Origin: a virus
IMG/VR virus record: IMGVR_UViG_3300032293_000722
Span: 1 to 30,056 of that record
Direction: 5' to 3' (one strand)
DNA: 30,056 nucleotides
Below the pieces are notes generated by a model. That model saw only the letters and a program-made list of their open reading frames with translations. It did no database searches and was not told where the DNA came from. This document shows, in pieces, positions 1-30,056 of the stretch. Within the stretch, counting starts at the first letter, position 1; each line of letters begins with the position of its first letter. The translations under genes and the position numbers were made by a program.

Positions 1-41
1 AGTGCTTTACCTTCTTATACTGGCTCCGCTGCGGACTTAAG
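1..41. repeat. Left copy of the 41-bp terminal direct repeat (circular junction)
   Basis: Bases 1-41 are identical to 30016-30056. The coding frame is continuous through the overlap, so this is the closing overlap of a circular (or circularly permuted) assembly and not a second biological copy. Confidence 0.93.
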
Positions 42-1380
42 ATGGTTTGTTATGAATAACAGCGGTCAAACAGAAACCTTTAAATACAGTGGATATTCAA
101 GTCCATTTAAGACCGTAGGAACAAATAATAGAATTATTAATTCAACTTATGATAGTGGTTTAGTTAATGGTGATAATTCAATGATTTTAGGTTGTGAGGT
201 GCCATTTATTTCAGGTGGTAGTAATAACGTTATTATTGGTGGATTCCAATCTACTATAATTGGAAATGCATCTTATTCATATATTTTATCACAACAGGGT
301 TATATTAGTGGTGGAACAGGTAATGGTATTTTTGGTGCCGCAGGTAGTATTGGTGGTGGTAGTAATTACAACTCAATATTAGGTGGTGTTTACAATACAA
401 TGACTGGAGGAACAAATTATTCCGCAATGATTGGTGGACAAACTAATGTATTAACAGGTGCATTTAATTCCACAATGATTGGTTGTCTTAATAGAACATC
501 ATCATTAAGTAATACCACACATATGGAGAGTTTGTATATGTATGGAACATTTAAGAATCCTACATATACAGGTTCAGCAAATGATTTAAGATGGTTCTTA
601 ATGACTGATAGTGGTGAAACAACAACCTATAAATATAGTGGATATAGTAGTCCATTTTTATCTACAGGAACAACAAATAAAGTAATTCAACCAGTAGATG
701 GTAAAGCATTATTACAAGTTGGTAGTGGTAATACATTTAATGATTATTCAAGCACAAATCTTAAAAATGCTATTGTTATTGGTAATAGAAACAAAGTTGA
801 TGGTGCCGCTGATACACCAGTAATGTTTATTGGTAATGATTTAGATAGTCAGCAGTTCGGTTCATACGCATTACACATAGGAAACGGACACTACGCATCA
901 GGTTCTTACAATTTAAGTATTGGTGATAGTGGTATAGAAATGAACGGAAACTATGGTTTAATCATAGGTAGTGCTGGTGGTAGTCAGGCTCATAAATCTT
1001 GGGGTGAATATAACTTTAATTTAGGACAATCAAACCAAACACAAGGTATTACAGGAGCATATACATTTGGTAAAAACCATACAATATCAGGCGGTCAGTG
1101 GGGTGGTATATTTGGTGGTATTGGTAATAGTATTAGTTCAGGAAACTATAATTCTATTCTTGGTGGAGAAAATAATAGTATTACTGGTGGAACAAATGTA
1201 TCAATGATTGGTTGTTCAGGTAGAACAGCAACAAGAAGCACAGCAACATTTGTGGAAAACTTAGTGGTATTCAACTATGCAGGATTAAACTTTGTTGATG
1301 ATACTGCCGCAGCAGCAGGTGGAGTTGTATTAGGACAGGTATATCACAATAACGGAGCATTAAGAATTAGAATTGTATAA
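1..1380 (+). CDS. Tail-fibre-like beta-helical protein (main part; starts at 29998 across the junction)
   Basis: Reading from ATG 29998 through the circular junction gives a 465-aa protein; base 1 is in phase and begins residue 7, so an ATG at 52 is internal. The body is built from short Gly/Asn-rich repeats such as SILGG, MIGG and IIGG spaced about every 10-17 residues, as in left-handed beta-helix or YadA-head-like folds. A module TGSAADLRWF..KYSGYSSPF near the N-terminus recurs as TGSANDLRWF..KYSGYSSPF around bases 562-655, so the protein contains an internal duplication. The C-terminus (VVLGQVYHNNGALRIRIV) resembles the end of many phage fibre or appendage proteins. Its place after other linker-bearing tail genes supports a distal tail or receptor-binding role, which is inferred. 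Confidence 0.75.
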   Translation, partial: SALPSYTGSAADLRWFVMNNSGQTETFKYSGYSSPFKTVGTNNRIINSTYDSGLVNGDNSMILGCEVPFISGGSNNVIIGGFQSTIIGNASYSYILSQQGYISGGTGNGIFGAAGSIGGGSNYNSILGGVYNTMTGGTNYSAMIGGQTNVLTGAFNSTMIGCLNRTSSLSNTTHMESLYMYGTFKNPTYTGSANDLRWFLMTDSGETTTYKYSGYSSPFLSTGTTNKVIQPVDGKALLQVGSGNTFNDYSSTNLKNAIVIGNRNKVDGAADTPVMFIGNDLDSQQFGSYALHIGNGHYASGSYNLSIGDSGIEMNGNYGLIIGSAGGSQAHKSWGEYNFNLGQSNQTQGITGAYTFGKNHTISGGQWGGIFGGIGNSISSGNYNSILGGENNSITGGTNVSMIGCSGRTATRSTATFVENLVVFNYAGLNFVDDTAAAAGGVVLGQVYHNNGALRIRIV

Positions 1381-1392
1381 AACAAAATAGAA

Positions 1393-1833
1393 ATGGTATA
1401 TCTAAATCAGGGAATATTAAACCAAGCAGCGGTCGTAGCATCACGAAATAAGTCATTATCAAATCCGACTTACCTATGGTCTATGCAACACAAATTGAGT
1501 GGTCGTCAATGGAGGTTCATTCCTTATCGTATTATTCCCCTGACAGATTATACACCTGGTTATGACCTATTTTGTATTACGGTAACAGATAGTCAACCAG
1601 AACACTTAACAGGAAATACATCGTGTGGTCTATGTGTTGTAGACCTCTATCCTGGTGAATACTACTTGAAAATTTATGAACAAGTAAGTCCCACGAATCT
1701 AAACCCTATGTTATCCCACGATGTGGTTAATGAGACAATAGTAAACGTTGTAGGAACAAATCAAAACGAACCCGTTACTTATGAGTCGGGTGATGATATA
1801 TTTATCATATACAACGTTGATAATACACCTTAA
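1393..1833 (+). CDS. Conserved phage protein of unknown function, between fibre and portal
   Basis: The 146-aa product has no signal peptide or membrane segment and looks like a small beta-rich protein. It has a Leu-Asn-Gln-Gly start, an alternating hydrophobic core and the phrase YYLKIYEQVSPTNLNP. The phrasing recalls small proteins found beside fibre or head genes in Bacteroidota phages, but I cannot assign a function. It begins 12 nt after the fibre stop and ends 2 nt before the portal ATG, so it is part of the late operon. A virion-associated role (fibre accessory or head decoration) is inferred from position only. Confidence 0.7.
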   Translation: MVYLNQGILNQAAVVASRNKSLSNPTYLWSMQHKLSGRQWRFIPYRIIPLTDYTPGYDLFCITVTDSQPEHLTGNTSCGLCVVDLYPGEYYLKIYEQVSPTNLNPMLSHDVVNETIVNVVGTNQNEPVTYESGDDIFIIYNVDNTP

Positions 1834-1835
1834 TT

Positions 1836-2921
1836 ATGATTAAATTAGATACACTACAATTCGGAAACATTGATACCTCAACAAGATTCCTTGAAAAAAT
1901 AAACAGGGGAGATTTCTTTGTCCGTTGGGGGATTGATAATATGGAGATTGAAAGATGGTTGGACTATGTAGATTTTTCACCAATCCATAAAGCTTGTATC
2001 TCTTCAAAGGTAGACAATCTCGCAGGTAGAGGATTTACAAACGATTATCAAATTAACTCCAAAGAAAGTATTAACGATGTTGTTAAACAGATGTTTTGGG
2101 AGTTTTTGGTGAGCGGTAATTTGTTCCTTGAAATTTTATGGAAGAACGAGCGAAAAGAAGGGATTGCGGGATTCCACATTATCCCTTCAAAGTATATGAG
2201 AGCGGGAGCACCTGAACCAGGTGAGATTCGTTCCAACAAATGGTTGTATTGTGAAGATTGGGCAAACTACAGATTGAAGAATGTGGGGGTAATTGAATTT
2301 CACGAATTTGACCCAAAGAATTTTGAGTCACGTCAGATTGTTCATATCCGTCAGTATCAACCTGGTTATAGATTTTATGGTGTTCCAACTTATTTAAGTT
2401 CAATGTTGGATATTAGATTATCACACGCTATTTCTGCATTTAATCTTAGCAACATTATGAATGGCGCATCGCCATCTATGTTCGTTCACTTCCCTATGGA
2501 TGCACCTGATTCACAAAATGAACAGGAAGAGATTTTACGTAGATTAGAGGAACGTTACCGCGGAGCACACAATGCGGGTAGAATTATCGTTAGCTATGGA
2601 GAAACAGCCCCAAAGATTGAACAGATTACCCCAACGATGCAGACAGGTGGTTACGCAGAGATATTTGGATTGGTCCGTGAAAACATCTTATCAGGGCATC
2701 AAATTGTTGACCCAAGTTTAATCGGTCTTCCATCACCAACAGGTTTTTCAAGTCAATCAGACCAATTAAAGACCGCGTATCAATTGTTTATGAACACAAC
2801 CATCATTCCAATGCAGGAGTTCATTATTCGTGAGTTAAAACCTTTGATTCAGTTAATTTATCCTGAACAAACAATAACATTAGACATAGAACAAAACCAA
2901 ATTATTAAAGATGAACTATAA
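1836..2921 (+). CDS. Portal protein
   Basis: The 361-aa product is a compact portal of the PBSX/HK97 kind, which forms the dodecameric ring through which DNA enters and leaves the capsid. Visible signs are the N-terminal region with residues such as FSPIHKACISSKVDNLAGRG, a central segment VSGNLFLEILWKNE followed by FHIIPSKYMRAG, the HIRQYQPGYRFYGVPTYLSS stretch, and a C-terminal helical part with FSSQSDQLKTAYQLFMNTTI that suits the clip/stem/crown region. It overlaps the next gene by 11 nt, so the two are probably translationally coupled. On the circle it lies far downstream of the terminase, which is unusual. Confidence 0.92.
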   Translation: MIKLDTLQFGNIDTSTRFLEKINRGDFFVRWGIDNMEIERWLDYVDFSPIHKACISSKVDNLAGRGFTNDYQINSKESINDVVKQMFWEFLVSGNLFLEILWKNERKEGIAGFHIIPSKYMRAGAPEPGEIRSNKWLYCEDWANYRLKNVGVIEFHEFDPKNFESRQIVHIRQYQPGYRFYGVPTYLSSMLDIRLSHAISAFNLSNIMNGASPSMFVHFPMDAPDSQNEQEEILRRLEERYRGAHNAGRIIVSYGETAPKIEQITPTMQTGGYAEIFGLVRENILSGHQIVDPSLIGLPSPTGFSSQSDQLKTAYQLFMNTTIIPMQEFIIRELKPLIQLIYPEQTITLDIEQNQIIKDEL

Positions 2922-3534
2922 CGTATTACTAATTTCAGAACAGGAGCTAAAAAATAATACTCCAATCACGGAGAACGTTGACGTTTCCGAGCTAAGATTT
3001 AGCATTCAACAGAGTCAACAAATCTTCCTGCAGGAGACATTGGGGACAAATCTCTATGAGTTTATTTTGGATTTAGTAGAGACCAATCAAATTAATGATA
3101 TACAATACATCAGATATAAAGACCTGATTAGGAACTTTATTAGACCGATGTTGATTAGTTATAGTTATTATCTGGCACTTGATAATTTTTATATCAAGTT
3201 TGTTAACGTAGGTTTACAACAGTTCAGGTCAGAACAATCAAATCCAATTGATTTGAAGACCTTACAATACCTTAAGAACAATGCGAGAGACAACGCACAG
3301 TTCAATGACAACCTTCTTCGTAGACACTTGGTATTCAATAACCAATGGTATCCACAATATACATTGGTGGAGAACAACGGACAATTGATTCCTGAGTTTC
3401 AGGGTGCATTCAAGACCCCAATCACTTTACCTGGTGGTCACCAAATTTTGGGTAACTATGGTATTCGTGGAGGTAATGGTGTGTTTGACTGTTCAATACC
3501 CTGGTGGTATGGCGGACGTAGGTCAGGTGAGTAA
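2911..3534 (+). CDS. Putative head-tail connector/adaptor protein (DUF6712-like)
   Basis: The 207-aa product follows the portal with an 11-nt overlap. Its N-terminal half is mainly helical (SIQQSQQIFLQETLGTNLYE, then a second helical hairpin around YKDLIRNFIRPMLISYSYYL). This is the style of small head-completion adaptors, and the arrangement matches DUF6712-type proteins beside portals in Bacteroidota phages. The C-terminus is Gly-rich (GGHQILGNYGIRGGNGVF). The family name is from memory and uncertain; the connector role rests on size, helices and neighbourhood. Its stop codon directly abuts the stop of the convergent leftward gene, with no terminator between them. Confidence 0.6.
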   Translation: MNYNVLLISEQELKNNTPITENVDVSELRFSIQQSQQIFLQETLGTNLYEFILDLVETNQINDIQYIRYKDLIRNFIRPMLISYSYYLALDNFYIKFVNVGLQQFRSEQSNPIDLKTLQYLKNNARDNAQFNDNLLRRHLVFNNQWYPQYTLVENNGQLIPEFQGAFKTPITLPGGHQILGNYGIRGGNGVFDCSIPWWYGGRRSGE

Positions 3535-3801
3535 TTACAACTCAATACTGATTTCATTGTCTTCAAGAAACAATGTGTAATCAACATATACATTATCATC
3601 GTCATCGTGAATGTTCCAAGTCCTGATGGTGTATTCACGACCATCTTCCGTTGTAATGAAGATACGATTTGAGTAATCTGATTCCCAATCCCATTCAAAT
3701 ATATTTAACGGGATTTGTTTTTCAGTGAAAATCTTATCAATTAAGACAAGACATAAATGACGATAAGAACTAAATTCGTTTGGGAGTGTGATGTTTTCCA
3801 T
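3535..3801 (-). CDS. Small acidic protein, unknown function
   Basis: The 88-aa product is rich in Asp and Glu, with a run HDDDDNVYVDYTLFLEDNE near the C-terminus, and has no recognisable domain. It is the last gene of the leftward arm. Its start is fixed by an excellent promoter ending 4 nt before the ATG (TTTG, 20-nt spacer, TATCTTTG), so the mRNA is predicted to be leaderless. The acidity would suit an anti-host or anti-restriction protein that mimics DNA, but this is only a hypothesis. Confidence 0.75.
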   Translation of the reverse strand: MENITLPNEFSSYRHLCLVLIDKIFTEKQIPLNIFEWDWESDYSNRIFITTEDGREYTIRTWNIHDDDDNVYVDYTLFLEDNEISIEL

Positions 3802-3805
3802 ATTT

Positions 3806-3837
3806 CAAAGATACTTTAATTATTTTACTTAACCAAA
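3806..3837 (-). promoter_or_regulatory. Bacteroidota-type promoter for gene 3535-3801
   Basis: In sense orientation TTTG (3834-3837), 20-nt spacer, TATCTTTG (3806-3813), then 4 nt (aaat) to the ATG. This matches TTTG / TAnnTTTG fully and puts the predicted +1 at the start codon. Confidence 0.78.
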
Positions 3838-4064
3838 TTTTCACCATCAAAAATCAAAATCCAATTGTAGTTTTTGATTTTATACAACAATTCTTCAGAT
3901 GAAATGTTTCTTCTGTTTTGACCAATTGATGCGGTTCCAACAATGATTTTGTAATTACCATTTTTGTATTGTTTATCAATGTTGATGAATGTGTTGTTCC
4001 ACTCATAACCATCTTCATCAATCACTTTGAATATCTGTCCAACTTTCAAATCTTGTTTTTCCAT
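3825..4064 (-). CDS. Small protein, unknown function
   Basis: The 79-aa product begins MEKQDLKVGQIFKVIDEDGY and looks like a small beta-barrel fold (SH3-like pattern of VGQIFKVID...NYKIIVG), but no family is recognised. It is a monocistronic unit: its own promoter box TATCTTTG ends 4 nt before the ATG, and its end overlaps the promoter of the next leftward gene. Confidence 0.72.
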   Translation of the reverse strand: MEKQDLKVGQIFKVIDEDGYEWNNTFINIDKQYKNGNYKIIVGTASIGQNRRNISSEELLYKIKNYNWILIFDGENLVK

Positions 4065-4068
4065 ATTT

Positions 4069-4076
4069 CAAAGATA
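4069..4076 (-). promoter_or_regulatory. -7 box TATCTTTG for gene 3825-4064
   Basis: The sense sequence is TATCTTTG-aaat-ATG, identical to the box of the 3535-3801 gene. No clear TTTG -33 element is visible 19-21 nt upstream, so this promoter is weaker or depends on another factor. Confidence 0.6.
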
Positions 4077-4092
4077 CAAATTATTTTTATTA

Positions 4093-5214
4093 TTACCTAA
4101 TCATCTTAAAATTTATTCCTGAGGTAATTGATTCAGAAGTATAAGATTCAAGTTCAGTTTGAATACGACCTTCCTGTGTTAGTTTGGTCCAACGGTTAAA
4201 TGATTTACGTTTCCAATAGTTAATCAAATTCTCCAAGTCATATTTGTTTGGTTCAGGTCTAATTAATTCCTCACCAGTTAGGATATGTTCTTTTACATTT
4301 GTAAACCCGAATGTGGACATATAGTAACGTTTCTGTTGTTTGGTCTCACATTTCGTTTTTAAGAACACTTTGAGTTCATTGTGAAGGGTTTTATCATAAA
4401 CCTTAATATGATTCATTAGGATTGAAATAACCTTGTTTAATTCACGTGATTTGGGTGAAGATGGTTTGGGGTCAACCAACATTCCTTTCCAATTTGGATT
4501 CCCATAATGTTCACGACATTTGTTTCTTAACTCAAAGTAGATTTCATCAATGGGGGTCAACAAGTTTGTGGATTCAGTAAGACCCTTAAACTTAATGTAA
4601 GGTTCAAGTCCATCATACTGAGAATTGGTTTTTGTATTTCCGTATAGTGACGTAGTTTCAAATACCAAAATGTTTGTTCCATATTTCTTATTAAACATTT
4701 CCCTAACCTCATTTGATATACAAACCAAAGACATTAGTTTTCCACCAAGATAGTTAAACCCAAATGGTTGAACAGGAACGATTGTCTGTCCGTTGTAGAT
4801 ATGGGGATTTACTTTATCCAATCGTAATGATTCACCAAAGTATTCGTTTCTCGGTTTAATAGAAGACACTGGTGATGATATTCTAACAAAACCAACCCAA
4901 GTATTGGTTGAACGTTCTTTAAGACCTACAGTGAGTTTTCTACCGATTTGTGATTCTATGGGGAAGGACGCAATCTGTGTCGTTAGTTCAGTAAATTCTT
5001 TTGAATCTATTTCTACAAGTTCCAAGTCCATATCCATTGGATTCATTGTGTAATCATTGAACACACGACCATCCACTGGTTCTAATGTCATATTATTAAG
5101 ACGTTCAAGTTTCTTTTGTAGATAATAATCTGTTATATCATTCAATCCCTCATAAAAGGATTTGAACCGATTCATCATTTGATAAACCTCTTCTTGTGTA
5201 AAATGTAACTCCAT
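4093..5214 (-). CDS. DUF4338 / DruA-like protein
   Basis: This 373-aa product is by far the largest leftward-arm protein. Residues about 90-200 follow the pattern I know from DUF4338 (DruA of the Druantia defence system and phage homologues): a GRKL strand, WVGFVRISSPVSSIKPR, then VPVQPFGFNYLGGKLMSL, SNEVREMFNKKYGTNILVFE and TTSLYG followed by a QYDGLEPYIKFKGLTEST segment. The DruA molecular activity is not settled, so no reaction is given. It has its own promoter and lies downstream of a leftward terminator, so it is an independent unit. A phage homologue could be a modification, nuclease-like or counter-defence factor. The C-terminal 130 residues are basic and helical. Confidence 0.6.
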   Translation of the reverse strand: MELHFTQEEVYQMMNRFKSFYEGLNDITDYYLQKKLERLNNMTLEPVDGRVFNDYTMNPMDMDLELVEIDSKEFTELTTQIASFPIESQIGRKLTVGLKERSTNTWVGFVRISSPVSSIKPRNEYFGESLRLDKVNPHIYNGQTIVPVQPFGFNYLGGKLMSLVCISNEVREMFNKKYGTNILVFETTSLYGNTKTNSQYDGLEPYIKFKGLTESTNLLTPIDEIYFELRNKCREHYGNPNWKGMLVDPKPSSPKSRELNKVISILMNHIKVYDKTLHNELKVFLKTKCETKQQKRYYMSTFGFTNVKEHILTGEELIRPEPNKYDLENLINYWKRKSFNRWTKLTQEGRIQTELESYTSESITSGINFKMIR

Positions 5215-5218
5215 AATT

Positions 5219-5249
5219 CAAATATAGTAAACTTTTTTTAATTAGCAAT
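5219..5249 (-). promoter_or_regulatory. Promoter for the DruA-like gene
   Basis: Sense orientation ATTG (5246-5249), 19-nt spacer, TATATTTG (5219-5226), then 4 nt to the ATG at 5214. The -7 box matches TAnnTTTG. The -33 element immediately follows the terminator hairpin of the preceding unit. Confidence 0.72.
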
Positions 5250-5250
5250 A

Positions 5251-5273
5251 AAAAATCCCCAATTAAGGGGATT
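5251..5273 (-). terminator. Intrinsic terminator of the leftward operon 6245-5278
   Basis: AATCCCC (5254-5260), 6-nt loop, GGGGATT (5267-5273) form a perfect 7-bp stem. Read leftward, the stem is followed by a T run complementary to the A's at 5251-5255. It lies 4 nt past the stop of gene 5278-5580. A-rich flanks on both sides may let it act in both directions. Confidence 0.82.
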
Positions 5274-5277
5274 ATTT

Positions 5278-5580
5278 TTATTTCCTAACTACTACATTAC
5301 ATTTAAGAATCTTACCTGATTCGGTTATTCTACTACTTTGTTCTTGTTGGACCGATAACATCACAAAGGAGTTAATTTTCACTGGTTCCCACTTAATCAA
5401 GTCATAAACCAATTGAACATCTAACACGGTTTCATCACCTGTAATGGATGTATTGGTGTGTAGTTTACAATTCCATCCTGTGAGTAATTTTCCATCTTCA
5501 TAACTCTTCCAAACTAATTTTGGTTCAGTTATGATTTGACCAAATAAAAAGGTCTCTTTCTTTTCAAATATATTTTCCAT
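5278..5580 (-). CDS. Small protein, possibly OB-fold-like, unknown function
   Basis: This 100-aa product is predicted to be mostly beta strand (FLFGQIITEPKLVWKS, LLTGWNCKLHTNTSI, INSFVMLSVQQEQSS, KILKCNVVVRK). The strand spacing is loosely like an OB fold such as a single-stranded-DNA-binding protein, but no diagnostic residues are seen and this is a weak guess. It is the last gene of a four-gene leftward operon, 6 nt after the preceding gene and directly before a strong terminator. No promoter is visible immediately before it. Confidence 0.68.
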   Translation of the reverse strand: MENIFEKKETFLFGQIITEPKLVWKSYEDGKLLTGWNCKLHTNTSITGDETVLDVQLVYDLIKWEPVKINSFVMLSVQQEQSSRITESGKILKCNVVVRK

Positions 5581-5586
5581 ATTGTA

Positions 5587-5802
5587 TTATTTAATCGTGT
5601 TAATATGTTCGTCAATTTTCAAGAAGGATTCACCCAATTCTTTTGTGTAACCATCTTGAACGTATTTTGCCATCATTGTTGAAATTTTGACAACATCACT
5701 CAAGTTTGGTTTTTTGTCAACCAACTTAAAATATTCAATTGTCGCATTGATTTGTGATTGTCTTACAATCAGTTCCTGTTTTCTATCTTCTTGTGATTTC
5801 AT
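5587..5802 (-). CDS. Small helical protein, unknown function
   Basis: The 71-aa product is almost entirely helical and charged (QEDRKQELIVRQSQINATIE, then VVKISTMMAKYVQDGY), as in small phage regulators or coiled-coil partners, but no family is recognised. The ATG lies 3 nt after the stop of the upstream gene 5806-6072, so it is translated from the same mRNA. Confidence 0.65.
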   Translation of the reverse strand: MKSQEDRKQELIVRQSQINATIEYFKLVDKKPNLSDVVKISTMMAKYVQDGYTKELGESFLKIDEHINTIK

Positions 5803-5805
5803 ATC

Positions 5806-6072
5806 TTAAAAGGTATAATAAGTTGAAAAGTTTTCAGTATCAATTTCAATATTGTCTAAATAGTGTCGGTCTTGGATTAGGACAACTCCTTTGGTGTGTA
5901 ATGGTTCATCAAAGTATTCATTTAATGCATCATTAAACTCATCACTGTCCTCATCATACTCACCTTCATAACCATACTCTCTCAACTCATTTAATAAGTC
6001 CTCAACACTATCAAACTCTTTTGTAATGTCGTAGTCGGCTTTCACCCTAATTGTTTTTGTTATTTGTATCAT
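5806..6072 (-). CDS. Small acidic protein, unknown function
   Basis: The 88-aa product is strongly acidic in its middle (YEGEYDEDSDEFNDALNEYF) with a short basic beta strand at the N-terminus (MIQITKTIRVKADYD). No known domain is seen. The net charge suits a DNA-mimic inhibitor of a host enzyme, which is speculation. It starts 5 nt after the stop of gene 6078-6245 and shares that gene's promoter. Confidence 0.68.
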   Translation of the reverse strand: MIQITKTIRVKADYDITKEFDSVEDLLNELREYGYEGEYDEDSDEFNDALNEYFDEPLHTKGVVLIQDRHYLDNIEIDTENFSTYYTF

Positions 6073-6077
6073 ATCTT

Positions 6078-6245
6078 TTAGTGTTTGTCTTTTAATAGTT
6101 CTTCGTATGCTTCCTTCTCCATTTCAAGTTGTTGTTCTCTATACAACTCATACTGGTAATCTTCATCACCATCTGTGTTTCCTGGAAATTGTTTTAACAA
6201 TTCCTCCATAGTCATTTGTTCGTAGTTTCTTTTCGTGTATCCCAT
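6078..6245 (-). CDS. Small acidic helical protein, unknown function
   Basis: The chosen start gives 55 aa (MGYTKRNYEQMTMEELLKQF...). The frame stays open to 6335, but that extension would be translated from a terminator hairpin at 6290-6316. A promoter ending exactly 4 nt before ATG 6245 (TTTG, N20, TATATTTT) supports the shorter form. The protein is Glu-rich and probably one long helix. It is first in an operon with 5806-6072, 5587-5802 and 5278-5580. Confidence 0.68.
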   Translation of the reverse strand: MGYTKRNYEQMTMEELLKQFPGNTDGDEDYQYELYREQQLEMEKEAYEELLKDKH

Positions 6246-6249
6246 AGTT

Positions 6250-6281
6250 AAAATATAGGAAACAGAATTTATTGAGTCAAA
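6250..6281 (-). promoter_or_regulatory. Promoter of the 6245-5278 operon
   Basis: Sense orientation TTTG (6278-6281), 20-nt spacer, TATATTTT (6250-6257; T in place of the final G), 4 nt (aact), ATG. It lies just downstream of the previous unit's terminator. Confidence 0.65.
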
Positions 6282-6289
6282 TTTCTGGT

Positions 6290-6316
6290 AAAAAAAAGGG
6301 AGAATTTCTTCCCCCC
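6290..6316 (-). terminator. Leftward intrinsic terminator after gene 6349-6567
   Basis: A GC-rich imperfect hairpin (GGGAG at 6298-6302 with CTTCCC at 6308-6313, one bulged base). In the leftward direction it is followed by eight T's, complementary to 6290-6297. It separates the 6349-6567 unit from the next promoter. Confidence 0.68.
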
Positions 6317-6348
6317 AATATAACAAACACATCACAGTTTATTTTCTT

Positions 6349-6567
6349 TTAAGAACCAATCTCCCAAATCTCACCACCATCAAATTCCTCAATACAATCA
6401 ACCCCATAGTCCGTGTATAAGTGACACGGTGAATCAACATTTTGTTTCTTCAGTTGTCTGTGTAAAATCTCATTTCTAACAGGACAGTTGAATGTGAACT
6501 CAGGTAATTCTTTTCTTACCTTGAAGGTCATATTCGTTGGGTAGTGTTCAATGATTATCGTTTTCAT
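6349..6567 (-). CDS. Small protein, unknown function
   Basis: The 72-aa product is MKTIIIEHYPTNMTFKVRKE... with a Cys pair far apart (in FNCPVRNE and DSPCHLY) and a third in DYGVDCIEEF; the C-terminus is acidic. No domain is recognised. It is a single-gene unit with its own promoter (AATATTTG 4 nt before the ATG) and a terminator downstream. Confidence 0.7.
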   Translation of the reverse strand: MKTIIIEHYPTNMTFKVRKELPEFTFNCPVRNEILHRQLKKQNVDSPCHLYTDYGVDCIEEFDGGEIWEIGS

Positions 6568-6571
6568 AGTT

Positions 6572-6603
6572 CAAATATTGTTAATCTTCTTCTTCAATTT
6601 CAA
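6572..6603 (-). promoter_or_regulatory. Promoter for gene 6349-6567
   Basis: Sense TTG (6601-6603), 21-nt spacer, AATATTTG (6572-6579), 4 nt, ATG. The first T of TAnnTTTG is an A, so the match is partial, but the spacing to the ATG is the standard one for this arm. Confidence 0.55.
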
Positions 6604-6730
6604 TTGTAATGGAGTATCCCCCATCAATTCGTTCCATTTCAACCTCATCAAATAGGTTAGTCATAAAGTCCCACAGTAAATTTACCTTTTGGTCCTGTGT
6701 TAAGTCGGGGGTGATTGTGTATTGTTTCAT
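6581..6730 (-). CDS. Small acidic protein, unknown function
   Basis: The chosen start gives 49 aa (MKQYTITPDLTQDQKVNLLW...). An in-frame ATG at 6772 would overlap the upstream gene by 28 nt. I preferred 6730 because a promoter (TTTG, N20, GACCTTTG) ends exactly 4 nt before it. The C-terminus is very acidic (IEIEEED). No domain is recognised. Confidence 0.62.
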   Translation of the reverse strand: MKQYTITPDLTQDQKVNLLWDFMTNLFDEVEMERIDGGYSITIEIEEED

Positions 6731-6734
6731 CTTA

Positions 6735-6766
6735 CAAAGGTCGGTTAAAGTTTTGACAATTCCAAA
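6735..6766 (-). promoter_or_regulatory. Promoter for gene 6581-6730
   Basis: Sense TTTG (6763-6766), exactly 20 nt, GACCTTTG (6735-6742), 4 nt (taag), ATG. The -7 box keeps the A and TTTG but has G for the first T. The same GACCTTTG box occurs before gene 7278-7631. Confidence 0.62.
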
Positions 6767-6966
6767 TTCCAATGATAAACTTTTGACAATTCAGCATCAC
6801 CCTCTTTGATTGAATCAAGGACCTCATCAATCTGTTCTGGTTCAACTGTGGTCATCTCCAACCACACTTCTTTGGTTCTGTTAAGGACCACAACGATGTC
6901 CCATTTCGTTTTGTTTGGTGTCATGATAACTGACAAGTTCCTCAAGGATATTACGTATTGTTTCAT
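6745..6966 (-). CDS. Small protein, unknown function
   Basis: The 73-aa product starts MKQYVISLRNLSVIMTPNKT, then a beta strand (WDIVVVLN) and an acidic helix (VEPEQIDEVLDSIKEGDAEL). A second in-frame ATG (MTPNKT) exists, but the promoter box ending 4 nt before ATG 6966 favours the longer form. The first four residues (MKQY) match those of the next leftward gene; the rest does not. Confidence 0.7.
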   Translation of the reverse strand: MKQYVISLRNLSVIMTPNKTKWDIVVVLNRTKEVWLEMTTVEPEQIDEVLDSIKEGDAELSKVYHWNLELSKL

Positions 6967-6970
6967 AATT

Positions 6971-7002
6971 CAAAGATAGGGGTTTATATTCAGTTATACA
7001 AA
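6971..7002 (-). promoter_or_regulatory. Promoter for gene 6745-6966
   Basis: Sense TTTG (6999-7002), 20-nt spacer, TATCTTTG (6971-6978), 4 nt (aatt), ATG. This is a full consensus match. The -33 element touches the stop codon of the upstream gene. Confidence 0.8.
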
Positions 7003-7257
7003 TTAAAATTCAGGTGTGATGAAACATTGGTCATTGTGATTGAACACAGAACCACTCAATCCCAATTCATCGTTCTCAGAGAACAAAACAGTGTTGTAGT
7101 AACCAACAGACACAAAACGACAATGTTCATACATCTCGTAGATATCATAGAATTTCATTTTAACAAGTTTCTTGTAATCAGTGTTTGTGAGTTCAAAGAA
7201 GATTCTCAAGTCATTTTTTCCTTGATATGTTTCAGTTTCAAAAGAGATGATTTTCAT
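7003..7257 (-). CDS. Small protein, unknown function
   Basis: The 84-aa product is a beta-alpha-beta style small protein (MKIISFETETYQGKNDLRIF, then a helix KKLVKMKFYDIYEMYEHC and strand RFVSVGYYNTVLFSE). It has no recognised domain. It is a single-gene unit preceded by its own promoter, whose -33 element lies within the end of the upstream gene. Confidence 0.7.
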   Translation of the reverse strand: MKIISFETETYQGKNDLRIFFELTNTDYKKLVKMKFYDIYEMYEHCRFVSVGYYNTVLFSENDELGLSGSVFNHNDQCFITPEF

Positions 7258-7261
7258 AATT

Positions 7262-7293
7262 CAAAGTTCATTATTAGTTACGACATTACCAAA
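7262..7293 (-). promoter_or_regulatory. Promoter for gene 7003-7257
   Basis: Sense TTTG (7290-7293), exactly 20 nt, GAACTTTG (7262-7269), 4 nt (aatt), ATG. The first base of the -7 box is G where T is expected. Confidence 0.62.
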
Positions 7294-7631
7294 TACTCAC
7301 ACAATAATTCTTGAAAATATTCTTCATTGTATTCACCTTTGTAGTAAGACAAAACCCAATCAACATCATATTCCAAATCTGAAGCGGTAAACAAAAAGTC
7401 ATCAGACATTGTTTCAATCACATCTTCAGAAGTGAAACTTTCCATATTATGGTTTTCATCAAACCATTTGGAGAATGTTTTTTCCATCTTGTCTTGTAGT
7501 GTATCACCATCAGAAAAGTATGCGGGATGTGACTCGGTCCAATTGTTGAAGTATTCCATTACAACACTTCTGTCTTCTTTATTCAATTTTGATAACTTAT
7601 CAAAATTCTGTTCAATCAATCTGTTTTTCAT
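7278..7631 (-). CDS. Acidic helical protein, unknown function
   Basis: This 117-aa product is acidic throughout and mostly helical (SKLNKEDRSVVMEYFNNWTE, DKMEKTFSKWFDENHNMESF, a C-terminal YYKGEYNEEYFQELLCEYLV). No catalytic motif is visible. Length and acidity resemble small early phage proteins that bind host factors, but the target cannot be inferred. It is a single-gene unit. Confidence 0.72.
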   Translation of the reverse strand: MKNRLIEQNFDKLSKLNKEDRSVVMEYFNNWTESHPAYFSDGDTLQDKMEKTFSKWFDENHNMESFTSEDVIETMSDDFLFTASDLEYDVDWVLSYYKGEYNEEYFQELLCEYLVMS

Positions 7632-7635
7632 ATTT

Positions 7636-7643
7636 CAAAGGTC
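7636..7643 (-). promoter_or_regulatory. -7-like box GACCTTTG for gene 7278-7631
   Basis: The sense sequence is GACCTTTG-aaat-ATG, with the fixed 4-nt spacing seen for nine other genes here. No TTTG -33 element is obvious at 19-21 nt upstream. Confidence 0.5.
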
Positions 7644-7648
7644 GTTAA

Positions 7649-7855
7649 TTATTTTACCATAAACTCATCGTGGAATGTTTTACCAGTAGTCGCCATCATC
7701 ACTTTACGACTTTTTGAATTGTTTGGACTGAACTTACCATCAACAATAGTGTATGAAGCATTTTCATTAGGCCAAATGTAAGTTGTGTTTGGATTAGAAA
7801 ACCTCAATACATTCTTGAAATAATCCTCCTGTTGTTTTTTTTGATTTGGGGTCAT
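7649..7855 (-). CDS. Small basic protein, unknown function
   Basis: The 68-aa product (MTPNQKKQQEDYFKNVLRFS...) is unusual in this arm for being basic, with KSRKVMMATTGKTFHDEF near the C-terminus. No domain is recognised. Its promoter lies about 33 nt upstream, so unlike its neighbours it should have a short 5' leader. Confidence 0.65.
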   Translation of the reverse strand: MTPNQKKQQEDYFKNVLRFSNPNTTYIWPNENASYTIVDGKFSPNNSKSRKVMMATTGKTFHDEFMVK

Positions 7856-7887
7856 AGTCGTAGTTTTTATAGTTGTTTAGTGTCTTA

Positions 7888-7919
7888 CAAAATTACTTAA
7901 TTAGTTTGACTTATCCAAA
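7888..7919 (-). promoter_or_regulatory. Promoter for gene 7649-7855
   Basis: Sense TTTG (7916-7919), 20-nt spacer, TAATTTTG (7888-7895), a full consensus match. The -7 box ends 32 nt before the ATG, predicting a leader of roughly 28 nt. Confidence 0.75.
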
Positions 7920-8242
7920 TATTTTTTGATAATCTCATTACTTGAACCTTCAATACGTTCACATTCAAGGTTGAATAGAATAAACTTTTGATTACGGATA
8001 GTTTTCCAATGAGTATCGTGAAATTGTTTGTATACTTTAGAAAACAAGTTTTGTTGTTTTACAGATGATTCGTGAAGATAAGCAAATCTCATCAAACTAT
8101 CTTCTGATAAAATCAACCAACCATCATTATACGATTCTTGGAACTTGATGTAGTTTAACATCATAGTTTTGGTCCATAAAGAACTTGGGACATCAAAGTG
8201 AGTTTTACCTCTCAAACTTGTTTTCTTGATTGTGTTTTCCAT
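7901..8242 (-). CDS. Small protein, unknown function
   Basis: The chosen start gives 113 aa (MENTIKKTSLRGKTHFDVPS...). An upstream in-frame ATG at 8260 exists, but the promoter box ends 4 nt before ATG 8242 and would lie inside the longer form. The product mixes helices and aromatic residues (SSLWTKTMMLNYIKFQESYN, WLILSEDSLMRFAYLHESSV), with a basic patch near HWKTIRNQKFILFN. It could be a small nucleic-acid or protein-binding regulator; no family is recognised. Confidence 0.66.
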   Translation of the reverse strand: MENTIKKTSLRGKTHFDVPSSLWTKTMMLNYIKFQESYNDGWLILSEDSLMRFAYLHESSVKQQNLFSKVYKQFHDTHWKTIRNQKFILFNLECERIEGSSNEIIKKYLDKSN

Positions 8243-8246
8243 ATCA

Positions 8247-8277
8247 CAAAGAAACAACAAAAAACTGATATTACAAA
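8247..8277 (-). promoter_or_regulatory. Promoter for gene 7901-8242
   Basis: Sense TTTG (8274-8277), 19-nt spacer, TTTCTTTG (8247-8254), 4 nt (tgat), ATG. Second base of the -7 box is T instead of A. Confidence 0.58.
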
Positions 8278-8278
8278 A

Positions 8279-8488
8279 TTATTTTGTGTTTTTGATAAAA
8301 GAATTGTGGTAGTCCTTGAAAATCTCATAATCCAACTTGGCATCAAAGATATCACCAGAACACTCACAGTGTTTGTCTAATTGAGTTTCTACACAATGGA
8401 TGAGTGTAACCTTCACTCCATCAGTAAATTTGATTTCTACCTGTTCTGTGGAGTAAATTACCCCACCTATAATTGTATTTGTCTTCAT
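8279..8488 (-). CDS. Small Cys-containing protein, unknown function
   Basis: This 69-aa product starts with two beta strands (TIIGGVIYSTEQVEIKFTDG, VKVTLIHCVET) followed by HCECSGDIFDAK, a possible metal-binding CxC with neighbouring His and Cys. The ATG overlaps the stop of the upstream gene (ATGA), so translation is coupled to it. Last gene of the operon led by 8967-9299. Confidence 0.68.
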   Translation of the reverse strand: MKTNTIIGGVIYSTEQVEIKFTDGVKVTLIHCVETQLDKHCECSGDIFDAKLDYEIFKDYHNSFIKNTK

Positions 8489-8793
8489 ATCAATTTGTGT
8501 TTCATTAGGAATTGCTCGTGAACGGTCAACTCACTATTTAAGTCATATCCAATATTCTGTAAGATAATCTTTGATTGTTGTTCAACATATTCATTTCTGT
8601 CTTGTGCTCCCTGTGAATAATTGATGACCCTCTCATCATAAACAATTTCAGAACACTTTTCACAGAACATTTTGTAATCACCTTTTTTGTTAATCTCAAA
8701 CTCCGTGTAAATTACATAGTCCTGTTCTTTGGAACACCAAACATATTCCTCATCATCAATGTATATTACCTTTATTTTCTTGTGGTATTTCAT
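8485..8793 (-). CDS. Small CxxC protein, unknown function
   Basis: The 102-aa product has an N-terminal strand pair with KKIKVIYIDDEEYVWCSKEQ, then MFCEKCSEIVYDERV, whose CxxC could be half of a zinc ribbon (an earlier Cys lies in VWCSKE). The C-terminal half is helical. Its start overlaps the end of the HTH gene by 38 nt and its stop overlaps the next start, so it belongs to a tightly packed operon. Confidence 0.66.
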   Translation of the reverse strand: MKYHKKIKVIYIDDEEYVWCSKEQDYVIYTEFEINKKGDYKMFCEKCSEIVYDERVINYSQGAQDRNEYVEQQSKIILQNIGYDLNSELTVHEQFLMKHKLI

Positions 8794-8965
8794 TTTGTAG
8801 TTGGGGGTAATCTGTTTCCTTCCATCTCATCTTATTCGCAATCTTGGTTATATGTCCACGACTAACCTTATACTTTTTGGAAATAAGTAAATGGGTGTAA
8901 TTCCCTGTTGATAACAACTTACGGATGTTTCTAACTTTTTCAACTGATAATTTTATTGTTGCCAT
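8756..8965 (-). CDS. Small helix-turn-helix protein
   Basis: The chosen start (ATG 8965) gives 69 aa and lies 1 nt after the stop of the upstream zinc-finger gene; the frame is open further upstream but only as overlap with that gene. Residues about 8-45 (VEKVRNIRKLLSTG, HLLISKKYKVSRGHITKIAN, then KMRW) read as an HTH with the VSRGHITKI recognition helix. This is the type attached to phage HNH homing endonucleases and to small regulators. No nuclease residues are present. DNA binding is well supported; the target is unknown. Confidence 0.72.
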   Translation of the reverse strand: MATIKLSVEKVRNIRKLLSTGNYTHLLISKKYKVSRGHITKIANKMRWKETDYPQLQNEIPQENKGNIH

Positions 8966-8966
8966 A

Positions 8967-9299
8967 TTATTTGATTTTGTGTTTCGTATTGAACTGTTGG
9001 TGTATGGGTGGATACTCCATACCAAATTTATATCCAAGTGTCTCCAGTAACCTCTGTGCCCCCTCAAAGTCATTATCTGATAGTGGGTCTAACTTAAGGT
9101 AATCCATCTCATTGGATTCTTCCTTATTCTTTTTCTCGTAATGTATTTTACAACGGGTATCTATTTTGAATGGTCCTGTCTTGGACTTATAGAAATTGTC
9201 TTCTGGTTTGTATTCTCCACATATACGACAGAAGTAAACCCAACCTGAATCGGTTAACATTCTACGTTTAAGATTGATTTGTATTTTCTCTTGACCCAT
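8967..9299 (-). CDS. Zinc-finger protein, first gene of the leftward arm
   Basis: This 110-aa product has a putative zinc site C24-x2-C27 ... C50-x2-H53 (FCRICGEYKPEDNFYKSK ... TRCKIHYEK). That pattern is often seen at the N-terminus of phage HNH endonucleases and in small phage DNA-binding proteins. No HNH core follows. It leads an operon of four closely packed genes and is the first transcribed from the divergent control region, so an early regulatory role is plausible but unproven. The following gene encodes an HTH. Confidence 0.68.
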   Translation of the reverse strand: MGQEKIQINLKRRMLTDSGWVYFCRICGEYKPEDNFYKSKTGPFKIDTRCKIHYEKKNKEESNEMDYLKLDPLSDNDFEGAQRLLETLGYKFGMEYPPIHQQFNTKHKIK

Positions 9300-9315
9300 A
9301 TTGTATAAATATCCA

Positions 9316-9347
9316 CAAAAATAAGAAAAATTACTTAAATAATCAAA
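9316..9347 (-). promoter_or_regulatory. Leftward promoter of the early arm
   Basis: Sense TTTG (9344-9347), exactly 20 nt, TATTTTTG (9316-9323), a full match to TTTG / TAnnTTTG. The -7 box ends 16 nt before ATG 9299, so the leader is short (about 12 nt). Confidence 0.78.
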
Positions 9348-9350
9348 TAA

Positions 9351-9381
9351 TTTGACTTTATAGAAAACTATAGTATATTTA
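9351..9381 (+). promoter_or_regulatory. Rightward promoter for the RHH gene and late arm
   Basis: TTTG (9351-9354), 19-nt spacer, TATATTTA (9374-9381; A in place of the final G), then 5 nt to ATG 9387. The spacer contains the inverted repeat at 9359-9372, so binding there should block transcription. The same TATATTTA-N5-ATG arrangement occurs before gene 10509-10751. Confidence 0.6.
9359..9372. promoter_or_regulatory. Candidate operator O1: TATAG-aaaa-CTATA
   Basis: A perfect inverted repeat TATAG-N4-CTATA fills most of the spacer between the -33 and -7 elements of the rightward promoter. The extended core TTTATAG-N4-CTATAGT is shared with 10273-10289 (O2). The adjacent gene encodes an RHH-like protein, the obvious candidate ligand. 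Confidence 0.55.
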
Positions 9382-9386
9382 TTTGT

Positions 9387-9530
9387 ATGAAGAGTATTTT
9401 AATAGATGAAAAAATACACGGTATGATAAAATCACATTGTGTAGAGAATGGACTCGTAATGAGAGTTTTGATTGAGAAATTAATAGTTGAAGAATTAAAC
9501 AAAGAAAAAAATAAGAATAATGAAGGATAA
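9387..9530 (+). CDS. Ribbon-helix-helix (Arc/MetJ-type) regulator, 47 aa
   Basis: A short gene, MKSILIDEKIHGMIKSHCVE...LIEKLIVEELNKEK. The pattern of one N-terminal strand (KSILIDEKIH), helix A (GMIKSHCVENG) and helix B (VMRVLIEKLIVEEL) is that of minimal RHH repressors, which bind DNA as dimers through paired strands. It overlaps the next gene by 11 nt. It lies directly behind a promoter with an inverted repeat in its spacer, so autorepression and control of the early/late switch are likely but inferred. It is easily missed because of its size. Confidence 0.72.
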   Translation: MKSILIDEKIHGMIKSHCVENGLVMRVLIEKLIVEELNKEKNKNNEG

Positions 9531-10068
9531 TAACAATATAGTATTCAGAGCATCTTGGTTCAAAACACTTGATAGGTGGTCACCAGAACTTGTTAAAGAA
9601 TTTATTACTGTGTTGGATTGTTATTATCACAATAGACCAATTGAAATAACTAGTGACAGGGTTTTGGATATGTGGACAAACGCACAACCTTTGTTAGATG
9701 GTGATAGAGAACGATATACAAAAAGAGTTGAAGTAAACCGAGAAAATGGTAAAAATGGTGGTGCTCCAAAAGGAAATAAGAACGCATCTAAATCAACCGA
9801 AAACAACCAAGAACAACCCAAAACAACCAAACGGTTAATAAAACAACCGAAACAACCCATAGATAAAGATATAGATAAAGATATAGATATAGATATAGAT
9901 ATTGATAAAGATATTGAGATTGAAAACGAAACCGAAAAGGATATTGATAAAACTAAATTGAATAAAGAAGATAAAGTATCAATACACTATATTATGGATA
10001 TTGAAAATTGTTCTTACGATGAAGCTATGAATCTTTATCTTCAACAAAAACAATTAATATTTAATTAG
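9520..10068 (+). CDS. Putative replication-associated protein (DUF6291-like N-terminus)
   Basis: In the 182-aa product, residues 1-85 (FRASWFKTLDRWSPELVKEF, then ERYTKRVEVNRENGKNGGAP) resemble the small helical domain called DUF6291 found at the front of phage and plasmid replication-type proteins, where a GKKGG-like motif precedes a linker. The linker here is extraordinary: Lys/Gln/Thr-rich, then an Ile-Asp/Lys-Asp run (residues about 113-145). A short C-terminal domain (VSIHYIMDIENCSYDEAMNL) follows. No polymerase, helicase or primase is seen elsewhere, so this is the best replication candidate. The assignment is moderate. Confidence 0.55.
   Translation: MKDNNNIVFRASWFKTLDRWSPELVKEFITVLDCYYHNRPIEITSDRVLDMWTNAQPLLDGDRERYTKRVEVNRENGKNGGAPKGNKNASKSTENNQEQPKTTKRLIKQPKQPIDKDIDKDIDIDIDIDKDIEIENETEKDIDKTKLNKEDKVSIHYIMDIENCSYDEAMNLYLQQKQLIFN
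9860..9920 (+). repeat. Hexanucleotide-like tandem repeat (GATAAA/GATATA) within the coding sequence
   Basis: About ten tandem 6-bp units, GATAAA or GATATA with GATATT variants, encode the Asp-Lys/Asp-Ile run. They may be slippage-prone protein linker DNA. Because the gene is replication-like, they could also act as origin iterons or a DNA-unwinding element. Confidence 0.7.
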
Positions 10069-10069
10069 T

Positions 10070-10261
10070 ATGATAGATAAAGATACGATAGAGATTGCTA
10101 CAGCGAACATAGTAACACCAGTAGCGGTTGGAATTACTTTAATGAATCCAGTAACATTATTAACAATAATTTCAATTCTTAGTTCAATAATACTTAATGG
10201 AGTATTAATATACAAAAATTTGAAAAAGAAAAATTACCAAGATACTACAAGTTCTAATTAG
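10070..10261 (+). CDS. Small membrane protein, candidate holin
   Basis: In this 63-aa product residues about 13-46 are strongly hydrophobic (IVTPVAVGITLMNPVTLLTI, ISILSSIILNGVLIY), enough for one long or two short membrane segments. A basic tail follows (KNLKKKNYQD). Small size, charged C-terminus and no enzymatic domain are holin-like, but holins have no reliable motif and no endolysin was seen next to it. It starts 1 nt after the previous stop and is followed by a noncoding region with a terminator. Confidence 0.5.
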   Translation: MIDKDTIEIATANIVTPVAVGITLMNPVTLLTIISILSSIILNGVLIYKNLKKKNYQDTTSSN

Positions 10262-10273
10262 AATTATTATATT

Positions 10274-10287
10274 TATAGAGTTCTATA
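10274..10287. promoter_or_regulatory. Candidate operator O2: TATAGA-gt-TCTATA
   Basis: A perfect 14-bp inverted repeat sharing TTTATAG-N4-CTATAGT with O1 at 9359-9372. It overlaps a TATATTTA -7-like box (10268-10275). It could be a second site for the RHH protein, controlling transcripts that enter the late arm. Confidence 0.5.
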
Positions 10288-10312
10288 GTGTAACCCATAT
10301 TGTAGATAGATG

Positions 10313-10349
10313 TCCCCAAGTTAAGTCCGAAACTCACTTGGGGATTTTT
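10313..10349 (+). terminator. Intrinsic terminator after the first rightward unit
   Basis: TCCCCAAGT (10313-10321) pairs perfectly with ACTTGGGGA (10336-10344) around a 14-nt loop, followed by TTTTT. It ends the RHH / replication-like / membrane-protein transcript. Confidence 0.85.
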
Positions 10350-10364
10350 CGTTATATTTATTAA

Positions 10365-10470
10365 TGAAGGGATTCCATTGATACTGCTATATCTACTACT
10401 ATTCTTCTAAATTGTTTGTCCATCCCTTCAGTAGAATAATTTTAACCCCCTCTAAAACAGGGGGTTTTTT
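10365..10470 (+). ncRNA. Candidate structured small RNA of about 100 nt
   Basis: TGAAGGGAT (10365-10373) and ATCCCTTCA (10422-10430) are perfect 9-nt complementary arms around a 48-nt loop, and an intrinsic terminator follows at 10444-10470. A TATATTTA box at 10353-10360 would put +1 at about 10365, the first base of the stem. No coding frame fits. No clear TTTG -33 element is seen and no known RNA family is recognised, so this is a hypothesis. Confidence 0.35.
10444..10470 (+). terminator. Intrinsic terminator
   Basis: AACCCCC (10444-10450), 9-nt loop, GGGGGTT (10460-10466), then further T's to 10470. A strong GC stem with a U run. Confidence 0.88.
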
Positions 10471-10472
10471 AT

Positions 10473-10503
10473 TTTACAAATGGTCCAAAAATGATTATAT
10501 TTA
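10473..10503 (+). promoter_or_regulatory. Possible promoter for the late genes
   Basis: TTTA (10473-10476), 19-nt spacer, TATATTTA (10496-10503), 5 nt, ATG 10509. This is the same box and spacing as the RHH promoter, with one mismatch in each element. It lies just after a terminator, where a new promoter is expected. Confidence 0.45.
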
Positions 10504-10508
10504 TGATA

Positions 10509-10751
10509 ATGGAAGATATAATTGAATTAACAAAAGATTATTTCAATAAAACTACTATGGAAAAAGAATTGATACTACGACAAGTAATGGAGGATATGAT
10601 TATTATCATCAATGAGAACGATTTGAATATTCATCAAGTAGAAACAAATTTGGATAAAATAATAAATGACTCAACGAATAATGAGGATTATGAAGTATCC
10701 GCATTATTCCTAAAGGTAAAAGAAAAAGTAAGAAGATATTATGGGATGTAA
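10509..10751 (+). CDS. Small helical protein, unknown function
   Basis: Start chosen at ATG 10509 (80 aa, MEDIIELTKDYFNKTTMEKE...) because a -7-like box ends 5 nt upstream; an in-frame ATG at 10491 would overlap that box. The product is charged and helical with a basic end (KVKEKVRRYYGM). It overlaps the next gene by 11 nt. No family is recognised; by position it opens the late (packaging and virion) unit. Confidence 0.65.
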   Translation: MEDIIELTKDYFNKTTMEKELILRQVMEDMIIIINENDLNIHQVETNLDKIINDSTNNEDYEVSALFLKVKEKVRRYYGM

Positions 10752-11004
10752 TTGCAAATCAGGTAAAGAACAAAAGATTAACAACCTAAACTCAATAGAC
10801 CATCTAATGGTCGGAAAAGATGTGGTTGATAGGATTATATCAGTTAAACCATTTGAGGAGATTACAGACCTTGATTGGGTGGAAATATACCAAGCACACT
10901 CACAACTCTATCCCAACGCAAAGGGTGTGACAGGAAAAGAAGATGCAATCAGTGGAATTCAACACGCAATGGGAAACCTAAAATTAAAATATAATATAAA
11001 GTAA
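10741..11004 (+). CDS. Small CxC protein, unknown function
   Basis: The 87-aa product begins MGCNCKSGKEQ, a CxC start I associate with small proteins near packaging genes in Bacteroidota phages. It continues with a helical part containing DWVEIYQAHSQLYPNAKG, followed by a helix. It might bind a metal through the N-terminal Cys pair. It sits 1 nt before the small terminase gene. Function unknown. Confidence 0.68.
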   Translation: MGCNCKSGKEQKINNLNSIDHLMVGKDVVDRIISVKPFEEITDLDWVEIYQAHSQLYPNAKGVTGKEDAISGIQHAMGNLKLKYNIK

Positions 11005-11005
11005 T

Positions 11006-11452
11006 ATGGAACAAGAAGAACAAGAACAACCAAAGAGAGGACGTGGAAGACCACGAATAGAATCCTACATAATGCCTGAATGGAAGACCATTATATTGGA
11101 CGCGGGTAGGGAAGGTAAACACATAACCCAATTCCTCATTGAACTTGGTTTATCATTTCAATCACACAGAAATTTATTGAATCGTTCAAAGGAATACAAA
11201 TTGGTTTTTGACGAATATCAAAAGTTATGTGAACACTGGTGGTATGAGAGAATGTATGATTCAATTGTAAAAGGTGAGTCACATAAATTTAACCAAAGAT
11301 TGTGGACCATCATTATGAAGAATAAGTTCAAGGACAATTGGACAGATGAAAAACAAATTGACATTACCTCAATGGGGGAAAAATTAAATTCAGACAACAA
11401 AATCAGTATTGAGATAGTTAAATCAAAAATAGATGAGAGACCGGAAGTATAA
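11006..11452 (+). CDS. terS: Terminase small subunit
   Basis: The 148-aa product carries an AT-hook-like RGRGRPR (residues about 12-18) and then an HTH-like helical domain (ITQFLIELGLSFQSHRNLLN). A central helical hairpin with WYERMYDSIVKG follows, then FNQRLWTIIMKNKFKDNWTD and a Lys/Glu-rich tail. That layout, and the KNKFKDNW phrase, suit small terminase subunits that recognise the phage packaging site and present DNA to TerL. It lies two genes upstream of terL. Its end overlaps the next gene by 20 nt. Confidence 0.78.
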   Translation: MEQEEQEQPKRGRGRPRIESYIMPEWKTIILDAGREGKHITQFLIELGLSFQSHRNLLNRSKEYKLVFDEYQKLCEHWWYERMYDSIVKGESHKFNQRLWTIIMKNKFKDNWTDEKQIDITSMGEKLNSDNKISIEIVKSKIDERPEV

Positions 11453-11969
11453 GAACTTAGTAAAAAAAGGTTGTGTTTTTAAGACAAATAACAATTATGA
11501 AAACATCAATTTCAGTTCACAGACAATTGATAAGGTTGATTTCAGGTCAGTCATATTATCTATGGGAGGTTGGTTTATAGTAGATGTTGACTATAAACCA
11601 AGAAGGAAGATTGAAAAGTTATTACAACAGATTACAAACACGATTAAACTTAACTCTAACAAACATTACTTCAATGGGATGATTATTGATGTTTCTGAGA
11701 TTCCTGAGACATTCAACGAACAAAAGAGAGGGTATGTAACCTTTGAGTTTACAATCTTCATAAACAAGGGGATTAGGTTTAACAAAACAGAAATCACAAT
11801 GGTTATGAATGAAATGATTAAAACAATCTATAATGACTATTTCAAAGAACCAATAGATTTTGAGATAACCACAGATAGGGATTATTTTAGAAGTAGATTG
11901 GAAACAATAAATTGGAATCCTGATGAGTATTTTCCTGGTGATGAAACACCAGTAAATGAGAGATTATGA
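11433..11969 (+). CDS. Unknown protein between the terminase genes
   Basis: The 178-aa product is basic at the N-terminus (MRDRKYKNLVKKG), then strand/helix alternation (ILSMGGWFIVDVDYKPRRKI, YVTFEFTIFINKGIRF). The central part has a ferredoxin-like beta-alpha-beta feel. No catalytic motif is evident. It overlaps terS by 20 nt and terL by 4 nt, so it is co-translated with the packaging genes and may assist packaging or head assembly. Confidence 0.65.
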   Translation: MRDRKYKNLVKKGCVFKTNNNYENINFSSQTIDKVDFRSVILSMGGWFIVDVDYKPRRKIEKLLQQITNTIKLNSNKHYFNGMIIDVSEIPETFNEQKRGYVTFEFTIFINKGIRFNKTEITMVMNEMIKTIYNDYFKEPIDFEITTDRDYFRSRLETINWNPDEYFPGDETPVNERL

Positions 11970-13117
11970 ACATACAGACCACAGTTGTATTTGAGGAGTT
12001 AGTCAAATCAGATGAGATAGGGAAAAGGATTGTGGTTGCTCAAGGGGGAGCACGTTCAGGTAAGACCTTTAACATTTTAATTTGGTGGATACAGAAATTA
12101 TTACAAGAAGATAAAAAGACATTATCAATTGTGAGAAAAACATTACCATCATTAAAGAATTCTGTGTTAAAGGATTTGGTCCAAGTGTTAGAAATGTTTG
12201 GTTTATATGACCCAACAAAGTTTCACAAACAAGAGGGGTATTATCAATTGGGAACAAATATAATCAATTGGTTTTCTGTTGATGAACCACAAAAGTTACG
12301 TGGTAGTAAAAGAGATTATTTATACGCGAACGAAGCGAACGAGCTGAACATTGAGGATTGGAATCAGTTAATCTTCAGGACCACAGATAAAGTCATTTTA
12401 GATTTGAACCCATCAGAACTATCTTGTTGGGTTTATGAGTTAGACAAAAGACCTGATTGTTACTACTTCAAGACCAACTATAAAGACAACCCATTTATCC
12501 CACAGAACATCATAGATGAGTTAGAATCGTTAAAAGATAAAGATACTAACCTTTATAGAATCTACACGTTGGGTGAACGTGGATTTGCTACCACACTGGT
12601 ATTCAATACTTGGAACACAATAGAGAGAATCCCTGATGGAATAAAACTACTTGGATATGGAGTGGATTTTGGATACAATGACCCATCAACAGTTGTGGGG
12701 GTATATCAAGATAATGATACACTATTCTTCAAGGAACTATTATATTCAAGAGGATTAACAACACAGGATTTAATTACCAAGATGGAACAATTGTCTGTAG
12801 ATAAAACAGATTCATTTTGGTGTGACTCTTCACAACCTCAAACCATAGAAGAATTAAAACGTAGTAAGTTCAACGTAAAACCAGTGAACAAGAAAAGTAT
12901 CTTACACGGAATTGACTTAATCAAAAGACATAAAGTGTTTATTACAACTGATTCAACAAATACACTACAAGAATTTCAATCCTATAAATGGAAAATTAAT
13001 AAAGACGGACACTTACTTGACACCCCTGAAGACAAGGACAACCATAGTATTGATAGTATCCGTTACGTATTAGAATCCACAATAGGAAATAAAAAACCAA
13101 AATTTACAATAATATGA
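11966..13117 (+). CDS. terL: Terminase large subunit
   Basis: The 383-aa product is the packaging motor ATPase and headful/cohesive-end nuclease. Walker A is GGARSGKT (residues 27-34); an acidic Walker B region is DYLYANEANEL (118-128, with candidate catalytic Glu); an LDLNPSE coupling-type motif follows (146-151). The C-terminal RNase H-like nuclease shows YGVDFGYND (231-239, D234), FWCDSS (D287) and HSIDSIRY (D363). It matches the PBSX/Terminase_3 style in size and motifs. The stop overlaps the next ATG by 4 nt. Confidence 0.97.
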   Translation: MNIQTTVVFEELVKSDEIGKRIVVAQGGARSGKTFNILIWWIQKLLQEDKKTLSIVRKTLPSLKNSVLKDLVQVLEMFGLYDPTKFHKQEGYYQLGTNIINWFSVDEPQKLRGSKRDYLYANEANELNIEDWNQLIFRTTDKVILDLNPSELSCWVYELDKRPDCYYFKTNYKDNPFIPQNIIDELESLKDKDTNLYRIYTLGERGFATTLVFNTWNTIERIPDGIKLLGYGVDFGYNDPSTVVGVYQDNDTLFFKELLYSRGLTTQDLITKMEQLSVDKTDSFWCDSSQPQTIEELKRSKFNVKPVNKKSILHGIDLIKRHKVFITTDSTNTLQEFQSYKWKINKDGHLLDTPEDKDNHSIDSIRYVLESTIGNKKPKFTII

Positions 13118-13764
13118 TAAAAGTAAAAGTAGATAATATTACAATAGATGTTAATCCTGAATTAACGATTGAGAAATATCAAAAGATACAAAGAAACCCA
13201 ATTAAGTATAATGACCCCAATGAGGTATTATCGTTATATTTGGATTTACCAATTGATGACCTTAAGGACTTACCAAAACAAGATGTTAAGTTTGTTGAGA
13301 ATTACATAACAGAACAAATCATAACGAATGACAAACAACAGGTTCACGTGACATTTGAACACGATGGGGTATTGTATGGAATGGAGAATGATTGGGGAAA
13401 TATCAAATGGGGTCAATGGGTAGATATGGAAGTGTTTTCACAACCAGATAAGATTAACGATAATATCCATATGTTAATGTCGTTGATTTACAGACCTGTA
13501 ATTAGTCAAAAGGGGACAGAGTATACCATAGAACCTTACAAGTCATCAGAGGTCATTAAAAGAAGTGAGGTGATGAAAAATGTCCCTGTCAAATACTGGT
13601 TTGGTTGTTCTACTTTTTTTTTGCATATAAGTCATCAATTAGTAGAAAATATAAAGAATTCTTTGGAGGTGACGATGAGGTTGAAAAGGATATTGAATCC
13701 GATACTGAAGAAACTACCACGATTCCTCCATCCGAAGCGACTGCGAGATTCTATTTCCAACTGA
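13114..13764 (+). CDS. Tail-assembly-chaperone-like protein, short (unshifted) form
   Basis: The 216-aa zero-frame product has a mixed domain to about residue 165 (INPELTIEKYQKIQR-like helix, WGNIKWGQWVDMEVFSQPDK, then IHMLMSLIYRPVI). After a T9 run at 13614-13622 it continues in a basic tail of lower-quality composition. The LIYRP and WVDME phrasing matches proteins that I associate with tail-assembly chaperones in Bacteroidota phages, which guide tape-measure folding. The adjacent downstream frame looks like the true continuation (see next entry). ATG overlaps the terL stop. Confidence 0.68.
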   Translation: MIKVKVDNITIDVNPELTIEKYQKIQRNPIKYNDPNEVLSLYLDLPIDDLKDLPKQDVKFVENYITEQIITNDKQQVHVTFEHDGVLYGMENDWGNIKWGQWVDMEVFSQPDKINDNIHMLMSLIYRPVISQKGTEYTIEPYKSSEVIKRSEVMKNVPVKYWFGCSTFFLHISHQLVENIKNSLEVTMRLKRILNPILKKLPRFLHPKRLRDSISN

Positions 13765-13922
13765 CCTATCAGTTAGCAAAGGAGGATTTAACCAAGTTCC
13801 ATCAAATAGAGGAGATGAGTGTGTATTTATGTTTGAATACTGCATCGTTAATTAAGGATAGAATTATCAGTGAACAAAACGAAATGAAAAAATTAAAAAA
13901 TGAAATGAAATCAAACCGATGA
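13114..13922 (+). CDS. Tail-assembly-chaperone-like protein, -1 frameshifted long form
   Basis: A -1 slip on T TTT TTT (13614-13620, within CT9GC) joins 169 zero-frame residues to 100 residues from the other frame, giving about 269 aa. At the joint the sequence reads GCSTFFFAYKSS. The added part includes an acidic linker and LTYQLAKEDLTKFHQIEEMS, a helical pattern typical of the downstream half of gpG-gpT-like chaperones, and ends with a charged helix. Known siphophages make both forms by low-frequency -1 frameshifting. A homopolymer sequencing error or transcriptional slippage is an alternative. Confidence 0.65.
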
Positions 13923-14461
13923 ATGAATACATAAGTTTCCATAAAGTGTTGGACTACATAGAACAATTCCAAGAACAATCACCAATAATGAATAGTTATG
14001 GGTATGGTAACTTGGTAGATTTCACAAGAACAATAAGTGGTGATACACAAAACAGTCCTGTGAAATATCCTTATTTATTTGCAGTTCCACAGACAATAGA
14101 ATATTCTGAAAATACAACTATCTATCAGGTTAGTTTGTTATTTACAGATATAATCAATACGGACTATATGAATGAAAAAGACATCATCAGTGATATGTCT
14201 TTACAAGCACGTAGATTCCTATCTTACATCAAAAGGGGTATTGAAACATTCCCTGAGTTGTATAATAACTTTGATATTGAATTACCAGTCCAAGCGATTC
14301 CCTTTATGGAACGTATGGGTGACCACGTAGCGGGGGTTGCGATGGACGTAAACTTAATCGTATTTGAAGACATCAATGCGTGTGATTATTATCCAACTCC
14401 TACTCCATCTGTTACCACAACATCAACTCCGACTCCGACCCCCACTGTAACACCATCATAA
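13919..14461 (+). CDS. Putative neck/tail-completion protein with Thr-Pro tail
   Basis: Residues 1-160 of this 180-aa product form a compact domain (YGYGNLVDFTRTISGD, KYPYLFAVPQTIEYSENTTI, VSLLFTDIINTDYMNEKDII, PFMERMGDHVAGVAMDVNLI) that I have seen in Bacteroidota phages between terminase and tail genes. It resembles tail-terminator or completion proteins in fold order. The last 20 residues are a TPTPTPTVTPS-type tail, one of several Thr-Pro linkers in this genome. Overlaps the frameshifted chaperone stop by 4 nt. Confidence 0.58.
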   Translation: MNEYISFHKVLDYIEQFQEQSPIMNSYGYGNLVDFTRTISGDTQNSPVKYPYLFAVPQTIEYSENTTIYQVSLLFTDIINTDYMNEKDIISDMSLQARRFLSYIKRGIETFPELYNNFDIELPVQAIPFMERMGDHVAGVAMDVNLIVFEDINACDYYPTPTPSVTTTSTPTPTPTVTPS

Positions 14462-14462
14462 T

Positions 14463-15050
14463 ATGGATGAAGAGAACATCAAAACACTTATTGTTGAACT
14501 ATTAAAAGGTTCAATCCAAAATGAGTTACGTAAAGTTAGACCTTCACGTGCTTACGATGGAAGACCAAAACCAATTAGTGGGAATTATTTTACAAAACTA
14601 TCTGACAGAATTAACACAGGTAGATTGTATAATTCAATTGATGTTTATTTTCAAACAGATTTCTCAGATGGAGATATGGAATTGGTTGTGGACTTTGGGA
14701 CTGCGGAATATGGATATTGGGTAAACAATGGACGTAGAGGTAAGTTACAGGGTGCTAAGTATCCACCATTAGCAGCAATTCAACAATGGGCAAGACAACG
14801 TAAGGTCGGACAGTTCAGAGACAAACAAGGAAGATTTATTTCAAATAAAAGTAGAGATTTCTTATTACAACGTTCAATTGGAGAGTATGGTATTTACAAA
14901 ACGGATTTCGTTAATAAAGGTGTAAATAGAGTATTGGATGATGTCATCTATTACTTGGGGGTTTACGCACAAGAATACTTCACAAAACTTTTGGAAGATA
15001 AAAAAATAATACTAAGGGTTGGTTCAGTTTCAACACCAATAACAATATGA
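14463..15050 (+). CDS. HK97 gp10-like tail-completion / minor structural protein
   Basis: In this 195-aa product an N-terminal helix is followed by GRLYNSIDVYFQTDFSDGDM, VDFGTAEYGYWVNNGRRGK, then PPLAAIQQWARQRKVGQF and a C-terminal helix. The LxxSI, YGYWVNNGRRGK and aliphatic IQQWARQR pattern is the one I know from HK97 gp10-like and Mu virion-morphogenesis proteins, which sit at the head-tail interface. It starts 1 nt after the previous stop and overlaps the next ATG, consistent with an ordered neck/tail operon. Confidence 0.62.
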   Translation: MDEENIKTLIVELLKGSIQNELRKVRPSRAYDGRPKPISGNYFTKLSDRINTGRLYNSIDVYFQTDFSDGDMELVVDFGTAEYGYWVNNGRRGKLQGAKYPPLAAIQQWARQRKVGQFRDKQGRFISNKSRDFLLQRSIGEYGIYKTDFVNKGVNRVLDDVIYYLGVYAQEYFTKLLEDKKIILRVGSVSTPITI

Positions 15051-16453
15051 GTTTAATATTCACAAATACACCAACAGATTTTCAACCCGTTTTATCAGAT
15101 GGGTTATTTTTCACCACATCATCAGACACATACAATTCATTAACGACATTCAAGTTTAGATACGTTTATGATTTATATGTTGAAGGGGTAAAGGTATTCA
15201 CAGGTAAATGTTCACCAAATCCTTATGGACTTGGGATAATTGACTTACAACAAATATTGGAAACTTATTGTTTTAATAATCCAATATCACAATGGAATAC
15301 AACACCAATCTATACACATACAACATTCCCATTTTCAAGACCTTACTATGATGAAACAATTAGTTATTTCATCAGATGTGGTTATGAATATTCATCAACA
15401 GAATTAGGACCAATTACTGGTTTTACTGGTATTGGAAATCAGATTGGAACACCACAATATACATCATCATCATACAAGACATTCCGTTCAACGATGGGTG
15501 TTAATGGTAGAGCAACCCAAGAGGATTTCAACATCAATCCATTTGTAATGTCAGGTTCACCATCAACAGTAAACCCAACGACATCAGGATTGTTTTTGAC
15601 GAACGCTCCAAGAACACAGGACATAGGTTTTGACGATTATTACACACTTGGATTTACCAACTATTATATGGGTGGTAGTTTATTATCAGAAGGATACTAT
15701 GTGAAATATACGTTCTATGATAATCAGGGTTCTGAAATCACAGGAACTACATACGAGAACATCACAACAAACGGTGGTGGTCCAAGAACAAATTGTAATC
15801 AAGTATATCAATCTTTGGTTTTAATTAACCCTGCGAGTGAAACGGATTTTAATACTTTATACGTTGGATGTGGAACTGAGAACATACCAAATTTCCCGTC
15901 AAATTGTGTTCAATACACGGTTCAGCTATTTGGTCATTTCACAGGAACAACAACACCAATACAACCAACTCCGACTCCGACACCTACAAGACCTTTGACT
16001 CCGACTCCGACGCCTACTCCTTCGTCAACTCCTTTGTGTATGTGCACGGAATATTATATTGAGAACACAGGGGGAACAAGTGCTAACGTTTCATTCGTAA
16101 ATTGTTCAAATGGTCAATCACAAATATTTGCATTACCATCTTTACAAGCAACTCAAATCTGTTCTTGTTCATTACCAACAAGTGAGAGTAGTTTAATAAT
16201 CAACGTTGTTGGAGGATGTTACGTTCCACCAGCGACCCCGACTCCGACTCCATCACCATCACCTTGTGAATGTGGTGAATATGAAGTAATAAACGAAGGT
16301 TCAAACTCACCTGTATTGTTCTATACATTCTGTAATGGTTCACCAATTGTAATCACACTTTATCCTGGATATAACGAATTATTATGTGGATGTGTTGGAA
16401 CATTCTTCTGTTCTGACCCTAACGTATCAATCACCTACGCAGGACCTTGTTAA
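15047..16453 (+). CDS. Tail structural protein, N-terminal part with Thr-Pro linkers and two Cys-rich domains
   Basis: Residues 1 to about 300 of the 468-aa product are a beta-rich tail protein (FTNTPTDFQPVLSDGLFFTT, TFKFRYVYDLYVEGVKVFTG, IDLQQILETYC). A Thr-Pro linker follows (15952-16035), then a Cys-rich repeat, a second linker (16234-16263) and a second Cys-rich repeat. The two repeats share CxC.EY..N.G, ..F..C.., a CxC and a final GGC or GPC, so they are duplicates. In related phages the N-terminal region and the next gene appear as one polypeptide, so this gene looks like the front half plus an insertion. Confidence 0.66.
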   Translation: MSLIFTNTPTDFQPVLSDGLFFTTSSDTYNSLTTFKFRYVYDLYVEGVKVFTGKCSPNPYGLGIIDLQQILETYCFNNPISQWNTTPIYTHTTFPFSRPYYDETISYFIRCGYEYSSTELGPITGFTGIGNQIGTPQYTSSSYKTFRSTMGVNGRATQEDFNINPFVMSGSPSTVNPTTSGLFLTNAPRTQDIGFDDYYTLGFTNYYMGGSLLSEGYYVKYTFYDNQGSEITGTTYENITTNGGGPRTNCNQVYQSLVLINPASETDFNTLYVGCGTENIPNFPSNCVQYTVQLFGHFTGTTTPIQPTPTPTPTRPLTPTPTPTPSSTPLCMCTEYYIENTGGTSANVSFVNCSNGQSQIFALPSLQATQICSCSLPTSESSLIINVVGGCYVPPATPTPTPSPSPCECGEYEVINEGSNSPVLFYTFCNGSPIVITLYPGYNELLCGCVGTFFCSDPNVSITYAGPC

Positions 16454-16463
16454 TATTAAATTT

Positions 16464-16997
16464 ATGGGAATTATACCACAACCAAATCCAACAACATATA
16501 CTCAGGGGAACTGTTCAGGTTTTACCCCTGTAAGTGAAATATTCACATTCAACGTTAGTTGTCAACCAACACGTTCATCAAATCAACATCTTCAGTTGAT
16601 GTTTTTGAATCGTTATGGTCACTATGATTATTACAAAATGTTATTCAACCGATATGAAGGTATGAACATAACAAGACAGACATTTAATTCTTGGAATATA
16701 GATTGGGGTAGTTCAGACCCAAACAAAACACAATATTCAAGAGGTTTAACAGATTCAGAAGTGATGATGGTTCAAACTGTCGTTGTAAACTCTGGTTTTG
16801 TAAATCAACCAACGTTCCAATGGTTAGAAGAACTATGGACATCAAATCAGGTTTACGAGATTCAAACCGATGGAGGATTGTTCCCTGTAAATATTATTAG
16901 TGACACCTTTGAGAGAAAAATTGAAGGTAATAGAACTTTATACAATTTGGAGTTAACTTACGTGTATTCTAACAACATAAAACTATTAGGTAAATAA
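16464..16997 (+). CDS. Tail structural protein, C-terminal part (possible split gene)
   Basis: The chosen ATG gives 177 aa (MGIIPQPNPTTYTQGNCSGF...), starting 10 nt after the previous stop; an upstream ATG at 16386 would overlap the preceding gene and extend poorly. The sequence (QLMFLNRYGHYDYYKMLFNR, SRGLTDSEVMMVQTVVVNSG, WLEELWTSNQVYEI, LFPVNIISDTFERKIEGN) matches my memory of the second half of a tail protein whose first half resembles the preceding gene. The genes are in different frames, so they encode separate chains unless recoding occurs. Confidence 0.66.
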   Translation: MGIIPQPNPTTYTQGNCSGFTPVSEIFTFNVSCQPTRSSNQHLQLMFLNRYGHYDYYKMLFNRYEGMNITRQTFNSWNIDWGSSDPNKTQYSRGLTDSEVMMVQTVVVNSGFVNQPTFQWLEELWTSNQVYEIQTDGGLFPVNIISDTFERKIEGNRTLYNLELTYVYSNNIKLLGK

Positions 16998-17003
16998 ATT
17001 ACT

Positions 17004-19583
17004 TTGGATACTATTTTACTTGTAAATGTCAATGGAGTATTTCAGAGGTTAGACATCTTTGAGGATATACCAATTACTCTAACTATACAACAGAGTGACT
17101 TGTCTGATTTTACATCAAGGAGAGTCCCTTATTCAAGAGTGATAGAGATTCCTGACACATCCAACAACGCACTCATCTTTGAACATTACTTTGAGGTTAA
17201 TGGAACAGATTTTAATCCATTAAACAAATTACAATGTGTTGTTCAATACAGAGGGACTGACATATTTCAGGGTGTGTTAAGAATGAATGGTGTATTGGAA
17301 ACAAAGACATCACGACTTTATGAGGTTTACATTTTGGGGGAAGTAGCGGAATTCGCTACCGAACTACAAAACTTAACATTACAAGATTTGTCTTATACGG
17401 ACTTAAATCACCAACACGTGTATTCCGCAATCACCCAATCGTGGGAATGTAACGGAGATGGTGTGAGTGGTTTATTTGGGGGTAAGATTCTGTATCCAAT
17501 GATTAACTATGGATTGGATTATCAAGGTCAATCAAGTGGCGGAACTCCAACGTTCAAATATTCATTTGACGAACCAGAATCGTTTGACCAATCCACATTC
17601 GCAGTTCCTGAGAAGATGTGGAAACCCGCAATCCAATTGAAGAATATGGTGGACAGGGTTTTCAGTGCAACCACATTTACATACACATCAGAGTTCTTTA
17701 ATACGGATTACTTCAAGTCAATTTATTTTGATACATTTCAGAATGGTAAGATTGGTATTGAGGAAGCATCCGCTACTACGAACCAAAACATATTCTTAGC
17801 CAAAACTTTATCGGGAGAACAAATTAACACATACCGACAAAACACAATATTGGAATTACCAATGTTTGATTTGTTACCAGGTTGTTACGACCCATTGAAT
17901 AACTGGTCAAACCCATCAGAGTTTGGTGGTTATTTTGAAGCACCCTATAACGGAACATACTCATTCAATTTTAGATTCGGTTATCAGCTATTAGACGCAA
18001 CAATGATTAACGGTGATTTCAACATCATAGTTAAAAAGTCAACTGACCCAAATAACATATTGGGTGGAACAACCGTATACACATCTCCAACTTATGACTT
18101 ACCTGGTAAATTATCATTACAGAATATTAACGTATTCTTTAATCTGACATTACAATCAGGTGACAATATCAAAGTTTATATTCAACAGAATGTTCCATAC
18201 GTTTCAATAGGATTTACAAACCAACAAAGACAATGGAGGATTGCTCCCTTTGATGATGGGGTGATAAATGATGAGAGAGTTAGATTTGAACTATACGATT
18301 CACCTACATTATTTGGTAGTCAGTTGGTCAATATGAAATTGGGAATACCAAACTTGAATTGTTTGGAGTTTCTTAAAACATTAATCACAATGTTTAACTT
18401 GGTTGTTATTCAAGATGGAACAACAAAACAAGTTAAGATAGAACCATACAATTGGTATTACAACGATTCTGAGAGGGATGTAAAGGACTTTACACAGATT
18501 TTGGATACAGATGTTGTTCATAGAACAGAACCTCTGTCATACGACCTTAAAAAGGAAGTAATATGGACAAACAAATTTACCAATGATGAATTCTTACCGA
18601 AACAATGGACAGACCAGTATGACTTTGTTTATGGTAGAAATAAGTTTACAAGTTTTGATAATGTATTTAATGGGGAACAAATCTATGAAATACCATTTGG
18701 TTCTTGTCCTACATCGGGTGTAACAAACGGACCAAACTTTATTATTCCAAAATACTACTATTTTATTAACGGACAGGAATCACCATATTCTACAACACCT
18801 CACATATTCTTTTGGGTTGGAAATAGATACGCATACAAAGATTCGTTAAAGACACAACAGGGTTCTTGGTATATGTATTCTGGTTCTACCACAGTAGAGT
18901 GGACAACTTACCCTTGTGTTTCCCACCTATCGTTGTTGGATAGTTCATTTTCAGAGATTGTAAGTGACTTGAATTTCATACCAACATTTGATTTCTTTGG
19001 AAATAACAACACACAAATATCACAATTTACAACATATAACTTATACAACCTTTGGTGGGAAAATTACATCACAAATATCTATTCAAGAGAAACAAGAAGA
19101 TTCTCTGGTAAATTCTTTTTCAGACCAATTGATGTATATGATACAAAATTAAATGATAAGATTTTTATCAAAGATGCGTATTACACGATTGAGAAAATAA
19201 CGGATGCTAATTTGGTTAATAAGGTAAACACACAAATATCTTTAATCAAAAACATATTCCCTTATTACAAAGTAATACCACCATCTCCAATATATTTCCT
19301 TGACCCAAATGAAGCATATCCTGGTTTTGAACCTGAGTTCTTAACGTTGTGTTACGTATCAACAGATTCAACTTTGGTATGTAGTTCAACCTCACCATTA
19401 GAACAGGTGATTACATTCGGTTCAGGAACATTAGAAAATTTCAAACAAGTATGGTATGACAACGGAGTATCAGTTCAACCATTACCGATTGGAACATTCA
19501 TTAAACAACAAAACGTTATCAATGGACAAACATTCGTAGTAGTGGATTCCAGTGGTAGAATATTAGAATACAACAATTGTTAA
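17004..19583 (+). CDS. Large conserved tail protein upstream of the tape measure (baseplate/tip candidate)
   Basis: This 859-aa product starts at TTG 17004, 6 nt after the previous stop; the first in-frame ATG is about 90 residues inside a continuous domain. The N-terminus (LDIFEDIPITLTIQQSDLSD, then FTSRRVPYSRVIEIPDTSNN) belongs to a family I know from Bacteroidota phages, where it reads like a tail-tip or baseplate component. The long remainder is beta-rich with many aromatic residues and Asn/Thr loops, as in tip proteins that contact receptors. It directly precedes the tape measure gene by 4 nt. Confidence 0.72.
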   Translation: MDTILLVNVNGVFQRLDIFEDIPITLTIQQSDLSDFTSRRVPYSRVIEIPDTSNNALIFEHYFEVNGTDFNPLNKLQCVVQYRGTDIFQGVLRMNGVLETKTSRLYEVYILGEVAEFATELQNLTLQDLSYTDLNHQHVYSAITQSWECNGDGVSGLFGGKILYPMINYGLDYQGQSSGGTPTFKYSFDEPESFDQSTFAVPEKMWKPAIQLKNMVDRVFSATTFTYTSEFFNTDYFKSIYFDTFQNGKIGIEEASATTNQNIFLAKTLSGEQINTYRQNTILELPMFDLLPGCYDPLNNWSNPSEFGGYFEAPYNGTYSFNFRFGYQLLDATMINGDFNIIVKKSTDPNNILGGTTVYTSPTYDLPGKLSLQNINVFFNLTLQSGDNIKVYIQQNVPYVSIGFTNQQRQWRIAPFDDGVINDERVRFELYDSPTLFGSQLVNMKLGIPNLNCLEFLKTLITMFNLVVIQDGTTKQVKIEPYNWYYNDSERDVKDFTQILDTDVVHRTEPLSYDLKKEVIWTNKFTNDEFLPKQWTDQYDFVYGRNKFTSFDNVFNGEQIYEIPFGSCPTSGVTNGPNFIIPKYYYFINGQESPYSTTPHIFFWVGNRYAYKDSLKTQQGSWYMYSGSTTVEWTTYPCVSHLSLLDSSFSEIVSDLNFIPTFDFFGNNNTQISQFTTYNLYNLWWENYITNIYSRETRRFSGKFFFRPIDVYDTKLNDKIFIKDAYYTIEKITDANLVNKVNTQISLIKNIFPYYKVIPPSPIYFLDPNEAYPGFEPEFLTLCYVSTDSTLVCSSTSPLEQVITFGSGTLENFKQVWYDNGVSVQPLPIGTFIKQQNVINGQTFVVVDSSGRILEYNNC

Positions 19584-19587
19584 AACA

Positions 19588-22500
19588 ATGGCGAATAACA
19601 TAGCACTTACATTTACAGTCAACGGAGTTGAACAAACAATTAAAACCATAGGTGAATTGGAGACCGCAATCAGACAAGCGAAGGAAGAATTATCGGGTTT
19701 AGAAATTGGAACAAAAGAATTTGATGCATTACGAGTTAAGGTTCGTGCTGCAGATAACACATTAAAGAACCTACAAGAAACGATTGAAGGTAAAAAGATT
19801 GAAGAGACAATTGGTAGATACGCGAAAGTCGGTTCTGCGATTACAGGTTCATTTGCAGCAGCACAAGCTGCGGTCTCTCTATTTGGAACTGAATCGGAGG
19901 AAGTAACAAAGGCTGCGGCACAAGCACAGAACCTTTTGACCTTCGCATTGGTAGGTCGTGAGGTTGCGGAGGGTGGTGTTGCAGCATCAACGATAGTAGC
20001 GGAACTCGCAACCAAAGCACAGACCGCATCTACCCTTGCAGCGGATGCAGCGACCAAACGTTTCTACGCAACCCTTGCAGCAAATCCATACACCGCAATC
20101 TTAGTGGGGATTGGTCTTTTGGTTACCGCGGTCGTAGCATTTGGAACTGCGACAGATGACTCAAAAAAGAAATCAAAAGAATTTGCTGACCAAGTATTAA
20201 AGGATAGTGCTAAGGAGGTTACTGCGACCAAACTATTAATTCAAACCGTAAATGACCAAACCTTATCTACTGAAACCAGAAAGAAAGCGTTGGAGGATTT
20301 GACAAGTAAATTCCCGGCATATTTTGATGACCTAAAACAAGAGGACATATTATCTGGTAAGGTTAAGATTTCAACACAACAGTTAACGACTGCGATTATT
20401 CAACAAGCACAAGCGAGAGCACTTCAAGGACGTATTGAAGAGAACACAGTAAAACAACTTGACCTTGAGGACAAATTGAACAAAGCGACTTTGGAACGTG
20501 TTAAATCTGAAAAGTTATTGAGGGATGCGAGAACTCAAAGAATCACTGGTGGTGGTTCAGTTGCGGGTCTTGGTGGACAAGGTGTTGAGGATTTTACATT
20601 ACAGAACAACTTAAATAATGCAATCGCGAAAGAGAATCAAATAAGAAGTGAGAAATCAAAAATTGATAAAGTTATTATCGCGGATTCAAATCGTATTCTA
20701 AAATTAAATCAACAGACGGACCAAGTCATTGGAACTGGAACTGAAGAAATTAAAGACAATACTGATGCGACCAAAAAGAACACATCCGCGAAGGAAGGAA
20801 ACGTTCAAGCAACCGAAGAACAACTTAAGTTACAAAAACAACTTGAAGATTCTTTGAATAGTCAGATTGATGGTTTAGAAAAAACTGCGGAGATATTCAG
20901 GAAGATTGGTGAGAGTCAATCAGTCAATGTTACTATTCCAAAGTCATTAGAAATAATCAGAGAGTTAAGGGGTGCGATTGATGGACTAATACCTAAAAAG
21001 GTTGAAGATGATTTTGATAAGATTGGATTAAAGATAAAAATCACCGATGGTCAATTCATTGAATTATCCAACACATTAAAAGACACACAGGATACTTTTG
21101 GAAATTTTATAGAATTAACAAGAAAAGAGTTTACACAGGAAGCATTAAAATTTGACCCTGATAGATTTGATGTATTCACAGATTTCAAACTGAATGAAGC
21201 ATCCCTGTTACTACAAAGTGGACAGATTACAAAGGTTGCGTTTGATACGTTTGACCAATTGGTAAAACAATACAAAGATTTCAACTTTATCATTAAAGAA
21301 TTACCTGAGAATGTTAGAAGTATTTTTACACCAGAAGTATTACAAAATTATTTAGAGTTAACAAAAGAGATAGGGATTGCGACCCGAGAAATTGGTTATG
21401 ATAAAGTTGGTGATGATATCGTTAAAGTTGAAAATTCAACAATCAGTTTAACAAAAAAACAAGACGAATTAAAAGAGGTATTAAAAGTTGTTAGTGAACA
21501 GTTGATTAAAGGATATCAAACTCAATTATTTACTGATGGATTATTTGACCCTACCAAGTTTGAAACGTTAATAAAGGATTTGGTAAGGACTGGAAAACTT
21601 ACAGAAGAACAAGGGAAAAAACTAAGTGAATTTACCGTTGAATCACAAAAAGATGCAACCAAGTTAATTAATGAATTAGCGGATGAACAAGTCAAAGCGT
21701 TAAACAAAGTTGTTGACAATATCGTAAAAGAAGAAAATCAAATTAGAGAATTCTTATTCTTAATTCAGGAAGAACGTAAGGGTGCGTTAGAGAGACAATC
21801 AGAAGCGTTACCCCGTGTATTCCTAAACAACTTAGATTTACTTGATAAGGAGTTGTCTAAAGCGGGTGAAATAACCATTAAGACAGAAGAGAGTATTGAG
21901 AAACAAAGGGAGAATATAATCCAACAATTTGGTGAAAGAAAAATTGTTTTAACAAAATTAACTCAAGAAGAGATTGATAAGATTATTGAATTCTATTTGA
22001 ATAAACAAATCAAACAAACTGAAGAATCAACAAAAATACAAATCAAACGTCTTGAGAATTTCAAACAATTCTTGGCAGAGTTTCAAGGACTGGTTGGTCA
22101 GGTTAGTCAATTAACAACTGATTTATATTCCAATGAATTAGAAAAGTTGGATAGACAGAATGAAGAAATCAATAGTAAGATATTGGGGGATTCAGAACGT
22201 GCGAATGAATTGAGATTAGAACAGGAAGAAATCTACAACAGGAAAAAGAAACAATTGGAGAAGAATGCAGCGAGAACCGCATTACAAATCTCCTTAGTCC
22301 AAGCGACCGCGAACGTAGCGGAAGCGGTGACCAAAGCGTTGACCGCGGGACCTGTATCGGGACAAATCCTTGCGGGTATCAGTGCAGCGATAGGATTGGT
22401 TCAAGTTGGTGTGATAGCGAAACAATTGACAGAGGTTGACTCTTACCAAAGAGGTGGTATAATCAAAGGACAGGGTGGAATGGTTGTAGGACCATCACAC

Positions 22501-22779
22501 GAATACGGTGGTGTTAAATTCCAAAATGGTGGAGTGGAATTAGAAGGTGGAGAGGCAGTAATTAATCGTGTATCTACGATTAAATATGCAGGACTTTTGA
22601 GTCAAATAAATCAGAATGGTGGGGGCAAACCAATATCAGTAACCAACTTTGATGACTCAAGAATTTTGGAAGCACTCTCAAGACAGAAGAACGAACCATT
22701 GAGAGCATACGTAGTGGAATCGGACATTACAGATAAACAACAGATAACACGTAGATTGGAACGTTTATCACAGATATAA
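19588..22779 (+). CDS. Tape measure protein
   Basis: This 1063-aa product sets tail length and is expelled during DNA entry. It begins VNGVEQTIKTIGELETAIRQ, a helical N-terminus common in tape measures of this phage group, and has a hydrophobic segment at about 168-187 (PYTAILVGIGLLVTAVVAFG). Long Lys/Glu/Gln coiled coils follow (for instance near LEKLDRQNEEINSKILGDSE). The C-terminal domain is Gly-rich, with GGIIKGQGGMVVGPSHEYGG and EGGEAVINRVST, the usual tape-measure end in Bacteroidota phages. Length predicts a tail of roughly 160 nm (0.15 nm per residue), so a siphovirus-like virion is likely. Confidence 0.88.
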   Translation: MANNIALTFTVNGVEQTIKTIGELETAIRQAKEELSGLEIGTKEFDALRVKVRAADNTLKNLQETIEGKKIEETIGRYAKVGSAITGSFAAAQAAVSLFGTESEEVTKAAAQAQNLLTFALVGREVAEGGVAASTIVAELATKAQTASTLAADAATKRFYATLAANPYTAILVGIGLLVTAVVAFGTATDDSKKKSKEFADQVLKDSAKEVTATKLLIQTVNDQTLSTETRKKALEDLTSKFPAYFDDLKQEDILSGKVKISTQQLTTAIIQQAQARALQGRIEENTVKQLDLEDKLNKATLERVKSEKLLRDARTQRITGGGSVAGLGGQGVEDFTLQNNLNNAIAKENQIRSEKSKIDKVIIADSNRILKLNQQTDQVIGTGTEEIKDNTDATKKNTSAKEGNVQATEEQLKLQKQLEDSLNSQIDGLEKTAEIFRKIGESQSVNVTIPKSLEIIRELRGAIDGLIPKKVEDDFDKIGLKIKITDGQFIELSNTLKDTQDTFGNFIELTRKEFTQEALKFDPDRFDVFTDFKLNEASLLLQSGQITKVAFDTFDQLVKQYKDFNFIIKELPENVRSIFTPEVLQNYLELTKEIGIATREIGYDKVGDDIVKVENSTISLTKKQDELKEVLKVVSEQLIKGYQTQLFTDGLFDPTKFETLIKDLVRTGKLTEEQGKKLSEFTVESQKDATKLINELADEQVKALNKVVDNIVKEENQIREFLFLIQEERKGALERQSEALPRVFLNNLDLLDKELSKAGEITIKTEESIEKQRENIIQQFGERKIVLTKLTQEEIDKIIEFYLNKQIKQTEESTKIQIKRLENFKQFLAEFQGLVGQVSQLTTDLYSNELEKLDRQNEEINSKILGDSERANELRLEQEEIYNRKKKQLEKNAARTALQISLVQATANVAEAVTKALTAGPVSGQILAGISAAIGLVQVGVIAKQLTEVDSYQRGGIIKGQGGMVVGPSHEYGGVKFQNGGVELEGGEAVINRVSTIKYAGLLSQINQNGGGKPISVTNFDDSRILEALSRQKNEPLRAYVVESDITDKQQITRRLERLSQI

Positions 22780-22798
22780 TTAAAGATATTTATTAAAG

Positions 22799-25531
22799 AT
22801 GTTAAGAATAATAGATTTGGACATTGATGGTTCAATTACTGGTGACACAGGTGTTTGGGAGGTAGCGTGGGTGGAATACCCTGCGATTGAGGAAGAGCTG
22901 ATGTTTTTTGGAAGACAACAATTCTACGTAGCACCTGAACGAGTTTCAAGTGTTGCGTGTCAAGCGATTAAACAGAACGAAAAACGTGGAAATCCTGCAG
23001 CAACCCAAACAGGAAAAGTTCGTGGACAACAATTATGTAACAGGAATGAAATCTCATTGGAAACAATTAAGAGAATGAAATCATACTTGGAACGTGCGAA
23101 GGTATACAACACAGACAATTGGGATGACAACGGAACTATCAGTTGGAAACTATGGGGTGGACAACCTGGTTTAGATTGGGTTGATTCAATTCTTAAGTCA
23201 TTGGAGGGTAAGGAGGAACTAGCGGAAGTGGGAGAAAGAGGGGGAATAAGAGAAAGTGATAAAGCACCAAAATCAGATACACCAAACAAAGACCCCAAAG
23301 GTGAGGGAACTGCTAAGGGTAAAGCGACTGACACTCGTAGTGCGGAGGTATCAAAAGAGGTAGAAGAAATCTTACAAAACAAGAGTGATGATTTCAACGA
23401 AAGATATAAAGACAAATTGGGTTACGGTGTAAATCTTGGTATGTTAAAAAGTGTATACCAAAGAGGTGTGGGTGCATACAACACGTCACACTCACCAGAG
23501 GTTAAATCAAGTCAACAATGGGCACTCGCTCGTGTAAACGCGTTCCTATACATTGTGAAAAACGGTAGACCTGAAAATTCAAAGTATACAGGTGATTATG
23601 ACTTATTACCTGGTGGTCATCCTAAAAAAAATAAGGGTGAAGAAAAATTTGTTTATCCAAATAGTGGTGAATCAAAAGATGACTTTATTGGTAGATGTAT
23701 TCCTTATGTTATTAACGAAGGTAAAACTCCTGAGGAAGCAGCAGGAAAATGTTATGGAATGTGGGACCAAAAATTTGTAATCGGTGATAAAGTATCATTT
23801 GATTGGGACGAAACATTAACAGACCCAAAGTCAATTCCATTATTGGAACAAGAACGTAGAAGAGGTTCTGTAATCTATATCATCACTGCACGTCAGAATG
23901 TCACAGAATCAATGAATTTATTTGGTTCTAAGTATAACATACCTTCAAGTAGAATTATTGCAACAGGAAGTAATCCTGAGAAGATTAACAAGATAAATGA
24001 ATTGGGAGTTATTCGTCATTATGATAATAACCCTAATGTAATATCACAATTGGGTAAAAGGGGAATCAAGTTTGATTACGACATTTCCAACTTACCAGAT
24101 TATGTAAACTATCCAAATTCAGGAGACCCACAATCAATGTTAATAAAACCAATCATTGGTGGAATGTATATGTCTGAGGATTGTGGATGTATGAAAAAAG
24201 AAGAGTTTGATTTACTTGGTTATATTGATGGTCAACCAATATTCTCCACTTCTGAAGAAGCGGAACTTTACGGTTCTGAGGTTATGAATTGTTCAGGTTC
24301 ACACGAACATCAAGACGAAGATGGAAACATTGTTTATATGGCGTGTGAGACACACCCTGAGAATTTCAGTTTTAGTGTTGAAGATTATTCTGATGAAGAA
24401 AAGGAGGTTGTTCAGCTATTACAACATTTACGTAGAACAGATGTAGAGAAATTTGAATCGGTTGTAAGTTCAATGAACGGAGCAACCAAACAACAGGTAA
24501 TAGAACGTAATCACAAAAGACCAACAGTTTATTACCAATACGAAAGAGTATTAAATGGTTTCCCTGACAGAGATTTCTGTATGAGTATTGAAGATAGATA
24601 TTTCCGTAGAATGGAAATTGACTTATTGAGAGACATTAATGAAAAGTTTGGACACAATGGACAACCGTATTCTAAGTGGTTGTATAAGGGTGGGCCACAA
24701 TGTGTTCACGCGTGGCATAAATACTTGGTTCAGGAAGATGTATTTTCTGATGAAGGTATGGCGACAGGGGTCGCAGGACAACCACCACAGTCATTACCAG
24801 GAAAAGGATACTATCCAGGAACCCCACGTTATCAAGCAAACCTATCAAAACAGGACATCAAATTATATGATGAATTGACACCGATTGGTTGGGTTGCGGA
24901 TTTACCTTATTACTACGACCCGATACTCGCGTCAGACGCGTCCTACCTTTTGGGTTGTGGGGGAATATATGAACAGATGGAAATTGATGGAAAAACAATA
25001 TTCCAATCTTGTTCAACAAAGATGAAAAAAGAGACACCAAAACAAGAACAAATCTTTAGAACAATCAAAGAAAAACGAATGGTTTACACACCACTAATGA
25101 TACCAAATATTTTGATACCAAGAATGGATGATGTTTCAGGAGAACGTTATTTTGTAAAGTTTACACCTGAAGTGATTGAAAAAATTCAACAAAAGTTTAT
25201 GATTGAACAGAGGTTAAGAGATACAAATCTTGAACATACTGACAAAAAGTTTTCTGACGCAGTAATGGTAGAGAGTTGGATTGTTGATGGTGAGTCCGAT
25301 AAAGCCTATTCAATTGGTTTCACCAAAGACCAAATTCCTGTAGGCACGTGGATGGGAGGATACAAAGTCCTTGAAACGAATGAAGGGAATGAAATTTGGG
25401 ATAAATATATCAAATCTGGTAAAGTCAAAGGTGCATCCGTTGAAGGAAATTTTATATTAAACTTTTCACGTGAGAAAACTGATGAATATTTATTAGAACA
25501 GATAATTAACATATTAAACGAAATTAATTAA
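22799..25531 (+). CDS. XkdF-like prohead protease polyprotein with embedded HAD-type domain
   Basis: In this 910-aa product, residues 1-50 (WVEYPAIEEELMFFG) have the VxxPAI flavour of prohead proteases. At 53-135 a domain (RGNPAATQTGKVRGQQ.., SWKLWGGQPGLDWVDSILK) is a known phage accessory module. At about 204-270 there is a DUF5824-like domain (MLKSVYQRGVGAYNTSHSPE). At about 296-325 lies a Cys motif (RCIPYVINEGKTPEEAAGKC). A HAD-like domain follows at about 331-420 (D335-W-D337-E-T, then YIITAR and HYDNNP). At about 590-650 is a KGGPQCVHAW module. Finally an XkdF-type domain spans about 757-910 (PLMIPNILIPRMDD, SDAVMVESWIVDGE, GTWMGGYKV, GASVEGNF). It precedes the scaffold and capsid genes. 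Confidence 0.72.
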   Translation: MLRIIDLDIDGSITGDTGVWEVAWVEYPAIEEELMFFGRQQFYVAPERVSSVACQAIKQNEKRGNPAATQTGKVRGQQLCNRNEISLETIKRMKSYLERAKVYNTDNWDDNGTISWKLWGGQPGLDWVDSILKSLEGKEELAEVGERGGIRESDKAPKSDTPNKDPKGEGTAKGKATDTRSAEVSKEVEEILQNKSDDFNERYKDKLGYGVNLGMLKSVYQRGVGAYNTSHSPEVKSSQQWALARVNAFLYIVKNGRPENSKYTGDYDLLPGGHPKKNKGEEKFVYPNSGESKDDFIGRCIPYVINEGKTPEEAAGKCYGMWDQKFVIGDKVSFDWDETLTDPKSIPLLEQERRRGSVIYIITARQNVTESMNLFGSKYNIPSSRIIATGSNPEKINKINELGVIRHYDNNPNVISQLGKRGIKFDYDISNLPDYVNYPNSGDPQSMLIKPIIGGMYMSEDCGCMKKEEFDLLGYIDGQPIFSTSEEAELYGSEVMNCSGSHEHQDEDGNIVYMACETHPENFSFSVEDYSDEEKEVVQLLQHLRRTDVEKFESVVSSMNGATKQQVIERNHKRPTVYYQYERVLNGFPDRDFCMSIEDRYFRRMEIDLLRDINEKFGHNGQPYSKWLYKGGPQCVHAWHKYLVQEDVFSDEGMATGVAGQPPQSLPGKGYYPGTPRYQANLSKQDIKLYDELTPIGWVADLPYYYDPILASDASYLLGCGGIYEQMEIDGKTIFQSCSTKMKKETPKQEQIFRTIKEKRMVYTPLMIPNILIPRMDDVSGERYFVKFTPEVIEKIQQKFMIEQRLRDTNLEHTDKKFSDAVMVESWIVDGESDKAYSIGFTKDQIPVGTWMGGYKVLETNEGNEIWDKYIKSGKVKGASVEGNFILNFSREKTDEYLLEQIINILNEIN

Positions 25532-25532
25532 A

Positions 25533-26288
25533 ATGAACGCAACAGAAGCAATTAACAGAATCGCATCATTGTTGAATCTTAACTCAAAGGTAGAAAAGTT
25601 TATGGTGACCAAACTTGAAGATGGAACTACAGAAGTATCCAACAACAAGGAAGGTGACTTTATGATTGATGATACATTGTATATCGTCCAAGAGTCAACC
25701 TTGAAACCAGCACCAGAAGGAACACACACAACACGTGAAGGTATTAAACTTTATGTGAACAGTGAATCCAAGATTGTAAAGATTGAATCTGCATCAAGTG
25801 TAGAGGAATCTGAAACAGAAGAAGAGGTAGAAACAACAAGTGATATGATGTCATCCGCAGTCCTTACAGACGGAACAAAGATTGAAACCGATGAAGATGG
25901 TGAATTTAAGGTTGGTCAACAACTTTATGTAATCACTGAAGCAGGTGAGAAGGTAACTGCACCAGAAGGTGAACATACCACAGAATCAGGAATCACAATT
26001 GTGACTGATGGTGAAGGTAAAATCACAGGTGTAAAATATCCTGACTCAACAGGTGAAGGGTCTTTAAGTGATGACAAAAATGAAATGAAAAAAATGAAAG
26101 AAGTAATGTCAGAAATGGTAGGTCTTCTTACAGAACTAAACAAGTTCAAAACGGATTTTGAATCCATTAAAAAAGATTTTGAGGAATTCAAAAAACAACC
26201 TGATAGAAAACCTGTAGTAAAGACAAACTTTGCTAAAGAAAACATTTTGGATTGGAAATTGGAATTACTTAAGAATTCAAAAAAATAA
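25533..26288 (+). CDS. Scaffold-like protein
   Basis: The 251-aa product is strongly acidic and flexible. A domain near residues 30-75 (EVSNNKEGDFMIDDTLYIVQ) recurs at about 107-150 (KIETDEDGEFKVGQQLYVIT) with a shared KPAPEGTHTT / TAPEGEHTT segment, so the protein has two related repeats. A Lys/Glu coiled coil follows (KNEMKKMKEVMSEMVGLLTE) and a basic C-terminus. Acidic, coiled-coil and sandwiched between protease and capsid genes is the classic scaffold position. It starts 1 nt after the protease stop. Confidence 0.76.
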   Translation: MNATEAINRIASLLNLNSKVEKFMVTKLEDGTTEVSNNKEGDFMIDDTLYIVQESTLKPAPEGTHTTREGIKLYVNSESKIVKIESASSVEESETEEEVETTSDMMSSAVLTDGTKIETDEDGEFKVGQQLYVITEAGEKVTAPEGEHTTESGITIVTDGEGKITGVKYPDSTGEGSLSDDKNEMKKMKEVMSEMVGLLTELNKFKTDFESIKKDFEEFKKQPDRKPVVKTNFAKENILDWKLELLKNSKK

Positions 26289-26324
26289 AAATAAAAAAAA
26301 TAATTAAACAACAACATTAAAATT

Positions 26325-27275
26325 ATGGAAAATAATAAGAAAAAAATGGAGTTCAATTATGATTTAACAGCACTACCCGAATATAACTCATACGGCTCAG
26401 AAATGCTAATAAAGTCATTTTTAGGACTTACTTTACCACGTTATTCATCAGTAAAACCAAACTTAAAGGGAACAACCGAGAAGGTAGGTTTCTTGACTGA
26501 TGATGTGTTCTTGCAGGACTTGAGCTGCGGATTTACACCAAGCGGCACAACTACTCAAGATTTAGTAACTATTGACCTTTGCAATAAGAAGATGAACATG
26601 CAGCTTTGTGCTTACGATTTGTATGACACCTATTTGTCACAGTATTTATCTAACTCAAATTTCCAAGAGGCGGTTCCATTTGAACAGGCTATCTTAGAAG
26701 ACATTAGCAATCGTGTATCTAACGAGATTGAAATTCAATTGTGGAGAAATACTACTGCGACAGGTGCAACTCAATATAACTCACAGTGTTTCAACGGAAT
26801 GACCGCTTTAATTACTACGGGCAACGGAGCTAACAGAATCGCATACACAGCAGCTACTCCGACCAATGGTTTGGACGTATTTACTACATATTACCAAAAT
26901 ATTAGCGATAATTTGTTACACAGAAATGACTTAGTTATTTATTGTTCTTACTCAGATTACCGTGCGTTAATCGCGTCTATGAGAAACAACTCATTTATCA
27001 ACTTGTTTGTTGACCCAACATCTGTTGGAACTGACACTCAGGATTGGTCAATTATGTTACCTGGTAGTAACTGTCGTGTAATCCCAACTCAAGGTCTTAC
27101 ATCACAGAACAAGGTATACGCAGGTGCTGCATCATACGTAATGGTCGGAATGAACCAAGAGATGTTTACAACTCGTTCAATGTATGACCCTTTTGAGGAT
27201 ATTATTAAATTGAATTTACACGCTACTTACGGTGTGGGTGTATTTGATATTTCATCTTGGTTAGTAGCAAACTAA
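26325..27275 (+). CDS. Major capsid protein
   Basis: The 316-aa product is the main shell protein. It lies after protease and scaffold genes, as expected. HK97-type features visible are an N-terminal arm, a spine helix (FEQAILEDISNRVSNEIEIQ, WRNTTATG), then a domain with LVIYCSYSDYRALIASMRNN and PGSNCRVIPTQGLTSQNKVY, and the common MVGMNQEMFTTRSMYDPFED and LHATYGVGVFD ending. The leader (26289-26324) is almost pure A/T with no SD, typical of highly expressed Bacteroidota genes. Codon use is somewhat more GC-balanced than neighbours. Confidence 0.9.
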   Translation: MENNKKKMEFNYDLTALPEYNSYGSEMLIKSFLGLTLPRYSSVKPNLKGTTEKVGFLTDDVFLQDLSCGFTPSGTTTQDLVTIDLCNKKMNMQLCAYDLYDTYLSQYLSNSNFQEAVPFEQAILEDISNRVSNEIEIQLWRNTTATGATQYNSQCFNGMTALITTGNGANRIAYTAATPTNGLDVFTTYYQNISDNLLHRNDLVIYCSYSDYRALIASMRNNSFINLFVDPTSVGTDTQDWSIMLPGSNCRVIPTQGLTSQNKVYAGAASYVMVGMNQEMFTTRSMYDPFEDIIKLNLHATYGVGVFDISSWLVAN

Positions 27276-27310
27276 TCATATAAACTATTAGCTAAATAAT
27301 AATAAGAAAT

Positions 27311-27859
27311 ATGAGCTGCTATATTGAAAATGGATTCTCCCTTGACTGTAGAAATGCGTCAACGGGCGGTATTAAAGAAATGTATATTCTTGGAGCATCA
27401 GGAAATACAATTTCAGGTTGGACATCAAATGCTAACGACCAAATTACCTCAATATCGGGCTCAGGCGTATTCTACAAATTTGAATTGGTTAAACAGAGTT
27501 CTTCATTCAGTGAAGCGATTTCTGTAAACACAACCAGTCAATCTGTAACGTTTGAACCGACATTAACTATAAATCTTCCGAAGATGAACACTACGTTACG
27601 TAATCTTTTCCAAAATCTGGTAAGTCAACAAAACGTGTTCGCAATCGTGAAGGACAACAACAATCGCTGGTGGAGTTTTGCGTTCACCAACGGAGGTCTT
27701 GTAACCGCAGGAACGCTTCAAACAGGCCAATTGTATAACGATTTGAACGGCGTTTCAGCGTTAACAATTTTGGGTGGTGAACCCAACGCAACACAGGAAA
27801 TCGTTGTTACAAACGATAACCTTGCAGGTATCTTAACAGGTATTACTGTATCTCAATAA
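27311..27859 (+). CDS. Tail tube or virion structural protein
   Basis: The 182-aa product starts MSCYIENGFSLDCRNASTGG, followed by IKEMYILGASGNTISGW and later TSQSVTFEPTLTINLPKMNT, LRNLFQNLVSQQNVFAIVKD and DLNGVSALTILGGEPN. I recognise the family as a conserved protein just after the capsid gene in Bacteroidota phages, beta-rich with a central helix in the manner of tail-tube proteins. Tube is the most likely role, head-decoration protein the alternative. It has a strong terminator behind it, implying an abundant product. Confidence 0.62.
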   Translation: MSCYIENGFSLDCRNASTGGIKEMYILGASGNTISGWTSNANDQITSISGSGVFYKFELVKQSSSFSEAISVNTTSQSVTFEPTLTINLPKMNTTLRNLFQNLVSQQNVFAIVKDNNNRWWSFAFTNGGLVTAGTLQTGQLYNDLNGVSALTILGGEPNATQEIVVTNDNLAGILTGITVSQ

Positions 27860-27866
27860 AAAAAAC

Positions 27867-27903
27867 AAAAGGGGGAGTTTCCACGTGGAACTCCCCTTTT
27901 ATA
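27867..27903 (+). terminator. Strong intrinsic terminator after the capsid/tube genes
   Basis: GGGGAG..TTCC (27872-27882) pairs with GGAACTCCCC (27887-27896) around an ACGT loop, with a one-T bulge and flanking A's pairing to the following TTTT. It marks the end of the most highly expressed structural block. Confidence 0.88.
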
Positions 27904-27926
27904 GCCAAGAAAAAAATTAAAACACA

Positions 27927-29078
27927 ATGGAGTGGAACGGAAGAAAAATTAGACCTGTTGGTAACGTAATTAAATCAAAAGAATTTGATTTTCAAGATGC
28001 ATTAAAACCTTTGGGTGAAAAAAAGAATAATGGTTTTGTATGGGTTCCTGGTGGTCAGTTTGGTAGTGTTCAATCACCTGATACTACACCACCTGTGTCA
28101 CCAAGTCCAACACCGACTGTAACGACAACACAGACATTGACTCCTACTCCGAGTGTAACCCCAACATTAACAAACACTCCAACCAATACAGGGACACCAA
28201 CAAACACTCCTACTCCGAGTGTGACCCCAACACAGACGATTACACCTACTAATACGGGAACACCAACAAACACTCCAACTCCAACATTTGCTTTTGATTC
28301 AGACGCATTAAACTATATCAACACACTTGTTACATCGGGAGCAACACTATCATTTACAGAAAAAACATATATCAATAATTTCTATGTAAATGCTAAATCA
28401 CAGGGGGTTTATTCATATTTTGGTGATTTCTATCCAATGTTGGGTGGAACATCGTCAACACACTCAATTAACGCAAAATCACCAGGAACATATAACTTAA
28501 CATTCTTTGGTGGTTGGACACACAACTCATCAGGAGCAACTCCAAATGGAACAAATGCTTACGCTAATACAATTCAGGATAATGCTATTTATCCAAATAG
28601 TTTGGGATTAACGGGTTATTATGTTGGTTCATCTTATTCAGGTGGTAGTGGTCAATATATCTTCAGTAATAGAATTAGTGTTACAACACCCGTTATATCA
28701 TACAGACAACAAAGAGCAGGTGCTACGGGGAATATTTTAGGTTATGGATTTAGAAATGGTGTTGAAAGACCAAATGGAACTGGTAATCTAAATTACATGT
28801 TCGGTTACCAACAATCAATGAGAACTGCTGGTAATACTATTTGGTATTACGCACAAGCAAATCTAATATTGAGTGGAACATCAGTAGCATCAACAGCTGG
28901 ACCATTAACTGATTATGTTCAAATCGCAAGAGATGGAACAACAAACTATGGTGAAGGAAGATGTCAATTCGCAAATATTTCATCTTGGAGTGGTTCATCA
29001 CCAACATCAGGACAATTAACAATAATGAATACATTAGTCAATCAATTACAGAGTGACTTTGGAAGGAGTGTAATATAA
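27927..29078 (+). CDS. Tail-fibre/receptor-binding-like protein with Thr-Pro linker
   Basis: In this 383-aa product, residues 1-48 (MEWNGRKIRPVGNVIKSKEF, FDFQDALKPLGEK) are a short conserved N-terminal module common in Bacteroidota phages, probably an attachment anchor. A Thr-Pro-Asn-rich linker of about 70 residues follows. The C-terminal domain begins SDALNYINTLVTSGATLSFT and includes DFYPMLGGTSSTHSINAKSP and GGWTHNSSGATPNGTNAYAN, which I recognise as a recurring phage domain of unknown structure, plausibly lectin-like and surface-binding. Its ending SPTSGQLTIMNTLVNQLQSD is helical. Confidence 0.66.
   Translation: MEWNGRKIRPVGNVIKSKEFDFQDALKPLGEKKNNGFVWVPGGQFGSVQSPDTTPPVSPSPTPTVTTTQTLTPTPSVTPTLTNTPTNTGTPTNTPTPSVTPTQTITPTNTGTPTNTPTPTFAFDSDALNYINTLVTSGATLSFTEKTYINNFYVNAKSQGVYSYFGDFYPMLGGTSSTHSINAKSPGTYNLTFFGGWTHNSSGATPNGTNAYANTIQDNAIYPNSLGLTGYYVGSSYSGGSGQYIFSNRISVTTPVISYRQQRAGATGNILGYGFRNGVERPNGTGNLNYMFGYQQSMRTAGNTIWYYAQANLILSGTSVASTAGPLTDYVQIARDGTTNYGEGRCQFANISSWSGSSPTSGQLTIMNTLVNQLQSDFGRSVI
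28075..28293 (+). repeat. Thr-Pro-Asn linker repeat DNA
   Basis: Low-complexity DNA encodes repeated TPT, TPS and NTPT units, with near-identical copies of a segment coding for [16 protein letters not shown] and [10 protein letters not shown]. Similar segments occur in the genes at 13919, 15047 and 29503. Confidence 0.85.
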
Positions 29079-29308
29079 TGGAACAAGTAGCAATAATAAC
29101 TGAAATTGAAAAGAATTATTTGGACGGAGAATTGGTTCAACCTGATTGGTATTTCAACCCTATATTAGATTGTAACGATAATTGGGTTATTTCATCACAG
29201 GAAATTGAATCATCTATTTATCCACAAAATGACTGGGTTAAACAACTATCTTTAATTGATTGGTGTAAACCAATACCATCACCATCAGGTTCAACGATAA
29301 ATGTATAA
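29078..29308 (+). CDS. Small accessory protein of the fibre cluster
   Basis: The 76-aa product (WYFNPILDCNDNWVISSQEI, then NDWVKQLSLIDWCKPIPSPS) belongs to a set of short proteins I associate with fibre regions of Bacteroidota phages, often carrying the phrase YFNPI.D..NWVIS. The TAATG overlap with the preceding stop implies coupled translation. It may be a fibre chaperone or small virion component; function unknown. Confidence 0.66.
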   Translation: MEQVAIITEIEKNYLDGELVQPDWYFNPILDCNDNWVISSQEIESSIYPQNDWVKQLSLIDWCKPIPSPSGSTINV

Positions 29309-29510
29309 TATTGGTGGAATAGCATTTAACGAATATTACATAAAGAGTGTTGAATTGGAATTAGACACTTGTAATTTAACAATAAAGGTGATATTCCACA
29401 AAGATAAAAAAAGAATTGAAAGAGAAAGACACTACAAGATACAAACAGATTGTAATGTTGATATAAATGAGTTAGTTAGAAACTTGGGTAATATAATAAA
29501 AGATGAGTAG
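29301..29510 (+). CDS. Small protein of the fibre cluster, unknown function
   Basis: The 69-aa product is a short beta/alpha protein ([20 protein letters not shown], then a Lys/Arg-rich stretch [13 protein letters not shown] and an acidic helix). No domain is recognised. It overlaps its neighbours by 8 nt on each side, so it is coupled with them. It could assist fibre folding or be a minor tail component. Confidence 0.6.
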
Positions 29511-29979
29511 AATTTTCATAAGAAAACAATTTAGTAATTATCTTGGTGAACAACGTGCGATAGATGATATTGTTACATTCTTTATCCCTGATGGTCCACC
29601 ACCTTCACCAACACCTACTCCTGTTCCTGTCACTCCTACGCCTACCCCGAGTATTACACCGACTAACACACCAACGGTTACAAACACTACAACTCCTACG
29701 GTGACTCCTACGACAACGAATACTCCAAGTGTAACCCAAACCATCACCCCTACAAATACAAGTAGTCCTACACCAACGAACACTCCTGTTCCTGTCACTC
29801 CTACGCCTACTCCGAGTGTAACAACAACGATGACCCCAACAGTGACTCCAACGAATACAAGTAGTCCTACACCAACAAACACTCCAACACCAACCGAACC
29901 TGGTGGATATAAATTACAAGCCGAAAACTCTGACTTTATACAAACTGAAGGTGGAGACGAGATAAATATAGAACATTAA
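29503..29979 (+). CDS. Fibre-cluster protein: short conserved ends joined by a long Thr-Pro linker
   Basis: In the 158-aa product, residues 1-30 ([27 protein letters not shown]) and the last 25 ([20 protein letters not shown]) are short motifs I know from small Bacteroidota phage proteins, where they can lie close together. Here about 100 residues of [11 protein letters not shown] repeats separate them. The protein looks like a small virion component with a Thr-Pro spacer inserted. A rod-like linker projecting from the tail is plausible. It is followed 18 nt later by the start of the beta-helical fibre gene. Confidence 0.62.
29590..29900 (+). repeat. Thr-Pro linker repeat DNA, with long internal direct repeats
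   Basis: Near-perfect direct repeats are visible: a segment beginning CCTGTTCCTGTCACTCCTAC at about 29622 and again at about 29786, and one beginning ACAAGTAGTCCTACACCAAC at about 29758 and 29858. They would favour slippage or recombination and allow linker length changes. Confidence 0.85.
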
Positions 29980-29997
29980 AAAAACAAATAAAAAACG

Positions 29998-30056
29998 ATG
30001 GCAAACGTAAAAATAAGTGCTTTACCTTCTTATACTGGCTCCGCTGCGGACTTAAG
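29998..30056 (+). CDS. Tail-fibre-like protein, start (continues at base 1)
   Basis: ATG 29998 opens MANVKISALPSYTGSAADL, which continues without interruption into base 1 in the same phase. The start follows the stop of 29503-29979 by 18 A-rich nt, a typical SD-free leader of this genome. Only the first 19 codons lie here; the body is described under 1-1380. Confidence 0.85.
   Translation, partial: MANVKISALPSYTGSAADL
30016..30056. repeat. Right copy of the 41-bp terminal direct repeat
   Basis: Identical to bases 1-41. Removing one copy gives the 30,015-bp unit genome. Confidence 0.93.

Follow-up and report, generated by a model that had tools for sequence, protein, structure and literature searches.

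In the leftward arm of an uncultured virus assigned to Bacteroidota hosts, ten genes carry a TTT[G/T] box ending exactly four nucleotides before the ATG, and the joints so formed are cassette boundaries, at which related phages combine a given promoter with other genes, or a given gene with another promoter. These boxes are best read as belonging to sigma-ABfr-type promoters with the predicted transcription start (+1) at the A of the ATG. With such a promoter ending four bases before the start codon, transcription should yield messages whose first bases are AUG, and the genes would be leaderless. The window, that is the whole stretch of DNA analyzed, comprises positions 1-30,056 of IMGVR_UViG_3300032293_000722 (30,056 nucleotides). 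Its leftward array contains the following features, promoters being predicted throughout:

3535..3801, minus strand, 88-aa gene of family F9; predicted leaderless start TATCTTTG-AAAT-ATG, -33 TTTG at N20
3802..3837, minus strand, promoter block of 3801; -33 TTTG at 3834-3837, -7 box at 3806-3813
3825..4064, minus strand, 79-aa gene, an extra cassette according to locus comparison
4065..4100, minus strand, promoter block of 4064; box TATCTTTG at 4069-4076
4093..5214, minus strand, 373-aa DruA/Mom-like protein (PF14236, phrog_19197); predicted leaderless start TATATTTG-AATT-ATG
5215..5250, minus strand, promoter block of 5214; box at 5219-5226, -33-like ATTG at N19
5254..5273, scoring on both strands, terminator stem-loop upstream of the 5214 promoter
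6078..6245, minus strand, 55-aa gene with the TTTT box variant, TTTT-N4-ATG
6246..6281, minus strand, promoter block of 6245; TTTG at N20, box TATATTTT
6297..6316, minus strand, terminator separating the transcription unit of 6567 from that of 6245, from the terminator scan
6349..6567, minus strand, 72-aa gene; predicted leaderless start AATATTTG-N4-ATG
6581..6730, minus strand, 49-aa gene; predicted leaderless start GACCTTTG-N4-ATG, TTTG at N20
6745..6966, minus strand, 73-aa gene; predicted leaderless start TATCTTTG-N4-ATG, TTTG at N20
6967..7002, minus strand, promoter joint of 6966, from comparison with the related locus L060
7003..7257, minus strand, 84-aa gene; predicted leaderless start GAACTTTG-N4-ATG, TTTG at N20
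7278..7631, minus strand, 117-aa gene; predicted leaderless start GACCTTTG-N4-ATG
7649..7855, minus strand, 68-aa gene of the contrast class; like promoter, leader of about 30 nt
7901..8242, minus strand, 113-aa gene; predicted leaderless start TTTCTTTG-N4-ATG, TTTG at N19

All ten box-N4-ATG starts listed in the first-pass annotation are present, nine reading TTTG-N4-ATG (3801, 4064, 5214, 6567, 6730, 6966, 7257, 7631 and 8242) and the tenth, 6245, reading TTTT-N4-ATG. Of 18 leftward starts, 9 have TTTG at this offset, where 0.19 would be expected (binomial P about 7e-14), and 5000 dinucleotide shuffles gave a mean of 0.21 TTTG-N4-ATG starts with a maximum of 3/18. At the same offset, TTT[G/T] is absent from all 26 rightward genes called in the window. 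The remaining eight leftward genes do not show the leaderless arrangement: six lack a nearby box, and at 7855 and 9299 the boxes sit farther upstream. The operon-internal leftward genes 5580, 5802, 6072, 8488 and 8793 are without the motif. The same annotation had placed a -33 TTTG exactly 20 nt (19-21) upstream of the box at most sites, which stands for six of the ten (N20 at five, N19 at one) and not for 5214 and 6567, where ATTG is found instead, at N19 and N21, respectively. The strict 8-nt box TANNTTTG is present at only four of the window sites; several boxes have G at -12 (GACC/GAAC-TTTG), that of 6567 has A at -12 (AATATTTG), and that of 8242 is TTTCTTTG.

A set of 70 unique sites from the window and 17 related loci was compiled, picked on TTT[G/T]-N4-ATG alone. 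They contain A-11 in 69/70 cases, no G at any of the 140 positions -10 and -9, TTTG within the box in 67/70, and T or G at -12 in 46 and 23 sites, respectively; a -33 TTTG is located at N20 in 39 and at N19 in 7 (46/70). These marks are in agreement with the consensus mapped in Flavobacterium, in which TAHHTTTG occupies -12 to -5 and transcription starts 4-5 nt further on (PMC6847099, PMC9723704). The array resembles the sigma-ABfr promoter TTTG-N19/21-TAHHTTTG in its -33 and -7 elements, spacing, A-11 and lack of G at -10/-9 (PMC6847099, PMC9723704), and differs from it by G-12 in a third of the sites and by the predicted +1 on the start codon. A scan for sigma-70 promoters was uninformative, giving 37 hits compared with 38 in shuffles.

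The spacing itself exceeds chance in homologues, so that the refuting condition named in the first-pass annotation turned out in favour of its proposal. Among 408 genes of the window and related loci gap 4, which would put +1 on the start codon, accounts for 81 boxes, and no other gap from 0 to 30 has more than 2; part of these relatives were found with a motif containing TTTG-N4-ATG and sister contigs are not independent, concerns that the relatives found by protein query only (23 TTTG at gap 4, where other gaps average 0.5) answer only in part. When the core GTCAAACTAATTAACKA was searched without box or ATG, TTTG-N4-ATG followed every distinct occurrence preceded by a TTTG-like element. Leadered genes of these phages carry TTTG-TAAG-A or TTTG-AAAG-A and then a longer leader, and look as if +1 were the same A. 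Independent sequence marks and relatives together lend strong support to the earlier proposal of housekeeping-type promoters with +1 on the ATG.

Leaderless genes are known in Actinobacteria, Deinococcus-Thermus and archaea, as well as in lambda cI, and the array is like them in its predicted +1 at AUG and in the constant spacing between promoter box and start codon. Some points stand against the leaderless reading. G replaces T-12 in 23/70 sites, a position nearly invariant in mapped Flavobacterium promoters, and initiation 5 nt past the box would lose the A of AUG. Published leaderless rates for hosts, taken as the baseline, are low: +1 at the start codon accounts for only 5.5% of mapped F. 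psychrophilum mRNAs, and 5' UTRs shorter than 10 nt make up about 3.7% of those in B. thetaiotaomicron. Zheng et al. (2011) reported leaderless genes in only 1/37 Bacteroidetes/Chlorobi genomes, using a Pribnow-box method that would miss sigma-ABfr-type promoters (PMC3160421). Our literature search, which was incomplete, found no report of a leaderless gene array in a Bacteroidota phage.

An improbable alternative is that the boxes are promoters with a 5' end that lies a few bases off or varies, giving very short leaders or mixed starts. The spacing of 4 or 5 nt between box and transcription start in F. johnsoniae (PMC6847099) would allow it, as would one box each at gap 5 (L018:6082) and gap 12 (L006:2737), but gap 4 is almost exclusive, and with it the favoured position is taken by a purine, namely the A of the ATG. 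Less probable still, and rejected here, is a translation-initiation signal within long leadered polycistronic mRNAs, such as a ribosome-binding or start-associated sequence of Bacteroidota, with no promoter involved. The fixed distance to the ATG and the small stop-to-start gaps at the joints would suit such an operon signal. Cluster K mycobacteriophages offer a precedent in the SAS (Start-Associated Sequence), GGGATAGGAGCCC, for which a translational role was proposed and which lacks promoter elements; it is like the array in that many unrelated phage genes start directly after a short repeat (PMC3203893). However, the joint sequences read differently from the SAS consensus and its SD-like pairing, and a translation signal would have no need of TTTG at -36 to -33 with fixed N20 spacing, of A-11 or of a G-free -10/-9, all of which are present. 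Moreover, it is A at -3 and mRNA structure, rather than UUUG, that modulate initiation in F. johnsoniae (PMC6847099), operon-internal genes of the same arm do without the motif, and the leadered genes have like boxes well upstream of the ATG.

The suggestion in the first-pass annotation that each gene often has its own terminator was mostly wrong, only two clear leftward terminators being found for the ten sites, at 6316-6297 and 5273-5254. Where genes lie closest together, the promoter runs into the coding end of the gene before it: the -33 element is within the last codons of that gene, its stop codon falls between the -33 and -7 boxes, and 17 nt separate the stop from the next start codon. 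This gap leaves no room for a terminator, so transcripts must be nested; with so few terminators each gene would also lie on longer upstream transcripts, and a leaderless mRNA need not be its main template.

The proposal of promoter-gene cassettes gained support beyond what the window alone could show, since the cassettes swap at the joint. Accessory genes share the upstream neighbour in 0/23 homologous pairs in which both members have N4; at non-N4 junctions of homologous pairs the neighbour is the same in 320 and different in 99. Upstream sequence is homologous and downstream unrelated in 18 pairs, and the reverse holds in 25. Where the window has the 4064 cassette, L001, L002, L004 and L007 have no gene, and L003 and L005 carry other genes. 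The 6967..7002 joint is 97% identical to L060 over 40 nt after a common upstream gene, and a different gene follows in L060. N4 is kept in 7/10 F9 homologues in related phages and is a common start among the DruA/Mom-like homologues, and the L002 homologue of the 55-aa gene reads TATATTTG-N4-ATG. Homologues of the 72-aa gene (L002, L094) and of the 73-aa gene (L002, L037) all have N4 and differ in their upstream genes. A promoter-ATG joint common to otherwise unrelated genes is therefore also a boundary for gene gain, loss and exchange among related phages. The C-terminus of the 117-aa protein, YLVMS*, is coded within the next promoter block, and that of the 113-aa protein is YLDKSN*.

That near-identical joints precede unrelated genes, with cassettes inserting and swapping at them, could also point to an integron-like or site-specific system that recombines at the joints, the promoter look being secondary. 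We rejected this reading as very improbable: the joints show no imperfect inverted repeat folding as one strand, as expected of attC (DNA fold z = 0.34, 1.15 and 0.68), the joints fall into at least three classes that have different spacers yet keep both promoter elements and N4, and no recombinase was recognized among the window genes scanned. Chance or composition, in favour of which it may be said that TTTG is a common AT-rich word, can be dismissed: the shuffles never exceeded 3/18, and relatives already refute it by conserving spacing and -33 element, the N4 pattern being absent from five isolated Bacteroidota phages examined.

As far as the account in PMC4503421 goes, the T4-type PeSL (promoter-early-stem-loop) cassettes (Arbiol 2010; Comeau 2014) are a close parallel, being repeated regulatory elements between small genes. 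The array likewise has a promoter within a repeated element between small genes, which marks and probably mediates gene shuffling. It differs from PeSL as there described in that most joints lack a stem-loop terminator, showing no fold above shuffles, and in that a host Bacteroidota promoter is fused to the start codon and overlaps the upstream coding end.

Searches outside the related loci returned little. The joint sequence had no match in plasmids, apart from the DruA-like gene and a terminator word nothing in the array DNA was meaningfully matched by isolated phages, and a pattern scan plus a terminase-profile scan of genome contigs gave no relatives. Almost no family matches were obtained for the array proteins; a match of the 7631 protein to Tad4 was sub-threshold (E = 0.02) and was set aside.

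Returning to the sigma-ABfr reading, we consider it quite probable, judging from sequence, that the arm is a host-transcribed accessory array with a promoter fused to the ATG of each marked gene and joints serving as exchange boundaries. Unmodified host RNA polymerase, presumably with sigma-A, would read each marked gene from its own promoter, A-TTTG[G/T] at -37 to -32, N19-20 and [T/G]AHHTTTG at -12 to -5, at a distance that would make the A of the ATG +1 and bring the mRNA into leaderless translation. Early expression is plausible and fits host-type promoters. A new gene arriving at a joint, for which homologous or short-homology recombination between joints would be the simplest route, would be expressed without the leaders or ribosome-binding signals of its neighbours. 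We lean slightly towards a more specific, plug-in form of this model, with a joint of roughly 40 bp made of gene end, housekeeping promoter and next start codon: a recombined-in gene would be host-transcribed and translated leaderless, skipping the SD-independent leader recognition of the phylum, and unrelated upstream proteins would gain a common C-terminal LxxSN tail, its codons lying in the next promoter.

Leaderless messages are uncommon in mapped Bacteroidota, where studies are still establishing how ribosomes pick their starts in the absence of Shine-Dalgarno pairing, and a phage array of many predicted leaderless genes is a natural test set for it. The box-N4-ATG rule should help such small genes to be called correctly, and, if confirmed, these short promoter-start parts would be usable in Bacteroidota genetics. 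The joints show a way for phages to keep swapping small genes, possibly with host-takeover or anti-defence roles, while expression persists.

The right-reading strand of the window (30,056 bases) carries terminase, portal, capsid and tape-measure-like genes, and a leftward arm of 18 small genes extends from about 9299 to 3535. The features referred to here are the following.

9299, HNH/endonuclease-VII-like gene at the head of the leftward arm
9387, divergent gene, which with gene 9299 heads the two arms
9520-10068, + strand, possible replication gene that diverges from the leftward genes; its protein has DUF6291 (E 3e-9)
4093-5214, - strand, DruA-like protein of 373 aa, with matches to DruA (PF14236, E 5e-12) and to phrog_19197

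Homologues of the DruA-like protein are found in cyanophages and pelagiphages and, because one is annotated as the methylcarbamoylase Mom, the protein may modify phage DNA; family searches of the other array genes gave almost no matches. Long threonine-proline repeats (TPTPT...) were observed in the rightward proteins 13919-14461, 27927-29078 and 29503-29979 (+), as well as in relatives, and these proteins are probably structural.

All ten sites of the first-pass annotation, which described a promoter box lying four bases before the ATG (N4), were recovered: of the 18 leftward genes, 9 have TTTG-N4-ATG at the start, and gene 6245 has TTTT-N4-ATG. Only 0.19 TTTG sites are expected among these starts (P about 7e-14), and when the upstream regions were dinucleotide-shuffled 5000 times, the mean was 0.21 and the maximum 3. 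The upstream -33 TTTG lies exactly N20 from the 8-nt box at five of the ten sites and N19 at one, and the motif is absent from the starts of all 26 rightward gene calls in the window.

The spacing exceeded chance in homologues as well, as the test set by that annotation required. Gene calling in the window and related loci took no account of the motif and gave 408 genes; of the boxes up to 60 nt from their starts, 81 lie at gap 4, and no other gap between 0 and 30 has more than 2. A minor cluster at 31-34 is the -33 element itself. Among relatives gathered by protein similarity only, a subset without motif bias, TTTG occurs 23 times at gap 4, the average for other gaps being 0.5. When the joint core GTCAAACTAATTAACKA, a sequence lacking both box and ATG, was used as the query, TTTG-N4-ATG followed every match that has a TTTG-like element upstream and none of those evidently due to chance. 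No gap-4 excess was seen in five isolated Bacteroidota phages (Nonlabens P12024S, Flavobacterium FpV9, Flavobacterium 11b, Bacteroides B124-14 and Cellulophaga phi38:1). Published host baselines are low: 5.5% of messages are leaderless in F. psychrophilum (PMC9723704), about 3.7% of 5' UTRs are shorter than 10 nt in B. thetaiotaomicron, and 13% of leaders in F. johnsoniae are 10 nt or shorter, 87% being longer (PMC6847099).

Relatives were gathered through the 373-aa protein (L001-L010), the terminase (L068-L084) and motif scans; with TTT[G/T]-N4-ATG as sole criterion, the window and 17 related loci, which are uncultured fragments including some near-identical sisters, gave 70 unique sites. 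A is present at -11 in 69 of them (one contig-finding scan fixed this base at one site per contig), G never occurs at -10 or -9 (0/140), position -12 holds T in 46 sites and G in 23, and the spacing to an upstream TTTG is exactly N20 at 39 sites and N19 at 7, none of these features having played a part in site choice. The positions match the Flavobacterium -7 element, TAHHTTTG, which spans -12 to -5 and has the transcription start 4 or 5 nt beyond it (PMC6847099; box position likewise in PMC9723704). The mapped host consensus has T at -12, whereas a third of the phage sites have G, a departure that may reflect lower promoter strength or a host sigma factor that differs slightly. Given this start distance, the N4 spacing predicts +1 at the A of the ATG.

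A leader of roughly 20-30 nt follows this promoter at gene 7855 and at several genes of L094, L002 and L067. At window 7855 and L094:5471, 5222 and 5734 the leader is conserved among unrelated genes and close to ACACTTAACAACTATAAAAACTAC before the ATG. In the leadered class the sequence after the box is mostly TAAG-A or AAAG-A, as expected if +1 were the A four bases on; in the leaderless genes the A at this predicted position is that of the ATG.

Most likely, the primary sigma factor of the host would direct its polymerase to each block, and transcription would begin at the A of the ATG, producing a leaderless message. The early timing proposed for these genes fits predicted promoters that need no phage factor. 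The suggestion that genes often carry their own terminator fails for most of them: clear leftward terminators are limited to 6316-6297 and 5273-5254, so transcripts would be nested and every gene but the first of a unit would also be read from upstream promoters.

The promoter blocks at the joints between neighbouring genes fall into a few near-verbatim classes, which recur before unrelated genes.

Joint class 1, AATTTGGTAATGTCAAACTAATTAACGAACTTTGAACT then ATG
Joint class 2, AATTTGTATAACTGAATATAAACCCCTATCTTTGAATT then ATG
Array-head class, GTTTGGTAGTGTAAAGTATTGGTTGTACCTTTGATGT then ATG

At the AATTTGGTAATGTCAAACTAATTAACGAACTTTGAACT class the upstream stop codon falls between the two boxes, with the start codon 17 nt after it (18 junctions), and the -33 element is embedded in the final codons of the preceding gene. 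Unrelated proteins share an LxxS[N/K] end because these codons belong to the next gene's promoter; the 64 genes that precede such promoters include 11 with this end, from 10 families, vs 4 of 344 other genes. LxxSN ends are seen in the products of window genes 7631 and 8242 and in unrelated small proteins of L002, L067 and L099. In several phages a common head promoter stands before the first array gene (TGTAAAGTATTGGTTGTACCTTTG in L014, L032, L037, L045 and L060; TACTTTTG in L067), opposite a divergent conserved gene.

Genes are seen to be exchanged at these borders. The window and L060 share a gene and the promoter after it, and unrelated genes follow; the slot flanked by the DruA-like gene and gene 3801 holds a different extra gene in the window, L003 and L005 and is empty in L001, L002, L004 and L007; and homologues of gene 6966 lie behind different neighbours in L002 and L037, with N4 in both. 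For accessory families, 23 homologous pairs have N4 on both sides and none of them keeps its upstream neighbour, whereas at junctions without N4 the neighbour was kept in 320 pairs and not in 99, a large contrast even though the pairs are not independent of one another. An integron-type site was rejected, a fold test revealing no such hairpin at the joints.

Single TATCTTTG-N4-ATG starts after TTAAC were also observed in L011, L030, L046 and further viral contigs, picked up by a search motif that itself contains these elements, and leaderless promoters standing alone may therefore have a wider distribution. Within the arrays, exchange at the joints would most simply proceed by recombination between short shared sequences.
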